Shown here: positions 1 to 64,000 of the stretch, piece after piece | Layout: each line of letters starts with the position of its first letter | Position numbering within the stretch: the stretch's first letter is position 1 | NCBI RefSeq assembly: GCF_004137765.1 | Contig: NZ_NOIS01000004.1 | Coordinates: 1 to 64,000, forward strand | Source of the DNA: Rothia uropygialis | Lineage (GTDB): Bacteria; Actinomycetota; Actinomycetes; Actinomycetales; Micrococcaceae | Reading direction: 5' to 3' | DNA length: 64,000 nucleotides | The notes under the pieces: generated by a model | What the model was told of the DNA's origin: nothing | What the model saw: the letters and a program-made list of their open reading frames with translations, nothing else | Databases searched by the model: none | Program-made: the position numbers and the translations under genes

Positions 1-110
1 TGAAACCAACAAGAATTCAAAAATAAAAACTTCGGTACAACATTCAAACAAAGCACACTATTGAGTTCTCAAACAACAATCCCGTACTAGGAACTCGCAT
101 CAAGTATGTG
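1..110 (-). other. rRNA operon leader with boxA-like antitermination sequence
   Basis: Read on the minus strand, positions 65-85 give TGTTTGAGAACTCAATAGTG, the boxA-type antitermination sequence found in rRNA leaders and spacers of actinobacteria. An AT-rich stretch follows toward position 1, as expected just before a 16S rRNA gene. The rRNA gene itself would lie outside the window to the left. Two rRNA-type promoters lie upstream, at 139-167 and 347-375. Confidence 0.75.
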
Positions 111-138
111 ATGTCCGCTCCCGCGGTTTGCCTGAACA

Positions 139-167
139 ACTTTACCGGCTGTTCTTCGGCGAGTCAA
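139..167 (-). promoter_or_regulatory. rRNA operon promoter, proximal
   Basis: On the minus strand there is TTGACT (162-167 on plus), a 17-base spacer, then TAAAGT (139-144). This is close to the sigma-70-type consensus and typical of actinobacterial rRNA promoters. It points into the boxA-containing leader at the left edge. Confidence 0.75.
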
Positions 168-346
168 CTTGACGTTTCCGCTTTGTTCACTCGATTTTCG
201 ACCCTTGAAGACCGAAGTCTCAGGAGCCACAATCTCTCAGTTTAGCTCATCTATCTCACTGAAGCAAGTCAGTGAGCTGGTGAGTTTTTCTGGAGATTGG
301 CCGCCACTGCCAGGTCGTGGACCCGGTCGCCGTGGCAACTCGCATT

Positions 347-375
347 ACTTTACATACGCTCACGGGCCCCCGCAA
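347..375 (-). promoter_or_regulatory. rRNA operon promoter, distal
   Basis: On the minus strand TTGCGG (370-375) and TAAAGT (347-352) are separated by 17 bases. The -10 box is identical to that of the proximal promoter about 208 bases downstream, giving a tandem promoter pair as is common for rRNA operons. It lies just downstream of the stop codon of rlmB, which is transcribed in the same direction. Confidence 0.55.
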
Positions 376-425
376 CTCGAGGTCCCGTGACGTGCATCAC
401 ACACTCCACGGTGAGTGGAACACCC

Positions 426-1418
426 CTATCGTTGCCCCCCGGCTTGCCCGCGGAGGCGGGATACCTCGTACAAAGCGATGCCCGCAGCCAACGATGCGTT
501 GAGGGACTCCATCGCAGAATCAATCGGGATAGAAACCACTTGATCGCACTTCTCAGCCGTCAACCGGGACAGGCCCTTACCTTCAGAACCCACGACTACG
601 CAAAGAGGTTCGGTGGCCAGCTCGAGTGCGGGCAGTTGAACATCACCGTCGCCATCGAGGCCTACGACAAACACCCCCTGTTCTTTGAGCTGATCGATCA
701 CACGGTTGAGGTTGGTTGCCTTGGCTACCGGAACTCGTGAGACCGCCCCCGCACTCGTCTTCCATGCTGACGCCGTCACGCCCGCAGCTCGACGCTCCGG
801 AACAATCACAGCTTGTCCCGAGAACGCCGAAACGCTCCTGATGATCGCCCCCAAATTACGCGGATCTGTGATTCCGTCCAGAGCAACGAACAGCGGAGGC
901 TTCTCCATCTTGCCCCCATGCCATTTCTCCAGGATCGAAGACGTGAGGTCGCCTGCATCCGGATATTTGTAGGGAGGGATCTGCAGAGCCACGCCTTGGT
1001 GAACGGCCCCTTCCGTCAGCCGCTCGATCTCGCTCCGCGTGATCTCCAAAGCGGGAATGTCCCGGCGGGTAACGGTTGCGAGAATTTCCCTGATGCGGTC
1101 GTCGGCTTCAATATTGGCCATCACAAAGATGTGTTTGGCCGGAATATCAGTGCGCAGCGCTTCAAGTACCGCGTTGCGCCCTGTCACGAGTTCTTCGCTC
1201 GTGCGCCTTCCGCCAAGACGTTGTTGCCTCGCCGGCCCAGCGGAACGCTGGTGACGGGCTGCAAGCTTCTTTGCTTTGTGAGCTTTGTGATAAGGACGGT
1301 CCTCCGCCTTGGGCGTCGGGCCTTTGCCCTCCAAGGATTTGCGCCCGTGACCACCCGTGCCTTTGAGAGGGCCCTTTTTCTTCTTCCGGATCGCTCCGGG
1401 CCGGTTGTTTTCAGCCAT
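426..1418 (-). CDS. rlmB: 23S rRNA (guanosine-2'-O-) methyltransferase RlmB / TrmH-family SpoU methylase
   Basis: This is a 330-residue SpoU/TrmH-family RNA 2'-O-ribose methyltransferase. The first ~75 residues are a Lys/Arg-rich extension common in actinobacterial members and probably bind RNA. Next comes the substrate-binding domain (around 'VTGRNAVLEALR') and then the SPOUT catalytic domain with the three family motifs: 'DGITDPRNLGAIIRS', 'VVVGSEGKGLS' and 'SIPIDSAMESLNASLAAGI'. The family methylates a guanosine in 23S rRNA using S-adenosylmethionine. I chose the ATG at 1418 because the longer reading frame upstream only covers the 3' end of cysS and looks non-coding. It follows cysS by 28 bases, an arrangement widely conserved in actinobacteria, so the two are probably cotranscribed. 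Confidence 0.93.
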   Translation of the reverse strand: MAENNRPGAIRKKKKGPLKGTGGHGRKSLEGKGPTPKAEDRPYHKAHKAKKLAARHQRSAGPARQQRLGGRRTSEELVTGRNAVLEALRTDIPAKHIFVMANIEADDRIREILATVTRRDIPALEITRSEIERLTEGAVHQGVALQIPPYKYPDAGDLTSSILEKWHGGKMEKPPLFVALDGITDPRNLGAIIRSVSAFSGQAVIVPERRAAGVTASAWKTSAGAVSRVPVAKATNLNRVIDQLKEQGVFVVGLDGDGDVQLPALELATEPLCVVVGSEGKGLSRLTAEKCDQVVSIPIDSAMESLNASLAAGIALYEVSRLRGQAGGQR

Positions 1419-1446
1419 GATGTGCCTTTCTGTGCTTGGCTCGGTC

Positions 1447-2865
1447 TCAGACCGACCAAGTCGTTCCGCTTTCGGAATCCTTGACGGCAATTCCGGCGGC
1501 GGCGAGTTCGTCTCTGATGTGATCTGCGCGAGCCCAGTCCTTTGCGGCGCGCGCCTCGGCCCTCTGGGCCACAAGTGTTCGGATGAGTGAGTCGAGGGCT
1601 TCGTGCTCCGCCCCCGAACCGCTCGGTGAAGCGAAGTCCATGAGAGGCGTCAAACCGAGCACATCGGTCATCGCACGCACGGCGTCGGCTTCACGGGCGA
1701 CGGCATCTTCCTTATGCTCTGCACGGGCCGCATTTCCGGACCGTACGTGTTCGTGCAAAATGGCCAGGGCCTGCGGGATATTGAGGTCATCGTCCATCGC
1801 ATCCGCAAATCCTTGCGGAACCTCGCCCTCGGGACGGCCGCCGCCTGCATGCGCGAGGAAGGCCTCCACGCGTTCCACCGCCACTTGAGCTTCGTCCAAA
1901 GAGGTAGGGCGATAATCCAGTATCGATCGATAGTGCGCTTGGCCCAAGTAGTACCTGACGACCAGAGGACGCGCCGTTTCCAGCATCTCCTCGGGGGACA
2001 CGGTGTTGCCGATGGACTTGGACATTTTGTCGCCCTCGTAAGTCACCAGGCCGTTGTGCAGCCAGAAGTTTGCGAAGCCGAAGCCGGCGGCGGAAGACTG
2101 CGCCAGTTCATTCTCGTGATGTGGGAACCGCAAGTCCAGCCCACCCCCGTGAATATCGAAGCGTTCCCCCAGATACTTACCGGCCATGGCAGAGCACTCC
2201 AGGTGCCACCCCGGCCGTCCCCTTCCCCAAGGAGATTCCCACGAGGCCGTGAGCGGCTCGCCGTCCTTGTGTCCCTTCCACAAAGCAAAGTCGCGAGGAT
2301 CGCGCTTGCCTCTGGGGTCGGCATCGGGGGCGGCTTGCATGTCGTCAATGTTCTGACGGGTCAATGAGCCGTAGGGCTTCCATGAGCGGACATCGAAGTA
2401 GACGTCTCCGGACTCATCCAAGGCGGGATAGGCATGTCCACGATCGATTAGCCGCTGAATGAGGCGGAACATCTCCGTAATGTGCCCTGTCGCGCGCGGC
2501 TCATAGGTCGGTTGGTCGATTGCGAGTGCTTGATACGCCGAAGCGAAGACCTTCTCGAAACGATAGGCCAGAGCCCACCACTGTTCTTCGGGATGCGAAC
2601 CCGAATAACCCTGCTCAAAGCTGGCCGCAGAATTGGCGAGGATCTTATCGTCAATATCCGTCACGTTACGAACCGTCGTGACTTTATATCCCCGATACCG
2701 CAGCCAACGGCTGAGCTGATCAAAGACCAAAGCCGATCTGATGTGCCCGATATGAGGCATACCCTGCACCGTGGCGCCACAATAGTAGAGACGCGCCTCC
2801 CCCGGGGAGACCGGCTCAAAATCTCGGACACTGGCCGTATCGGTACTGTAAAAACGCAAGCTCAC
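1447..2865 (-). CDS. cysS: cysteinyl-tRNA synthetase
   Basis: This 472-residue class I aminoacyl-tRNA synthetase charges tRNA-Cys in the cytoplasm. The HIGH signature is seen as '[16 protein letters not shown]' near residue 36 and the KMSKS loop as '[10 protein letters not shown]' near residue 275. Zinc-ligand candidates are the early Cys in 'YYCGATVQG', the Cys in 'WHLECSAMA' and the His/Glu of 'FPHHENE'. Length is normal for the family. It lies between carD and rlmB. In many actinobacteria the isoprenoid genes ispD and ispF sit between carD and cysS, but here there are only about 170 bases there, holding a terminator. Confidence 0.96.
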
Positions 2866-2964
2866 GGGGCAATTCTAACGACGATCATCAAGTACCGAGT
2901 CCAGGGCACGATCAAGGCGCGCCCTCAGCCGACCTGGAACTTCTGGGCGAGGACACGATCAACG

Positions 2965-2999
2965 ACAAAAACGCGCCCCTCCTGGATGGAGGAACGCGC
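2965..2999 (-). terminator. Rho-independent terminator after carD
   Basis: On the minus strand an 11-bp stem (2972-2982 with 2988-2998, including two G-U pairs) is followed by a T run at 2965-2971. It lies just after the carD stop codon and separates carD from cysS. Confidence 0.7.
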
Positions 3000-3034
3000 A
3001 TTCGTCGTGAACTCTTCGACGCCCGAAGCCCCGA

Positions 3035-3517
3035 CTAGTCCTCGAGGATCTTGTCGAGCTGGATCTCCGCTGCCTCTTCGTCGATGTCTCTCGCCAAGGC
3101 CACCTCGGAGGAGAGAATTTGCCGAGCTTTGGACAGCATGCGCTTCTCGCCTGCCGAAAGACCCTTCACTTGTTCGCGGCGCCACAGATCGCGAACGACC
3201 TCGGCAACCTTGAGGACATCGCCGGAAGCGAGCTTCTCGGAGTTGGCCTTGAAACGGCGGGACCAGTTACTGGCTTCCTCGACGTCCTCGGCCTGAAGTA
3301 CGTTGATGACCTCTTGGAGGCCCTTCTCATCAACGACGTCCCGGACGCCCACCATGTCGACGTTGTCCGCCGGAACCTCAATCGTCAGGTCGCCCTGCGC
3401 GACCTGCAATTTGAGATACATCTTCTCTTCGCCCTTGACCATGCGAGTCTTGATCTCTTCGATCGTCGCCGCGCCGTGGTGAGGGTATACGACGGTTTCG
3501 CCAACCTCAAAAAGCAT
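3035..3517 (-). CDS. carD: CarD family transcriptional regulator
   Basis: This is a 160-residue CarD/CdnL protein. CarD proteins bind the RNA polymerase beta subunit and stabilise the open complex, notably at rRNA promoters. The N-terminal Tudor-like RNAP-interaction domain is clear ('[20 protein letters not shown]'), followed by the helical DNA-binding domain with the conserved 'NWSRRFKAN' Trp that inserts at the upstream edge of the bubble. The length matches the mycobacterial protein. The start is an ATG preceded on the minus strand by AAAGGGG at good spacing. It is divergent from an LpqE-like lipoprotein gene, the same order as Rv3583c/Rv3584 in Mycobacterium tuberculosis. Confidence 0.95.
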
Positions 3518-3819
3518 ATGGATAAACCCCTTTCAGCCTACCCAGTTTACCACGGCCCATTTACACCAATGAGCCATGAGTTTCCTATAATGAAGCACTG
3601 GAAAATCTGAGGCTTTCGCCACCACCGCCAGTGGGGTGCATCCCTCTAAATCAAGGCACGGCCGCCCTATCGGCCAAGGGCATGGCCTCGGCGCGCCCGC
3701 CACGGGCGCCGTTGCCGACGAAGCGTCCACAAAAAGCGCTAAACTGACCAGGGAATGACTCTGCGGCGCTTTAATCGGGGCGTCGATCGATCCTCGCATC
3801 ACCACACAAGGAGTGAGAC

Positions 3820-4353
3820 GTGAAGTCTTTTGCTCGCCAGAACGTCAAGCGCGCCGGAGCAACGGTTGCCATTGCGGCGGCGGTTCTGTCCGCCACGGGC
3901 TGTGGCTACATTCACCAACAGCCCACCACGATTCATTACGCCGCGTCCGACGGCGTTCATGCGAACGTGGCTGATGCAGAATTCCGGAACCTGATGGTCA
4001 TAGCCAAGGACAAGGACTCCGCAGGCCGTCTGCTCGGCACCATCGTCAACTCCTCGGACCAGGACATGGACGTCCGGATCGACACGGGCAACGCGACCGC
4101 TTCCGTCAGCGTCCCCGCCAACGGCAAGGTTCAGTTGGAACAGAAGGAAACCATCCTCGACCCGGTCGGCAAGGCCCCGGGTGAACTCCTCGATGGCGCC
4201 AAGCTCTCGGTCGGATCGCAGAGCACCACCGCCAACGTCCCGGTTCTGGACGGCACGCTCGATGAGTACAAGGAATACATGCCGAACCTGGCCGAGACGC
4301 AGTCCTCGAGCAGCGCTTCGCCCAGCTCCAGCCGGTCCTCACAGGGCAGCTAA
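3820..4353 (+). CDS. LpqE-like lipoprotein
   Basis: This is a 177-residue putative lipoprotein. A positively charged start, a hydrophobic stretch and the lipobox 'LSATGC' (Cys ~28) predict export and lipid attachment. The mature part resembles small beta-rich actinobacterial lipoproteins of the LpqE type, with a Ser-rich C-terminal tail. The biochemical function is unknown to me. The assignment rests largely on position: it is divergent from carD, as lpqE is in M. tuberculosis. The start is GTG at 3820, preceded by AAGGAGTGAGAC. The gene ends before a very strong hairpin shared with the convergent regX3. Confidence 0.7.
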   Translation: MKSFARQNVKRAGATVAIAAAVLSATGCGYIHQQPTTIHYAASDGVHANVADAEFRNLMVIAKDKDSAGRLLGTIVNSSDQDMDVRIDTGNATASVSVPANGKVQLEQKETILDPVGKAPGELLDGAKLSVGSQSTTANVPVLDGTLDEYKEYMPNLAETQSSSSASPSSSRSSQGS

Positions 4354-4388
4354 GACTCGCGCATTCCGGGAGCGGACAGCCCCGCTCC

Positions 4389-4439
4389 GCATGCACAAGG
4401 GCTCCCCGTTGCGCTGCAACGGGGAGCCCTTGTGCATGC
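4389..4439. terminator. 24-bp perfect inverted repeat, bidirectional terminator
   Basis: Positions 4389-4412 and 4416-4439 are perfect reverse complements around a three-base loop. The hairpin lies between the convergent lpqE-like and regX3 genes. It lacks a clear T run on either strand, but its position and strength suggest a shared terminator or a barrier between convergent transcripts. Confidence 0.65.
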
Positions 4440-4480
4440 CAGGGGTCCTTCCATCATGCCGAAGAAAGACCTGGCCGATT

Positions 4481-5161
4481 TCAGGGTTCGAATTTGTACC
4501 CGAGGCCGCGTACGGTCACGAGGTATCGAGGATGGGAAGGATCGGGTTCAATCTTGGACCGGAGCCTTTTGATGTGAACATCCAGCGTCTTGGTATCGCC
4601 CACGTAGTCGCTACCCCACACACGGTCGATGAGCTGACCACGAGTCAGAACACGACCAGCGTTGCGCAACAGCATCTCGAGAAGTTCAAATTCTTTCAGG
4701 GGCATTGCGGTTTGTTGGCCGTTGACGCTGACCACGTGCCGCTCGATGTCCATGCGTACGGGTCCGCCCTCGACCGTCGAGGTCACCAACTCCTCCGTCT
4801 CCGTTTGCCGCCGCAACACGGCGCGCACCCGGGCAACGAGTTCACGAGACGAATATGGCTTCGTCACGTAATCGTCGGCACCCAGCTCGAGGCCGAGGAC
4901 CTTATCGATTTCCGTGTCCTTCGCGGTCAACATGATGATCGGGACGTTGGAACGTTGACGCAATTGCTTACACACTTCCGTCCCGGACTGCCCCGGCAAC
5001 ATCAGGTCCAGAAGAACCAGATCGGCTCCTGCTCGATCGAATTCGGCGACGGCGTCGAGACCGTTGTCGATCACGGTCACCTCGAACCCCTCGCGCCCCA
5101 GTAAAAAGGCCAGAGGCTCGCTGAGGGCTTCCTCATCCTCGATAACCAAGAGTCGAGTCAT
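4481..5161 (-). CDS. regX3: response regulator RegX3 (phosphate-sensing two-component system)
   Basis: This is a 226-residue OmpR/PhoB-type response regulator. The receiver domain has the acidic pair in 'IEDEEAL', the phospho-acceptor Asp52 in 'LVLLDLMLPG' and Lys in 'LTAKD'. The C-terminal winged helix ends in 'YLVTVRGLGYKFEP', typical of the PhoB class. It is assigned as RegX3 because it overlaps the senX3-like kinase by 4 bases (ATGA) and lies with phoU and gpmA, as in mycobacteria. RegX3/PhoP-type regulators respond to low phosphate, and a matching two-unit PHO box lies in front of phoU. Confidence 0.9.
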   Translation of the reverse strand: MTRLLVIEDEEALSEPLAFLLGREGFEVTVIDNGLDAVAEFDRAGADLVLLDLMLPGQSGTEVCKQLRQRSNVPIIMLTAKDTEIDKVLGLELGADDYVTKPYSSRELVARVRAVLRRQTETEELVTSTVEGGPVRMDIERHVVSVNGQQTAMPLKEFELLEMLLRNAGRVLTRGQLIDRVWGSDYVGDTKTLDVHIKRLRSKIEPDPSHPRYLVTVRGLGYKFEP

Positions 5162-6438
5162 GCTTGAGTATCCTCCTCGTCAACACCGGTATCACCGGAT
5201 CTGTTCTTCCCCGCGCTATCTGCAGGGGTCTGATCCACCGCAATGATGGAAACGGGTTCTTGATCGCGGATCGGTCCGAGATCCGACTCGCTTTCGCGCA
5301 GGTCCTTCTCGGTTGCCTCGTCCAGCTCCGGAAGGCTCACCGTAAATGTCGAGCCCTGTCCTGGCGTCGACCACACAGAGATTTCTCCGCCGTGCTGAGC
5401 CATCACGTGTTTCACGATCGACAGCCCCAAGCCGGTACCACCTGTTTGCCGCGAGCGAGCGGCGTCGACCCGGTAAAAGCGTTCGAATATGCGATCTTGT
5501 TCTTCTTCGGGAATGCCCGGCCCCTGATCCTTGACGGACACGGAAGCCGCGCCGTTCTTGGATCGAATGCCCACACCGATGCGGGTGTTCTCCGGCGAAT
5601 AGCGAATCGCGTTGTCGATGAGATTCCGCAAGGCGGTCATGAGCAACTCCGGGTCGCCGTGAATTGGCCGGGTAGCAGTGCCTCCCACCCGAATCGAGAT
5701 GTTCTTGTTCTCGGCGGTGAGCTTGTTTCGGTCCGCTGCTTCATGCACCAGCTGGTTGAGATCGATGATCTTTCCCTTTTGCACGATGTCCGTGCCTTGC
5801 AACCGCGAGAGTTCGATGATGTCATGAACCAGCGCGGTCAGACGCGCCGCTTCCTTGTGGAGTCTCCGTGTGAAATGCCGTACCGCTTCCGGGTCCCCGG
5901 ACGATCCTTCGATCGCTTCGGCCAGCAAACGGACGGCACCGACCGGGGTCTTGAGCTCATGCGAGACGTTGGCCACAAAGTCTGTTCGGATCGCCTGTGC
6001 ACGAGTGATCTCGGTGCGGTCATCCGCGAGCATCAAAATGTATTCGTCTGCCACGGGTGCTATGCGGACATTCAGCACGAGGACTCCGCGTCCCATCGGG
6101 CCACGAGAGATCTCTACGGTCTTCTCGATAATCACTCCGTCGCGCCGTACCTGACGGATCAATTCGAGCAATTCGGGTTGAGCCAGGCTGTGCCCGCGAA
6201 CCAGGCCGTAGGCATAAGACCCCTGGGACGCCCGTACGACACCGTCCACCGCGTCGACGAGCACGTACGCCTGTCCGACGACGGCCAGTACCTGAGCGGC
6301 ACCATCGCTGATAGTCGGTTCGTCGACCACCGCCCAGTCGGCACGCTGGCGATCGCTTCGGCGCAGGGCGAAGTGGCTGACCAAACCAAGCGCCAACCCG
6401 ATCAGGCCCCACATGAAGGCTAAAGCGACAGAACTCAC
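5158..6438 (-). CDS. senX3: sensor histidine kinase SenX3
   Basis: This is a 426-residue membrane histidine kinase. An N-terminal hydrophobic segment (residues ~4-25) is followed by a PAS-like region (~45-140), the HisKA dimerisation domain with His160 in 'FVANVSHELKTPVGAV', and an ATPase domain with N box 'LRNLIDNAIRYS', G1 'VKDQGPGIP' and G2 'GGTGLGLSIVK'. The tail after ~385 is acidic and variable. The short N-terminal sensor without a large extracellular loop fits SenX3/PhoR-type kinases, which are thought to sense phosphate through the Pst/PhoU complex. It is translationally coupled to regX3. Confidence 0.9.
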   Translation of the reverse strand: MSSVALAFMWGLIGLALGLVSHFALRRSDRQRADWAVVDEPTISDGAAQVLAVVGQAYVLVDAVDGVVRASQGSYAYGLVRGHSLAQPELLELIRQVRRDGVIIEKTVEISRGPMGRGVLVLNVRIAPVADEYILMLADDRTEITRAQAIRTDFVANVSHELKTPVGAVRLLAEAIEGSSGDPEAVRHFTRRLHKEAARLTALVHDIIELSRLQGTDIVQKGKIIDLNQLVHEAADRNKLTAENKNISIRVGGTATRPIHGDPELLMTALRNLIDNAIRYSPENTRIGVGIRSKNGAASVSVKDQGPGIPEEEQDRIFERFYRVDAARSRQTGGTGLGLSIVKHVMAQHGGEISVWSTPGQGSTFTVSLPELDEATEKDLRESESDLGPIRDQEPVSIIAVDQTPADSAGKNRSGDTGVDEEDTQA

Positions 6439-6498
6439 CCGTACAGCTTAGGCATAAGTATCAACGGAATTGACCCAAATAGTGCCCTGCGCCCCTGG

Positions 6499-6520
6499 GT
6501 TCAACTAAGGTTCACCCAAG
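6499..6520 (+). promoter_or_regulatory. PHO box (RegX3/PhoP binding site) upstream of phoU
   Basis: Two adjacent 11-base direct repeats, GTTCAACTAAG (6499-6509) and GTTCACCCAAG (6510-6520), match the actinobacterial PHO-box pattern in which a response regulator dimer binds two 11-base units. The site lies about 75 bases before phoU and about 60 bases before the divergent senX3-regX3 start, so it could control both. Confidence 0.7.
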
Positions 6521-6593
6521 ACGGGGATCGCGTTTACGCGCGATTGAGACTCTAAGGTAGTAGATCCGTGCCGTCAGGAAAGGACCGTTAATC

Positions 6594-7259
6594 GTGCGCA
6601 AAGTTTTTCAGGCCGAGCTCCAACAAGTGGGCGACGACCTCGTCGAAATCGCGACCCTCGTGGAGGCTGCGTTCGACCGCGCATCTGACTCGTTGTTGAA
6701 CGCAGACATTCAGGAAGCCGAAGAGGTCATCTCGAATGACGCGCGCATCGACTTCCTGCAGAACCAGCTCGACGAGCGTTCCATCGATCTCCTCGCGCTC
6801 CAAGGCCCCGTCGCCTCGGACCTTCGCATGATCGTGGGAGCCCTTCGCATGAGCGCCTCGCTCGAACGCGCCGGGGACCTCGCCCGCCACGTCGCACAGG
6901 TCACGCGGCTCCGGTATCCCGAAGCCGCCGTCCCGGAAGACCTCGTCCCGACCTTCCAGGAAATCATCGACAACGACAAGACGATCATCAAGAACGTCAT
7001 CCAATTGCTCGAAACCCGCGAGTTGGGCTACGCCGACGAGATCTACACGGCCAAAGGCCGCATCAACGTGCTGCACGAATCGGTTTTCTCCCATATTGCC
7101 GGCGCCGAATGGGGGTCCAATGCACAGACCACGATCGATATGACCTTGGTTTCCCGTTACATGGAGCGCTTCGGCGACCACGGCGTCTCGGTGGCTCGCA
7201 AAGTCACATACTTGGTCACCGGCGAGTGGGACTCAGCGCCGACGGCCAGCCAGTCGTAA
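6594..7259 (+). CDS. phoU: phosphate uptake/signalling regulator PhoU
   Basis: This is a 221-residue, all-helical PhoU protein made of two three-helix PhoU repeats (roughly residues 8-95 and 115-205). Metal-binding acidic motifs are seen, including 'RMSASLERAGDLARHVAQ' and 'SRYMERFGDHGVSVA'. PhoU links the Pst phosphate transporter to the sensor kinase and dampens the response when phosphate is plentiful. The start is GTG at 6594 with AGGAAAGGA upstream. It is divergent from senX3 and follows a PHO box, so it is likely RegX3-controlled. Confidence 0.94.
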   Translation: MRKVFQAELQQVGDDLVEIATLVEAAFDRASDSLLNADIQEAEEVISNDARIDFLQNQLDERSIDLLALQGPVASDLRMIVGALRMSASLERAGDLARHVAQVTRLRYPEAAVPEDLVPTFQEIIDNDKTIIKNVIQLLETRELGYADEIYTAKGRINVLHESVFSHIAGAEWGSNAQTTIDMTLVSRYMERFGDHGVSVARKVTYLVTGEWDSAPTASQS

Positions 7260-7346
7260 AGGCTTAATCAAAACGACAGTTCCCGGCCGCACGGGGGACG
7301 TCGCCGGCGCGCGGTTGCGACGGATCCGATCAGTGCCCTTGCGCAC

Positions 7347-7388
7347 AATGAAGCCGCCCCGCAAGATACCTCGCGGGGCGGCTTCATT
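7347..7388. terminator. bidirectional terminator between phoU and gpmA
   Basis: A 16-bp perfect stem (7347-7362 with 7373-7388) around a 10-base loop lies between the convergent stop codons of phoU and gpmA. Confidence 0.75.
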
Positions 7389-7406
7389 ACCGGGTAAGAC
7401 CAGGGC

Positions 7407-8153
7407 TTATTTCTTGCCTTGGTTGGCTACGGCCTGGATCGCGTCGGCAGCGGCGTCGGGATCTAGGTACTCACCGGCCTTGATCGGTTTGAAGTTCTTG
7501 TCGAGCTCGTAATAGAGCGGGATCCCGGTCGGAATGTTCAGCCCGGAGATCTCATCGTCGGCGATGTTGTCCAAGTGCTTGACCAATGCGCGGAGCGAAT
7601 TGCCGTGCGCGGCCACCAGGACGGTTTTGCCTGCGGCCAGATCGGGTTTGATGCCCTCGTCCCAGTACGGAAGCATGCGCTCGAGAACGTCCTTGAGGCA
7701 CTCTGTCCGGGGGGCGTCCTCGACATCCGCGTACCGCGGGTCGTGGGCTTGGGAGAACTCTGAGTCATCGTCCAAGGGAGGCGGCGGCACGTCGTACGAG
7801 CGGCGCCACTGCATGAACTGGTCCTCGCCGTATTTCTCCCGGACCTCTGCCTTGTCCTTGCCCTGGAGGTCGCCATAGTGACGCTCGTTGAGACGCCAAC
7901 TGCGTTTGACGGGGATCCAAAGGCGATCAGCCTCGTCCAGCGCGATGTTCGCGGTGTTCATGGCACGGCGCAAGAGGGAGGTGTGAACGATCTCCGGAAG
8001 GATTCCCCTTTCCTTGAGCAAGGCGCCGCCTCGCGCGGCTTCTTCCTTGCCCTGGTCGGAGAGGGGCACGTCAACCCATCCGGTGAACAGGTTCTCTTTG
8101 TTCCATTCGCTCTGCCCGTGACGGAGCAGAACAAGTTTGTAAGTTTCAGCCAT
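7407..8153 (-). CDS. gpmA: 2,3-bisphosphoglycerate-dependent phosphoglycerate mutase
   Basis: This 248-residue glycolytic enzyme interconverts 3- and 2-phosphoglycerate. The catalytic phospho-histidine sits in '[10 protein letters not shown]' near residue 11. The second His is in '[16 protein letters not shown]', and family motifs 'RRAMNTA' and 'LNERHYG' are present. Length is normal for the dPGM family. The ATG at 8153 is chosen because the longer frame upstream crosses the terminator hairpin at 8210-8237. In M. tuberculosis gpm1 is also adjacent to senX3-regX3. Confidence 0.95.
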
Positions 8154-8209
8154 AGCCCCATTGTTCCACTTTCTGAGGAGCATGCGGGAAGCCTCCCACA
8201 GAAAAACAC

Positions 8210-8237
8210 ACATGCCCCGGGCGAACCCGGGGCATGT
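8210..8237 (-). terminator. terminator after the DUF2516 gene
   Basis: A 12-bp perfect stem (8210-8221 with 8226-8237) with a four-base loop is followed on the minus strand by TGTTTTTC. It ends transcription of the DUF2516 gene before gpmA. Confidence 0.75.
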
Positions 8238-8271
8238 GGACGACCGCGTATGCGGCAGAGAAGATTGGGAG

Positions 8272-8583
8272 CTATTTCCTCGTGCGAACGGCCGGTCTGA
8301 CGTCGGCGAGGAACACGCCCACGGCAGAGGCCGCAATCAACTGGATGAACAGGCTCGAAGAGCCTCCTCGCCACGCCCCGAGCATCGAAATCACGGCGCC
8401 CAGAAGGCACGCTGCCGTGACCAGGACCCAGAACTTCTTGGTGCGTTTGAACGCGGACTGATAAGCGTAGTCGCTGGCCCCCACCGCGGAAATAAAGGCC
8501 CACAGGGCGAGCAGGAAAAGAATCAGGCCGAGCGCGAGGTCGATGATGCGCTCGAGGTTCAGCACTACGGTCAAGATCGTCAT
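8272..8583 (-). CDS. DUF2516 family membrane protein
   Basis: This is a 103-residue protein with three hydrophobic segments (about residues 12-34, 52-70 and 76-94). The pattern '[27 protein letters not shown]' split by a charged loop is characteristic of the actinobacterial DUF2516 family, which has no known function. The start is ATG at 8583, nine bases after the upstream PLP-enzyme stop codon, so it is probably cotranscribed with that gene, and a hairpin terminator follows. Confidence 0.8.
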
Positions 8584-8592
8584 GTGCCTACC

Positions 8593-9873
8593 CTATCGTT
8601 TCTGAACAAGCTCAAGTGCTTGCTGAAGATCGCTCCACAAGTCCTCGACGTCCTCGATGCCCACCGACAGGCGGAGCAATGACTCACTGACGCTCTGCGC
8701 CTCGTTGGAATGCCGGCGACGACGCTCGATCAGGGATTCCACGCCGCCCAACGACGTTGCCGGCGTCCAGAGGCTCAGGGCGTCGACCACGCGCTCGGTA
8801 GTTTCCGCATCGGCGTCGAGAGTCGCTGAGAGGACCGAACCGAAATTACTCATCTGTGCTTTGGCGCGCTCATGTCCGCGATCGGTCGGAAGTCCCGGGT
8901 AACGCACTTCGGCAACCGCGGGATGCTCGCTCAGGCGCTCGGCCAGAATCTGTGCCGATGAGGAAGACTGTTTGATGCGCAAGGACAGAGTCCTCAGTCC
9001 TCGAAGTCCCAGCCACGCTTCGACCGGTCCGGCGATCGCCCCGGATAGCGAACGCTCGGCCAGAGTGGACTTCCGCAGCCGAGGGTCGCGGGTGACGACG
9101 GCGCCCAGAATCACGTCAGAGTGTCCGGCCAGGTATTTGGTTGCAGAATGCACGACGAAGTCCGCTCCCCATTCAAGAGGGCGTTGCACCAGCGGCGTTG
9201 CGAAAGTGTTGTCCACCGCGGTCCGGACTCCCAATCCTCGTGCCGCGGCGAGCAGTGTCGGCAGATCAGCGACCTCGAGCATGGGGTTGGTAGGACTTTC
9301 CAGCCACAACAACACATACGGAGCTTCGGCGCCCTGAGCCGGTTCGGGAAGAGACCGGGCCTGCTGAGTCAGTACCTCGATGACGTGATCCGTGTCTTCG
9401 ATCGGAACCTCGACCAGCGTGCAAATTCCGCGTTGCTCCATCTGCCGCACCAACGACATGGAGCCCAGGTACGTATGCTCCGGCATGACGATGACGGATC
9501 CTACCGGGACCTGACCGACGACCGCCGCGACCGCGCCCATACCGGAGCCGAAGAGAAGTGCAGGCAATTCCGAGCCTTCGAGCGAGGAAAGCACCCCTTC
9601 GAAGTCCTCCCACGTCGGGTTCGTGAACCGCCCGTATGCTCGGTCCTCGGGCAGGATGGGGCCCGCACCGTGAAATGTGGAAGACAGGACGATCGGCGAG
9701 TTGACCGGGGCATCGTGTTCTGAGGCAGGACGGCCTGCCGAAACGACCAGGGTTTCCCGCGACCACGGGGAAGATGCTTCCGTGCCTTCACGCTCGGCGC
9801 GGCGCTCTTCCGCAACGACCTCCTCGGGCTCGTGCCCCTTGCGTCCGTGGATATCCGAAGAATTTTGCTGCAT
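8593..9873 (-). CDS. trans-sulfuration family PLP enzyme (cystathionine gamma-synthase/lyase-like)
   Basis: This is a 426-residue Cys/Met-metabolism PLP-dependent enzyme. An atypically long polar N-terminus (~40 residues) precedes the fold. The cofactor Lys is Lys246 in 'HSATKYLAGHSD', Asp221 in 'AVDNTFATPLVQ' contacts the pyridine nitrogen, and 'YGRFTNPTW' gives the Tyr/Arg phosphate-binding strand. The exact reaction (gamma-synthase, gamma-lyase or beta-lyase) cannot be told from sequence alone. 'TSLGGVESLIE' is the conserved C-terminal substrate-binding segment. No other Met/Cys biosynthesis gene lies next to it. Confidence 0.88.
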   Translation of the reverse strand: MQQNSSDIHGRKGHEPEEVVAEERRAEREGTEASSPWSRETLVVSAGRPASEHDAPVNSPIVLSSTFHGAGPILPEDRAYGRFTNPTWEDFEGVLSSLEGSELPALLFGSGMGAVAAVVGQVPVGSVIVMPEHTYLGSMSLVRQMEQRGICTLVEVPIEDTDHVIEVLTQQARSLPEPAQGAEAPYVLLWLESPTNPMLEVADLPTLLAAARGLGVRTAVDNTFATPLVQRPLEWGADFVVHSATKYLAGHSDVILGAVVTRDPRLRKSTLAERSLSGAIAGPVEAWLGLRGLRTLSLRIKQSSSSAQILAERLSEHPAVAEVRYPGLPTDRGHERAKAQMSNFGSVLSATLDADAETTERVVDALSLWTPATSLGGVESLIERRRRHSNEAQSVSESLLRLSVGIEDVEDLWSDLQQALELVQKR

Positions 9874-9953
9874 AGTCCACAGGCTACCCGGAGCACCGCG
9901 GCGATCCCGGTTGGGCGCTCATATGCCTCCAATGATTTCGATAGGCTACGAGA

Positions 9954-10637
9954 GTGACTTCAGAGCTCCATTACTCCCCGGCAACCAACGCTCCCCCACG
10001 TCCTGGCATTTTCATTGTCTTCGAGGGCGGAGACGGCAGTGGGAAGTCGACCCAAGCCCGGATCCTGGAGACGCGGATTCGTGAGGAAATCAAGTGCGAG
10101 GTTCTCCTCACCCGCGAGCCCGGAGGCACGGAAATCGGCGAGAAGATTCGGTCCTTGGTCTTGGAGCAGGGTCAGGGGCAGATAGATGCCCGTACCGAAG
10201 CCCTTCTGTACGCGGCTTCCCGGTCAGCGCACACGCATCAGGTCGTTGCCCCAGCGCTCGAGCGTGGCGCGATCGTCGTCTGTGATCGTTACATCGACTC
10301 CTCGGCCGCATACCAGGGGGCCGGTCGCGGACTCGGAGAACGTCCCGTCACCGAGCTTTCCCGGTGGGCCACCGAAAACCTTCTTCCCGACCTCACGGTA
10401 TTTCTTTCGGTCGGGGTCTCGGACGCCCGGCGGCGAGTCACGTCCCGTGGAGCGGCCGACCGGCTCGAGGCAGAACCGGACTCGTTCCATGCCCGGGTCC
10501 GCGATTCCTTTCACTCGCTGGCGCAGAGCACCGATTCCGCTCGCGTCACGATCAACGGCGGAGGAGAGATCGACGACGTCGCCGACCGGGTGTGGAACGC
10601 CGTCGCGCCACTACTGGCGGCGGGTGAGCCGCGATGA
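9954..10637 (+). CDS. tmk: thymidylate kinase
   Basis: This 227-residue dTMP kinase makes dTDP. The P-loop is 'FEGGDGSGKST' (residues ~23-33). The DRX motif is seen as 'VVCDRYIDSSAAYQG' and the substrate Arg segment as 'LTREPGGTEIGE'. The start is GTG at 9954. It overlaps holB by four bases, the usual actinobacterial tmk-holB pair. Confidence 0.95.
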   Translation: MTSELHYSPATNAPPRPGIFIVFEGGDGSGKSTQARILETRIREEIKCEVLLTREPGGTEIGEKIRSLVLEQGQGQIDARTEALLYAASRSAHTHQVVAPALERGAIVVCDRYIDSSAAYQGAGRGLGERPVTELSRWATENLLPDLTVFLSVGVSDARRRVTSRGAADRLEAEPDSFHARVRDSFHSLAQSTDSARVTINGGGEIDDVADRVWNAVAPLLAAGEPR

Positions 10638-11782
10638 GCGTGTGGGACCAGTTGGTCGGACAGGACCAGGCAGTCCAGCAATTGCGCCGGGCCGCATCTT
10701 CTGAGCAACCGCCTCATGCCTGGTTGTTCACGGGACCTCCCGGCTCCGGCCGATCCATCGCGGCGAGGTCCCTCGCGGCCGCTTTGCTCTGCGAGAAGCC
10801 GGATCCCGCCGAGCGCGGCTGCGGCGAATGCAAATCCTGCCGCACCGCCATGACGGGTGCACACGCGGACGTCACCAACTTCGCAACCGAAAACGTCAGC
10901 ATCAAGATCGAGGAAGCACGCGACCTCGTGGTCAAGGCCCAGGACCGTCCTTCGGTGGGTCGTTGGCGGATCATGATCGTCGAAGACGCGGACCGCATGC
11001 CCGAACGCACCTCGAACGTGCTCCTCAAGGCCATTGAGGAACCGCCTCCCCACACCATCTGGTTGCTCTGCGCGCCGAGCCCCATCGACGTCTTGGTCAC
11101 GATCCGTTCGAGATGCCGCGCAATCACCCTCAAGGTTCCCACGGCCGAGGAAGTCGCTGGGCTCTTGTCTCGCCGAGATCACGTAGATCCGGAGACCGCG
11201 CAGCAGGCGGCACGCCTGGCCCAAGGACATATTGGAATCGCCCGGCGGCTGGCGTTGTACCCGGAAGCCAAAGCCCGTCGTGAAGACGTGGTTCGACTCC
11301 CCCTGGGGTTGGCGGGCATCAGCTCGGCGGTCGCCGCTGCGGATCGTCTGATTTCAACGGCCGAGGCAGAGGCATCCGCCGATGCCGACGAGCGCAATGA
11401 CCGAGAAAAAGCTGACCTCTTAATCACTCTCGGCGCCCCCGAATCGGGCCGGGTTCCGCCGACCATCAAAGCCGCCGTACGCCGACTCGAAGAAGATCAG
11501 AAGCGCCGAGCCAAGCGAATACAGGTAGATACCTTGGATCGTTTTCTCATTGATCTATCTACCTTCTACCGCGATGTGCTGACGCTTCAGCTCAAAACGG
11601 GCTCGCAACTGATCAATCACCATTTGGAACGCGAGCTGAGCGATTATGCGGTCAATTCCAGCGCGGAACGAACCCTCGAACAGATCGACACGATCAATCT
11701 CACACGGCGCCGGATTTCCACGAACGTCAGCCCACGATTGGCCTTCGAAGCGATGGCGGCCAGCTTGATACTGCGCCACTGA
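10634..11782 (+). CDS. holB: DNA polymerase III subunit delta'
   Basis: This 382-residue clamp-loader subunit has an AAA+ P-loop-like segment 'FTGPPGSGRSIAARSL' in which the usual GKT Lys-Thr is Arg-Ser, as is normal for the non-hydrolysing delta' subunit. The zinc-binding module 'CGECKSCRTAMTGAH' is present, as is the sensor region 'NVLLKAIEEPPPHT' and the 'SPIDVLVTIRSRCR' SRC motif. It acts with DnaX and delta to load the beta clamp at the replication fork. The start ATG overlaps the tmk stop codon (ATGA). Confidence 0.94.
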   Translation: MSVWDQLVGQDQAVQQLRRAASSEQPPHAWLFTGPPGSGRSIAARSLAAALLCEKPDPAERGCGECKSCRTAMTGAHADVTNFATENVSIKIEEARDLVVKAQDRPSVGRWRIMIVEDADRMPERTSNVLLKAIEEPPPHTIWLLCAPSPIDVLVTIRSRCRAITLKVPTAEEVAGLLSRRDHVDPETAQQAARLAQGHIGIARRLALYPEAKARREDVVRLPLGLAGISSAVAAADRLISTAEAEASADADERNDREKADLLITLGAPESGRVPPTIKAAVRRLEEDQKRRAKRIQVDTLDRFLIDLSTFYRDVLTLQLKTGSQLINHHLERELSDYAVNSSAERTLEQIDTINLTRRRISTNVSPRLAFEAMAASLILRH

Positions 11783-11826
11783 GCCTGCTGGCCCAAAGAT
11801 ATTCGTTTTTATCTCCCGCCAAACGG

Positions 11827-11851
11827 CCCCGTGCCTCAGAGAGGCGCGGGG
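11827..11851. terminator. hairpin terminator between holB and the DUF711 gene
   Basis: An 11-bp stem (11827-11837 with 11841-11851, one G-U pair) lies between convergent genes. No long T run is visible on either strand. Confidence 0.55.
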
Positions 11852-11877
11852 TCGAGGCCGGAGGAGTTCTCCATCAT

Positions 11878-13239
11878 TCAGTTTCGAAAGCCGTGGACGG
11901 GCGACGGAATATGGCCGGCCCGCTTGACGAATACCTCCGATGAGCCCTGATGCGCAGGCATAACGGGTGCCCGCCCCAGCAGACCCCCGAATTCGACGAC
12001 GTCGCCCACACCCAATCCGACGGCGGGGATCACCCGAACCGCCGTCGTTTTGTGGTTCATGACCCCGATGGCCGCCTCGTCCGCGATCATCGCCGACAGC
12101 GTCGCGGCGGTCGTATCGCCAGGGACGGCCACCATGTCCAGCCCGACGGAACAGATCGCGGTCATGGCCTCGAGCTTGTCGAGCGTGATGTCACCGGAAG
12201 CAGCCGCCTCGATCATCCCGATATCTTCTGAAATCGGAATGAACGATCCGGACAGGCCACCGACACGCGAGCAAGCCATCAGCCCACCCTTCTTCATGGC
12301 GTCGTTAAGCAACGCCAGGGCTGCGGTGGTTCCGTGAGTTCCGACGACTTCAAGTCCCATTTCTTCCAGGACACGTGCCACGGAGTCCCCGACCTCGGCC
12401 GTGGGGGCCAAGGACAAATCGACGATGCCGAAGGAGACACCAAGGCGTTCCGCGGCCAAGTTGCCCACCAGCTGACCGACGCGCGTGATCTTGAAAGCGG
12501 CCTTCTTGATGGTCTCCGCACAGGCATTCAATGACGCGCCGGGAACCTTCTCGAGCGCGCGTTTGACGACGCCGGGACCGGAAACACCCACGCTGACGAC
12601 GCAGTCGGACTCCTCTACGCCGTGGAATGCCCCGGCCATGAATGGGTTGTCCGATACGGCATTCGCGAAGACGACCAGTTTGGCGCAGCCGAAACCGTGG
12701 GCATCCGCGGTGAGGTCCGCGGTCTGGCGAATAACCTGTCCCATCTCCTGGACGGCATCCATGTTGATGCCGGCGCGCGACGAGCCGATGTTGACAGATG
12801 AACACACGACATCCGTCTCCGCCAGCGCCTGCGGTATTGAGGCCATGAGCCTCCGGTCGGATTCAGTCTGGCCTTTGTCGACCAGGGCCGAAAATCCTCC
12901 GATGAAATCGACCCCTACCGCTCGAGCCGCCCGGTCGAGGGTGCGCGCGTAGTCAAGGTACTCGCTATCGCCCGAGGCCCCGGCTACGATCGCGATGGGC
13001 GTCACGGCGATGCGCTTGTTTATGATCGGAATGCCCAGCTCGGCCTCGATCCCCTGAGCGACGCGTACGAGGTCCTTGGCACGGCCGGTGATCTTGTCGT
13101 AAATCTTTTGGCGGGCTCTCGCCCCATCCGAATCGATGCAGTCGAGCAGAGAAATGCCCATGGTGACCGTCCGGATGTCGAGCTTGTCCTCCTCGATCAT
13201 CTGGATGGTTTCAAGAATATTTGCGTTGGTATCGATCAT
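11878..13239 (-). CDS. PFL family protein, DUF711 (UPF0210)
   Basis: This is a 453-residue DUF711/UPF0210 protein, a family related to pyruvate formate-lyase folds but without demonstrated activity that I can name. Recognisable blocks are '[20 protein letters not shown]', '[19 protein letters not shown]' and '[18 protein letters not shown]'. It lies 11 bases after an ACT-domain gene of the same strand. DUF711 and this type of ACT protein occur as a pair in many bacteria, suggesting the ACT protein regulates the larger one. Confidence 0.88.
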
Positions 13240-13250
13240 GCTCGGGCGCC

Positions 13251-13520
13251 CTAAAGTGTGTGCATCGCGTCGAATATGGCCTCGGACTGGATCCTGACCT
13301 CGACCCGGGCCGCTTGCCCTATAGGCTTCATGGCCGCCTGGATGTCCTCGATGGTCTGTTGAGACTCGTCGAACTCACCCTGCATGATCATGGTGAAATA
13401 TCCATCCATGAGGGTCTGGGAAACGTTGAGGATGTTCACGTGACGATCGGCCAATCCCGTGGAGACAGCGGCAATGATGCCTTCGTGATCCAGGCCCGTC
13501 ACGGTGAGAATTATTTTCAT
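13251..13520 (-). CDS. ACT domain-containing protein (UPF0237)
   Basis: This is an 89-residue single ACT domain ('[20 protein letters not shown]'), the ligand-binding fold that usually senses amino acids. It is the promoter-proximal partner of the DUF711 gene (11-base gap). The ATG at 13520 is chosen as it begins exactly at the first beta strand and follows AGAAAGAGC; a longer frame upstream has no domain content. Confidence 0.88.
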
Positions 13521-13612
13521 GGTGCTCTTTCTGAGTGATCGCGGGTTGCCAGAGGTTTGCGCGGCCCCGGGGCAGGCTCGGTCGGCTCGAGCGGGCCAGT
13601 TCATTAAATCAC

Positions 13613-14896
13613 TCAGAGAGGCCCTGTTCCGGATTTCTCTCTGGAGCTCGTGGCACCGCCAGCGGCCCGCTGCCGCCCGAGCCGCATTCCTTTTTCACGC
13701 TTGAGCTGCCTCTTTTGCTCTGAGGTCGCTCCCACGGCACCGGCCGGAGCATCGTCCGGGTCCGGGCCATACGTCTTGCGCAGCGAATAACGCCCGTCTT
13801 CGTGAACGGACTCCCCGGTCCGGCGTAGATCATTGGGCTTGCCCCGGGAATCGAAGGCCACGCCAATCCACCGCGAGCGGGGGTCTGAGTCAATGAACAT
13901 CGCTTTGAAGAACAAGGTCAGGGGCACCGCGAGGATCGCGCCGAGAGGGCCCACGATTGCCGCCCAGAAGATCAAGGAAACGAACGTGACAGTGGTGTTG
14001 AGCCCGACAGCGTCCCCCGTAATTTTGGGCTGAATCACGGACTGGGCCACGAAGTTGATGACCGAGTACAGCACAATAACCCAGACCGCTGTGGCCGGTC
14101 CGCCGGCGAGAAGTCCCAAGAGTGCCGGAGGGATCAAGCCGATGACGAACCCGATGTTCGGGATGTAGTTGGTGACGAAGGAGAAAACGCCCCAGGTAAA
14201 GGCCAGCGGAACGCCCAGAAGCATCAGGGCCACGGTGTCCAAGACAGCGACAATCGCGCCGAATACCGTATTGACTACCCAGTATTTCGAGGTTCGGTGA
14301 CTGAAGTCCGCGTATGCCTCCCCCAGGCCCGGCTTGGCTTTGCTGATCTCCGATCGACGGCCGGGAATGATGGTGGCGTCGATGAAGAGAAAGGCCATGA
14401 CCATCACGAGCACGAAGAGCTGGGATCCGGCCGAAGAAAGCCCGCTCAGAACCGTGGTAGCTGCGCTGATGATGCGGCTGGGCTGCAGGTACTCGAGCAA
14501 CGAGTCTCCCACGTCGGTCTCGCTGAGACCATAATCGCTCAGCCAGTGTCTGGCTTCCTGGTAGAGAGCAGCAAATTTACCGCTGTAACTGGGCAAAGTC
14601 TCGGCCAGCTGGACGACAGAGACGACCATCGACCCGATGATGGCCAGAAGTATTGCATAGAGGAAAAGGGCCACCAAGAGCGTCGACAGCCAGCGAGGAA
14701 CCTTCCGGTCGGCGAGCCACAGACGCATCGGCCGTACGGCGACGACCAAAGAGTATGCAAGGAACATCGGCCCGAAAATGTCCGAGATGAATTTGAGCCC
14801 GCCCATGAATACGACGAGGGCTGCGAGCGCAACCAGCCCTACGACGCCCAGAGGCAAGCCTGCGCCGCGTCGCGACTGCTGATCCTGATGACTCAT
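13613..14896 (-). CDS. AI-2E family transporter / predicted permease
   Basis: This is a ~427-residue polytopic membrane protein of the AI-2E (PerM/YdiK) family. There are about eight hydrophobic segments: two at the N-terminus after the polar start, a large loop around residues ~95-165, then a C-terminal cluster with the family signature 'GAIVAVLDTVALMLLGVPLAFTWG' region and 'FVTNYIPNIGFVIGLIPP'. The C-terminal ~80 residues are polar and cytoplasmic. The substrate is not known. I use the ATG at 14896 (GGAG 12 bases upstream); a GTG at 14971 would add 25 polar residues but has no visible ribosome binding site. It follows manA on the same strand. Confidence 0.85.
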   Translation of the reverse strand: MSHQDQQSRRGAGLPLGVVGLVALAALVVFMGGLKFISDIFGPMFLAYSLVVAVRPMRLWLADRKVPRWLSTLLVALFLYAILLAIIGSMVVSVVQLAETLPSYSGKFAALYQEARHWLSDYGLSETDVGDSLLEYLQPSRIISAATTVLSGLSSAGSQLFVLVMVMAFLFIDATIIPGRRSEISKAKPGLGEAYADFSHRTSKYWVVNTVFGAIVAVLDTVALMLLGVPLAFTWGVFSFVTNYIPNIGFVIGLIPPALLGLLAGGPATAVWVIVLYSVINFVAQSVIQPKITGDAVGLNTTVTFVSLIFWAAIVGPLGAILAVPLTLFFKAMFIDSDPRSRWIGVAFDSRGKPNDLRRTGESVHEDGRYSLRKTYGPDPDDAPAGAVGATSEQKRQLKREKGMRLGRQRAAGGATSSREKSGTGPL

Positions 14897-14987
14897 CGCC
14901 GTGGGAGTCTCCGTTTCTCTTCTACCCGTTCGGTGGTTGACCCGGTGCATGGGCTTGGACTCGCCGTCCACCGGTTTTTGTCAGTGG

Positions 14988-16199
14988 TTAGGCGCAGGTC
15001 GCGACGTATGCTCGGCCGTTGCCCGTGAATTCCAGCGTGTCTTCAGAACCACTGTGCAACACGGATTCCGTCCCGCGCAGGCTGAAGTTTTCTCCGGCTC
15101 CCGAAATGCCGAACTCGCCGTCTATACACAAGATCGCGGCAAGACCATCGCATGGGTACTCTACGGGCGCGTCCTGTGCAACGTCGATCTGGGCAACGCT
15201 CAGCCGAGGGTCCCACAATTCATAGCGAGCGACCCCAGGCTTCTGCTGCTTCGGCAGGCGGAGTTCCGGAGCAGGCTGATCCTCGATGAGGACCGAGAGC
15301 ATTTCCTTGACGTCGATGTGCTTGGGTGTGAGGCCGGCGCGCATCACGTTGTCGGACGGGTTCATGATCTCGACCGCAGTGCCCTGGAGATAAGCGTGTA
15401 CTTGCCCGTGGGGGGTATACGCGGATTCTCCGGGTTTGAGGAAAAGCTGGTTCATGGCCACTGCTACGAGCAGTCCGCGGTCCCCCGGATAGGCGTCATG
15501 CACCAGGAGGATGAGGTCGGCCAGAGCGTCAAGCTCGAATCCGGGTTGCTCGCGACGCTCGGCGGCGCCCTCCTCTTCGAACGGGTGAGCAAGGCTCCAA
15601 TCCATCGCTGCATTCACGGTGGCGTCCAAAGCGACCGAAGAGCTCGTCTCATCCTTGGCGAAAATGGCCGTGATGATGTCGGCGGCGTTGTAATCCGCCA
15701 TTTCGGCGAGCCACGTCAGATTCAGTTTTTTTGCGATGTCCTTGAGGTCAAGCGCGGGCCGGATACCTGTGAGGATTCGAAGCGGCGAATACGCGATGAC
15801 CGTCTCCGGTTTTGATTGGCGATCCTTGTAATTGCGCTCCTGCGCATCCAGCGCGATGCCGGCCGCCTCCTCCCGTTCATACCCCTCAGCAGCCTGCGCT
15901 TCGGAAGGGTGCACCTGCAACGACAGCGGTGACTCGATGGCCAGGATCTTGAAGAGGAACGGGAATTCGGTCGTACCGCTCGGAAGCAGCCCCTCCGGAT
16001 CGTCGCTGACGAGTTCAGCCAGAGAGCGCTCCCCTTGCGCAGTCTGGATCATGGACGGCGCTTTCGGGTGAGCACCGACCCACAGCTCGGCCTCGGGCTC
16101 GGCGGCGGGATATTCTGCGCCACGGAGTTTAGGAAGCGTGTCCCGGGTGCCCCAGGCATAATTCTGGATTGGATTTACCATCTTCAATAGCTGCCCCAT
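14988..16199 (-). CDS. manA: mannose-6-phosphate isomerase, class I
   Basis: This ~403-residue type I phosphomannose isomerase is a zinc cupin enzyme interconverting fructose-6-P and mannose-6-P. Metal-ligand motifs are 'LSLQVHPSEAQA', 'KPETVIAYSPL' and 'YTPHGQVHAYLQGTAVEIM'. 'NPIQNYAWGTRDTL' near the N-terminus is the family start block. The start may be the ATG at 16199 or the one at 16181; neither has a strong ribosome binding site. It is divergent from the phosphomannomutase gene, so the two steps toward GDP-mannose sit back to back. Confidence 0.92.
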   Translation of the reverse strand: MGQLLKMVNPIQNYAWGTRDTLPKLRGAEYPAAEPEAELWVGAHPKAPSMIQTAQGERSLAELVSDDPEGLLPSGTTEFPFLFKILAIESPLSLQVHPSEAQAAEGYEREEAAGIALDAQERNYKDRQSKPETVIAYSPLRILTGIRPALDLKDIAKKLNLTWLAEMADYNAADIITAIFAKDETSSSVALDATVNAAMDWSLAHPFEEEGAAERREQPGFELDALADLILLVHDAYPGDRGLLVAVAMNQLFLKPGESAYTPHGQVHAYLQGTAVEIMNPSDNVMRAGLTPKHIDVKEMLSVLIEDQPAPELRLPKQQKPGVARYELWDPRLSVAQIDVAQDAPVEYPCDGLAAILCIDGEFGISGAGENFSLRGTESVLHSGSEDTLEFTGNGRAYVATCA

Positions 16200-16313
16200 A
16201 GTCATCAATCCAACCACACGTCTTCTCGAGAGCGCAGTATCCGTGAGCGGGTGTGAGAGCGGCCACGACCGTGCACAGCAAGTTTTCGAAGTGCGGCACC
16301 GTAGAATCTCAGC

Positions 16314-17729
16314 GTGAGCATTAACCTAGAAGAGTCATTCAAGGCCTACGACGTCCGCGGAATCGTGGGGGAAACCATAACTCATGCGACCGTTCGAGCA
16401 ACGGGAGCGGCTTTCGTCGATGTTCTTGGCCTAACCGGAAAAACCGTCCTGGTCGGCGGAGATATGCGCCCTTCCTCTCCCGAATTCATCGACGAGTTCG
16501 CAGCGGGAGCGACGGCGCGGGGAGCCGATGTTCTGAAGATCGGTCTGATCTCCACGGATGAGCTGTATTTTGCCTGTGGTGTTTTCGACGCTCCCGGCGT
16601 TACCTTCACGGCTTCGCACAACCCCGCCGAGTACAACGGCATGAAAATGGCCAAGGCCGGGGCGGTCCCGGTCTCCTCCGAAACCGGGTTGTTCGAGATC
16701 CGTGATGCGGCCCAGAAGTACTTGAGCGAAGGCGTGACTTCGGTCGAGAATACGGGGACCGTGAAGGAGCGTGACATCCTCGCGGACTACGCAAAGTACC
16801 TCCGTGACTTGGTGGATCTCGCCGGAATTCGCAGATTGAAGGTCGTCGTCGATGCGGGCAACGGAATGGCCGGAAAAACCACACCTGCCGTGCTCGGCGA
16901 CTCGGTGCTGGACGCGTTGCCGCTCGACATCAGCCCGTTGTACTTCGAGCTCGACGGCACTTTCCCTAACCATCCGGCCAATCCCCTCGAGCCGGCCAAT
17001 CTGCGCGACCTGCAGGCCGCCGTCGTCGAACAGGGTGCCGACATCGGGCTTGCCTTCGACGGAGATGCCGATCGTTGCTTCGTCATCGACGAGAAAGGCC
17101 AACCGGTGACCCCTTCCGCGATTGCCGCGCTGGTTGCCGAGCGCGAGATCGATCGCGCGAACGCCGACGGGAATTCCGAACCGGTCATCATCTACAATCT
17201 GATCACCTCAAAAGCCGTGCCCGAGCTCGTCGAGGCGAAAGGTGGCCGTCCCGTCAAAACGCGCGTGGGCCATTCCTTCATCAAAGGCGTTATGGCCAGC
17301 GAAAAAGGAGTCTTCGGCGGTGAGCACTCGGCTCACTACTATTTCAAGGACTTCTTCAACGCGGACACCGGCATGCTCGCAGCCATGCACGTGCTCGCTG
17401 CGCTCGGGACGCAGGACCAACCGCTGTCCGAGCTGGCTGCGAAGTACGCGCCTTATGTGGCTTCCGGGGAGATCAATTCAAAGATCGAAGACAAGGCGGC
17501 CGCGGTCCAGCGGGTTCGTAAGGCTCTGTCGGATCAGCCGGTAGACGTGGATGACATGGACGGCACGACTTTCACTCACCGGTCCGAAGGATGGTGGTTC
17601 AATCTCCGCCCTTCGAACACCGAGCCGTTCCTGCGCCTGAACGTTGAGGCACCGGATCAGGCCACGATGGAGCGTGTCCGGGATTTCGCTCTGGACCTGG
17701 TTCGGCAGCAGCCGACCAAGCCGTCCTAG
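16314..17729 (+). CDS. manB: phosphomannomutase/phosphoglucomutase
   Basis: This 471-residue alpha-D-phosphohexomutase has the phospho-serine in 'FTASHNPAEYNGMK' near residue 103, the metal loop 'LAFDGDADRCFVID', the sugar-binding loop 'FGGEHSAHYYFKD' and the phosphate-binding loop 'LRPSNTEPFLRLN'. It converts mannose-6-P to mannose-1-P for GDP-mannose and mannosylated envelope glycans. The start is GTG at 16314. It is divergent from manA. Confidence 0.94.
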   Translation: MSINLEESFKAYDVRGIVGETITHATVRATGAAFVDVLGLTGKTVLVGGDMRPSSPEFIDEFAAGATARGADVLKIGLISTDELYFACGVFDAPGVTFTASHNPAEYNGMKMAKAGAVPVSSETGLFEIRDAAQKYLSEGVTSVENTGTVKERDILADYAKYLRDLVDLAGIRRLKVVVDAGNGMAGKTTPAVLGDSVLDALPLDISPLYFELDGTFPNHPANPLEPANLRDLQAAVVEQGADIGLAFDGDADRCFVIDEKGQPVTPSAIAALVAEREIDRANADGNSEPVIIYNLITSKAVPELVEAKGGRPVKTRVGHSFIKGVMASEKGVFGGEHSAHYYFKDFFNADTGMLAAMHVLAALGTQDQPLSELAAKYAPYVASGEINSKIEDKAAAVQRVRKALSDQPVDVDDMDGTTFTHRSEGWWFNLRPSNTEPFLRLNVEAPDQATMERVRDFALDLVRQQPTKPS

Positions 17730-17775
17730 TCCACTCGATCGAGAACCCGGCGCGGACTATCGCCGGGAGATAGCC

Positions 17776-17827
17776 AACGACGCCGCCCGGCCGCATTCCA
17801 CAATGGAAGCGGCCGGGCGGCGTCGTT
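17776..17827. terminator. bidirectional terminator between manB and pckG
   Basis: A 19-bp perfect stem (17776-17794 with 17809-17827) lies between the convergent genes. The loop contains a further short inverted repeat, so almost the whole element can fold. Confidence 0.8.
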
Positions 17828-17838
17828 GTCAACGGAGG

Positions 17839-19698
17839 TTAGCCGTTCAAACGTGCTCGCAGAGCGTCACGCTGTTCCTTCATCTCGGATGGAACGCGAT
17901 CACCGAGCTTCTCCAGCCATTCGTCGATTCCCGGGAGCTCTTCTTCCCACTCATCCGCGTTGACGGCCAGGGCGGCCGCGGTGGCCTGGGGATCGGCGTC
18001 GAGTCCGGTCAGGTCGAGATCCTGGACATCGGGCACGATGCCGACGGCCGTTTCCCGCCCACCGGCGGTGCCTTGAAGACGCTCGACGATCCACTTGACC
18101 ACGCGCGAGTTCTCGCCGAATCCGGGCCAGGCAAAACCGCCGTCCGGGGTGCGGCGGAACCAGTTCACGTAGAAGATCTTCGGCATATTCTCTTCGCCAT
18201 ACTTCTCCGCGAGGCTCACCCAGTGCTTCAGGTAGTCACCGGCGTTGTAGCCTATGAACGGCAACATCGCCATCGGATCGCGACGCACGACGCCGACCTG
18301 GCCCTTCGCCGCTGCGGTCGTTTCCGAAGACAACGTCGCACCCTGGAAAACACCATGGTTCCAGTCGAAGGACTGCGACACGAGCGGCACGGTGGTCTTG
18401 CGCCGTCCACCGAAGACGATCGCGGACAGCGGCACACCCTCGGGGTCGCTGTACTCGGGAGCGACGATGTCGCACTGCTCGATCGGTGTGCAGAACCGCG
18501 AGTTCGGGTGCGCGGCAGGACGACCTGAGTCGGGGGTCCAGTCTTGACCTTTCCAGTCCGTCAGGTGCTCGGGGACCTCGTCGGTCATGCCTTCCCACCA
18601 GACGCCGCCGTCATCGGTCAGAGCAACGTTGGTGAAGATCGTATTGCCCTTCGCGACGCCGCGCATCGCATTGGGGTTGGTCGACCAACCGGTCCCCGGG
18701 GCCACACCGAACAGGCCAGCCTCCGGATTGATAACCCGAGGCTTGCCTTGGTCATCAAAGCTGATCCAGGAGATGTCGTCACCGACCATCTCTGCTTTCC
18801 AGCCTTCAATACTGGGCTCGATCATCGCGAAATTGGTCTTGCCGCACGCGGACGGGAATGCCGCGCTGATGTAATGAGTCTCCCCCTTGGGGTCGGTGAC
18901 CTTGAGAATCAGCATGTGTTCGGCGAGCCACCCCTCATCATGTGCGATGGCCGAGGCAATGCGCAGGGCATAGCACTTCTTGCCGAGAAGCGCGTTGCCG
19001 CCGTAACCGGAACCGAAGGACCAAATGGCTCGTTCTTCTGGGAACTGGACGATGTACTTATCCGGGTTGCAGGGCCAGGCGACATCCTCCTGCCCTTCTT
19101 CCAGCGGTGCGCCCACGGAATGGAGGGCTTCTACGAAGAAAGCCTCAGTCTCTTCCATCTTGCGCAGCACGTCTTGACCGATGGTCGCCATAATGCGCAT
19201 CGAGCACACGACGTAGGCGGAGTCTGAAATCTCCACCCCGAATTTCGGGGCCTTGGCATCCAGGTGCCCCATGACGAAAGGGATCACATAGAGCGTGCGA
19301 CCACGCATGCAACCACGGTATTTTTCGGTCAGGGTCCCCTTCATCTCTTCCGGGTCCACCCAGTTATTGGTGGGCCCTGCACCCTGGCGGGTTTTGGAGC
19401 AGATGAATGTGCGCTCCTCGACACGTGCAACATCCTCTGGATCGGAGAATGCGGCGAATGAGTTCGGGAACTTGTCTTCACTGAGCCGCACAAACGTACC
19501 GGCGTCCACGAGTTCACTCGTGAGGCGGTCCCATTCTTCCTGTGAACCATCCACCCAGTGGATGGCATCCGGTTCAGTCAACTCGGCGACTTCACGAACC
19601 CAGTCCAGCAACGGCTGGTACTTGGTGGGGGCGTTCTTCAGGGCCTCTTCCACGGCTGGCTTCAGCTTGTCGCTGTTTCCGACGACGATGTCAGTCAT
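17839..19698 (-). CDS. pckG: phosphoenolpyruvate carboxykinase (GTP)
   Basis: This 619-residue enzyme converts oxaloacetate plus GTP to PEP, CO2 and GDP, the entry to gluconeogenesis. Signature blocks are the P-loop '[12 protein letters not shown]' with the reactive Cys, '[14 protein letters not shown]', and the GTP-binding '[21 protein letters not shown]'. Length is typical of the GTP-dependent class. The upstream region (19699-19960) probably holds its promoter, but I could not settle on one. Confidence 0.97.
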
Positions 19699-19968
19699 TA
19701 ATTGTTCCCCTCAACAGGTTGCGGCCCTATACAGGCCATCACTCACGACATTGTGTGGGGGGTGCTCGATATCCATATGGACTGTTGCTCGCTGCGCGCA
19801 CAACAGGATCCAGCTCCGTCCCTTGTGACATGACCACAGTAGCGTAAACCGAACGTGCTGTTCCACGATCTCAATGAAGCGCAGATCACAAGACCTCGAG
19901 TTGGCGTTTCAAAAGCTCGCATGTAAGCTAGTACTCGGCCTTGAAGCGGGAAGCCGTTCAGTGGCCGG

Positions 19969-20041
19969 GCGCCTGTAGCTCAACGGATAGAGCATCTGAC
20001 TACGGATCAGAAGGTTGGGGGTTCGAATCCCTTCGGGCGCA
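19969..20041 (+). tRNA. tRNA-Arg (ACG)
   Basis: This is a 73-base cloverleaf: acceptor GCGCCTG pairs with CGGGCGC, the anticodon stem-loop CTGACTACGGATCAG gives anticodon ACG, and the T arm has GGTTCGAATCC-like bases. The CCA end is not encoded. The ACG anticodon is normally deaminated to ICG to read CGN codons. Confidence 0.95.
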
Positions 20042-20049
20042 CATCAACG

Positions 20050-20081
20050 GAAGCCCCGTCATCCCCGGATGACGGGGCTTC
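20050..20081 (+). terminator. terminator after tRNA-Arg
   Basis: A 15-bp perfect stem (20050-20064 with 20067-20081) with a two-base loop starts nine bases after the tRNA. The T run is weak. Confidence 0.65.
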
Positions 20082-20439
20082 CCCCATTAAAAGCCCACTC
20101 GATGGGGATACCGGTGCGCAGCGCCCACTGTTTCAGGATAACGAGCCGGATCGAGCACACGTGGCCCGGTTTACAGTTCATTACCGCGACCAGCTGCTGA
20201 CGAAGACCGATCTGCGACCTGCCGGCCCCACGCAAACGAATCCCCCCCAAAAAAATCGGCCAGGATGAGCTGACTGCGCGAGCCCGTCAAACGGAATGGA
20301 CGTCCGGCCCGCGGCACGCCGTCCGAGGAATTCCTCGGACGGCGTGCCGGGATGGGGCTTCGACGGTGAGGGAGGACTTGCGCCCTGACCGATAACCACG
20401 GTCCGGAGCGAGTCAGGACCGGGTGGTAACCCGCATCGG
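20082..20439. other. intergenic region with a 38-bp perfect palindrome
   Basis: There is no convincing gene in these 358 bases between tRNA-Arg and ugd. Positions 20312-20349 form a perfect palindrome with no loop bases (19 + 19), centred on GAATTC. It lies about 90 bases after the ugd stop codon and may act as its terminator, although no T run follows. Confidence 0.5.
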
Positions 20440-21789
20440 TCAGCCGTGCAGCCCCGCCGTCGCCCGACCGATCGAGGCGTACACGAATCCCGCCTCGGCT
20501 ACGCGCTCCGGATCATACAAGTTGCGGCCGTCCACGATGACTCGGCCACGCATCGCCCGGGAAAGCGACGCGGTATCGAACACCCGGAATTCTTCCCACT
20601 CGGTGCAAATCACCAACGCATCTGCTCCCTCGACGGAACCCTCCTTCGTCTCCGCGTAGATCAATCGATCCTCCTCCTGGCCCACGGCGTCCCGGAACGA
20701 GTTCGCAGCGACGGGATCGTATACACGCACCGTGGATCCGGCGGCCAGCAAAGATCGAACGACATCGAGCGAAGGAGCCTCACGCACGTCGTCCGTCTTG
20801 GGTTTGAAACTCAAACCCCACACGGCCACGATCTTGCCTTCCAAAGCAGGAACCAGCGCGGACAGCTTCTGGAACAACAGTCTCTTCTGCTCCGCGTTGA
20901 CGCCTTCGACGGCCTTCAGCATGCGCGGCGTGCGTCCCGCGTCGCGAGCCACGTGCGCCAGAGCTGCGATGTCCTTAGGGAAACAGGACCCGCCATACCC
21001 GGCGCCCGCGTAGAGAAATGGCTGGCCGATACGGGAGTCCGAGCCGACCCCCAGCCGTACCTTTTCGATGTCAGCGCCCGTTGCCTCGGCGATGCCCGCG
21101 ATCTCGTTCATCAGACTGATCTTGGCGGCCAGCATTGCATTCGCCGCGTACTTGGTGAGCTCGGCGGAAGCGACGTCCATGGCGATGATCTTCTCGCGCT
21201 GACGGTTGAAGGGTTCGTAGATCTCCCGGAGAACCCTCGCGTCGCGATCGTTCGCAGTGCCGATGACGACACGCTCGCCGTGCTTGAAGTCCGCGATCGC
21301 CGTCCCTTCCTTGAGGAACTCCGGATTGGAAGCCACACCCACGCGCGGGCCTCCCCCCTCGGGATACCGCTGGTTCAGCTCGCGCTGGATAGTCTCGGCA
21401 ACCCAAGCGGCCGTGCCGACGGGCACGGTGGACTTGTTGATGACCAGCATGTCGAGGTTTGCACGCCGACCGATTTCCTGGGCCACGGCGTCGACGGCGC
21501 GCAGGTCCGCCGAACCATCAGTGGCCTGGGGTGTGCCTACCGCGATGAACGCGGCCTCTACGCCGTCCAGAGCTTCACCGGCGTCGGTGGTGAAGCGCAA
21601 CCGGGCATTTTCCAGATTCCTGGCGAGGAGACGGTCAAGGCCCGGCTCGAAGATCGGGGATTCTCCGCTCTGGAGGCGGCGTACGCGGGCGGCGTCGACG
21701 TCGACGCATGTCACCTCGTGCCCACCATCGGCCAAACATGCACTTGTGACCAGCCCCACGTAACCGGAACCGAACACCGCAATCTGCAT
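20440..21789 (-). CDS. ugd: UDP-glucose 6-dehydrogenase
   Basis: This is a 449-residue member of the UDP-glucose/GDP-mannose dehydrogenase family. The N-terminal Rossmann motif is 'AVFGSGYVGLVTSACLADGG'. The catalytic Cys is in 'GAGYGGSCFPKDIAAL', with the active-site Lys/Asn in 'LTKYAANAMLAAKISLMNE'. The C-terminal UDP-binding domain starts near 'VAVWGLSFKPKTDDVREAPS'. It oxidises UDP-glucose to UDP-glucuronate for surface polysaccharides. The ATG at 21789 is chosen because it begins right at the Rossmann strand; the longer frame has no domain content. Confidence 0.93.
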   Translation of the reverse strand: MQIAVFGSGYVGLVTSACLADGGHEVTCVDVDAARVRRLQSGESPIFEPGLDRLLARNLENARLRFTTDAGEALDGVEAAFIAVGTPQATDGSADLRAVDAVAQEIGRRANLDMLVINKSTVPVGTAAWVAETIQRELNQRYPEGGGPRVGVASNPEFLKEGTAIADFKHGERVVIGTANDRDARVLREIYEPFNRQREKIIAMDVASAELTKYAANAMLAAKISLMNEIAGIAEATGADIEKVRLGVGSDSRIGQPFLYAGAGYGGSCFPKDIAALAHVARDAGRTPRMLKAVEGVNAEQKRLLFQKLSALVPALEGKIVAVWGLSFKPKTDDVREAPSLDVVRSLLAAGSTVRVYDPVAANSFRDAVGQEEDRLIYAETKEGSVEGADALVICTEWEEFRVFDTASLSRAMRGRVIVDGRNLYDPERVAEAGFVYASIGRATAGLHG

Positions 21790-22192
21790 CGATACATTCC
21801 TTTCTTCTGTTCTCGATGGGGCCGGAGACATACGGGGATTCGAAGCAGCGTGGCCCCCCGCCCACACTCGTACCCCGGATGATTTCCGAAGGCTACTTAC
21901 CGGTACACTAGGATAGCTCCTGCCTCATGCGGCCTCCGCACGCGCAAAGGGAACGGCCGCAGTTCGGGAAACTAGATCCCTGCCGATGGGAGAACTCACG
22001 TCCTGGATCGGGGATCTGCTCCGTATCAATCGGCGAAATATCGGCCAGAGGCAACACCGATTCGAATCCAAAGGCTTAGGACTTCAGCCCATAGCCGCAG
22101 AAGAGCGTAGAGCATCGACCGAATTCGGTTAGTCCGAATCGGGAGCATGACCCGATCGAATCCACGAGCCGGCACCGGCCAGATCAGTTCGG
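21790..22192. other. intergenic region, no gene recognised
   Basis: Between ugd and the restriction endonuclease gene there are about 400 bases with no credible reading frame. The ugd promoter must lie here, but I cannot fix it. A short GC-rich inverted repeat near 22167-22180 could be a weak terminator for the endonuclease gene. Confidence 0.4.
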
Positions 22193-23308
22193 CTAAATCG
22201 CCAGGTCCAGCGGCAAATCCGAAATGTCGCGGAGGCGTCGGCCTTGAACCATCGTGTGAAGGAGCTCGGCGCCGGCTGGGTCAGTCTCGGGGTCGATCGC
22301 ATCCAGCAGCTCGTACAACGCGAAGTGATACACGCAATCGATATCCCCCGTTCCCAAAGCCACCGAGGCGATGCGGGAAGGCATGGGCTCACCCGTGACG
22401 ACCACGAGATGCGGAACCCTGCCACGCCTATTGCGGATCAAGTGACGTGACTCCGATTTGACCTGCTCCGCCCGGTCGCTTCTCAACGTCCACTTGCAGG
22501 AGATCACGGCATGAAGCAACGGCTTGGGCTGAACAGACGAACGCAATGGGCTGGACGAGGCCAACGGCCCCATCGGATCAACCAGGCGTGCGGACCCGTT
22601 CAACTCGGTATCCGGAACCGGATGACGAGCAATCACGACATCGGGGGCAATGATCTCCGCGTCATGCCCCATGAGCGCCCTCAAGTCACGACGGGAAACG
22701 ATGGCCTCGCGCATCGTCGACAGGTGTTCGTACTGTTCAAAGATCTCAGAGGCATCTTCGATCCCGGTCCATTCTTCGCGATCTCCGAGCCGCCGAACGA
22801 CCCAATCGCCGGGCCGGATGGCATCCAGGGCCTGTGTCACCGACTTGAGGTACGCCGCAACGGCCCGCTCGAAGTTCCGACTCACCCCTTTGCCCGGCGC
22901 TCGCGCAACCTCGGGAACTCCGCCGATGCCGTCGGCAACGAACCGCGCATAACGGATGCTCGATGTGGAGTCCTTGTCAGCATTCGACGGCACCCCGGAG
23001 GAAGGGTTCAGAACCAGCACGCGCTCATCGAGCAACGCACGGTGGAAAACACGGCGAGCGCGATCCAACAGGTACTCCGGCTGGGTCCGACGGAAAGCCG
23101 CAATCTCTGCCCTGGTCATCTCGGCTTCTGCCTCCCGGAGGTTCGGTGGCGCCGTGGCAGGCCGTGATGTCGGCGCCATGGACCGGCCCGCACCCTCGCC
23201 CGAACCTACAACACACCCCTCGTCCTTGCCGGACTCGGCGAATTCGGTGAGGTCAAGAGAGAACAGGAACTGTTCCTCCGGCTCTTGCTGCGAGCGCTTC
23301 CGGCTCAT
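22193..23308 (-). CDS. NgoMIV-like type II restriction endonuclease
   Basis: This 371-residue protein contains the PD-(D/E)XK-type active site of NgoMIV-family enzymes. Asp223 is in 'IIAPDVVIARHP', Ser270-Cys271-Lys272 in 'AVISCKWTLRSDRA' and Glu286 in 'VKSESRHLI'. As I recall, NgoMIV uses Asp140, Ser185-Cys186-Lys187 and Glu201, so the Lys-to-Glu spacing is identical here. Downstream 'VVVTGEPMPSRIASVALGTG' is a further family block. NgoMIV cuts GCCGGC. Residues 1-60 are an extra polar extension. The ATG at 23308 has a near-perfect AGGAGG five bases ahead. No DNA methyltransferase gene is adjacent, which is odd for a type II enzyme. Confidence 0.85.
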   Translation of the reverse strand: MSRKRSQQEPEEQFLFSLDLTEFAESGKDEGCVVGSGEGAGRSMAPTSRPATAPPNLREAEAEMTRAEIAAFRRTQPEYLLDRARRVFHRALLDERVLVLNPSSGVPSNADKDSTSSIRYARFVADGIGGVPEVARAPGKGVSRNFERAVAAYLKSVTQALDAIRPGDWVVRRLGDREEWTGIEDASEIFEQYEHLSTMREAIVSRRDLRALMGHDAEIIAPDVVIARHPVPDTELNGSARLVDPMGPLASSSPLRSSVQPKPLLHAVISCKWTLRSDRAEQVKSESRHLIRNRRGRVPHLVVVTGEPMPSRIASVALGTGDIDCVYHFALYELLDAIDPETDPAGAELLHTMVQGRRLRDISDLPLDLAI

Positions 23309-23469
23309 TCGGCCTCCTGAAGATTGGATCACTCGCCAGATTACTGGAGATGTCGGCTGGGCAGATCGTCGTATGTTTCCGGTCACTCCTTGTGAAGAGT
23401 CGTTTACGCCGACACCGGAGCCCCACCTAGACTGTTTCGAAAGAGATTTTCGATCCAATCTGGAGAGCA

Positions 23470-23793
23470 ATGAGCATCAATATCACCGTGGTCGATGAGT
23501 CCGGAGAGGCTCAGGAAGTGGAGTGGAAGGACAACCAGACACTCCTCGAATGCCTGCACAAGAACCAGTATCCGGTTCTGGCCACGTGCGGCGGAAACGC
23601 ATCGTGCGCAACCTGTCATACCTTCATGGACCCCGAACACTTCGAAGCCGGCGGCGACGAACGCACGGAAGCGGAAGAAGACCTGCTCGAGATGATCGAC
23701 GACGTCGCGAACGACTACTCGCGGCTGGCTTGCCAGACCGAATACAAGGACGAGCTCGATGGGGCAACGGTAACTCTCAAGCCCGGAATGTAG
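23470..23793 (+). CDS. [2Fe-2S] ferredoxin
   Basis: This 107-residue adrenodoxin/bacterial-type [2Fe-2S] ferredoxin has cluster ligands in 'ATCGGNASCATCHTFMDP' (three Cys) and 'SRLACQTEY' (fourth Cys). The acidic face around residues 60-80 is typical for docking to reductases and P450s. No P450 or ferredoxin reductase is adjacent, so its partner is unknown. It is divergent from the endonuclease gene. Confidence 0.93.
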   Translation: MSINITVVDESGEAQEVEWKDNQTLLECLHKNQYPVLATCGGNASCATCHTFMDPEHFEAGGDERTEAEEDLLEMIDDVANDYSRLACQTEYKDELDGATVTLKPGM

Positions 23794-23882
23794 CCTGGGC
23801 AGTTCTTGCGGCGTTATTTTGCCGAACGCCACATTCGACGGAAGCGGTGGAACCGCTCTGTTAATACGCATAATCTAATGCC

Positions 23883-24683
23883 ATGGCTCATGACACCACT
23901 CGACGCTTTCGAACGTCGCTCACGGGGGTTGCCGTCGCGGCGTTGCTCCTCGGAGTTAGCGCGTGTTCTCCTGGCGGATCCCAAGGGGAGAACGAATCCG
24001 CGTCGTCTTCCGGTTCCGCATCATCGTCGACGTCGAGCCCCGCCCCGTCTTCCTCCGCGACGTCTGCCGAACCCATCCCTGGGCCCGCCTCTTCGACGCC
24101 CGCCCCCACGCCGACCGTCACCGAGCAGTCTCCGACACAAGAGCCTTCGGGCACCTCGTCCCAGGCACCGTCGGAACCTCAGCCAAGCGAGCCCACGCCG
24201 ACGGAGCAGGCCCCCTCGTCAGGGGCTTCTTCCCAGAGCCCCACGACTCAACCGGGCGCGAAAAGCACTTCTTGCGCTGACGGTGCACTCAAGGTCGCCG
24301 TCGAGGCTTCCGGCGGCGCGGCCGGGTCCACGAATTACACCGTGACGTTCACCAATTCCGGGTCGGATGTGTGCAAGCTGTCCGGATATCCCAGTGTCAA
24401 CTTCGTCAACGATTCCGGGCAGACGATCGGTGCCGCGGCAATGCAGGCCACCGAGCTTCCCGGCAACGGGGCAACCCTGAACCCTGGGGGCTCCACCTCG
24501 GCTGCTCTGCGCAGCACTCAGGCGGACCTCTACGGACAAACATGCGAAAAAACCAATGCTTCCGGCCTGCGCATCACCGCACCGGGAAGCGAACAAGTAT
24601 TGGATGTCAGCTTCCCGATGTCGGCGTGCGCCAATGGTTCGGTTCAGCAACTGTCCGTGAGCAAGATCGGCGTCCAGAGCTGA
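23883..24683 (+). CDS. DUF4232 domain-containing lipoprotein
   Basis: This is a 266-residue predicted lipoprotein. Lipobox 'LLGVSAC' (Cys ~28) follows a hydrophobic segment. Residues ~30-135 are a low-complexity Ser/Pro/Thr-rich linker of the type that spans the cell wall. The C-terminal ~130 residues are a DUF4232 domain with paired Cys (e.g. 'SGSDVCKLSGYPSVNF', 'YGQTCEKTNASG', 'SACANG'). The function is unknown; the domain is common in actinobacterial secreted proteins. It converges on the nitroreductase gene with only 12 bases between stop codons. Confidence 0.85.
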   Translation: MAHDTTRRFRTSLTGVAVAALLLGVSACSPGGSQGENESASSSGSASSSTSSPAPSSSATSAEPIPGPASSTPAPTPTVTEQSPTQEPSGTSSQAPSEPQPSEPTPTEQAPSSGASSQSPTTQPGAKSTSCADGALKVAVEASGGAAGSTNYTVTFTNSGSDVCKLSGYPSVNFVNDSGQTIGAAAMQATELPGNGATLNPGGSTSAALRSTQADLYGQTCEKTNASGLRITAPGSEQVLDVSFPMSACANGSVQQLSVSKIGVQS

Positions 24684-24695
24684 ACGGAGATTCCG

Positions 24696-25298
24696 CTAGA
24701 GGGTCGTCGTGGATTCCTCGTAGGAGTACCGCGGGGAACGATCATATGAAGGGTCGACACCTTTACCGATGTTCACGACCACAAGCGAGCTCAGGTCCAT
24801 TCCGGCGAGCAGGTCCTCGTCCACGCCGGCGGTGTCGAATCCTGTCATCGGGCCCGCTGCGAGGCCCAGGGCCCGTACAGCCATGACGAAGTAGCCCACC
24901 TGGATGAATGCGTTGTCGCGACCGGTAGTCTCTGCGAGCTCCGGATTGTCCAGGTACATCTGCCCCATCTGCGGACGGGCCGGCAGGAAATGCTCGAATT
25001 TGTGGTGCCACTTCTTGTCGACGGCCAGGATCGCGACCAACGGGGCGGCCTCGGTCTTCGGCTGATTGCCGGGCATCATGTGCGAGACCAAACGTTCCCG
25101 CCCTGCGCCGCGCTCGACCCACACCACGTGAAGCGGCTGAGAGTTGAAAGCCGTCGGACCCATTTTCGCCAGCTCGTAGATGGCGCGCTTCTGGTCCTCG
25201 GTGACCTCGACGTCTTCGAACTCGCTGACAGTGCGAGAGTTGAAGAGCAGATGGAGATCCTCGTCGGTCAACTGTGACTGGGTTATGGTGTCGATCAT
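24696..25298 (-). CDS. nitroreductase family protein (malonic semialdehyde reductase RutE-like)
   Basis: This is a 200-residue FMN-dependent nitroreductase fold. 'LFNSRTVSEFEDVEV' gives the FMN phosphate-binding Arg, and 'AKMGPTAFNSQPLHVVWV' and 'ALGLAAGPMTGFD' are further FMN contacts. The overall layout matches the RutE/HadB subgroup, which in the Rut pathway reduces malonic semialdehyde to 3-hydroxypropionate. An NCS1-family nucleobase transporter gene lies 118 bases upstream on the same strand, which fits pyrimidine use, but no other rut genes are present. ATG at 25298. Confidence 0.82.
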   Translation of the reverse strand: MIDTITQSQLTDEDLHLLFNSRTVSEFEDVEVTEDQKRAIYELAKMGPTAFNSQPLHVVWVERGAGRERLVSHMMPGNQPKTEAAPLVAILAVDKKWHHKFEHFLPARPQMGQMYLDNPELAETTGRDNAFIQVGYFVMAVRALGLAAGPMTGFDTAGVDEDLLAGMDLSSLVVVNIGKGVDPSYDRSPRYSYEESTTTL

Positions 25299-25416
25299 TC
25301 GTATTCCTTCGTCTCGGAGCGGCACTGGACGAGTGCCGTTGCTTTACGTGTAAACGGACTCTTTCAAATGCTTATTCCGTGAGAAGCTCGTCCAGCCGCA
25401 AGTGTGACGGAACTCG

Positions 25417-26682
25417 CTAAAGCCCCCTCCGTGGGCGACGGGCCACCACTGCGTACACCGCGAAAGTCACGACGAAGGCCGTCAGGGTTGCGCCACAGGG
25501 AATCGAGACCACATATGCAAACCACCACGAGGTCAGTGCCCCCACGGTCCATGACAAGAGCGCAGGCAGACCGAAGGCCGGCATAGCCGCGCCTTCCGCG
25601 TAGTGGGCCTTGTTCTTCAGGTAATAGTCGCAGATCATAATCGCGAAGACGGGGACGAAAAACGCCCCGATAACCAGCAGAAAATCGGTGAAGTAGGACA
25701 ACAGGGCAATTTGGGTGGCTCCCAGAATAGAGATCCCGCCGACCACCGCGACGGTTCTCCCGTACCGCTTCCCCGCCGCCGGGAAGAGACTGGAAACGGA
25801 AGTGACCATCCCATAGACAACCATGGTGTTGGTGGCCATGACAGAAAGGAACACGATGGCGGCGATGGGCCATCCGAAGCTGTTGACGAGCGGTTGCGGA
25901 TTGAATTCCGCCACCGGGCCACCCTGGTCAAGGATCGCCATGGTGGCCGTGGCTCCCATCGCCATCGCGAGGATCGTCGAGGCCGTGTATCCCAAGAACG
26001 TGCCCGACATGGTTCCTCGCTGGGATCGACCGTACCGGTTCAGGTCCGCGGAGAGAACCGTCCACGAAATCGCCGTGGCGAAGACGGCGTCGAAGGCCAA
26101 CGACGGCGTATACGCTCCTTCCGCGGGGAGGCGCGCGAGATAATGCGAAGCCTGACCTTCCCCCAGACATTGCCAGAATATCCAAGCCATGCACACAAGA
26201 ATGACCAAGGCCAGCCACGGCTCGACGCGGGAGATTCCGGAGTGTCCGAAAACGGCCAGGATCACGACCAACAGTTCGCAAGCCACGGAGAATAGGACTG
26301 GATTCGACCATCCCGTAGCGTTGGAGACCAACGTGTTGACGGTGACGCCCGCTAACATCGCTTGGACCCAACTCCACCCCATGAGCACCAGGATGTTGGC
26401 GACCTTGGGCACGACGCTCCCGGCGCGGCCGAAGGGAACCTCCGTCAGTTCCATGGTCCCCCGTCGTGTGCGGGTGCCGATGTTGCCGACCAGGATCAGG
26501 ACGATACCGCCCAACAGAGTCCCTGCGACGATCAACACGAGCGAGGTTCCGTAGGCTAAGGACGGCACGAAAAGTGTTCCCGTCAGCATTGTGGTGACCA
26601 CCAGGTTGGCCGCAAGCCAAGTGCCACCGCTGCGAAGAAAACCAGGTCGATCCTCGCTCTGAATTTTCACTCCAACCTTCAC
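25417..26682 (-). CDS. NCS1 family nucleobase permease (cytosine permease-like)
   Basis: This is a 421-residue integral membrane protein with about twelve hydrophobic segments and the NCS1 layout. 'GGTWLAANLVVTTMLTGTLF' is the N-terminal TM1 region and 'VFATAISWTVLSADLNRYGR' the conserved central motif containing the substrate-site Ser/Asp/Tyr. Subfamily features point toward cytosine/purine or related nucleobases; the substrate is not fixed by sequence. It lies upstream of a RutE-like reductase on the same strand and is divergent from lhr. Confidence 0.85.
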   Translation of the reverse strand: MKVGVKIQSEDRPGFLRSGGTWLAANLVVTTMLTGTLFVPSLAYGTSLVLIVAGTLLGGIVLILVGNIGTRTRRGTMELTEVPFGRAGSVVPKVANILVLMGWSWVQAMLAGVTVNTLVSNATGWSNPVLFSVACELLVVILAVFGHSGISRVEPWLALVILVCMAWIFWQCLGEGQASHYLARLPAEGAYTPSLAFDAVFATAISWTVLSADLNRYGRSQRGTMSGTFLGYTASTILAMAMGATATMAILDQGGPVAEFNPQPLVNSFGWPIAAIVFLSVMATNTMVVYGMVTSVSSLFPAAGKRYGRTVAVVGGISILGATQIALLSYFTDFLLVIGAFFVPVFAIMICDYYLKNKAHYAEGAAMPAFGLPALLSWTVGALTSWWFAYVVSIPCGATLTAFVVTFAVYAVVARRPRRGL

Positions 26683-26767
26683 CTGTTCTCCTGTGACATA
26701 TCAATGAGAGAAACACACTGCACGGTGGTCCAGGTTACCTGGAGCGGGGAAGGCAGGACACGGCACA

Positions 26768-29700
26768 ATGGGAGGTATGCCCTCGGCAATCGAACGTTTC
26801 AGCCCCGCAACCCGCGAGTGGTTCACCGGCGCATTCCTGCGACCAACTTCGGCACAAGACGGCGCCTGGGATGCGATCGCCCAAGGTCGGCACGCGCTCG
26901 TTGTGGCTCCTACCGGATCCGGCAAAACCCTCGCCGCGTTCCTGTGGGCTCTCGACCGTCTCCTCCACGCCGACACCGGCACGGGTTCCACCGACGAGTC
27001 AGCCCCCACTCCGACGGGGCCGCACGGCACACCCGAAGCCCCCGGCCGACGAGCCGCGGAACGGAGGAAGAAAGCCGCCAACCACACCAAGGTTCTCTAC
27101 ATCTCGCCGCTCAAAGCCCTCGGCGTCGACGTGGAACGGAACCTGCGTTCTCCTTTGGTCGGCATCTCCCAAACCGCGAGATTCCACGGCACGGAACCAC
27201 GCGAACTCTCCGTTGGGATTCGCTCAGGCGACACGCCCGCTCGTGAGCGACGGCGTCTGGTCACGGATCCCCCGGACATCCTGATCACCACGCCGGAGTC
27301 TCTCTACCTGATGCTGACCTCCAAGGCGAGGTCGACCTTGTCCCAGGTGGACACCGTGATCGTGGACGAGGTCCACGCCGTTGCCGGTACCAAACGAGGC
27401 GCCCACCTGTCGGTTTCCTTGGAACGATTGGATCAGATACTCCCCCAGCCGGCTCAGCGGATCGGGCTCTCCGCAACGGTCGAGCCCGTGGAGACGGTCG
27501 CTCGTTTCCTCGGCGGCACCGCACCCGTGACCGTCGTCCGTCCCGAGGCCGAGAAGAACTGGGACCTCACGGTTTCCGTCCCGGTACCGGACATGTCCAA
27601 TCTGACGACTCCGGTCCCCCGCACCGACCTGCCCGAACAGCGCTCCGGGGTCAGCGCCGGATCGGCATCGTCGGGTACTGCGACCCTGGAGGACGCCCTC
27701 GGCCTGGACCTGGAGTCCCCTCTGATGCAGGACTCCGATCACAATGAGCACGCGCCGTCCGCCTCGAATCCGCTCCCCCAGGAAACACCGCACACCGTGG
27801 TCGCCTCGATCTGGCCGCACGTCGAAGAACGAATTGTCGACTTGGTGGAAGCGAACCGCTCGACCATTGTCTTCGCCAATTCACGAGGACTGGCGGAAAG
27901 GCTGACCTCGCGACTCAATGAGGTACACGCATTTCGCGAGGAACAACGTGGCAACGCTGCACCGACAACGGAAAATACTGGTCTCTCCCTCTTCAAGGGC
28001 CCACAAGACGATGTTCCGGGAAGCCTTCCGGGCGGAGCCGAAATTCCGTATGCCCCTCCGGCTCTGAACCACCTGAATTCCGGCACGGCTCCCTCCGAAC
28101 TGGCTCGCGCACACCACGGATCCGTATCCAAGGACCAGCGGGCCCTGATCGAGGACGCTCTGAAATCAGGCCGTCTCCGTTGCGTTGTCGCGACGAGTTC
28201 CCTCGAGCTCGGCATCGACATGGGCGCGGTCGAGATGGTCATTCAGGTCGAGTCTCCGCCGAGCGTGGCCAGCGGACTGCAGCGCGTTGGACGCGCAGGC
28301 CACCAGGTGGGCGAGACCTCACGCGCGGTGATGTATCCCAAACACCGTGGTGATCTGCTCTCGTCGGCCGTCACCGTCGAACGCATGCGGTCCGGGGCCA
28401 TCGAGCCACTGCACATTCCGGCCAATCCTCTGGACGTTTTGGCGCAGCAGACCGTTGCGGCGTGCGCACTAGGGCCCATCGACGTCGAGGCATGGTTCGA
28501 AGCGGTCCGGCACACCGCGCCGTTCGCGGCTCTTCCACGATCCGCCTTTGACGCCGTCCTCGACCTCTTGGCCGGAAAATACCCGTCCGATGAATTCGCG
28601 GAGCTCCGCCCACGGTTGGTCTGGGATCGAGACGCGGGGACCCTCGAGCCGCGTCCGGGCGCCCAACGCGTCGCCGTCACCTCAGGAGGCACGATCCCGG
28701 ACCGGGGCCTGTACCCGGTCTACATCGTTGGCTCCGAGGAGCAGGACCGGGGCCCCAAACGCGTGGGCGAGCTCGACGAAGAAATGGTCTACGAATCTCG
28801 GTCCGGGGACGTGATAGCCCTCGGTGCGACCAGTTGGCGCATCGAGGAAATCACCCACGACCGCGTCAACGTGACTCCGGCGCCCGGCCAGGTCGGCAAA
28901 TTGCCGTTCTGGCACGGCGATGGGCCAGGGCGACCCGTTGATCTGGGGGAAGCTACAGGAAAGTTCACGCGTGAGGTGGCGACGTCTCTTGCCGAAGGCG
29001 ACGAGGGCGTCGAAGCGGTGCGGGAACGCCTGACCTCTGCCGGACTGGACGAATGGGCCGTCGACAATCTGTGTGCCTACGTGGACGAACAGCGGGGCGC
29101 GACCGGGCAGGTTCCGAGCGAGAAAACCGTGGTTGCCGAACGTTTCCGTGACGAACTGGGCGACTGGCGGGTCATCCTACATTCCCCTTACGGCATGCCC
29201 GTCCATGCCCCGTGGGCGCTGGCCGTCGGAGCCCGGATCGACGAGCTCTACGGTTTGGACGGTTCCGCGATGGCGGCCGATGACGGCATCGTTTTGCGCA
29301 TCCCCGCGATGGAAGAGAACCCTCCCGGTGCGGACTTGTTCATGTTCGAACCGGATGAGATCGAGGCGATCGTGACCGAGCAGGTCGGATCATCGGCATT
29401 ATTCGCCTCGCGCTTCCGCGAATGTTCAGCGCGCGCTCTGTTGCTTCCACGCCGTGACCCTGGCAAGAGGACACCGTTGTGGCAGCAAAGGCAACGATCG
29501 GCCCAATTGCTCGATGTCGCCCGCAAGCACCCGAACTTCCCGATCATCCTGGAAACTGTGCGCGAGTGCCTCCAGGACGTCTATGATCTTCCGGCTCTGC
29601 GTCGAATTCACGAGAGCATCGAGTCCAAACGCATTACCGTCCGGGAACTGGAGACCCCGGAACCCTCGCCTTTCGCCAAGACTCTGCTCTTCGGCTACGT

Positions 29701-31906
29701 CGGGCAATTCCTGTACAACACGGATGCGCCACTGGCCGAACGCAAGGCCGCCGCGTTGTCCCTCGACCCGACGTTGCTCTCCGAATTGCTGGGCCGGGAC
29801 GAATTGCGCGAGTTGCTGGATACCGAGGTGATTCGGGAAACCGAAACACAGCTCCAGCGTCTGGCCGAAGGCCGGCAGATGCACGGACCCGAGGGTCTTG
29901 CGGACCTGCTCCGGATACTCGGGCCTCTCACCGTGGAAGAGGCGGCCGCGCGCCTCGAAGACGGGGAGGGCACCAAACTTTTCGCTCAGGAACTGTTCCG
30001 AGCAAATCGTGCGTACAGGACCCGCGTGGCCGGATCCGAAAAGATCGCTGCCGTAGAAGACGCCGCCCGCTTGCGTGATGGTCTCGGGACACCTCTGCCG
30101 ATGGGAATTCCTCACGCTTTCATCGAGCCTGTCGCAGATCCGCTCGGTGACTTGGTCTCCCGCTTCGCACGAACTCATGGCCCATTCACCGCCACCGAGG
30201 CCGCTCAGTCGCTCGGGCTCGGGCCCGCCGTGGTCGAGACGACTCTGGCACGGCTGGCCACCGACCGGCGTGTCGTCCAGGGTCGTTTTCTGCCGCCGGA
30301 GATGGCGAACGAGCGGGCAGGCGGCGAGCAAGCCGTCGAATGGTGCGATGCCAGTGTGCTCCGTACGATTCGCCGGCGTTCTCTGGCCGCATTGCGCTCT
30401 CAGATCGAGCCCGTGGATGCGGCGACATACGCTCGGTTCCTGCCGGCGTGGCAACACGTACGAGCCAAAGGTGCCAGCGACGATCCGCGCGTGGACGATT
30501 CGGACGGCCTTCTGAGTGTCATCGACCAGCTTGCCGGCTTCCCGGTCCCGGCCTCCGCGTTGGAGACCCTCGTTCTGCCCGCCCGCATTCGCGGCTACCA
30601 GCCCCAGATGCTCGACGAGGCGATGTCCCGCGGTGACGTGTTGTGGACGGGCGCGGGCACGATTCCAGGCCAGGACGGGTGGGTCAGCTTGCACCTGGCC
30701 GAATCCGCGGATCTCACCGTTCCGGCGGAGCCCCCTACCCGGCTCGATGACCTGAGCGAGGACGCGCGCAAGGTGTTCGATGCAATGGGGGACGGCGCCG
30801 ATTTTGCCCCAAGAATTGCGATGCGAGCCGGGATGACCGTCGGTACGGCAGGCGATGCGCTGTGGGAACTCGCCTGGGCCGGGTTGGTCACCAACGACAC
30901 CGCGGGACCCCTTCGCGCGTTCTTGGACGGAGGGAAATCCGCACATTCGAGGCCCAAGGCACCGGGACGGTCCAGATCTCGTGGGCGACGCGGAGCCGGC
31001 CGCATCACCTCGGCCAGGTTGGGCAGCCGGACCCACGCCGATCCGTCGCGTTTCGGGCTTGGACTCGCAACGGGAGAGCCCGCGGAGTCTGCCGCAAATA
31101 TGTCCGGGTTGAGCCCCCAACGGGAACGCGAATTGAGCGGTCGGTGGTCGCGGGTCAGCTCGTTCCTCGATGAGGAACCGCTGGATATGACGGTCCGTGC
31201 GGTCGCCATGGCGCAACTGATGCTCGACCGGTACGGCATTCTGACCCGTGGGGCAGTTGCCCAAGAAGAGACGCCAGGTGGCTTCGCCGCCGTATACCAG
31301 ATACTGACCGCGCAAGAGGACCAAGGCGAAGCCCGGCGCGGATACTTCATTGAGGGTCTCGGCGGTGCTCAATTCGCCGCACCTTCCACCGTGGATCTTC
31401 TGCGGTCCTCGACGATCGACGAGCAGCTCGAAGGCTCGACCTCTGAGCCGCGGGCCCCGGAAGTGGTGGTGTTGGCGGCCAGCGATCCGGCCAATGCCTA
31501 TGGCGCGGCATTGGCATGGCCCGACGCGGTTCCCGCGCCACGGCTTCTCGGTCGTGACGCGACTGCGGACGAGGATTCTCGTCTCGCTCGCCCGGGCCGG
31601 AAGGCCGGTTCCTTGATTGTTTTGGTGGACGGCAGGTCGGTCTTGTACGTCGAGCGCGGAGGGAAAACCATGCTTGCATTCTCTGCCGATCCCACGGACT
31701 TGGAGCTAGCCGGTCCCGCGGTTGCTTCCGCTGTGAGAGTCGGGGCGGTGGACAAACTCATTGTCGAGAAGATCAATGGGGTCTCGATCCTCGAGCGGGG
31801 AACCACCGGCGATGGCGGCGAGCGCGCTCCGATCGCTGTTCTCCGGGACGGACTGGTTTCCGCAGGTTTCTATACGACGCCCCGCGGGATCCGGATGCGA
31901 AAGTGA
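26768..31906 (+). CDS. lhr: ATP-dependent helicase Lhr (long form)
   Basis: This is a 1712-residue superfamily 2 DNA helicase. Walker A 'VAPTGSGKTLAAF' lies at ~46-58, DEVH at ~200-203 ('VIVDEVHAVAG'), and motif VI 'LQRVGRAGHQVGE' marks the second RecA domain. The winged-helix and Lhr core domains follow, then a long C-terminal region that ends in 'VSAGFYTTPRGIRMRK'. Lhr translocates 3' to 5' on single-stranded DNA and unwinds RNA:DNA hybrids; mycobacterial Lhr is about 1500 residues. The extra length here is partly in two polar, low-complexity insertions within the RecA core (~275-330 and ~390-440). An alternative ATG at 26777 sits very close to GGGAGG. Confidence 0.95.
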   Translation: MGGMPSAIERFSPATREWFTGAFLRPTSAQDGAWDAIAQGRHALVVAPTGSGKTLAAFLWALDRLLHADTGTGSTDESAPTPTGPHGTPEAPGRRAAERRKKAANHTKVLYISPLKALGVDVERNLRSPLVGISQTARFHGTEPRELSVGIRSGDTPARERRRLVTDPPDILITTPESLYLMLTSKARSTLSQVDTVIVDEVHAVAGTKRGAHLSVSLERLDQILPQPAQRIGLSATVEPVETVARFLGGTAPVTVVRPEAEKNWDLTVSVPVPDMSNLTTPVPRTDLPEQRSGVSAGSASSGTATLEDALGLDLESPLMQDSDHNEHAPSASNPLPQETPHTVVASIWPHVEERIVDLVEANRSTIVFANSRGLAERLTSRLNEVHAFREEQRGNAAPTTENTGLSLFKGPQDDVPGSLPGGAEIPYAPPALNHLNSGTAPSELARAHHGSVSKDQRALIEDALKSGRLRCVVATSSLELGIDMGAVEMVIQVESPPSVASGLQRVGRAGHQVGETSRAVMYPKHRGDLLSSAVTVERMRSGAIEPLHIPANPLDVLAQQTVAACALGPIDVEAWFEAVRHTAPFAALPRSAFDAVLDLLAGKYPSDEFAELRPRLVWDRDAGTLEPRPGAQRVAVTSGGTIPDRGLYPVYIVGSEEQDRGPKRVGELDEEMVYESRSGDVIALGATSWRIEEITHDRVNVTPAPGQVGKLPFWHGDGPGRPVDLGEATGKFTREVATSLAEGDEGVEAVRERLTSAGLDEWAVDNLCAYVDEQRGATGQVPSEKTVVAERFRDELGDWRVILHSPYGMPVHAPWALAVGARIDELYGLDGSAMAADDGIVLRIPAMEENPPGADLFMFEPDEIEAIVTEQVGSSALFASRFRECSARALLLPRRDPGKRTPLWQQRQRSAQLLDVARKHPNFPIILETVRECLQDVYDLPALRRIHESIESKRITVRELETPEPSPFAKTLLFGYVGQFLYNTDAPLAERKAAALSLDPTLLSELLGRDELRELLDTEVIRETETQLQRLAEGRQMHGPEGLADLLRILGPLTVEEAAARLEDGEGTKLFAQELFRANRAYRTRVAGSEKIAAVEDAARLRDGLGTPLPMGIPHAFIEPVADPLGDLVSRFARTHGPFTATEAAQSLGLGPAVVETTLARLATDRRVVQGRFLPPEMANERAGGEQAVEWCDASVLRTIRRRSLAALRSQIEPVDAATYARFLPAWQHVRAKGASDDPRVDDSDGLLSVIDQLAGFPVPASALETLVLPARIRGYQPQMLDEAMSRGDVLWTGAGTIPGQDGWVSLHLAESADLTVPAEPPTRLDDLSEDARKVFDAMGDGADFAPRIAMRAGMTVGTAGDALWELAWAGLVTNDTAGPLRAFLDGGKSAHSRPKAPGRSRSRGRRGAGRITSARLGSRTHADPSRFGLGLATGEPAESAANMSGLSPQRERELSGRWSRVSSFLDEEPLDMTVRAVAMAQLMLDRYGILTRGAVAQEETPGGFAAVYQILTAQEDQGEARRGYFIEGLGGAQFAAPSTVDLLRSSTIDEQLEGSTSEPRAPEVVVLAASDPANAYGAALAWPDAVPAPRLLGRDATADEDSRLARPGRKAGSLIVLVDGRSVLYVERGGKTMLAFSADPTDLELAGPAVASAVRVGAVDKLIVEKINGVSILERGTTGDGGERAPIAVLRDGLVSAGFYTTPRGIRMRK

Positions 31907-32000
31907 CGACGTGGCAATTCTGCACGGACCGGGTCCGAACTGCCCGTTGGGTAGCGTTTGAGCGCGATATCCACACGGGATACCGCGCATTGTCGTCACA

Positions 32001-34028
32001 TCACCGCTCGACGTCCTCACGGCTTGCGCGGAAAATCCGGGCTGCGGCGGCGTACCAGTCGAGGACGTCCTCATCCTCGGCACTCGAACGGTTCAATGTG
32101 CCGGCGTCAGCCCCCTGGAAAAGCTTTTTCACCGGAATCTCCATCAGTTTCCCAGTGCGTGTCCTGGGGACCGCGGGGGCTTCGATGAACTCGTCGGGCA
32201 CGTAGCGCGGAGAGACCCGAGTCCGAATGGCCTGCACGATGCTCGCTTTGAGCTCATCCGTGAGTTTCTTTCCCCGTTGAGGCACCACGAACAAGGGCAT
32301 GTAGTAGTCCCCGCCGGCCAGTTCCGCGCCGATGACCATCGACGCCTCGACGCCGTCGACCTGATCCACGACGTCGGTAATGTCCGCCGAACCCATCCGA
32401 ATGCCACCGCGATTGATCGTTGAATCGGACCGGCCGTGGATGATCATTCGTCCATCCGGCATCTGTGTGGTCCAGTCCCCTTGCCTCCATGTTCCGGGGA
32501 AAAGATCGAAGTAGGCGTCACGGTATCGAGTACCGTCGGCGTCGTTCCAGAAGCAGATCGGCATACTGGGCATCGGCAGTGTGATCACGAGCTCTCCCAC
32601 CTCGTTCCACACTCGTTCGCCTTCCGAATTCCACGCTTCTGCCGCGATGCCGAGGTACGGGCCCATGATTTCACCGCGATACACGTCCATATACGGGTTA
32701 CTGCCGACGAATGCGCTGGTCACATCGGTTCCGCCCGAGTCGGACCCCAGTCTGACGTCGTCGCTGACGGCCTCGTATACCCAATCCCATGTGGGGTCGG
32801 GAAGAGGCGAGCCGGTCACGAGGATCCCGTTGAGGGCCGAAAAATCGTATTTGGTGTTGGGGTAAACGCCCGCCCGATGCACCATGCTCAGCACGCCTGC
32901 GCCAGTCCCGAAGAAAGTGACCCTGTTCCGTGCCACGAGCTCCAAAGACTTGTCCGGCCCATCGAAAACGGGAGATCCATCGTAGACCAGGACCGCGCTT
33001 CCGACCAGGAGGTTTCCCATGTGCAGATTCCACATCATCCACGTCGTCGCGACTGCAATGTAGACGATGTCCCCGGGGCCGACGCCCGCGTGGAGCCCCA
33101 GCGCCTTCATGAATTCGAGGCTCACGCCACCGTGCGAGTGCACTATTCCTTTGGGTTTGCCCGTGGTGCCGGAGGAGTACAGGATCCACAGGGGATGGTC
33201 GAAGGGGACCTGTTCATAATGGGGCTCGGCCGGTGTCGTGATGATCTCGGAGTAGCGGAGCACGTCCTGGGGCCCGGCGCCCACATTCGTTGGGGAACTC
33301 TGGTCGACGAGGATGACGTGTTCGACCGTCGGCAGGAGCTGGCGCAGTGGGTCGATCGTGCCCGTCATGTCCCGCATCGTGCCGTTGTAGTCGTAGCCAT
33401 CAACAGTGAACAGGATCTTCGGTTCGATCTGCGCAAAACGGTCCGCCACGCCTTGGGGGCCGAAGTCCGTGTTGACGACCGACCAGATCGCGCCGACCGA
33501 GGCGGTGGCCATGAGCGCCACCACGGTCTCGGGGATATTGGGGAGCACCGCTGCCACGCGATCCCCGGGTTCAACACCGAGATCGCGAAGTTTCTGCGCA
33601 ACCGATGCCACCTGCGCCTCGAAGTCTCCCCAGGTGAGCTCGGTGCGCGGGGCAGACTCGTGTTCGCCGATGATCGCGACGTCGTTCGGGCGGCTCTTCG
33701 CTGCGCGCAACGAATTCTCCGCATAGTTTAGTTTGGCTCCAGGGAACCATTGGGCGCCCGGCATCTCGCGGGTCGTCAAGACTCGATCCGATTGCTCCGA
33801 AGAGACCACGCCGAAGTATTCCCAGACATCGGACCAAAAGTCCTCGAGGTGCTCGATCGACCACTCATGGAGTCTCTGGTAGTCGGGCAAGTCAAACCCG
33901 TGCTTCCGTTCAACCCATCGAGCGAAGGCGTACATCCGGGACCGTTCTATCGATTCCTGGGATGGGCTCCAGAGGCGTGTGCGGTTTTTGAGAGGTTCGG
34001 GCCGCTGGCCCCCAGGTTCGATGGGCAT
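32001..34028 (-). CDS. aacS: acetoacetyl-CoA synthetase (acetoacetate-CoA ligase)
   Basis: This is a 675-residue ANL-superfamily adenylate-forming enzyme. The P-loop-like motif is 'LYSSGTTGKPKGIVHSHGG'. The A5/A7 region 'SDSGGTDVTSAF' and 'GRSDSTINRGGIRMGSADI' match acetoacetate-CoA ligases rather than acetyl-CoA synthetases, as does the N-terminal ACS-type cap domain 'YAFARWVERKHGFDLPDY'. The catalytic Lys is in 'RTRTGKLMEIPVKKL'. It activates acetoacetate at the expense of ATP. It stands alone, convergent with lhr. Confidence 0.9.
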   Translation of the reverse strand: MPIEPGGQRPEPLKNRTRLWSPSQESIERSRMYAFARWVERKHGFDLPDYQRLHEWSIEHLEDFWSDVWEYFGVVSSEQSDRVLTTREMPGAQWFPGAKLNYAENSLRAAKSRPNDVAIIGEHESAPRTELTWGDFEAQVASVAQKLRDLGVEPGDRVAAVLPNIPETVVALMATASVGAIWSVVNTDFGPQGVADRFAQIEPKILFTVDGYDYNGTMRDMTGTIDPLRQLLPTVEHVILVDQSSPTNVGAGPQDVLRYSEIITTPAEPHYEQVPFDHPLWILYSSGTTGKPKGIVHSHGGVSLEFMKALGLHAGVGPGDIVYIAVATTWMMWNLHMGNLLVGSAVLVYDGSPVFDGPDKSLELVARNRVTFFGTGAGVLSMVHRAGVYPNTKYDFSALNGILVTGSPLPDPTWDWVYEAVSDDVRLGSDSGGTDVTSAFVGSNPYMDVYRGEIMGPYLGIAAEAWNSEGERVWNEVGELVITLPMPSMPICFWNDADGTRYRDAYFDLFPGTWRQGDWTTQMPDGRMIIHGRSDSTINRGGIRMGSADITDVVDQVDGVEASMVIGAELAGGDYYMPLFVVPQRGKKLTDELKASIVQAIRTRVSPRYVPDEFIEAPAVPRTRTGKLMEIPVKKLFQGADAGTLNRSSAEDEDVLDWYAAAARIFRASREDVER

Positions 34029-34369
34029 CGTGCCTTCTCCTTAGTTGGGCTTTTGGTCGTGCCGGTACCTGCGCTCAACGTGCAGTGACACGGCAGAGTT
34101 CCGGTACGTTCGAGCCGTCGGATCGCCCTACCAGAGGCTCGCGGCATCAACCATGGTGTGCAGGTCATCACTTCAAGACTAGCCCTGGAGCATCGCGACC
34201 GGAGGAGGTGTTCATTGTGCGGGCAAAACATCCCTCTGACTTCCTCCGGTCAATCGCCAGACCTTCAGTGCCCAGTTTCAAATATTGAGAATCCGCCCCC
34301 AAAGCGGCTATCCGCAGAGTACGCTCAGACATCATTATTACCGGCCTTACTTTCCGTTAAGGAGCCATC
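34029..34369. other. intergenic region between aacS and the APC permease
   Basis: No credible gene is seen in these 341 bases. The region must hold the divergent promoters. The permease start is preceded by TAAGGAGCCATC, a good ribosome binding site at 34358-34369. Confidence 0.4.
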
Positions 34370-35890
34370 ATGGCCTCTGGACTTTTCCGCACCAAGTCCG
34401 TTGAGCAGAGCATCCGGGACACCGAAGAGCCCGAGCATCAGCTCAAGAAAAATCTCGGTTCGCTTGATCTTGTCGTGTTCGGCGTCGGCGTCTGCATCGG
34501 TGCCGGCATCTTCGTTCTGACCGGACACGCCGCGGCCACCAACGCCGGCCCCGCTATCGTTGTCTCATTCCTGATCGCGGGCGTTGCCTGCGGTTTGGCG
34601 GCGATGTGTTATGCCGAGCTCGCCTCGACCGTCCCGGTCGCGGGATCCGCCTATACCTTCACCTACGCCACGCTGGGTGAATTGGCCGCATGGATCATCG
34701 GCTGGGACCTGATCCTCGAATTCACCGTCGGTGCGGCGGCCTTGGCCACATCGTTCAGCCAGTATCTCGGTGTTCTCCTAGCCGATACTCCCTTCGCAAT
34801 TCCGGACGCGATCGCTTCCGTGGAAACAGGATGGATCAACCTACCGGCCTTTCTGCTGGTTGCGGCCCTGACCGTCGTCCTGATCACTGGGGTCAAACTC
34901 TCCAGTCGGTTGAATCAGATAGTCACCGGTATCAAACTGCTCGTCGTTCTGGCGGTCATCATCGTCGGTATCTTTTTCGTCAAGGTCTCCAACTGGGTTC
35001 CTTTCATTCCTCCGGCTCAGGGAGCCAGTGGATCCGAAGGTAGCGCTCTGACGCTGCCCCTCGTCCAGACGGTCTTCGGCATCGCCCCCAGCGTCTTCGG
35101 GATCGGAGGCGTGTTCGCGGCCGCGGCCATGGTGTTCTTCGCGTTCATCGGCTTCGACATCGTCGCCACCACCGCCGAGGAGACCCGTAATCCTCAGAAG
35201 AACCTCCCGGTTGGCATCTTTGGTTCATTGGCTATCGTGACCGTCCTCTATGCCGGAGTCTCGCTGGTCATCACCGGAATGCAGAACTACAAAGACATCG
35301 ATCCGGACGACGGCGCCCCGCTCGCGACCGCATTCACCCACAGCGGTCTGCCGATCATGGGAAACATCATTGCCGTGGGCGCCTGCATCGGTTTGATCGT
35401 TGTGACCATGATCTTGTTCCTGGGCCAAACCCGCGTTGGCTTCTCGATGTCGCGGGACAATCTCCTGCCAAAGGCCTTGGGAAAGACTCACCCGAAATTC
35501 AAGACTCCGTACCGGTTCACAATCCTCGCCGGTCTCGCCATTGCGCTGCTCTCCGCTTTTGTTCCGCTGTCCAAACTCGCGGACCTCGTCAACATCGGCA
35601 CGCTTTCGGCCTTTGTTCTGGTTTCGGTGGGCGTGATCATTCTGCGCAAAAATCGGCCGGATCTGAAACGCTCGTTCAAGGTTCCTTTTGTGCCGGTTCT
35701 GCCGATTATCTCCGCTCTCGTGTGCTTCTACCTCATGATGAACCTGCCCCTGGAAACCTGGATCCGCTTCGTCGTCTGGCTTGCCATCGGCATCGTGGTG
35801 TACTTCGCGTATTCCCGTCACCACAGCCGGCTCGGTCACGAAGCACCATCCGATCAGGCGCCCACCGATTCCTCGACACCGGTCTCCTGA
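34370..35890 (+). CDS. APC family amino acid permease
   Basis: This is a 506-residue member of the amino acid-polyamine-organocation superfamily, closest in style to the cationic amino acid transporter (CAT/YfnA) group. TM1 carries the signature 'GVGVCIGAGIFVLTGHAA' with the unwound GAGIF substrate motif. TM6 has 'FFAFIGFDIVATTAEETRNP', the conserved acidic pair after TM6. About twelve to fourteen TM segments are visible. A polar N-terminus (~35 residues) and C-terminus are cytoplasmic. The substrate is not fixed. Confidence 0.88.
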   Translation: MASGLFRTKSVEQSIRDTEEPEHQLKKNLGSLDLVVFGVGVCIGAGIFVLTGHAAATNAGPAIVVSFLIAGVACGLAAMCYAELASTVPVAGSAYTFTYATLGELAAWIIGWDLILEFTVGAAALATSFSQYLGVLLADTPFAIPDAIASVETGWINLPAFLLVAALTVVLITGVKLSSRLNQIVTGIKLLVVLAVIIVGIFFVKVSNWVPFIPPAQGASGSEGSALTLPLVQTVFGIAPSVFGIGGVFAAAAMVFFAFIGFDIVATTAEETRNPQKNLPVGIFGSLAIVTVLYAGVSLVITGMQNYKDIDPDDGAPLATAFTHSGLPIMGNIIAVGACIGLIVVTMILFLGQTRVGFSMSRDNLLPKALGKTHPKFKTPYRFTILAGLAIALLSAFVPLSKLADLVNIGTLSAFVLVSVGVIILRKNRPDLKRSFKVPFVPVLPIISALVCFYLMMNLPLETWIRFVVWLAIGIVVYFAYSRHHSRLGHEAPSDQAPTDSSTPVS

Positions 35891-35983
35891 CTAGGCCTCC
35901 ACGCCCCCTGACGACGGCGCGCGATCGGTCCGACCGGTTGCGCTCCGTCGCCCTTCTGCCGGTCCACGAGATACCGTGGTTTC

Positions 35984-36781
35984 ATGACTACCTCAGATTC
36001 ACAACCCGTACGCATCGCGCTCCTCCAGACCGAAGGCTCACCGGGCGACGTCGAGGCGAATCTGCAGGAACTCCGCGAGGCGGCAGAACGCGCAGCCCAA
36101 GCCGAGGCAGGTTTGCTCCTGACTCCCGAAATGTTCGTGACCGGATACAACATCGGCGGTCAGCTCTCGGCCCTGACCGCTCTCCCCTTGACCGAGTCCG
36201 TGGCGGAGATCGCCCGGGTAGCAGGCGTCGCGATTGCCGCCGGCTTGCCTCTCACCGCCGACGGCGGGATCGTCAACAGCGTCGCGCTCTTCGACCGCCA
36301 AGGTCAGCAAATTGCCCGATACGACAAGACCCACCTGTTCGGCGACCTCGACCGCTCGATGTTCAGTGCGGGTTCAGCTCCCTCTCCCATCATTGATTTC
36401 GAGGGCCTCAAGCTCGGAATGCTGATCTGCTACGACGTCGAGTTTCCCGAAACCGTGCGTTCCCTCGCCCTGCAAGGGGCCGACGCCGTCCTAGTCCCGA
36501 CCGCGCAGATGGCACCGTATGCATTCATTGCGGAACGCACGATCCCTTCCCGCGCGTGGGAGTCCCAGATCTACGTTGCCTACGCAAACCATGTGGGCGC
36601 CGAAGGGGACCTCACCTACGTGGGTCGAAGCAGCGTGACCGCTCCTGACGGCGAAATCCTGACGATGGCGGGCGAAGAACCGGAACTTCTTTTTGCGGAA
36701 CTCGACCCGAAACGCGTCCGGGCCTCCCGGGAGGAGAACCCTTACCTGAACGACCGGCGCCCCGACCTCTACACGGCCTGA
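35984..36781 (+). CDS. carbon-nitrogen hydrolase family protein (nitrilase superfamily)
   Basis: This is a 265-residue nitrilase-superfamily amidase. The catalytic triad is visible: Glu in 'LLTPEMFVTGYN' (~46), Lys in 'RYDKTHLFGDLDR' (~112) and Cys in 'GMLICYDVEFPE' (~147). Length and motifs resemble R-amidase/omega-amidase-like members. The substrate cannot be assigned. The ATG is at 35984, and the next gene on the same strand follows after 45 bases. Confidence 0.9.
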   Translation: MTTSDSQPVRIALLQTEGSPGDVEANLQELREAAERAAQAEAGLLLTPEMFVTGYNIGGQLSALTALPLTESVAEIARVAGVAIAAGLPLTADGGIVNSVALFDRQGQQIARYDKTHLFGDLDRSMFSAGSAPSPIIDFEGLKLGMLICYDVEFPETVRSLALQGADAVLVPTAQMAPYAFIAERTIPSRAWESQIYVAYANHVGAEGDLTYVGRSSVTAPDGEILTMAGEEPELLFAELDPKRVRASREENPYLNDRRPDLYTA

Positions 36782-36826
36782 CCCGGCGAGCACCGGATCC
36801 CGCCGCCGACTACAGAAAACTGGCCC

Positions 36827-37801
36827 ATGTCCCGTCGACCGCGACCATCTTGTCCCGTCCCTGCCCGTAATGGCGTTTCGCCTACCCGCGTCAGGCTTCC
36901 TGGCGACGGCGAATTCCCGACGATCTCCGCATTCCTCACCGCACGCTTCCCGCCGCACGACCCGAAGGTGACGGAGGAGCTCTTCGCACGGGGCGACGTC
37001 TTGGACCCTGGCGGACAGCCGCTGGACGTCCGCGAGGCCTTTCGGCCAGGTAGTCACGTGTGGGTCTTTCGACCGCTGCCCGATGAACCGGAATTGCCTT
37101 TGGACCTGCCGGTTCTCTACGAGGACGAACACCTCCTCGCCGTCGACAAGCCCCATTCCCTGCCTGTGACTCCGCGTGGTTCATTCGTCCGACAAACCGC
37201 GGTCACGAAATTGCGGGTCGAAACGGACAATATATTGCTCTCCCCGGTCCACCGGCTCGACCGGTTGACGGCCGGCGTCCTTCTCTTCGCAAAAACTCGT
37301 GAGGCGCGTGGTCCGCTCCAAGCGCTTTTTGAACTCCAACGGGTTTCCAAAACGTACGAGCTCATCGCTCCGCTCGCGCCGCTGACTCCCGACGTCGGTC
37401 CACCGCATCTCCCGGTCTATCCGGCGGAACCATGGGTCGTGCGCTCCCGCATCGTCAAGGACGCCTCTTCTCTCCAAGCACGCGCGGTTCCCGGTGCCCC
37501 GAATGCTCTCACTGGCGTCGTTCTCCTGCAGGAGATCGGGGAAACAGAGTGGGGACTGTACGGCGCCAATCCGTTGTCCGGGAAAACGCACCAGATCCGC
37601 GTTCACATGAACTCGTTGGGCAGACCGATCTACGGCGACCCTTTGTACCCGCGCATCCAGGAGGAAGAGCTGAGGCGGCCCATCGGGAACCTGCGGCTGC
37701 TCGCCCGCGAGGTACTCTTCAAGCACCCGTTCACTCAGGAGTACCTTCGCATCCGCTCAGACCGTACGCTGGATGTCAGTACGATCGCTGATTCCCACTG
37801 A
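36827..37801 (+). CDS. RluA-family pseudouridine synthase
   Basis: This 324-residue RNA pseudouridine synthase has the catalytic Asp in 'PVHRLDRLTAGVLLFAKT', the RluA signature. 'LLAVDKPHSLPVTPRG' and 'TEWGLYGANPLSGKTHQIRVHM' are further motifs II and III. The N-terminus contains an S4-like strand-turn ('EFPTISAFLTARF'). Actinobacterial members of this size modify rRNA or tRNA; the exact uridine is not predictable. It lies between the nitrilase and GH76 genes with short gaps. Confidence 0.88.
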   Translation: MSRRPRPSCPVPARNGVSPTRVRLPGDGEFPTISAFLTARFPPHDPKVTEELFARGDVLDPGGQPLDVREAFRPGSHVWVFRPLPDEPELPLDLPVLYEDEHLLAVDKPHSLPVTPRGSFVRQTAVTKLRVETDNILLSPVHRLDRLTAGVLLFAKTREARGPLQALFELQRVSKTYELIAPLAPLTPDVGPPHLPVYPAEPWVVRSRIVKDASSLQARAVPGAPNALTGVVLLQEIGETEWGLYGANPLSGKTHQIRVHMNSLGRPIYGDPLYPRIQEEELRRPIGNLRLLAREVLFKHPFTQEYLRIRSDRTLDVSTIADSH

Positions 37802-37830
37802 ATCGAAACCACTATCGACCGGGAGAGACC

Positions 37831-39099
37831 ATGAGCAACCAGAACAGCCCGACCACGCAGAATTCGAGCAACGAACGCCGTCGAGCGACCACGGCATCTC
37901 GTCATCAGGTCCTCACCGCAACGCAGAAAGACCGAATCGAGCGTGCAAACCGGGCCGGACGCGCCTCATATTCCGTCAACCGTTTGTTCGTGCACCGTCT
38001 CATGGGGGTTCCCGGAACCCTGATCGCAGAACCTTCCTTGCCTCCCGCCAAGGGAATCAAGAAAAAGGTGACCGATTGGAACTATTGGTGGCAGGCCCAA
38101 CTTCTGGATGCCTTCGTCGATTCTGGCGAGCGCGCATTCCACAACGGTCAGAAAACCGAGGCCAAACGCGTGATCGACCAATGCCACCGGTTGCTCCGTG
38201 GCATTCGAATCCACAATTTTGGCACGTACGTCAATTCGTACTACGACGACATGGCGTGGCTCGTCCTCGCCGCTCACCGGCTCAACACCTTGTCACACGA
38301 GGTGCTGGGGGCCGGCTCGGAGCCGGCACAGGAGGTGGGCCGGATTCTCTATCCGCAGCTCCGTCAGGCAGTCACGGAGGACCTCGGTGGCGGGGCCTTC
38401 TGGTCCAAGGCAGAAGACTTCAAGAACCTCCCGGCATCCGGCCCCATCGCGATCGCTCTGGCCCGGGCAGGAGACCACGTAGCGGCCGCGCAGTTGGTCG
38501 GATGGTTCCGGGAAAACCTGTGGTCTTCGGAGAAAGGCTACCTGGATGGGATCAAACGCGTGCTCCAGAGGGACGGCTCGTACGAACACGTCGTCGAAAA
38601 AGCCGCATTCCCCTACAATCAAGGGCTCGCGATCGGGGCTCATTTGGAGGTCTCGGGCGGAGACATACGGCATGTGGAGGACATTGTGCGCATAGTCCTC
38701 GACCGTTTCACCGCGACCCACGAAGCGGAAAACGCTCAATTCCGTATCCTCGATACGCGCGGGACAGGTGACGGCGGCCTGTTTGCCGGTATTTTGGCCC
38801 GCTACCTTGCCTCCGCCGCTGAAGATGCTCGGATCGACCCCAAGGTTCGTCACGCTGTCCGCGAGGTCATCATCGCAACGGCCGAACTCCTCTGGGCCGG
38901 GCGCCGCGAATACGATCCCGACCTCCCGCTCAACGAGCCGGGCGTGGACGTGAATGAAATTCGCGGCGATTCCGTGGTCCTCTTCTCCCCCGATGCTTCC
39001 CGGCACAGCTCCGAGACGCTCGGTGCCGGGGCGAAGGTGGAGCTCAGCTCCCAGATCCAGGCCTGGACCATCCTGGAAGCGGCGTACCGCTTGGCCTGA
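37831..39099 (+). CDS. glycoside hydrolase family 76-like protein (alpha-1,6-mannanase fold)
   Basis: This is a 422-residue (alpha/alpha)6-barrel protein of the GH76 type. The catalytic Asp pair is Asp139-Asp140 in 'TYVNSYYDDMAWLVLAAHR'. Further barrel motifs are 'TDWNYWWQAQLLDAF', 'GGGAFWSKAEDFKNLPASG' and 'FPYNQGLAIGAHLEVSG'. No signal peptide is present: the N-terminus is polar with no hydrophobic core, so the protein is probably cytoplasmic, unlike secreted GH76 enzymes. Manno-oligosaccharides from mannosylated glycans are a likely substrate. Good ribosome binding site GGGAGAG before the ATG. Confidence 0.85.
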   Translation: MSNQNSPTTQNSSNERRRATTASRHQVLTATQKDRIERANRAGRASYSVNRLFVHRLMGVPGTLIAEPSLPPAKGIKKKVTDWNYWWQAQLLDAFVDSGERAFHNGQKTEAKRVIDQCHRLLRGIRIHNFGTYVNSYYDDMAWLVLAAHRLNTLSHEVLGAGSEPAQEVGRILYPQLRQAVTEDLGGGAFWSKAEDFKNLPASGPIAIALARAGDHVAAAQLVGWFRENLWSSEKGYLDGIKRVLQRDGSYEHVVEKAAFPYNQGLAIGAHLEVSGGDIRHVEDIVRIVLDRFTATHEAENAQFRILDTRGTGDGGLFAGILARYLASAAEDARIDPKVRHAVREVIIATAELLWAGRREYDPDLPLNEPGVDVNEIRGDSVVLFSPDASRHSSETLGAGAKVELSSQIQAWTILEAAYRLA

Positions 39100-39289
39100 T
39101 ACACCACCTCGCGGTCGTCGGGTTGCCGATGACGCACCGCTTCCCGCCCGGAACCGGTGCCCCCATGTGCGACTCGGCGACCTGTGACCGGCCAGGAGCT
39201 CCAATCACAGTTTCAGCGGGTAGCCGAACCCCGCCTTGAAAACCCCTGATGACTAGGCAGCACGCCATTCGGTGAGATAGAACCGAAAT

Positions 39290-39835
39290 ATGAGCAGAGT
39301 ACGCACCCCGGACCCCACGCCCGGCTGGCTTTCGGATGAAGAGCTTGCACAGGCCCGCCAACAATTGCCGATGGTGTACGTCCAGGCAATCCCCGTAACC
39401 CTAGATCCCTTGGGATGTGTCAGCGAGATCGGTCTGCTTTTGCGCCCTAACGACGAGGGAAATATGATCAGATCCTTCGTTTCGGGCAGGGTTCACTATC
39501 GGGAGACAGTGCGAGCCGCGTTGCTCCGTCACCTCGAAAAGGACCTCGGGCAATTGGCCATGCCACAGTTGCCTCCGTCGCTTGCCCCCTTCACTATTGC
39601 CGAGTACTTCCCACATCCTTCCCAGTCAGGGCTGACAGACGACAGGCAGCACGCCGTCGCCCTGTGCTACGTGATCCCCGTCAACGGAGATTGCGAGCCC
39701 CGCCAGGATGCACTGCAACTTTCCTGGCTCACACCGGAAGAAGCCCTTCGGGACGAGGTCCAAGAAGAGTTCGAGGGCGGAAGCGGGGACCTCGTCAGAC
39801 GTGCCCTGGCCTACGCCGGTTGGGGACGCTGCTGA
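39290..39835 (+). CDS. NUDIX-like hydrolase family protein (DUF4916)
   Basis: This is a 181-residue actinobacterial protein of the DUF4916/NUDIX-like type. 'TPGWLSDEELAQARQQLPMVYVQAIPV' (the start block) is characteristic. The segment 'GRVHYRETVRAALLRHLEKDLG' sits where a Nudix box should be, but the canonical GX5EX7REUXEEXGU glutamates are mostly absent, so metal-dependent hydrolysis is doubtful. The stop codon overlaps the start of the SDR gene (TGATG), implying coupling. Confidence 0.8.
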   Translation: MSRVRTPDPTPGWLSDEELAQARQQLPMVYVQAIPVTLDPLGCVSEIGLLLRPNDEGNMIRSFVSGRVHYRETVRAALLRHLEKDLGQLAMPQLPPSLAPFTIAEYFPHPSQSGLTDDRQHAVALCYVIPVNGDCEPRQDALQLSWLTPEEALRDEVQEEFEGGSGDLVRRALAYAGWGRC

Positions 39836-40689
39836 TGCAAGACGCCAGCCGAAAGACGATCGTCATCACTGGGGCTTCCGACGGTATCGGCGCCTCTGCC
39901 GCACGACGGCTCAGCCGTGGCGGTCACGAGGTGATCGTCGTCGGGCGTTCGGGGGAGAAAACTCGCGCAGTTGCCGAAGAGATCGAGGCCCGATACTTTC
40001 TCGCGGATTTCTCCGATCTGTCACAGGTTCACTCGTTGGCTTCGGACATCGCGGAGTCGACGGACCGCATCGACGTCTTGGCCAACAACGCCGGCGGGAT
40101 TTTCGGCAAAGGACGTTGGGTCACCACCGACGGACATGAGATGACCTTCCAGGTCAATTACCTCGCGCAGTTCTACCTCACACAGTTGCTCATGGGTCGG
40201 CTCCTGGCCTCGAAAGCGACCGTGGTCAACACCTCGTCGTTCGCGCATAGGATCATGGCCCGCTTTTCTCTCGAGGATTTGGATTCCGAAAAACGCTACG
40301 ATCCCCGTATCGCGTACGGAAACGCCAAACTCGCGGATTTGCTGCATGCACAGGAACTGTCGCGGCGCTACAACCACCTCGGGCTGGCATCGGCGTCCTT
40401 CCACCCGGGCGTCATCAGCAGCAATTTTTCCAGGGATTCGTCCGGCGCTGGGGTTGGTGTCCTCTATCAGGGGCCCGTGCAAAAGCTCCTCGCCGGCCCG
40501 GAGCAGGGTTCCGATACTCTCGTGTGGCTGGCCGAAGCGGTTCCGGGCGAAGATTTCGGTTCGGGCGGATATTTCGCCAAGCGCAAGCCCGCGACCATGG
40601 CACACAATGCCCAGAACCCGCTAATGGGCCACAAGCTGTGGGAGGCTTCCGAACGCATGATCTCGGACCTTCCCGGCCTGGAACCGTGA
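39835..40689 (+). CDS. short-chain dehydrogenase/reductase
   Basis: This is a 284-residue SDR. The N-terminal cofactor motif is 'VITGASDGIGASAARRL' (TGxxxGxG), the NNAG motif is 'VLANNAGGIFG', and the catalytic residues are Ser in 'VVNTSSFAHRI' and the YxxxK in 'IAYGNAKLADLL' (Tyr-Gly-Asn-Ala-Lys). The NSRxT end of strand 2 ('VVGRSGEKTRA') suggests NADP(H). It resembles the retinol dehydrogenase/WW-domain oxidoreductase-like SDRs. The substrate is unknown. It is coupled to the upstream NUDIX-like gene by overlapping stop/start. Confidence 0.88.
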   Translation: MQDASRKTIVITGASDGIGASAARRLSRGGHEVIVVGRSGEKTRAVAEEIEARYFLADFSDLSQVHSLASDIAESTDRIDVLANNAGGIFGKGRWVTTDGHEMTFQVNYLAQFYLTQLLMGRLLASKATVVNTSSFAHRIMARFSLEDLDSEKRYDPRIAYGNAKLADLLHAQELSRRYNHLGLASASFHPGVISSNFSRDSSGAGVGVLYQGPVQKLLAGPEQGSDTLVWLAEAVPGEDFGSGGYFAKRKPATMAHNAQNPLMGHKLWEASERMISDLPGLEP

Positions 40690-40717
40690 TTCGTTCGGAC
40701 CATCTAGGATAGGTCGG

Positions 40718-42019
40718 GTGTCCAACACTGAATTTCCCAACCCCAATTTTCGCTTCGACGTCGGCTCGCGCCTGAACGATACGGCGGGCGACGATGCGTC
40801 CTCGGCCGCTCTTGACCGCAATAACGGCGGCGAGTTCCTCGGACGAACGGGCGTGATCACGACGCCGCACGGCCGGATCCAGACCCCCGCCTTCATCCCG
40901 GTCGGAACCAAAGCAACCGTCAAGGCTGTCCTTCCGGAGGAAATGAAGCAGCTCGGAGCCCAGGCGCTCTTGGCCAATGCCTACCACCTCTTTCTCCAGC
41001 CCGGCCCGGACGTACTCGACGCCGCGGGCGGTCTGGGGGCGTTTATGAACTGGGGCGGACCCACATTCACCGATTCGGGCGGCTTCCAGGTCATGTCCCT
41101 TGGTTCCGGGTTCAAGAAGGTCATCGACATGGGAACCGTCGCGGGAACCATCGGCGCCGACGGACGCCCTGTTGGGGACGACGACGTCGCCTCCGGCAAG
41201 GAACGGATGGCCCACGTCGACGACGACGGCGTGACTTTCAAATCTCATCTCAACGGTGACCTCCACCGTTTCACGCCGGAAGTTTCCATGGGCGTCCAGC
41301 ATCAGCTCGGCGCCGACGTCATGTTCGCCTTCGACGAGCTGACCACGCTCTACAACTCGCGCGGGTACCAGGAAGAAGCGTTGGAAAGAACCCGTCTCTG
41401 GGCGTTGCGGTGCATTGCGGAGCATCAACGACTCACCGCTGAGCGAGCCGACAAGCCGTACCAGGCCCTGTTTGGGGTGATCCAAGGAGCCCAGTACGAG
41501 GATCTCCGGCGCAAAGCATGTCGAGATCTCGGCGACATGGAATTCGACGGCTTCGGTCTCGGAGGTGCATTGGAAAAAGAGAATCTGGGAACCATTGTGC
41601 GCTGGTGCAACGAAGAACTTCCCGAGAACAAACCGCGGCACCTGCTCGGGATCTCGGAACCCGATGACATCTTCGTGGCTATTGAGAACGGCGCCGACAC
41701 CTTCGATTGTGTTTCACCGACGCGGGTCGCACGTACTGCTGCTGTCTACTCTCCGGATGGCCGCTTCAACGTGTCCAACGCCAGGTTCAAGAAGGACTTC
41801 ACCCCGATCTACGACGGGTGCGACTGCTATACCTGTGCAAACTACACCAAGGCGTATCTGCATCACCTCTTCAAGGCCAAGGAACGCCTCGCGGCCACGC
41901 TGGCCTCAATTCACAATGAGCGTTTCATCGTCCGTATGGTCGATACCGCTCGGGAGACCATCGCCTCGGGAGAATACTTCCAGTATCGTGACGAGTTCCT
42001 GGGTCGTTACTATGCGTAG
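40718..42019 (+). CDS. tgt: tRNA-guanine transglycosylase
   Basis: This 433-residue enzyme exchanges the anticodon G34 of tRNAs for queuine or preQ1. 'TKATVKAVLPEEMKQLGAQ' and 'FTDSGGFQVMSLGSGFK' (with the substrate-binding/catalytic Asp) are present, and 'LLGISEPDDIFVAIENGADTFD' carries the nucleophile region. The zinc site is 'CDCYTCANYTKAYLHHLF' (CxCxxC...H). The N-terminal ~35 residues are an extra polar extension. No queuosine biosynthesis genes are nearby, so the base may be scavenged. GTG start at 40718. Confidence 0.94.
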   Translation: MSNTEFPNPNFRFDVGSRLNDTAGDDASSAALDRNNGGEFLGRTGVITTPHGRIQTPAFIPVGTKATVKAVLPEEMKQLGAQALLANAYHLFLQPGPDVLDAAGGLGAFMNWGGPTFTDSGGFQVMSLGSGFKKVIDMGTVAGTIGADGRPVGDDDVASGKERMAHVDDDGVTFKSHLNGDLHRFTPEVSMGVQHQLGADVMFAFDELTTLYNSRGYQEEALERTRLWALRCIAEHQRLTAERADKPYQALFGVIQGAQYEDLRRKACRDLGDMEFDGFGLGGALEKENLGTIVRWCNEELPENKPRHLLGISEPDDIFVAIENGADTFDCVSPTRVARTAAVYSPDGRFNVSNARFKKDFTPIYDGCDCYTCANYTKAYLHHLFKAKERLAATLASIHNERFIVRMVDTARETIASGEYFQYRDEFLGRYYA

Positions 42020-42031
42020 AAAGGCCAAGTA

Positions 42032-42538
42032 TTGAGCATTTTGACCACGGTCCCGAAGGACCAAATCGTTTCCGTCTCCCACGATGTTCCGGCCCCGCCC
42101 CAGGACGTTTTCGGTGCCTTCATCGACCCGCTCCGCCTCGCGGGCTGGTACGGGCCGGAAGGCTGGATCGTGCCGGTCCACACGATTTCGCTCGAACCGA
42201 GACCAGGCGGCACTTTTCGCTTGGCCATGGTCAACCACGCACAGCCCAACCAAGCAGTTCCGTTGTATTCGACGTTCGTCAGCGTCGTCGAAGGTGAGCT
42301 CATCGAGCATCGGGAGTCTCTTCCCGGTCCCGACGGCGAAGCCACGGACGCGACCGTGCTCCACAGAATCGAGTTCCTCTCGCGCGAAGTCGACGGGACC
42401 GAAGGAACGCGTGTCGTCGTGAGCCAGGGTCCATTGCCGCGTGAGGTCCACGCGACCGTTGTCGCCGGATGGCGTTCGGCTCTCGCCGAGTTGGCTCATG
42501 CGATAGTCCAGGAGCGGACGGTCCGCGCCGCGAACTAG
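42032..42538 (+). CDS. SRPBCC/AHSA1-like START-fold protein
   Basis: This is a 168-residue protein with the helix-grip SRPBCC fold: an N-terminal strand 'IVSVSHDVPAPPQDVFGAFID', then 'LAGWYGPEGWIVP' and 'EPRPGGTFRLAM', which match the Activator of Hsp90 ATPase homolog 1-like (AHSA1) group. Members bind hydrophobic ligands; no function can be assigned. TTG start 12 bases after tgt, so likely in the same transcript. Confidence 0.78.
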   Translation: MSILTTVPKDQIVSVSHDVPAPPQDVFGAFIDPLRLAGWYGPEGWIVPVHTISLEPRPGGTFRLAMVNHAQPNQAVPLYSTFVSVVEGELIEHRESLPGPDGEATDATVLHRIEFLSREVDGTEGTRVVVSQGPLPREVHATVVAGWRSALAELAHAIVQERTVRAAN

Positions 42539-44848
42539 CTAGTCGCTTCCCCGACCGTCCGAGGACCGCCGGTGCCCGGCCCGGACCGCGCGCAACTGAC
42601 GCGTCTCCGGGTTCTCGGTTCCGGTAAGAACTCTTCCTTCGAAATCGCCGGGGTCCTCGTCCTCATATTGTTGGGCCTCGGCCAGCTCTACCGCGGCGTT
42701 CTTCCGCTTCAGATGCTGCACGTACAGGTGCCCCCCGGTGTAGAGCAGTACCCCGATGACGAGCCAGACAAGCTCCAGGATGATGTCTCCCCGGATTGAG
42801 GCGTCCGGCAGATACACCTGGAGACGGATCGCGCCGAGAGCCGCCGAACTGGGCACCACGTGATTGAGCACCGTGTAAATCGGTGGGGCCATGTCCAAGG
42901 GAAGGAGCAGGCCGGAGCTGGGCACGCCGCACATGATGAACAGCGGCAGCGATATCAGCATCACGGAATTTCGGAGGAAGAGCGCCCCACCGAGCGTGAA
43001 GAACTGAATGGTCAGCGAGGTCAGGAACAGTATCCCCCAAACGGTCCACGGCGCACCGGGATCCAGGAAATGAACCACGTGCACCGAGATCACGTATTGC
43101 AGGAACGTGTTCGCCACCGCCACACCGATGACCCACGCGATGCGTCTGAACCAGTGCCACCCGCGCCCGACCAGCCCGATCATCATTCCGGCCAGGTTGG
43201 AACCGACTATTCCACCCATTCCGAGGTACATCATCGACATGCCGAATTTGTCGTTGTCGCTCGTCGGGGCCAAGTCCACTTGTTGCATCTGTTGACCGTT
43301 GGCGAGGGTTCCGAAGAGTTTTTTGACGGTTGTCTCGGCTTGCATACCGTTTCCGGTGGCCACATATAACACCGACGAGGCAGGATCGTTCCGTTCTGAA
43401 ACACCTCCCGCTGCCGAAGCGGGCACGAATGCCGCGCGGGCTTTATTTTCCTTGACGTCCTGACGCGCCTCGTCGGCATCGTGAACCGTATTGACCTGGT
43501 ACTGATCGGTTGGAAGCTGCTTCATAGCGTGGGCCAACGCTTCTGATGACTGGTCGGCCACGACGACGTCGAGCTTCATGTGATTCGGCGAGGGTGCATG
43601 CACCAGACCGATGTACATGAGCGGCAGAGCTATCAGAACGATGACAGGCAGCTTGAACGCATGGATCAGTCCTCGGCGATTCTGCATCTGCTCTTCGCTG
43701 ACCGAACGACGGCTACCGAAGTAGTAACGGAATCCCGGTGAAGAATAGCCGCGGCTGACGTGACGGGGGGCCCCTTCCGGAATCTCGCTGTCGCCCTTCT
43801 GCTCAAAGTCGAGGGCGTCCGGGTCCGACGGCCGGGGTTTCTTCAGGAAAGAGACCGCCAGCAGAATCAGCGCCAGGAAGAACCAGAACATCAACGTGAT
43901 GATGTAACTGCTCAACGGCGCATTCGGGAAGTAGAGGATCCGCCGTAAGGCTTCCATCAATGCAGGAGTAGGCAGGATCTTGTGTAACCCCTGGAATACG
44001 GGTGGAACCAGCTCGATAGCCATCCCCGCACCGGAGGCGGGTATCCCGAGGAGAACCAAGAGGAACATCGTGGGCAGGGCCATGTAGAGCCCGATGAGTC
44101 TGAGCCCGCCGGTGTGGAAGAGCATGACCGTGAAGGACATGAACGCGAGCAAGCAGTACACCGGGAGCCCGTGCTCGGTGAATGCCCCGTGAATTGCGTA
44201 TGCGATGAACATCGGAACCGTGGCGATGAACAACGCCATGATCCCCATGATCGAGATCGAAACCTTGGCGCTGAGTTTGGCCAGATTGCTTCTCAGCCCG
44301 ACTGCCGTCATGAAGCTCGCCAACAGGACCGGGAGGCCCATGAACATCAACGATGTCCCCATCCCGTCATTCGGCGGAGGTGGGACCAGGTCCTGAACCG
44401 TAGGTTCCGGAACATCATCGGGGCTGGCGTATTGGCCCGACTGTGTCAGAACCTGCGGCGCCGCCTTGGTGAAATACGCCTCCGCGAATTGAGCGGCCGT
44501 GGATGCGCCCATAGTGGCGACGTACTCGGTATTGGTCTGCGGATCCCACGCGGCACGGATCTGAAGGGACTCGATCTGGTCCTTGGCCTCATCCACCGAG
44601 GCGACCGCTGAAACCTCGTAGGACGCCCCCGCGGTCGCGTTGAGCTTGGTCGCCATCTGCTCTGTCTTCGCATCCGAACCGATGACCGCGACTTTGAGAC
44701 CGTGCGGGGACGGCGAATGCATGCTGAACCCGTAAACCAGCGGAAACATGATGGTCATGAACAACGGCAGGACAATCGAGAACTTCAGGACCTTGGAGGC
44801 ACCTTTTCTCAATCCGCCTGCATTGAGACGTCTGCGTCGGGATGTCAT
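42539..44848 (-). CDS. large membrane protein with internal duplication (YhgE/Pip- or ABC-2-permease-like)
   Basis: This is a 769-residue protein made of two similar halves. Each starts with a membrane anchor followed by a matching block ('SPSPHGLKVAVIGSDA' near residue 47, 'APSPNHMKLDVVVADQ' near residue 420), then an extracytoplasmic domain of ~110 residues and a cluster of about six TM helices. This layout is that of YhgE/Pip/ABC-2-type export permeases, in which each half normally is a separate protein; a polar ~60-residue linker joins them. No ATPase gene is adjacent. It overlaps the upstream FUSC-family gene by four bases (ATGA), so the two probably form one export-related unit. Confidence 0.75.
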   Translation of the reverse strand: MTSRRRRLNAGGLRKGASKVLKFSIVLPLFMTIMFPLVYGFSMHSPSPHGLKVAVIGSDAKTEQMATKLNATAGASYEVSAVASVDEAKDQIESLQIRAAWDPQTNTEYVATMGASTAAQFAEAYFTKAAPQVLTQSGQYASPDDVPEPTVQDLVPPPPNDGMGTSLMFMGLPVLLASFMTAVGLRSNLAKLSAKVSISIMGIMALFIATVPMFIAYAIHGAFTEHGLPVYCLLAFMSFTVMLFHTGGLRLIGLYMALPTMFLLVLLGIPASGAGMAIELVPPVFQGLHKILPTPALMEALRRILYFPNAPLSSYIITLMFWFFLALILLAVSFLKKPRPSDPDALDFEQKGDSEIPEGAPRHVSRGYSSPGFRYYFGSRRSVSEEQMQNRRGLIHAFKLPVIVLIALPLMYIGLVHAPSPNHMKLDVVVADQSSEALAHAMKQLPTDQYQVNTVHDADEARQDVKENKARAAFVPASAAGGVSERNDPASSVLYVATGNGMQAETTVKKLFGTLANGQQMQQVDLAPTSDNDKFGMSMMYLGMGGIVGSNLAGMMIGLVGRGWHWFRRIAWVIGVAVANTFLQYVISVHVVHFLDPGAPWTVWGILFLTSLTIQFFTLGGALFLRNSVMLISLPLFIMCGVPSSGLLLPLDMAPPIYTVLNHVVPSSAALGAIRLQVYLPDASIRGDIILELVWLVIGVLLYTGGHLYVQHLKRKNAAVELAEAQQYEDEDPGDFEGRVLTGTENPETRQLRAVRAGHRRSSDGRGSD

Positions 44849-45915
44849 GCGACCTTCTTCTTGCGTTGGCTACTACGGAGAATCGGCATGGCCTGCGTGT
44901 CAGCAGCACGCTCGGCCGGAGTGCGAGTGACCAGGATGAGAACGAAACCAACGGCCGCGCCGATCGCGGTTTCTGCCATGCGCGCGGTCAGGATTTCCGT
45001 GGGCGAGGCAGGGTGGCCCATTTGAACCATCATGAGGGCCAAAGGGGTCACGAAAAGCATCGCAAACGCATAATTCCTCATGACAAACGCCTCGGCCAGG
45101 AACTGGAAAACCACCACATACACGGCCATATGCCATTGGTGCAGTCCCGTCGACAGCAGGAAGGCTGTGATTAAGATGCCCCCGAACGTCCCGATGATGC
45201 GCTGGACGCATTTGTGCAAACGGGCCGTGACGCTCGGGGCAGCGATGGGTGCCACTGCGGCAACCATCGCCCAATACGCGTGGGTCAGCCCCGAGAGTTC
45301 CCCGAGGATCCCCGCGATGGCCGCAGCGCAGAAAAAGAGCAGGCCACGCCGGAATACCTGCGGCGTGGTCTGGCCGTGATGCATGGGAACGCGGGCCACG
45401 GGCCCCCGACGCCCTTCGCCCAGGAACGTACCGGCCATGCCGGCGAGAATAGACCACGTTGCTGCGCCGACCGCGGCGAGAAGGGCCAAAAGCACGGGCG
45501 GCGTCGTCGGCATAGAACCCACTGCGCCCGAAGCGAAGATGAAGAACAAGCCTCCGGGCGGTCGCAGGGTGAGGATCGAGCACGCCATGGCGCATAAGCC
45601 GCCGACCAACGCACAAACCACAATCACGACCCACGGGCCAGGTTGCATAGAAGCGAGCGCAAGGCCAACGGCGATCGAACCGATGAGCAGGGCCGCGGCC
45701 TCGCATTGGTGGCGGAAACGATCCCAAAAGGGTTCCTGACGCGCGTAGAGAGACGTGAACGCGCCGAATGACGCGTAAATCGTGAGATCGACGCGCCCTA
45801 CGAGGAGCAGTACCGCCAGTGGAACAGCCACGCTTGCTGCAATTCGCATCGCCGGAATGTGATCCGAGGTCGAGGGGGCGAACGAAATGATCTCGCGCAA
45901 ATGGCCGTTGGTCAC
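44845..45915 (-). CDS. FUSC family protein (aromatic acid exporter-like)
   Basis: This is a 356-residue membrane protein with about ten hydrophobic segments arranged as two five-helix bundles, characteristic of the FUSC (fusaric acid resistance/aromatic acid exporter) family. 'ASFGAFTSLYARQEPFWDR' is the recognisable first-bundle signature, and 'PSVTARLHKCVQRIIGTFGG' is the conserved RxxGTxxG segment of the second. Export of small aromatic or amphipathic acids is plausible but unproven. It is translationally coupled to the duplicated permease-like gene downstream. Confidence 0.82.
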   Translation of the reverse strand: MTNGHLREIISFAPSTSDHIPAMRIAASVAVPLAVLLLVGRVDLTIYASFGAFTSLYARQEPFWDRFRHQCEAAALLIGSIAVGLALASMQPGPWVVIVVCALVGGLCAMACSILTLRPPGGLFFIFASGAVGSMPTTPPVLLALLAAVGAATWSILAGMAGTFLGEGRRGPVARVPMHHGQTTPQVFRRGLLFFCAAAIAGILGELSGLTHAYWAMVAAVAPIAAPSVTARLHKCVQRIIGTFGGILITAFLLSTGLHQWHMAVYVVVFQFLAEAFVMRNYAFAMLFVTPLALMMVQMGHPASPTEILTARMAETAIGAAVGFVLILVTRTPAERAADTQAMPILRSSQRKKKVA

Positions 45916-46126
45916 TGTGAGATGGGCTCCTCAAGGGGGTTGAAAACGGTGGTCGTGGACGGCCCGAAGGGTCGAGATGGGAAGCAACGGACCTGTAGCC
46001 GGACGCTCCAAGGTTCCGTATTCTCAGCGAAGGGGCGGTTCCCGTCAGGTAGCTGACAAGCCACACCTTGCTTAATACTAAACCTCTTCTCTTCAGGCGG
46101 GACCCGGGCCTTGTAACTTTGTTTGT

Positions 46127-48664
46127 ATGACCGCGCGCACCCGAATCCACGACGACCCGATTGAGCTGTGGCGTTCCGTCGCTCAGCTCAGCCCTCGGGT
46201 TTTGCCGAGGCCTCGGGCATCGGAGCGCGCCTCCACAGTCAAGGATTACCTGTCAGGGCACCATCTTCCGTGGGAACCCGCCGCCGGTCACATCAGCAAT
46301 GGCAAAGACCGCGCCTGGCGCCACGTCGTCTTCGCCGGATTGGTCCAATACCGCCGCCTCATGACGTTTACGGGCCTCATCTCCGACGACGCCGCCCAAA
46401 CTGCTGAACTCACGGCGCTCTTCGCGGCCCGCGTGACCGAGGACGGCCGACTCCTTGCGGAAAGTCTCGAATTGTCCCGTGCGGCCTGGGCAGCGGCCGT
46501 TCTCGGGCGACAAGCCGACGTGCCAACTTTGTTCGCAGACGCGGCCGAGCAGTGGAGGACTGGTGCCGTCAAGGTGCTCCGCGAACGCCGCGTACAGATG
46601 CATGGCGTGCGGTACCACCGGATCACGAACGACATCGAGCGGGATCACCCGCTGGACCGGGCCGACATAACGCAAATTATCAAGTACACACGAAGTTGGC
46701 TCGGCCTTCAGGCCTTGTTCCCGGACAAGCCGAAGAACCTTCCCATACGCATTGCGAGCACTCTGGTTCCACCGGTCAACTCGGTGGGAGACATGTCTTT
46801 GCTGAACCACCCCGCAGCGGAGGACCTCGACCTCGCAACGGATACCACGAGATTCCGTCAGGCTGCTGCCGGGCTCCTCGGGGTGGATGCCGCGGAATCC
46901 TTCGAAGACGTCACAGAATCCCGGGAGATTCTCTACTATGCGCTCGCCCCGCAGATGGTCCCCGAAGGAACCTTCCATCTGGATCGTCCAACCGCAGCCA
47001 CACAATTTGCCATCAACGCGGCGCTTAACGAGCTGTCGCACGCGGAAGGGCTCTGGTGCTGCCCACGACGGACAGCCGCCGGGGCTCCGGATCCGGCGTG
47101 GACCGATGACATGCTGGCCGGTTTGGTGACCCGGCGCGCGGTTGCGATGGCGAACATTCCCGACCCCGCAGAGCTGTTCGACCCTGAGCCCTTGGAATGG
47201 TCCGAAAGCCGTCAGATCTTCGCACCTCACCCCGATTTGGCGCAATTCGAGATCCTGCGGTCCTCACCCCTCCTTGATCGCACGGATGGCAACGACACGG
47301 GATCATATTCGGACGATCAAGACCGTCAGGGGGCTCGGACTGATCAACCTGTTTTCGCCCTGGGAGCCTCCCCTGCACATGTTCGGTTGTTGCCGGGCAT
47401 GGAAGACGACGAACCGTATCGAGAGTTCACGAAAGATGAGAACGTGGAGGCCGTCCACGCGATCGACTCCGTGCTCAACGCCCTGAGGCATCTTTCGCCT
47501 CACATGACGCCAGAGGACTACGAACTCTGGGACGAAACCGCCGAGGCCGTCTTGGCGAGCGTCGAAAGAGTCCGCACCCTGCTCCGGGAACGCCAGCGCT
47601 TTCACGAAGTGGTTCCCATGCTGCTGCGCAACGAAGAGGTCGTCACGGATATCGCGGAAGCGCTCGCCGAATCCTCCGGCGGGATCGCGGAAAAGGAAGA
47701 AGAGTTGGCAAGGCTGACTCAGCTGCATGATGCCGCTCGAGCGCGCTCCATGGAGTTCAGCGACGCAATTGCCACACACCTGAAGGACGAGCCGAGAATG
47801 ATCTCGCGTCTTGCGACCTTCGGCCGTGTGCGCGCGCCATGGCGAGAGCATCTGTCCCAGCTTCGCCGCAGTCAAAGCAACGCGCAAACCGAGGAACAGG
47901 ACGCACAGACGAAGGTGGACGGGGTGCACAGAGAACTCCGGCAGCTTCGGGCCGCCCACGAAGCGCTGCGCGATGACCTCAGAGAAAACAAGGCCTCCGT
48001 TCTATCGCTCAGAGACGAGCTGGCCAGTTATCGATACCCTGATCAGGCGATCGATCAGGAATGGCTTGCGGGCGACTGGCAGGAAGCCGGCGCCCTGGCC
48101 CCGTGGCTCGACGCCGAAGTCCAAGAGGCACGCTTCGAGGCGTTCCAGGCTGCACTGCGTATGCACTCGATGGCCATCCGGGGCTTGCCCACGGAATTCC
48201 GCGCCGGCCTGTTGGCCGCTCGGGATCTTCTGAGCGGACACCCCAGCGACGATGCCGATGCTGTTTACGCCGCATGGCAGGTCTTGTGTCTGGTTTTTCC
48301 CCAGGTCAGCATCCAAGCCGAGTTCTTGCCCGGGATATGCCGCAGTTTGGGCGAGAACCGGTTGGGTTGGGTTGTCTATTCCGATTCCGCCCGCCTCCGA
48401 CCTGGCGTCGCGTACGCCGGTATGTTGCATACCCAGCGAGCAATACTCTTTGCGGACAAGAGCGACGACGCTGCCGGCGCAGACCAAGTCGCCGGAAGCG
48501 GAATCGCCTCGGCAACGGCGGAACATAGCTCTTCTCCGTACATGGTTCCGCCGGACGCTGCGCAGATTGCCTTGGCGAAGGCCAACGCGTGTTCCGTCGA
48601 TTGGGCGCCGTCGCGAACCAACGCCTACGAGCTTGCCCTCGCGGCGTCGAGATATTCGGGATAG
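46127..48664 (+). CDS. 845-residue protein, apparently a helicase-related protein lacking ATPase motifs
   Basis: I recognise no active domain. The overall plan resembles large actinobacterial superfamily 1 (DNA2/NAM7-like) helicases: an N-terminal all-helical region, a central coiled coil (~residues 515-630, rich in Glu/Leu/Arg) and a segment 'AWQVLCLVFPQVSIQAEF' followed by 'LGENRLGWVVYSDSARLRPG'. In those helicases the second segment carries a Walker B 'DEAGQ' and a following 'GDPLQ'; here these read 'SDSAR' and 'FADKSD'. No GKT Walker A is visible, and the C-terminal RecA domain is missing. The reading frame is long, open and in the local codon style, so it is probably expressed with a non-ATPase role. 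The helicase kinship is an inference. Confidence 0.6.
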   Translation: MTARTRIHDDPIELWRSVAQLSPRVLPRPRASERASTVKDYLSGHHLPWEPAAGHISNGKDRAWRHVVFAGLVQYRRLMTFTGLISDDAAQTAELTALFAARVTEDGRLLAESLELSRAAWAAAVLGRQADVPTLFADAAEQWRTGAVKVLRERRVQMHGVRYHRITNDIERDHPLDRADITQIIKYTRSWLGLQALFPDKPKNLPIRIASTLVPPVNSVGDMSLLNHPAAEDLDLATDTTRFRQAAAGLLGVDAAESFEDVTESREILYYALAPQMVPEGTFHLDRPTAATQFAINAALNELSHAEGLWCCPRRTAAGAPDPAWTDDMLAGLVTRRAVAMANIPDPAELFDPEPLEWSESRQIFAPHPDLAQFEILRSSPLLDRTDGNDTGSYSDDQDRQGARTDQPVFALGASPAHVRLLPGMEDDEPYREFTKDENVEAVHAIDSVLNALRHLSPHMTPEDYELWDETAEAVLASVERVRTLLRERQRFHEVVPMLLRNEEVVTDIAEALAESSGGIAEKEEELARLTQLHDAARARSMEFSDAIATHLKDEPRMISRLATFGRVRAPWREHLSQLRRSQSNAQTEEQDAQTKVDGVHRELRQLRAAHEALRDDLRENKASVLSLRDELASYRYPDQAIDQEWLAGDWQEAGALAPWLDAEVQEARFEAFQAALRMHSMAIRGLPTEFRAGLLAARDLLSGHPSDDADAVYAAWQVLCLVFPQVSIQAEFLPGICRSLGENRLGWVVYSDSARLRPGVAYAGMLHTQRAILFADKSDDAAGADQVAGSGIASATAEHSSSPYMVPPDAAQIALAKANACSVDWAPSRTNAYELALAASRYSG

Positions 48665-48802
48665 CCCACCGCGACACTCGGGGGCAGGAGTTCCCATCGT
48701 GGTGCTGACCAGCGATTACACCGGTAAAATCGAAGTTGTGCGCCGGCTCCCGCCCGAGAGGCCGACGCGCGCGATCGTCGTCCCGCGCCAGAAAGATTCT
48801 CC

Positions 48803-49789
48803 ATGGAAAGTATCGGCCAGCCGTACCTGCGGGCCATTTACGATGATGTGCCTGGCCCGTGGCGTTCTGTGCTGAGCCATCTGCCGCTGTACTGCGCCGG
48901 TCTTCTGGTGATGTGGACCCTTGGAATTCTCAACAGATTTTCCGGCGCTCAGTCAGTCTCGGCTCCGACGCTTCGATCCGTGACCCCAACCATTACCTTT
49001 GTGGCGTGGCTCGTGCTGTTGATCTACACGGCTTTCCTGATCCTGGTCGCGGTGAGACCGCGCCCGTCAGGCAGTCCGCCCGTCAGCTTGCAACGGCGTC
49101 TGGCCAGAACGGCCGCGCCTACAATCCAAACGTCACTGGTCATGGGAATCATCCAGGGCGGCGAGGTCATCATCGGCAACATATGGCGCGGGCCCGCCCC
49201 TCATTTCGGCGACCTTTGGTTGACCGCGCTGTTTTACATGTTGGAAGCGGCGATTGGAGTCGCGGCCTTCTGCATGCTGTTCGCGACCATCGCGGTTGTC
49301 CTTTCTCCCGTCATGCGACGTTGGTGGACATATGCCCTCGGCGCGTGGGCCGTCTATGGCGTCATCGACCGGTTCCAGAGGTATGCAACTTTTGTGCCTC
49401 TTCCCTGGGCAAACGAGGCCATGTTCCATTCGGGGTTGGACTTCGGTAAGACCGCCGTGACCAATGTATTCATTAATGGGTTTCCCGGTAATTACATTTC
49501 CTCCGGCACGGAATCGACCGTCCCACAACCTCCTTACACCAACATTGATGTTCACAATATTTGGATCAATGGGGGAATAGTTTTGGTGTGCGCCGCAGTC
49601 CTGACGGTCACGGCGCTGGTTTACGTGTCGCGCGCTCGGGCGGAATTGAGGCGATCGGGCGGTCCTGCTCGTACCGGAGCATCTTCTGTCAGCAGGCCTT
49701 CGCCAGGCGAAACATACACAGAGGAGAGCAGTCTCATTCCCTGGGACCATGACGATGCCCCACCCTCCTCCCGTAGACTTGGCCCGTGA
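48803..49789 (+). CDS. membrane protein of unknown function
   Basis: This is a 328-residue protein with six hydrophobic segments (around residues 26-44, 63-84, 104-122, 140-172, 175-190 and 248-270). A long loop between the fifth and sixth segments (~190-250) is probably extracytoplasmic, and the C-terminal ~50 residues are polar. I recognise no family. It overlaps the cardiolipin synthase gene by four bases (GTGA), so the two are translationally coupled, suggesting a membrane-related role. The start is weakly supported: only AGAAAGA precedes the ATG. Confidence 0.7.
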   Translation: MESIGQPYLRAIYDDVPGPWRSVLSHLPLYCAGLLVMWTLGILNRFSGAQSVSAPTLRSVTPTITFVAWLVLLIYTAFLILVAVRPRPSGSPPVSLQRRLARTAAPTIQTSLVMGIIQGGEVIIGNIWRGPAPHFGDLWLTALFYMLEAAIGVAAFCMLFATIAVVLSPVMRRWWTYALGAWAVYGVIDRFQRYATFVPLPWANEAMFHSGLDFGKTAVTNVFINGFPGNYISSGTESTVPQPPYTNIDVHNIWINGGIVLVCAAVLTVTALVYVSRARAELRRSGGPARTGASSVSRPSPGETYTEESSLIPWDHDDAPPSSRRLGP

Positions 49790-51261
49790 ATTACTCGCTC
49801 CTGGACGTCCCCGGTTTGCCGCCCTGGGTCGATACAACGCTGGTTGTCATCGATTTGTTGATCCGCATTATTGCCCTGTGCTGGATCCCGTACAACCGAA
49901 AGCCGTCCGTGGCCCTGGGATGGCTCATGGCAATTTTCCTCATCCCTTACGTAGGAATTGTGGCGTTCTTGATCATCGGGTCAACCTATCTGCCTCGTGG
50001 ACGCCGGGAACGCCAAACCCACATGAATGAGATCATTCGTGAGCAAATCGGAGACCAACCCATCTTGGGAGACACCTCGGGGTTGCGGGAGCCGGATTTG
50101 TCCTCCGCGAAGCTGAACTACAAACTCGGCTCCTTGCCGATGGCAGGCGGCAATCGCCTGGAATTTCTTCGTGACAACCACGAGTCCATGCGCCTGATGG
50201 CCGATGCCGTCGACCAGGCCAAGGAATACGTTCATTTCGAGTTCTACATCGTCGCGTACGACGAAACGAGCGCGCCCCTTTTGGACTCCCTGTTCCGTGC
50301 GCATCGCCGCGGGGTTAAGGTACATATTCTGGTGGACCAGCTCGGTTCTGCGGGCTACCCCGGCTACAGCAAGCTGGTGAAAATGCTGGACGATTCGGGC
50401 ATCTCTTGGCGGAGGTCCCTGCCCATTCGTCCGTGGCGCGGCGAATATCAGCGACCTGATCTGCGGAACCACCGCAAGATCCTGGTCATCGACGGAGATA
50501 TTGCATTCTCCGGATCGCAAAACATCATCAACCGGTCCTACAACAAGCGTGCCAACCTCCGGAAAGGCCTGGCGTGGAAGGACCTGATGCTCCGGCTTGA
50601 AGGCCCCATGGTCGATGAGCTCAACGCGCTCTTCATCTCCGACTGGTATTCCGAGACGGGAGACCTCCTGCTGGATGAGGTTGACCAGGAGTTGCCGGCC
50701 GTGGATTCCGGGGTCCGGGCCCAGGTGGTTCCCTCAGGGCCGGGATTCGAAACCGAAAATAATCTGCGGCTCATCAATCATTTGATCTACAACGCGGAAC
50801 GTCGGATCGTCATCTGCAGCCCCTACTTTGTGCCGGATGACTCCCTCAAAATGGGGCTCACCACCGCCGCGCAGTCCGGCATCGAGATCCACCTGATCGT
50901 ATGCGAGAAAGGTGATCAATTCTTCCCGCACTTCGGCCAGCGGTCTTACTACGAAGCCCTCTTGGAGAGCGGAATCAAAATTCACCTCTACCCGGCGCCC
51001 ACCGTTCTGCATTCGAAGTTCATGATTATCGACGACGACGTCGCCTTTATCGGTTCGTCGAATATGGACCAGCGGTCATTTGCCCTGAACCTTGAGGTAT
51101 CGCTGTTGATCCTGGACAAGGAGGTCACGGCGGAGCTCCAGGAGATCGCGGATGACTACCTCGAGACCAGCTTCGGGATCGACTACGACGAATGGAAGAA
51201 ACGACCGCTGCGCATGAAGGCGTTGGAGAACGTGTGCCGTCTGACTTCGGGGCTTCTGTAG
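49786..51261 (+). CDS. cls: cardiolipin synthase (phospholipase D family)
   Basis: This 491-residue enzyme has two N-terminal TM helices (~14-35 and ~44-66), then two phospholipase D HKD motifs: 'NHRKILVIDGDIAFSGSQN' near residue 225 and 'LHSKFMIIDDDVAFIGSSN' near residue 406. It makes cardiolipin from two phosphatidylglycerol molecules at the membrane. Length is typical for bacterial Cls. GTG start overlapping the previous stop codon. Confidence 0.93.
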   Translation: MNYSLLDVPGLPPWVDTTLVVIDLLIRIIALCWIPYNRKPSVALGWLMAIFLIPYVGIVAFLIIGSTYLPRGRRERQTHMNEIIREQIGDQPILGDTSGLREPDLSSAKLNYKLGSLPMAGGNRLEFLRDNHESMRLMADAVDQAKEYVHFEFYIVAYDETSAPLLDSLFRAHRRGVKVHILVDQLGSAGYPGYSKLVKMLDDSGISWRRSLPIRPWRGEYQRPDLRNHRKILVIDGDIAFSGSQNIINRSYNKRANLRKGLAWKDLMLRLEGPMVDELNALFISDWYSETGDLLLDEVDQELPAVDSGVRAQVVPSGPGFETENNLRLINHLIYNAERRIVICSPYFVPDDSLKMGLTTAAQSGIEIHLIVCEKGDQFFPHFGQRSYYEALLESGIKIHLYPAPTVLHSKFMIIDDDVAFIGSSNMDQRSFALNLEVSLLILDKEVTAELQEIADDYLETSFGIDYDEWKKRPLRMKALENVCRLTSGLL

Positions 51262-51295
51262 CTTCCGATCGGTGCGGCGGGTGTAAAGCGAACTG

Positions 51296-51997
51296 TCAGT
51301 CCAGCTGACCGTGCCGCCAAGCGCTTGCGGATGATTCGAGCTCTTCGGCCGTGGTGATCAGTCGGCGGGAAGCCTTGGTGAGCCGATTCCCTTGAGCAGT
51401 GGATCCGGGGGAAGAGACGAATTCCCCGGCGTGCAGATGCCCTTCAGCTCCAACGGCCTCGACTGCGACGTCGGCGCGGTCCGCGGCAACGGCTTGGCCA
51501 AGGGCGACGACGCGGCAGAATGCGCCAAACCGTTCCAGGGCGACGTCGAATTCCCCCGTATAGGCACCGGTGAGAATCGCGTCGATGGTCCGGCACACTT
51601 CCTCGGCTTTCGGAGGATCGGCGACACCTGCCACCACTCGAGAGACTTGGGCCGCATCCTGTCCCAAATGATAATGGCGGCTAATGGTTTCTGGGCTCTG
51701 CCGTACAGCGTCTCGGAGAGCGTAAATTCGCCACAACGCACCGGGCAGAGAGACGCCGGGGGCTTCCGCCCACATTTCGGCGATCGCTTCTAACCCATAG
51801 TGATCAGTGAATTCTACGAGCCTTTCGGTCACGGCTGGGTCGCTGTTCTCGCGGCCTTGGGTCAACAGCGCCCAAGCCGATGAGTGAGCAGCCTGGGCTA
51901 TGACCTCGGGGTCCGCTCCTCCCGCGAGGTGCTCGAACATCCCCGGCGAGAACTTCACGGGGCTGTGGTGCTTTGAGGGCTGGCTCGATCCTGACAT
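51296..51997 (-). CDS. conserved actinobacterial protein of unknown function
   Basis: This is a 233-residue soluble, helix-rich protein. The segments 'FSPGMFEHLAGGADPEVIAQAAH', 'VSLPGALWRIYALRDAV' and 'IDAILTGAYTGEFDVALERFGAF' are recognisable as a protein found across actinobacteria, but I know no function for it. No signal peptide or membrane segment is seen. It converges on cls and has a start ATG at 51997. Confidence 0.7.
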   Translation of the reverse strand: MSGSSQPSKHHSPVKFSPGMFEHLAGGADPEVIAQAAHSSAWALLTQGRENSDPAVTERLVEFTDHYGLEAIAEMWAEAPGVSLPGALWRIYALRDAVRQSPETISRHYHLGQDAAQVSRVVAGVADPPKAEEVCRTIDAILTGAYTGEFDVALERFGAFCRVVALGQAVAADRADVAVEAVGAEGHLHAGEFVSSPGSTAQGNRLTKASRRLITTAEELESSASAWRHGQLD

Positions 51998-52200
51998 GCG
52001 CCCAGTCTAGGCTTCCGAGCGGTGGCGTGACCGTGCAGATTCTCACGGTTCGCCACACGGAAACGCGGTCCTGCCCCCACGAGGCTGCGCGACATGGTTT
52101 TGACGTGAGGGTGATGACATCCGTTAGATCGAGGCCGTTTGATGTTGTAGACTAGATGAGCTTGAGTCAAGCGCGTGTTGACCGCGTCCGACTCAGGTGG

Positions 52201-52273
52201 GCGCCTTTAGCTCAGTTGGTAGAGCATCGGACTTTTAATCCGTGGGTCGTGGGTTCGAGCCCCACAGGGCGCA
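52201..52273 (+). tRNA. tRNA-Lys (TTT)
   Basis: This is a 73-base cloverleaf: acceptor GCGCCTT pairs with AGGGCGC (one G-U), the anticodon loop CTTTTAA gives anticodon TTT, and the T arm is GTGGGTTCGAGCCCCAC. CCA is not encoded. The gene is intact. Its 3' 34 bases plus six following bases recur at 59415-59454, marking it as the integration site of the downstream element. Confidence 0.96.
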
Positions 52274-52279
52274 CTGTTT
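52240..52279 (+). repeat. att site (left copy), 3' end of tRNA-Lys
   Basis: These 40 bases (CCGTGGGTCGTGGGTTCGAG... to ACTGTTT) are repeated exactly at 59415-59454 in the same orientation. The element between the repeats carries an integrase stub, conjugation gene remnants and IS elements, so this pair is read as attL/attR. Confidence 0.9.
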
Positions 52280-52285
52280 CGTGGG

Positions 52286-52319
52286 ATCCCGTTCCGGCTT
52301 CGGCCGGGGCGGGATTTTT
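52286..52319 (+). terminator. tRNA-Lys terminator
   Basis: A 13-bp stem (52286-52298 with 52303-52315), a TTCG loop and a T run follow the tRNA. A similar terminator with small differences follows the right att copy at 59459-59492. Confidence 0.8.
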
Positions 52320-52516
52320 CACGTTCCTTCGCGGGACCTCAATAGGCGCCCAAGCCACCGATCCGAGCAAGTCCCCCAGAGTAATGCCTAGATGACCAGC
52401 GATGACGCCAAGATCATGGATGGTAAACGCAGTCTTCCCATGTAGCCGGGCAGACACTCCGGATTGACTGACGCCCAATGCGGTTGCTAGTTCAGGTTGA
52501 TTGACAGCACGCCTAG

Positions 52517-53651
52517 TTGTTGTGGGTCATGACGTTGTAGGCACTGGATCGGGAATGAGGGAAAGGGCCTCGACTGGTCAGGATGGAGGCCTCTAGTGTA
52601 ACCCTCCGACCAGCAGACCCGTTCCATGACCCACGCTCATGCCCAGCTGACCCCGGCGGGAAGGCACCGCCTCGTCACCGGTATCACCGAGCACGCCCGT
52701 CCGCTCTCCCTCCTCACAGGCGAAACCGGTGTGGCCCGCTCGATGCTGAGCAAATGGGTCATCGGTATCGTGGCGAGGGCCTCGAGGCTCTCAGTGATCG
52801 CTCCAGTGCCCCCAGCAGGCGTCCGAGACGACTACCGATCAAGGCGATCGATCCCATCGGCACTTGGCGACGGGAGCACAAAAGGTCCGCCCGCCGGATC
52901 CACCTCGAACTCACCACCGGCGGCTACCACTGCTGCCTATACACTGTGGGCAGATGGCTCAACCGACTGGGAATCTCACGGTCTCGTGACCTCGACCCAA
53001 ACGGAGGGAACAACCGCCAGGCCGGCAGGATCACCGCCCGGTTCCCCGGCCACATGCTTCACCGGGATGTGAAGAAGCTCGGCGCGATCCCCGATGGTGG
53101 TGCCCTGGCGGGCTCATGGGCGCGGCAGCAAGCCTGTCCTGGCAGGCCAGCGGGCTCACAAGCAGCGCGTGGGATGCACCTATCTCCGCTCAGCCGTCGA
53201 TGGGTACTCCCGCCTGGCATACACCGTAGCCCTCACGGATGAGACCGCGTCCACGACCGTCGGGGTCTTCACCCCGAGCCAGGGCGTTCTTCCCAGCCCA
53301 CGGCAACACCTGGATCGTGCCCGTGACCCCCGATCACGGCGCAAACTTATCGGATCGCGGCGTTGACTCGGACCGGGCAGGCCTTGGCTTCTTGCCATCA
53401 GCGCATCCGGGCCTACACGCCCCGGCCATACCGGGATGGTCGAGCGGTATCAGCGGCTGCTGGCCGAGGAATGCCTCTACGCCCGCGTCTATGACTAGCA
53501 ACAGGCCCGTTAGGATGCGATGGGGTGTGGGTCCATCACTAGAACTATCATCGGCCCCACCCCTCGTGTGCCGGCCAGTCACCGGCCCGCCGCGTCCACG
53601 AACGTGTCGACAACCTCATACCCTCATACCCTCATACAATTAGATCAGTTT
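52517..53651 (+). pseudogene. degenerate IS481-family transposase and element
   Basis: Fragments in successive frames match an IS481 transposase: 'MTHAHAQLTPAGRHRLVTGI' (from 52626), 'RYRGEGLEALSDRSSAPSRR', 'HRDVKKLGAIPDGG', 'LRSAVDGYSRLAYTVAL', and finally 'YHRPHPSCAGQSPARRVHER' ending at 53651. At least four frameshifts separate them, so the gene is dead. The ends show weak inverted similarity (52519-52538 against 53613-53632). The right end carries three tandem copies of CCTCATAC (53614-53637). The insertion disrupts the XRE regulator. Confidence 0.8.
53614..53637 (+). repeat. tandem repeat (CCTCATAC)x3
   Basis: Three exact head-to-tail copies of an 8-base unit lie at the right end of the dead IS481-type element. 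They are within the last codons of the transposase remnant. Confidence 0.9.
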
Positions 53652-54116
53652 GAAGCAAAATACGGGACACCAAATGCGGTCCACGCGAAGAACGACGAAC
53701 TGATCGCTTCAGACGCGCGACACCAGGAGCTTCAGAAGACAATCAAAGTCGTTACGCGGGATCGGGGCGAAACAGAGCATGAACTCGCCAAATCTGAAGT
53801 GACTTACCACATCGTTATTACCGATCGAGAAACCGCTTACGCTCACTACGTACTGATGAAACACTCCACGCCCGAAATGGCCGGAACTATGGTTGCAGAT
53901 GAGAATCGTTCCAAGAAATTAACGGCAGCGCAATCTAAAGCAGATTTAGACATTTTGAGAAAGGGAGCCCGACCGACAGAATGGCAGACGAGAAGGAAGA
54001 CGATGAGTCAGGGCCTCGAATCCGCGCCACGTTCCACGTCGACCGCGAGACGCCCGCGCACCCTGCAACAGTGGGATGAACGGGCATCGCGACAGCGAAG
54101 TAGTCGCCTTCGCTAG
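53640..54116 (+). CDS. hypothetical protein fragment, 5' end lost to IS481-type insertion
   Basis: An open frame of about 158 codons continues from the IS boundary to TAG at 54116 without its own plausible start. The protein is polar and helical ('FEAKYGTPNAVHAKNDELIA', 'KLTAAQSKADLDILRKG') and Arg/Ser-rich at the end. I recognise no family. Base composition is lower in G+C than the flanking core genome. It may be the C-terminal part of a mobilisation or cargo protein of the element. Confidence 0.4.
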   Translation, partial: LDQFEAKYGTPNAVHAKNDELIASDARHQELQKTIKVVTRDRGETEHELAKSEVTYHIVITDRETAYAHYVLMKHSTPEMAGTMVADENRSKKLTAAQSKADLDILRKGARPTEWQTRRKTMSQGLESAPRSTSTARRPRTLQQWDERASRQRSSRLR

Positions 54117-54386
54117 CAAAAGGCGAGCAACCATCGCAGGAACCACAAAGGAGATCTAAAGACGCAAGTTCCTTGCGGCCAAACGAACAAGATGGGTAAT
54201 TGATCGATTGCAGAAGCTAAATGAACCATGGCCAACACGAAGGTTGTCTATGCAAGTAAATTTCAGAATCGACGATTTGGTTGCAGAGAGCGAGATATAT
54301 TTTAAAGTTTGGGCATAGTTGATGTGCGTCACACCCATGGTGTTAGGGTCTAGGTGTCCGTAGGATACATAGGAAGAGGAAGACTC

Positions 54387-54926
54387 ATGAACATCAGGTC
54401 CGTAAAAGTAACGACTGCTTCGCTGGTGTCGATCGGGATGCTTTTCGGGGTGGCCACCCCCAGTCTCGCCGCTAACCAGATCTCATCAAACAGCGCCTCT
54501 CAGTCGGGCGATCAACGAGGATCCGAAGAGGGAATGCTTAAGTTCGTCGATGCCTTGGATAAATTGCCCGAAGATCTCAAAATGGCGGATCCTGCAACTA
54601 CGCCAAACTACGAGCAGCGAGTCACGGACGAGCTCGCCAAGCAGGGAATCACCCTTAAGGCCGGGGCTTCCGGGAGTGGTGTCAATACCTAGGCTAGCGT
54701 TGGCGACTGCGTCACCGCCGCTGTGCCCTTCGCGTTTAGCCTGGGCTTCCCAGCTTTCAAGATCGTGAAAGTGGTTCGTACTGCCTACAAGGAGTGGGGT
54801 TCGATGTCCATGGCTGTCAAGGCGATCCAGGGTGGTGAGGGTGCAGCCGAGCTTGGCGAAGAAGGACTCAATATTCTCTCCGAGCTCACATGTGTCGGTG
54901 CGATCTACAGTGCATGCATTGCGTAA
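54387..54926 (+). pseudogene. secreted bacteriocin-like precursor with an in-frame amber codon (cassette A)
   Basis: From ATG 54387 (ribosome binding site AGGAAGAGGAAG) the frame encodes a clear signal peptide ('SLVSIGMLFGVATPSLAANQ', AxA-type site near residue 28), then a polar region. TAG at 54690-54692 (codon 102) is followed by 77 more in-frame codons to TAA at 54924-54926. The part after TAG is protein-like: hydrophobic and Gly-rich with three Cys ('VGDCVTAAVPFAFSLG', 'LSELTCVGAIYSACIA'). This resembles a pro-region followed by a mature bacteriocin-like peptide. The gene downstream is coupled and encodes a four-helix membrane protein. Either this is a recent nonsense mutation or the codon is read through; the sequence alone cannot tell. 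Confidence 0.65.
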
Positions 54927-54935
54927 GGAGTAGTC

Positions 54936-55442
54936 ATGGATAACACAGAGTACATGGCACCAAGTGTAGGTGCAGCGGTAGTTGGATCCGGCGTGGTCGG
55001 CGCCTTTACAGCGATACCTACTTTTGTCGTACTTCTCGTGTTAGGTTTTCTGATTCGCGAAGTTGATCTCGTGTCATTCTGTGTCATCGCACTTGTCACT
55101 GGTGTTGTGTCTGGAATAGCTACGCAATTGCTGACGAGGCAAGAACAGTCGAAAACCAATAAGATTATGCTCTCTGGTGGAAGACCGATCTTTTATGCCT
55201 TTGTTCCGCCGTTGCTTATTGGTGCCATCATGTCGGTAGTTCTTATGCATCAACCGATCTGGATCCTTTTTGGAGCAATCGCCGGGTTGTTGGGAACCAC
55301 CCCCATTGCGCTCATTACGAAGCCGTGGAAAGCTGAAATCTCTGATGAGGAATATCGGCGCCGCAGTAATGCTATGAAGGATTCGATGAAGGAAGGATTT
55401 TCTGAGGTTCGTTCCGAAATGCGACAGAAAAAGCAAAATTAG
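54936..55442 (+). CDS. four-helix membrane protein, candidate immunity protein of cassette A
   Basis: This is a 168-residue protein with four hydrophobic helices (~10-40, 46-66, 84-103, 106-125) and a charged cytoplasmic tail of ~40 residues ('AEISDEEYRRRSNAMKDSMK'). The ribosome binding site AAGGAG overlaps the TAA of the preceding precursor (GCGTAAGGAGTAGTCATG), so translation is coupled. Small membrane proteins in this position are usually immunity proteins that protect the producer. I recognise no named family, so the role is an inference. Confidence 0.65.
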   Translation: MDNTEYMAPSVGAAVVGSGVVGAFTAIPTFVVLLVLGFLIREVDLVSFCVIALVTGVVSGIATQLLTRQEQSKTNKIMLSGGRPIFYAFVPPLLIGAIMSVVLMHQPIWILFGAIAGLLGTTPIALITKPWKAEISDEEYRRRSNAMKDSMKEGFSEVRSEMRQKKQN

Positions 55443-55458
55443 ACACATGAGCACTTGA

Positions 55459-55492
55459 TCGGTGCCCTCGACGCATAAGTCGAGGGCACTGA
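55459..55492 (+). terminator. terminator after cassette A
   Basis: A stem of 11 perfect pairs (55462-55472 with 55479-55489) plus flanking G-U pairs lies just after the membrane protein gene and before the convergent DUF4913 gene. T run is weak. Confidence 0.6.
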
Positions 55493-55498
55493 TCCCCG

Positions 55499-55864
55499 TC
55501 ACGTCCGATGGGCATTTAAATAGCCTAATGCCCTAAGCCTGAAGTCGTTTCCACCTCCATATTCATTCAGGATCCGAGGTAGATTATCCGGGAAGCTACT
55601 CGAAACCTCCTCTCGTATCTGCCGCTGTCGATGCTCCCGATGGGAGTACCCGCAAACCCGGAAGATCCCCGTGCTCGCGTCGAACAGCCAGCGGTGGTGA
55701 GCGTCCCAGTGGTGCACCCACCACCCAGAAAGCTCATTGGCGGCAGAGGCCTGGATATAAGCCACATGTAAAGCCCGCATTCGAGCGGCTGCCTCCGGAT
55801 GCTTCCACCACTCAGGGCACGAACGCGTGGCCGCACCGGAAGCGTCCTGCTCGATGATGCTCAA
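55499..55864 (-). CDS. DUF4913 domain-containing protein
   Basis: This is a ~121-residue protein whose pattern 'CPEWWKHPEAAARMRALHVAY' and 'LSGWWVHHWDAHHRWLFD' matches DUF4913, a family found on actinobacterial plasmids and integrative elements next to conjugation genes. Function unknown. The only start in this frame is TTG at 55864. A 28-codon frame from ATG 55947 ('MASDGSQEKGQERHTDGSQD...') ends in TGA overlapping that TTG and looks like the acidic N-terminus usual for DUF4913 proteins. The gene may therefore be frameshifted near 55862. It follows the coupling-protein remnant. Confidence 0.7.
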   Translation of the reverse strand: MSIIEQDASGAATRSCPEWWKHPEAAARMRALHVAYIQASAANELSGWWVHHWDAHHRWLFDASTGIFRVCGYSHREHRQRQIREEVSSSFPDNLPRILNEYGGGNDFRLRALGYLNAHRT

Positions 55865-55936
55865 GTCTCGACCACCGAGGCGACAAAATCCTGGGAGCCG
55901 TCAGTATGACGCTCTTGACCCTTTTCCTGAGACCCG

Positions 55937-56634
55937 TCACTGGCCATGCGATGATGTCTCGATTCCTTGTATCCCGGCATTGATTTTCAGCCGCTCGATC
56001 ACCGGTCCCAACTTATCGACAAGCACGGCGTCGGAGAACCAATACCTGGCGCCAACTAACCCAGCCTCCCTATCGCGTGTCATCACCAAAATCTTCCCAA
56101 GGGAGAGAAACGCCAGATCCGCGGCTGTGAGAATCCGGCGTTGCTGATGGTGCGTCGACGAACCGGTAGACCCCCACTGGTCCGGTGTCTTAGACGTCGA
56201 CGTGTGGTGGATGACGTGCTCATAGTCACCGAGGACTTTAGTCAGCGAATCAAGGAACTTGTCATCCCGGGAACCGCCTCCGTAGACGAACATTGCCGCC
56301 CCCGAGTAGATCGCCTCAAACTCGTCTTTCCCGAACGTTTTGATCCCTGGGCGTAGGTCTGAAGATAACTCGAGATCACGATCCCCAGCGACCCGGCATA
56401 GGAATACCAATCTGCAAGCTTCGGGAGAACCACAGCGTTACCCAGCTCGTCGAGTTCCATCACCAACGGAACCTCCAGCCGACTCCTGACAGTACGGGCG
56501 GCCGCAGTGACGGCGGCCCGGAAAACGTCCCACACCAACGTCGACACCAACACAGAAGAGCTGGCCCGGTGTCGATCACCCAGGAGAATCAACGTGTCTG
56601 TACTCGTGGCGAACCGTGCCGGATCGAAAACCTT
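55937..56634 (-). pseudogene. broken type IV coupling protein (VirD4/TraG-like), C-terminal part
   Basis: On the minus strand the first frame reads 'PLVMELDELGNAVVLPKLAD', the Walker B region of a conjugative coupling ATPase ('DELGN'), then 'GIVISSYLQTYAQG'. A one-base shift near 56343-56350 moves the match to the next frame, 'GIKTFGKDEFEAIYSGAAMF' and 'VYGGGSRDDKFLDSLTKVLG'. This is the TraM-recognition/VirD4 C-terminal half. The 5' half including Walker A is missing: the IS3-family element begins at 56634. It shows that the element was once conjugative or mobilisable. Confidence 0.8.
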
Positions 56635-56668
56635 GGGACTGCCGCACGATCAGGTGACAGTTCGGGGG

Positions 56669-57526
56669 TCAGGCCGCGAGAGCGACCGGGTTCATGATGG
56701 TCTCGTACTCGATGGGAGTCAATCGGCCCAGGCGGGCCTGTCGGCGGCGTCGGTGGTAGGTCCGCTCGATCCAGGTGATGATCGCGATCCGCAGTTCTTC
56801 TCGGGCCCGCCATCGCTTGCGGTCCAGGACGTTCTTCTGGAGCAGCGCGAAGAAGGACTCCATCGCGGCGTTGTCGCCAGCAGCACCGACTTTCCCCATC
56901 GATCCGATGAGGTGGTGACGGTTCAGTGCGTGCACGAACTTCCGTGACCTGAACTGAGATCCTCGGTCCGAGTGCACGATGCACCCGGCAGCGTCGCGAC
57001 GCCTCGATATTGCGTTGTCCAGGGCGTTCACCGCGAGGCGAGCCTTCATCCGGTCGCTGATGGAGTAGCCAACGATGCGGCCGGAGAAGACGTCCTTGAC
57101 GGCGCAAAGGTAGAGCTTGCCTTCGTCGGTCCAGTGCTCGGTGATGTCGGTCAGCCACAGCTCGTTGACGTCATCGGCAGTGAAGTCCCGCTGGACCAAG
57201 TCATCGTGCACGGGCGTGCCCGGGCGCTTCCCGTTCTTTGCCCGTTTCTTGCCGAACACCGACCACCACTGGTTGTCTCGGCAGATCCGCCACGCGGTCC
57301 GCTCGCTCATGCGCTGGCCGGCGGCCTCCACTTCGCCGGCGAGGAACCGGTACCCGAACTCGGGATCATCCAGAGGGGCGTCCAGCAGCGCGTTCGCCCG
57401 GTAGGCCTCGATCAGCTCGGCCTCGGTGACCTGCTGTTTGAGCCAGCGGTAGTAGGGCTGGCGCGAGAGCTTCAGGCCCCGCAGGGACACCGCGACGGGA
57501 ATGCCGTCCGCGGCGAGCTCACTCAC
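56669..57526 (-). CDS. IS3-family transposase OrfB (DDE integrase domain)
   Basis: This is a 285-residue protein with an N-terminal HTH_21-like region ('RMSERTAWRICRDNQWW') and an rve-type integrase core. The DDE residues are Asp in 'ELWLTDITEHWTDEG', Asp in 'GCIVHSDRGSQFRSR' and Glu in 'DNAAMESFFALLQKN'. It is uninterrupted, so it may be active. The GTG start at 57526 overlaps the orfA stop codon (GTGA). In IS3 elements OrfAB is often made by frameshifting. Confidence 0.93.
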   Translation of the reverse strand: MSELAADGIPVAVSLRGLKLSRQPYYRWLKQQVTEAELIEAYRANALLDAPLDDPEFGYRFLAGEVEAAGQRMSERTAWRICRDNQWWSVFGKKRAKNGKRPGTPVHDDLVQRDFTADDVNELWLTDITEHWTDEGKLYLCAVKDVFSGRIVGYSISDRMKARLAVNALDNAISRRRDAAGCIVHSDRGSQFRSRKFVHALNRHHLIGSMGKVGAAGDNAAMESFFALLQKNVLDRKRWRAREELRIAIITWIERTYHRRRRQARLGRLTPIEYETIMNPVALAA

Positions 57527-57831
57527 GAGCGGGTAGTACCTTTTCCCGGCAAGTTCGCCTGAGAGAGATACGCGGCGGCGCGGCGCAAGACCTCATTCTC
57601 CTGCTCCAGCAGGCGAATCTTCTTGCGAGCCTCCCGCAGCTCGGTCGACTCCTCCCGGGTCTTGCCGGGACGGTTGCCGTCGTCGATATCGGCTTGGCGG
57701 ATCCACTTATGGAGCGTCATCTCGTGGACGCCGAAGTCCTTCGCGATCTGCGCGAGAGTGACGCCGTCCTCGCGGGACCGGGCCACGCGCACGACGTCTT
57801 CGCGGAACTCTCGGGGGTAGGGAGCGGGCAT
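57523..57831 (-). CDS. IS3-family transposase OrfA (HTH)
   Basis: This 102-residue protein has a helix-turn-helix ('DGVTLAQIAKDFGVHEMTLH') followed by a leucine-zipper-like helix ('LREARKKIRLLEQENEVLRR') used for multimerisation. It binds the inverted repeats and joins with OrfB to form the transposase. ATG at 57831. Confidence 0.92.
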   Translation of the reverse strand: MPAPYPREFREDVVRVARSREDGVTLAQIAKDFGVHEMTLHKWIRQADIDDGNRPGKTREESTELREARKKIRLLEQENEVLRRAAAYLSQANLPGKGTTRS

Positions 57832-57901
57832 GGTGCACATCCTTCCAGGCCGCCCATTGGGCAAGCCAGACCAGATGTCACCCACCCGTGCGGCAGTCCC
57901 A

Positions 57902-58021
57902 TTCGGTCTGGTGGAGGGCGAGGTGTTGGACCCCGCGTCGTCGTGTATCGATGGTGGTCTCACGGCGCGCTCCAGCACGGAGCCATTCAGCAAATAGGTC
58001 GATGTGGTTCGTCCAGCTCAT
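57902..58021 (-). pseudogene. N-terminal stub of a tyrosine recombinase (integrase)
   Basis: About 40 codons from ATG 58021 read 'MSWTNHIDLFAEWLRAGARR' and 'ETTIDTRRRGVQHLALHQT', the SAM-like core-binding domain that begins many actinobacterial tyrosine integrases. The frame is cut at the right end of the IS3-family element, and the catalytic domain (R..HxxR..Y) is absent from the window. This is presumably the element's own integrase, now dead, which would lock the element in tRNA-Lys. Confidence 0.65.
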
Positions 58022-58084
58022 ACGCAGGTGCATAACGCGCGCGGGGACGGCATTTAACCAACTGTTGCCATGTCGCAGGCACAA

Positions 58085-58307
58085 GCCGCGAAAATCATGT
58101 CGCCAGGACGTGAGGAGGGTGCACCCAGTTCAGGTGGCCAGTTCGCACGTGCACGCTGCGGCAACTACAGACAGTTATAGATCAACAAACTGACCCCAAT
58201 GCTCACTACCAGCAACCAGAAATAATACATATTTTTTCCGAGAGTTTACAAGGTCAAGAACCCACTAAGATATTATTTACATACATACTGGAAAGGAATG
58301 CCGAACT
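58085..58307. promoter_or_regulatory. AT-rich region upstream of cassette B
   Basis: This stretch contains no gene and is richer in A+T than the rest of the window, especially 58195-58290. It includes TATTAT at 58270-58275, a candidate -10 box, with no good -35 at the usual distance. GGAAAGGA at 58290-58297 is the ribosome binding site for the GTG at 58308. A six-codon frame (ATG 58298 to TAA) overlaps that start out of frame. Confidence 0.4.
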
Positions 58308-58769
58308 GTGAAAATTAAGAACGTCCCCCTCTGCGTGCTTGCCATTATAACAGTTCTGCTTTTCGGGTTTTCCTCAGTGAATGCAACAAGCACACCCGCG
58401 ACAACAACCCCTATTGGCGTAACAAGCCCGTGATATCAAGCCCCGGGAACAAGCACCCAGATAGGAGTTAAGTGGGCAGGCAAACAAGGAGCTAAACTCC
58501 TGGCCAAGGCTCTTCGCTCTCCTGCCGCCGATGGAACTATCGACTCACTCCCACTCCTTGACGATGCCGCTCGCGCAAGCCTCAAGACCAACCGGGGTGC
58601 TGTAGCTGACGCACTAGATCAGGTTTCCGAAATTGCAGGGATACCCGAACAGGCCGCCAAACAGAAGCTATTCGATATACTGATCCAAAGCGGTGATGCG
58701 GGGGGGGGTTATTTCCGACGCTTTGTCTACTATCGTTGGCGCAATAGTCTAGCAACCGATCTGGAGTAA
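58308..58769 (+). pseudogene. secreted bacteriocin-like precursor with an in-frame UGA and a G9 tract (cassette B)
   Basis: GTG 58308 follows GGAAAGGA at 10 bases. The first codons form a signal peptide ('VPLCVLAIITVLLFGFSSVN', cleavage after 'VNA' near residue 27). TGA at 58431-58433 (codon 42) interrupts the frame, which continues in-frame for 111 more codons to TAA 58767-58769. The continuation is protein-like ('TSTQIGVKWAGKQGAKLLAK'). Nine G residues at 58700-58708 lie near the end. As written the frame ends '...GGGYFRRFVYYRWRNSLATD'. With one G fewer it would end '...GGVISDALSTIVGAIV' at TAG 58750-58752, a more membrane-active-looking tail. A small gene follows immediately. Function is inferred from this layout. 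Confidence 0.55.
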
Positions 58770-58772
58770 AAT

Positions 58773-59063
58773 TTGGAAAGCGAAGAGTTATTAAACCTCT
58801 CCGAGCGAATTTCCTTGCTCGAGATGACTCGTTCAGTTAGCGATGACGCCCGCCCAGTACACGTCGTCCAGTCCAAATACCAAGTCACGGGGGAAAAATA
58901 CGCGAGAGCTCGTCACATTTTGCACGCTCTTTCAAAACAATGTGAGAAGTCCACTGTTTGGGAATCCTATTCAGCGACCCTTCGGAAGCTAGAAGAGACC
59001 CTTGCCCCCAAGGTGGCCAAGGAACTGCTGGACGCATACATCCAGCAGTACAATTTGGCCTAA
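58773..59063 (+). CDS. 96-residue helical protein, candidate immunity protein of cassette B
   Basis: The start is TTG at 58773, six bases after GGAG (58763-58766), which itself overlaps the end of the precursor frame (GGAGTAA). The protein is soluble, charged and almost entirely helical by composition ('YARARHILHALSKQ', 'YSATLRKLEETLAPKVAKEL'). Size and helical pattern resemble class II bacteriocin immunity proteins, which are four-helix bundles of ~80-115 residues, but I cannot claim membership of a specific family. The tight coupling to the precursor mirrors cassette A. Confidence 0.55.
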   Translation: MESEELLNLSERISLLEMTRSVSDDARPVHVVQSKYQVTGEKYARARHILHALSKQCEKSTVWESYSATLRKLEETLAPKVAKELLDAYIQQYNLA

Positions 59064-59076
59064 CCGTTACCCACAA

Positions 59077-59241
59077 TCAGGAACTTACAGCGGTAGCACG
59101 GGGGCATGCGCCAGAAAACAGGAATGAAGCAACGGCACCGATGGCCGTATATGCGGTGAGTGCATGACCTCGAGCCAGTGGGTCATGTTCATGGCCGGCT
59201 TCGATCTCAACAATCTTCCCGCTCCGGTTGTCGTGGATCAT
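59077..59241 (-). CDS. small single-helix membrane protein (54 residues)
   Basis: ATG at 59241 is preceded on the minus strand by GGGGAGGACCCAGG, a strong ribosome binding site at six bases. The product has a polar, His/Asp-rich start ('IVEIEAGHEHDPLARGHALT') and one hydrophobic segment ('AYTAIGAVASFLFSGA'). Unknown function, but such small proteins occur on actinobacterial plasmids and phage-derived elements. The rest of 59064-59414 shows nothing else. Confidence 0.35.
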   Translation of the reverse strand: MIHDNRSGKIVEIEAGHEHDPLARGHALTAYTAIGAVASFLFSGACPRATAVSS

Positions 59242-59414
59242 CCTGGGTCCTCCCCTGTTGTTGGTTGATACGTCGTGTTTTCGGTGCATGGTCATGAATA
59301 GCCTCCTGGGTTCAATATCTCGTAAGCGTCGTCGTGTCTCGTCGGCACAAGCGGGTAGCCCATGCATGAACGCGGCGGGAACGATTGAAATTTGGGGGTA
59401 GCGAAACGTTTAAA

Positions 59415-59454
59415 CCGTGGGTCGTGGGTTCGAGCCCCACAGGGCGCACTGTTT
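59415..59454 (+). repeat. att site (right copy)
   Basis: This is an exact 40-base copy of 52240-52279, the 3' end of tRNA-Lys plus six bases. The sequence before it (TTTAAA) only partly matches the anticodon region, so no intact second tRNA is present. The terminator after it is a variant of the tRNA-Lys terminator, as expected for the original chromosomal right flank. Confidence 0.9.
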
Positions 59455-59458
59455 TTGA

Positions 59459-59492
59459 ATCCCGTCCCGGCTTGTGCCGGGGCGGGATTTTT
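59459..59492 (+). terminator. terminator following the right att copy
   Basis: A 13-bp stem with one G-U pair and a T run. It is homologous to 52286-52319 after tRNA-Lys but differs at several bases, so one copy came with the element and one belonged to the host. Confidence 0.75.
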
Positions 59493-59494
59493 GT

Positions 59495-59765
59495 CGCCTA
59501 GGACAGGCCTCGGCGCGGATGCCCGAGACCTGTGAGTGATGGTGAGGCAGGCTACGCACATTGCTTGCCACACCTACAGCGTGTCAGTGTCGCCTCGACC
59601 CCGCTGGATGTCGCCGACCCTGTGACTGTCGATACGAATCTCGCCGGTGACGAGTGCCGCTTCAGGCCGAGGAAGGTCCAAAGAACCTGGGACACAACGA
59701 CAGTCAGGTGAAAGACCGTCCAAGCTGACAACCGATGATCGACACGCGCGTGCGCTTGTTTCCAC
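59495..59765. other. intergenic region between the element and asnB
   Basis: No credible gene is seen. The minus-strand frame over 59552-59881 mostly overlaps asnB in another frame and shows no domain. The region probably holds the asnB 3' untranslated part. Confidence 0.4.
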
Positions 59766-61304
59766 TCAGGCAGTGGCGAAGCGGGTGAGAACGGCATCGG
59801 GCCGCACACCGGGCAAAACACCCCGGAAAATCCTGTAATACCCCAGCTCTTCCTTGCTCCGGATCTGTGGGGCACCTTCACGGTTCACTTCGGCCATGAA
59901 ATCATCGTCGGTGATCTCAGAGCCCACGGTGTCGAGGAGGTTCTGTGCGCCGCTTCCTGTGCCGAATTGCTCTTTGCGCCGCCACAACAGGTGATCCGGG
60001 AGCCAACCGTCGAAGGCACGGCGAAGGTGCCCTTTCTCCATCCCGTCCGCCTCGAGGGCTTTCACCTGCGTCGGAAGCGACATCGAGTGTTGGATGACTT
60101 CGTGGTCCAGGAACGGCACACGAGCCTCTAACCCGTGGGCCATCGTGATGCGATCGCACCGCTGCAGGTTCAAACCGTGGAGCCTCTCGATCGTGCGCCG
60201 CAGCTCCCCATCAAGATCATCGGGCTCACCGAATTCTTCATGGTAGTAGCCGTAGCCCGCAAACAACTCGTCCGCCCCCTCGCCAGTGAGAACCGCCTTG
60301 ACGTGCTGGGACGCCAACTGGGACAAAAACCAATTGGGTACGGCGCTGCGGACAAGACTCGCATCGAATGACTCGATGGACCCGACAACGACGCCGAGAA
60401 TCCCACGGACTTCACTTTCATCGAGGAGAGCCTCGTGGTGCTCGGTACCCAAAAACGCTGCGGTCTCACGGGCGGCCAACAGATCCGGCGAGCCTTCCGT
60501 TCCCACCGCGAAAGTCTTCAGGCGCCGTCCTTGCCGCGCGTAGTCTTGGGCGGCCACCGCGGCGACCAATCCCGAGTCGAGGCCACCGGACAGGAAGACG
60601 CCGACGTCGACGTCGGCCATCAGATGTCGGCGTACGGAATCGGCCACAACGTCGAAGGTAGCCTTCTCCAAAGCCGCAGACGACGCTTCGATCGGGTCAG
60701 TTCCCTCTTCTCGAGCGGGGACCGGGCAAGCGAAACGTTGCAGGCCGCCCTCCGGCGTCCACCAGAAACCTGGCGGGAAGATCTCGGCGGCCGGTTGGAT
60801 GTCGGGGGCGAAGGCGCGGAGTTCCGAAGCGAAGTGCACGCCCGTTTCGGTGCGCGCCCAGTAGAGCGGTTTGATTCCGACGGCATCGCGGGCGGCCACG
60901 AAGCGTCCGTCCTCGGTCGCTGCGCACAGTGCCCACATTCCACGAAGCCGCCCCAGCTCTCCGGGCCCGAAGGTTCTCAAGACAGCGAGCGCCGCCGCGG
61001 AATCGGACAGGGAATCGAAGACTTCGGGCATCTCCCCGCGCAGTTCTTTGTGATTGTAGATTTCTCCATTGCACACCAGCGACCAGTCGCCACTGCCGCG
61101 AGTACCACCGAGGGGCTGGTGCCCCGCCTCCAGGTCGACGATCGACAGACGACGGTGACCGAGCCAGGCTTTGCGACCGACGTGTCGAACACCTTTGTCG
61201 TCAGGACCGCGGTGCGCCAACCGGTCGAGGGCACCTTCGGCTTCCATGGCGAGCTGAAGGTTGATGTCTTTTGCATCGTTGAAGATGCCTACGATTCCAC
61301 ACAT
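59766..61304 (-). CDS. asnB: asparagine synthase (glutamine-hydrolysing)
   Basis: This 512-residue enzyme makes asparagine from aspartate, ATP and glutamine. The N-terminal class II glutamine amidotransferase domain starts with the catalytic Cys2 ('MCGIVGIFNDAK'), with 'HRRLSIVDLEAGHQPLGG' and 'LVCNGEIYNHKELR' as glutamine-site motifs. The C-terminal synthetase domain has the PP-loop 'DVGVFLSGGLDSGLVAAV' and 'VLTGEGADELFAGYGYYHEE'. Typical C-terminal motif 'EARVPFLDHEVIQ' is present. Lies at the outer flank of the integrated element, in the core genome. Confidence 0.94.
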   Translation of the reverse strand: MCGIVGIFNDAKDINLQLAMEAEGALDRLAHRGPDDKGVRHVGRKAWLGHRRLSIVDLEAGHQPLGGTRGSGDWSLVCNGEIYNHKELRGEMPEVFDSLSDSAAALAVLRTFGPGELGRLRGMWALCAATEDGRFVAARDAVGIKPLYWARTETGVHFASELRAFAPDIQPAAEIFPPGFWWTPEGGLQRFACPVPAREEGTDPIEASSAALEKATFDVVADSVRRHLMADVDVGVFLSGGLDSGLVAAVAAQDYARQGRRLKTFAVGTEGSPDLLAARETAAFLGTEHHEALLDESEVRGILGVVVGSIESFDASLVRSAVPNWFLSQLASQHVKAVLTGEGADELFAGYGYYHEEFGEPDDLDGELRRTIERLHGLNLQRCDRITMAHGLEARVPFLDHEVIQHSMSLPTQVKALEADGMEKGHLRRAFDGWLPDHLLWRRKEQFGTGSGAQNLLDTVGSEITDDDFMAEVNREGAPQIRSKEELGYYRIFRGVLPGVRPDAVLTRFATA

Positions 61305-61383
61305 GAGTTCGACCCTAGGTGGCCGCGTTCCTAAACAACAACGCTAGTTGCTCCATACGCACGCGACTGTCATCATATGCAGT

Positions 61384-62160
61384 ATGGCGAGCGAGAATTT
61401 GAGCAGCGTGCACCGTGCACTTGATGTCCTACGCGTTCTCGGACAGGGCCCTATGGGGGTTCAGGACGTGGCTTCCGCAGTGGGGCGGGAGAAAACCCAG
61501 GTCTCCCGAACGTTGAAGGTCCTGGCTCAAGAGGGCTTCGTCGAAAGGGACGCCCGCAGTCTGCGCTACAGCCTCGGGTGGCAGGTGCTGGCCCTGGCGA
61601 CGTCGGCGTCCCAGGACCGACTTCAGAGAGAAGCCCCCGGTGTTCTGCGGGCCCTCGTGCGCAGAGTAGGAGAGCCCGCCTACCTGACCGTTCTTTCAGG
61701 CCAAGGTGCGATGACACTCCTGACCGAGCGCACCTCCCGCGGGATCCAGGCGAACGAGTGGGTCGGTCGCACGTCGCCGCTCAGTTGCACTTCCGCAGGT
61801 CGCGCACTGATGTTCGGACTCGACGAGCCTCATGTCCGGTCGCTCCTGGAAGGATCCGGCTCCCCGCTTCCGGGCACCGTCTCGTCACCCCGTGACGTCT
61901 CGGCCGTACTACTGCGTCTGCGCAGCGAACGCGGGAAAGGTTACTCGGTAGCTATAGAGGAATCCGAACCAGGACTCGTCGCAGTTGCGGCCCCGGTATA
62001 CGACCATCGAGGCGAAGTCGTCGCGGCCGTCAATGTGTCCGCACCTGCATTCCGCATGCCATCGGAGATCATCCCCCAGGCCGCCGATTCGGTGATTGCC
62101 GCGGCCGACGAGCTCTCGTCCTTGATCGGCGCGGCACCAGCAACCAGAGACCGCTCCTAG
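61384..62160 (+). CDS. IclR family transcriptional regulator
   Basis: This is a 258-residue IclR-type regulator. The winged helix is at residues ~5-60 ('SVHRALDVLRVLGQGPMGVQ', 'QVSRTLKVLAQEGFVERD'). The effector domain follows with 'SPLSCTSAGRALMFGLDEP' and 'YSVAIEESEPGLVAVAAPVYD' motifs typical of the family. The ligand and targets are unknown; asnB is divergent and could be one. ATG 61384 begins just before the HTH; a TTG at 61348 would add 12 residues. No ribosome binding site is visible for either, so the mRNA may be leaderless. Confidence 0.88.
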   Translation: MASENLSSVHRALDVLRVLGQGPMGVQDVASAVGREKTQVSRTLKVLAQEGFVERDARSLRYSLGWQVLALATSASQDRLQREAPGVLRALVRRVGEPAYLTVLSGQGAMTLLTERTSRGIQANEWVGRTSPLSCTSAGRALMFGLDEPHVRSLLEGSGSPLPGTVSSPRDVSAVLLRLRSERGKGYSVAIEESEPGLVAVAAPVYDHRGEVVAAVNVSAPAFRMPSEIIPQAADSVIAAADELSSLIGAAPATRDRS

Positions 62161-62698
62161 ACGTCCACACTCGCCCCTATTTCCGAATACCCGATCTATG
62201 ACCAACCGAATTCACGGATTCAGAGCAATTCGACAATTCCCTCTCCCACACGCTTTTGTCTCTGTTAGATTTATCAACATAATCTGCCATGTCATCGTAG
62301 AAGTGCGCACAAGATCTTTCTCCACATTGCATGCCCTGGGCGATTATTTCAGCCTGCGCGTCGTGGAGCTCGCGCTCAGGACCCAAATAAATTATTCGAC
62401 AGGCCGCGGCGATCCAAGGCGTCGGCGCCCCGCAGGTGACAACCCTTGGTTGCATCGGCCGAAGCCGCTCCTCCTGCCCCACCCGGATCGAACCCCGCCT
62501 CCACTGCCGTGCGCTATAACTCAAGTCCTCAATTCTCAATAAATAATCTTAATTTCACGAAGAGCCCCGCCCCCCCCACCTCTACGATCCTATTTGTTTC
62601 TGTCTCAGCTTCAGCTCCGAAAATTTCCTCAGCCTTTCGGCTTTTACCGGGGAGTTACTCGTTGTAGCCTGAAAAAGCACCTCGAAAAGGAGACTGAT
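62161..62698. other. intergenic region before the PepSY lipoprotein
   Basis: This stretch of ~540 bases has mixed base composition. A minus-strand open frame at 62177-62539 (120 codons, 'HDAQAEIIAQGMQCGERSCAH') has a protein-like middle but no ribosome binding site and no recognised family; I regard it as unproven. GAAAAGGAGA at 62684-62693 is the ribosome binding site for the downstream lipoprotein. Confidence 0.4.
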
Positions 62699-63292
62699 AT
62701 GCGACGGAAAATTGCGGCCGGAGTTTCGGTCGTATTTGCACTTGCGTTGACCGGATGCGGAGCCGACGATGCCTCAGACGACCAGGGCTCATCGTCGCCG
62801 ACCTCGGCCAATGCCAGCGCATCGAGTGGTTCAACAGAAGACCTCGCGACCAAGAAGTTCCCCGTCAGCTGGAACGATGCCCTGAAGACGGCACAGGGCA
62901 AGTTCGACGGCGACGTTAGCAAGATCGAGTTGGAACCGAACCCCTCCGGCAAGTACGAGTACAAGATCGAGCTCCTCTCGGATCAGCAAAAGTATGCAAT
63001 CCAGATTGACGCCGAGTCGGGTGACACCGTCAGTGAGAAAACCGATGACCTTGATCAAGAAGATATCGGAACGGAACGCGACTCAGACAAGATCGACGTA
63101 TCTAACGTCATGTCATTGGAAGATGCAATGAAGAAGGCCAAGGCCGTTCACGACGGTCCCATTAACAAATGGAAACTTGAAGGAAAGGAACGTGGGCCCC
63201 AGTACGAGTTCGACATTGACAAGTCGGACGGGTCGGGTGATAACGAAGTCCAGATCGACGCCCATAGCGGCGAAACCATCCCGGATAGCTGA
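62699..63292 (+). CDS. PepSY domain-containing lipoprotein
   Basis: This is a 197-residue predicted lipoprotein: lipobox 'LALTGC' (Cys ~20) after a short hydrophobic segment, then a Ser/Asp-rich linker, then two PepSY domains (~residues 48-118 and ~132-197). Each has the 'W..AL..A...' helix and the 'Y.I.ID..SGDTV'-like end ('KYAIQIDAESGDTVSEK', 'EVQIDAHSGETIPDS'). PepSY domains are thought to inhibit or bind proteases or to sense in the cell envelope. The gene stands alone and ends in a strong terminator. Confidence 0.87.
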   Translation: MRRKIAAGVSVVFALALTGCGADDASDDQGSSSPTSANASASSGSTEDLATKKFPVSWNDALKTAQGKFDGDVSKIELEPNPSGKYEYKIELLSDQQKYAIQIDAESGDTVSEKTDDLDQEDIGTERDSDKIDVSNVMSLEDAMKKAKAVHDGPINKWKLEGKERGPQYEFDIDKSDGSGDNEVQIDAHSGETIPDS

Positions 63293-63311
63293 TCCGGCCA
63301 TCCTGCGGATG

Positions 63312-63352
63312 GGGCAGGGTTCGAGTCACGCCTCGAACCCTGCCCTTCTTTT
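63312..63352 (+). terminator. Rho-independent terminator after the PepSY gene
   Basis: A 14-bp perfect stem (63312-63325 with 63332-63345), a six-base loop and TTCTTTT follow. This is the most canonical terminator in the window. Confidence 0.9.
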
Positions 63353-63409
63353 GAGAAAATCATGAAAGAGTGCATGCTATAGAGTTGTTGTTCGGAGTTC
63401 ACAAGTGAT

Positions 63410-63560
63410 CTGGAAGCGAGGTGAGGCCCGATGGACAGTGAAAGTCCCAGTCATTCTTTATTGAGCGCCCCCTCCGGATCATTTTCCTGGGATTAACCAG
63501 GTCCATCAGCTGGAGCGGGCGTGATGTCCCGCGGTCACGCTGAGGCGATTCGCCCTCAGG
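63410..63560 (+). promoter_or_regulatory. candidate regulatory leader of mgtE (M-box-like or leader peptide)
   Basis: About 180 non-coding bases precede mgtE. GCGAGGTGAGGCCC at 63414-63427 resembles the conserved 5' core of the M-box magnesium riboswitch, which often precedes mgtE. The same bases can also be read as a ribosome binding site for a 21-codon leader frame (ATG 63431 to TAA 63496, 'MDSESPSHSLLSAPSGSFSW'). I could not trace the full M-box fold, so both readings are tentative. GGTCACGCTGAGGCGATTCGCC near 63531-63552 is GC-rich and could pair as an expression platform. Confidence 0.4.
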
Positions 63561-63591
63561 TGATGAAATTCCTCTGCCTTAAGGAACCAGC

Positions 63592-64000
63592 ATGAACACT
63601 CCTCAGACCACTGAAGTGGCCAACATCGTGGCGGACATTCAGCCGCTGATCCAGTCCAAAAACTTCGTCGCGATCGTCGACGCCGTGGCTCCCCTGACTC
63701 CCGAACAGGTCGCTTCCCTCCTGGAACGGTTGTCGGTCAATCACCTGGCGATCGTGTACCGCTTGTTGCCCAAGGAGAAAGCCTTGGAAGTCTTCGAGCG
63801 GCTCACTCCCAAGATGCAAAGCGACCTCATCGACGGCCTGCAGGATTCGGAAGTCTCAGCAATCTTTGCGGATCTCGACCCCGACGACCGTGTGTGGCTC
63901 CTCGACGAGCTGCCCGCGGCGCTCGCTCCTCGGCTCCTTCATGGGCTCTCTGCCAAGGACCGCGAACTGACCTCGGGAGTACTCGGATACCCGAAAGGGT
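63592..64000 (+). CDS. mgtE: magnesium transporter MgtE (N-terminal part, runs off the window)
   Basis: The first 136 residues of an MgtE-type Mg2+ channel are visible. They form the superhelical MgtE N domain of repeated helix pairs ('LTPEQVASLLERLSVNHLAI', 'AIFADLDPDDRVWLLDELPA'), which senses cytoplasmic magnesium. The CBS and membrane domains would follow beyond 64000. ATG 63592 is preceded by AAGGAACC. Confidence 0.9.
   Translation, partial: MNTPQTTEVANIVADIQPLIQSKNFVAIVDAVAPLTPEQVASLLERLSVNHLAIVYRLLPKEKALEVFERLTPKMQSDLIDGLQDSEVSAIFADLDPDDRVWLLDELPAALAPRLLHGLSAKDRELTSGVLGYPKG

Follow-up and report, generated by a model that had tools for sequence, protein, structure and literature searches.

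A bacteriocin-type cassette of Rothia uropygialis with a stop codon at the toxin leader/core boundary and an open immunity-type gene

Among described bacteriocins, those closest in layout to the locus considered here are made as long pro-peptides. Closticin 574 of Clostridium tyrobutyricum is reported to combine a signal peptide, a long pro-region and a C-terminal mature peptide of about 80 residues, and processing of closticin 574 and closticin-like peptides is described as probably extracellular (PMC10888436). Pro-PAMP of Propionibacterium jensenii is described as a 198-aa precursor with a 27-aa signal, whose active C-terminal part is freed outside the cell (PMC5756557). Orphan bacteriocin immunity is also already known: an Escherichia coli study reports plasmids on which colicin or microcin immunity is retained and the toxin is absent or heavily truncated, and presents the distinction between toxin loss and immunity gain as important for bacteriocin ecology (PMC12546727). 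The pneumococcal scb and blp systems are described as having broken producer functions and retained immunity genes (PMC11796350, PMC4739728). Pneumococci with an intact but unactivated scb immunity are reported to be killed (PMC11796350). In blp, by the published account, the lesion affects the transporter, ComAB can still serve as exporter when blpAB is broken, and the cheater reading has been put in doubt (PMC4739728).

The window, meaning the whole 64,000-nucleotide stretch analysed here, comes from a 2.96 Mb genome of Rothia uropygialis, assembled in 10 contigs with a stated completeness of 99.96% and a contamination of 0.1%. It contains a two-gene locus, designated cassette A, with a GC content of 51.9% against 60.7% for the window. 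Its parts are as follows.

54387..54689, + strand: leader (signal peptide plus pro-region), 101 codons from the ATG at 54387, now an open frame of its own owing to the stop
54690..54692, + strand: in-frame TAG, six codons 5' of the first conserved core Cys
54693..54923, + strand: core (mature peptide region), 77 codons; its three Cys are residues 6, 67 and 75 of the core, and a TAA at 54924-54926 closes the frame
54936..55442, + strand: intact gene for a 168-aa membrane protein, the immunity-type partner, from the ATG at 54936
55457..55494, + strand: perfect 16-pair hairpin 3' of the immunity gene, terminator-like but without a T run

A preliminary description, made from the letters alone, had reported a 101-codon leader frame, one TAG and 77 further in-frame codons with three Cys, and all of these coordinates were confirmed. 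The overlap that it reported between the toxin stop and the partner's ribosome binding site also holds, the TAA lying within TAAGGAG, whose GGAG is that site. The four helices that it assigned to the partner fit the hydropathy profile, in which two long hydrophobic stretches (6-68 and 83-129) would accommodate about four membrane helices without resolving them. The promoter scan around cassette A returned no sigma-70-type match, and the terminator scan there returned no terminator with a T run. Next to the cassette, the listed frames run on the opposite strand and comprise DUF4913 and TraG/TraD pieces. The window core and partner match no named family in Pfam, NCBIfam, PHROGs or PADLOC, the partner having no Pfam family above cut-off. 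Pfam includes a model for the lactococcin 972 family, and it matched neither the window pieces nor 13 further homologue precursors. The SpoIIM/DUF95 and transporter neighbours of the circular (AS-48-like) gene set, as that set is given in PMC10888436, do not occur at cassette A.

The preliminary description had reasoned that chance would not keep a frame open and protein-like beyond a stop. That argument is weak, since 77 codons stay open in 4.1% of 20,000 base shuffles, and among the 2728 inter-stop runs of the GC-rich window 15.7% reach that length. It is because of homology that the 77 codons can be said not to be chance: searched alone, the piece matches 8 of 98 other genomes at E <= 1.2e-6, and two Cys are kept in 11/11 aligned cores. 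By this measure the part after the TAG is real coding sequence. The two residues, C6 and C75, are among the four invariant columns of the core alignment (A5, 11 sequences), and the window core is predicted to fold as a five-helix model with a mean pLDDT of 84.5. Nor is the TAG where every homologue stops. Precursors of 172-191 aa without interruption, each followed by a membrane gene, occur in G033 (Rothia endophytica, L017), G003, G013 (Kocuria massiliensis, L018), G026 (a Rothia MAG, L019) and the Brachybacterium loci L020-L022, of which L022 belongs to Brachybacterium paraconglomeratum. In L017-L022 signal peptide, long pro-region and core lie in one frame, whereas the window frame is cut by the TAG. 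A full-length model built from 15 intact precursors, with the window excluded, finds the window precursor at 122.1 bits with one stop. Window and intact homologues also share a pro-region motif around LPEDLK.ADP.TTPNYEQR, the region reading LDKLPEDLKMADPATTPNYEQR in the window and LDQLPEDLKTADPKTTPNYEQR in K. massiliensis. Cassette A thus carries the family's two-Cys core, pro-region motif and adjoining A4-type membrane gene.

Profile comparison suggests a link between the family and known bacteriocins by an indirect route. Aligned by hhalign, the window family (A5) matches a second subfamily (A7) at an E-value of 8.8e-10, against 0.42 and 0.19 in controls with the immunity alignment. The closticin 574 sequence matches A7 at 1.5e-20, and it does not score above shuffled sequences when compared directly with A5. 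The window family therefore appears distantly and indirectly related to closticin 574-type bacteriocins, through the second subfamily. The class II bacteriocin pairing proposed in the preliminary description stands as regards a secreted precursor with a small immunity-type membrane protein, and its layout is refined to the long pro-peptide type of closticin 574 and pro-PAMP. Extracellular processing, as suggested for the closticins, is likewise proposed for the cassette A family; the pre-proteins differ in size, 309 aa being given for closticin 574 (PMC10888436) against about 180 in the window family, the window gene itself being interrupted. Pro-PAMP, compared by its published description (PMC5756557), resembles the window family in being actinobacterial and in having a long precursor.

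In the family's intact state, the first gene would encode a secreted pro-peptide of about 180 residues, in which a signal peptide and some 70-80 residues of pro-region precede a C-terminal core of about 75. The two Cys near the core ends probably form a disulphide. The core would be released outside the cell by proteolysis and would act on the membrane of related bacteria, and the membrane protein encoded by the next gene would protect the producer. In cassette A no toxin is expected, because the TAG at the leader/core boundary ends translation 5' of the core, leaving the leader alone to be secreted. Since the immunity gene remains whole and has a ribosome binding site to itself, the cell could stay resistant and non-producing. 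We therefore read the locus as a two-gene bacteriocin-type cassette from a mobile island, its toxin recently inactivated and its immunity gene kept, and give this reading a probability of about two in three. The preliminary description had suggested a strain with the toxin broken and the immunity gene whole, and the TAG beside an open 168-aa partner bears this out.

Since bacteriocin activity in the window family is deduced from sequence, the secreted product might instead have another role, such as that of a signal or structural peptide with a membrane partner. Some members do lack an immunity-type neighbour: by profile, neither neighbour nor remnant accompanies the intact toxin-like genes of G009, G022, G025 and G120 (two) or the broken ones of G020 and G247. 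A closticin-like peptide of Bacillus altitudinis is also reported as inactive on the two indicators tried (PMC10888436). We nevertheless regard a non-antibacterial role as distinctly unlikely. The two-gene layout, the indirect profile link to closticin 574, carriage on tRNA islands and the occurrence of a second-subfamily relative on a mobilizable plasmid all speak against it, as does the patchy spread of the family, the core being found in 14 of 396 genomes and 9 of 109 genera of the order (source genome, G000, included). In a sample of the class it was found in 4 of 394 genomes.

Cassette A lies in an island of 7.2 kb (52231-59454) set in a tRNA-Lys gene, which also holds a second, unrelated cassette, designated B.

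52201..52274, + strand: tRNA-Lys (ttt), the island attachment gene as judged from the repeats
52231..52279, + strand: left direct repeat, the 3' end of tRNA-Lys, 49 nt, 96% identical to the right copy
52286-52319 and 59459-59492: a further 34-nt repeat, terminator-like, beside the left and right repeats
58308..58769, + strand: cassette B secreted-peptide gene, broken by TGA at 58431-58433 and by a probable frame change at a G run near 58700
58773..59063, + strand: cassette B partner, 96 aa, intact, immunity-type by position only
59406..59454, + strand: right direct repeat, 49-nt copy of the 3' end of tRNA-Lys

The island further contains a broken transposase, TraG/TraD pieces, DUF4913 and transposase genes with an integrase core. 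Cassette B (58308-59063) starts 2.9 kb downstream of cassette A. Its toxin gene has a signal peptide and a 111-aa open frame past the TGA, and an intact relative of this gene occurs in G011 (L114). Its partner scores above cut-off for no Pfam family, and the 34 other genomes of the genus yielded no sequence relative of it. The cassette A type occurs a second time on the source genome's own contig C2 (L112 4768-9698, about 84.8-89.7 kb), with the toxin truncated and the partner intact, in an island bounded by repeats of the tRNA-Arg(tct) 3' end (86% identical over 51 nt) and carrying a phage-integrase piece. All three cassettes found in the source genome, in a search confined to cassettes of these kinds, thus have a broken toxin gene and an open partner. 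This bears on whether the TAG is real. A sequencing or assembly error of one base is a conceivable source of the stop, as a single substitution would suffice. We consider it very unlikely, given the completeness, low contamination and 10-contig assembly of the genome and given that its two further toxin genes are broken by lesions of other kinds.

The preliminary description had offered two origins for the stop, a very recent nonsense mutation or programmed readthrough limiting the amount of full-length product. It had proposed a comparison with related strains; the intact homologues, which come from other genomes, have sense codons in the junction region. Besides the window, the genus has nine strong core matches (E < 1e-30); seven of these are uninterrupted at the junction, and the remaining two are G007, with a TAG, and G020, with a frameshift. 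The G007 gene carries a TGA at codon 51 and its TAG at codon 111, five codons 5' of the first core Cys, as against six in the window. G020 has lost one base in the signal region and gained four bases about 5-8 codons before the first core Cys. Three of the five point lesions of these genes and the window thus fall within about seven codons at the junction. Some cluster this tight would arise by chance with a probability of 0.035, a post hoc figure that leaves uncounted the larger lesions of the own C2 copy, G006, G010, G437 and G387.

This clustering, the TAG of G007 near the same spot and the apparently undecayed cores of window and G007 are what programmed or leaky reading of the UAG would have in its favour as a means of limiting the amount of full-length precursor. 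Its difficulties are the second stop in G007, the seven open junctions, and the absence of anticodon CTA, which would read UAG, from the 47 tRNA genes identified in the source genome with the Rfam tRNA model and then ARAGORN. RNA folding near the TAG is also weak against shuffles (z -1.07 for the 80 nt after the stop, z 1.21 for 61 nt around it), and the titles and abstract openings surveyed gave no paper on readthrough of a bacteriocin gene. Readthrough is accordingly left unsupported, and we judge it highly improbable. The same verdict applies to a related idea, that boundary stops are selected in themselves, the leader alone being secreted, perhaps with a trace of toxin from leaky UAG reading. 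Such selection would explain the TAG 5-6 codons before the Cys in two Rothia species, the frameshift in a third and the undecayed cores beyond the TAGs, and we give it very little credence.

On the evidence of junction, tRNA genes, folding and divergence, a recent nonsense mutation fits better than readthrough, and this half of the earlier proposal gains support from the open junctions and the undecayed cores. The stops look young because the profile gives the window and G007 cores scores similar to those of intact cores (107.5 and 113.7 bits, respectively, compared with 109.1-119.3, every one of these cores being a row of that profile). Those of G007 also look young because the divergence between G033 and G007 is large beside them, in both the toxin (pN 0.223, pS 0.77) and the immunity gene (pN 0.235, pS 0.764).

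The immunity profile (A4) was searched against 35 genomes of the genus. It identified 11 genes in 9 genomes, 0 with an internal stop, which make 10 cassettes, since two of the genes stand in tandem in G010. The toxin is intact in four (G033, G003, G013, G026) and broken in five, and in G019 the immunity gene has no toxin trace. The five lesions are the TAG of the window, loss of the second half of the core in the own C2 copy, two stops in G007, a remnant of about the last 20 core codons in G006, and a frameshifted remnant before two tandem immunity-type genes (L031, L033) in G010. In G006 and G010 what is left of the toxin is short and matches weakly (iE 0.0094 and 0.08, respectively); both remnants were also read by eye. 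Outside the genus but within the order, both genes are intact in G411, G384, G111 (two), G298 and G120, the toxin is broken and the immunity gene intact in G437, and both are broken in G387. Altogether, both genes can be recognised in 17 cassettes, of which 10 are intact, 6 have only the toxin broken (window, own C2, G007, G006, G010 and G437), 1 has both broken and 0 have only the immunity gene broken. A sign test on 6:0 gives a two-sided p of 0.031, or 0.0625 for 5:0 without the window cassette that seeded the search.

The partners of G411 and G437 were counted as intact, the one TGA noted in each match lying beyond the end of a 165-aa frame, as was that on G298 contig C3, where a TGA and a TAG were noted in the match and an open frame of 159 aa begins at a TTG. 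The count leaves out G019, the partnerless toxin-like genes listed above, the second subfamily with its short or unseen partners, and the intact Brachybacterium loci L020 and L021, which come from another collection. It also leaves out 13 of 19 non-Rothia immunity-like rows, which have no toxin match and whose E-values (8e-23 to 6e-7) are too weak to call them immunity proteins. Among the excluded immunity-like rows, the G342 match is split in two, and a stop interrupts the match in three others, two from G315 and one from G298. These rows and the partnerless toxin-like genes weigh against the toxin-loss reading.

A tree of 14 immunity proteins requires 5 changes of the broken-or-absent label, which is no more clustered than in shuffles (330 of 500 as low). 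The own C2 and G006 genes are neighbours on this tree, and their lesions differ, because C2 keeps the front of the toxin and G006 only its end. The five changes and the differing lesions fit independent toxin losses. The recurrence of the pattern in several relatives suggests strains that have lost the toxin as a weapon and retained immunity as a shield.

An intact immunity gene next to a broken toxin could also mean simply that toxin breakage is recent. If the cassette as a whole were decaying neutrally, the toxin would by chance have been hit first, too little time would have passed since, and immunity would bring no benefit. The decaying island around cassette A, with its broken transposase and TraG/TraD pieces, is in keeping with this, as are the intact-like core scores of the window and G007 and the double breakage in G387. 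Three observations make it unlikely, although it deserves serious weight. The reverse state was seen in none of the 17 cassettes. In G006 the toxin is nearly gone, yet 190 immunity codons remain open. The immunity genes of G006 and own C2, both now beside differently broken toxins, have diverged to a pS of 0.717 with a pN of only 0.154. Toxin loss with the immunity gene kept, possibly under selection, is the reading that we prefer.

Rock-paper-scissors models of bacteriocin ecology expect resistant non-producers, and these strains would exemplify them in nature, provided that their immunity genes protect. Cassette A resembles the E. coli plasmids in retaining immunity beside a lost or truncated toxin, and differs in that the E. 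coli cases, as reported, are colicins and microcins on plasmids (PMC12546727), whereas the Rothia partner is of membrane type on tRNA islands. The scb and blp systems, alike in their broken producer functions and retained immunity genes, serve as cautions for a cheater reading of cassette A (PMC11796350, PMC4739728). The missing sigma-70-type promoter match also counts against that reading, as unactivated scb immunity is reported to give no protection (PMC11796350). Within open-licence PMC, no paper on closticin together with Brachybacterium was found, and among the matches listed for Rothia and bacteriocins no title or abstract opening concerned the cassette A family. In that literature, neither the family nor the recurrent loss of its toxin seems to have been described. 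Rothia and its relatives thereby gain a bacteriocin-like family that has no curated model, and a natural set of intact and broken copies in which toxin loss can be tested against immunity gain.

Three further observations concern the wider family. The core homologues at L006 (G022), L007 (G009) and L010 (G020) share the same neighbouring gene and have no immunity-type neighbour, the G020 copy being broken by two frameshifts. In a pair of second-subfamily precursors, L046 (G033:C3) and L043 (G027:C2), one has a stop inside the signal peptide where the other has a sense codon. Near the intact cassette of L019, positions 5846-6979 encode a 377-aa secreted-type protein with a hydrophobic C-terminal part between two Cys, which may be another long pro-bacteriocin.
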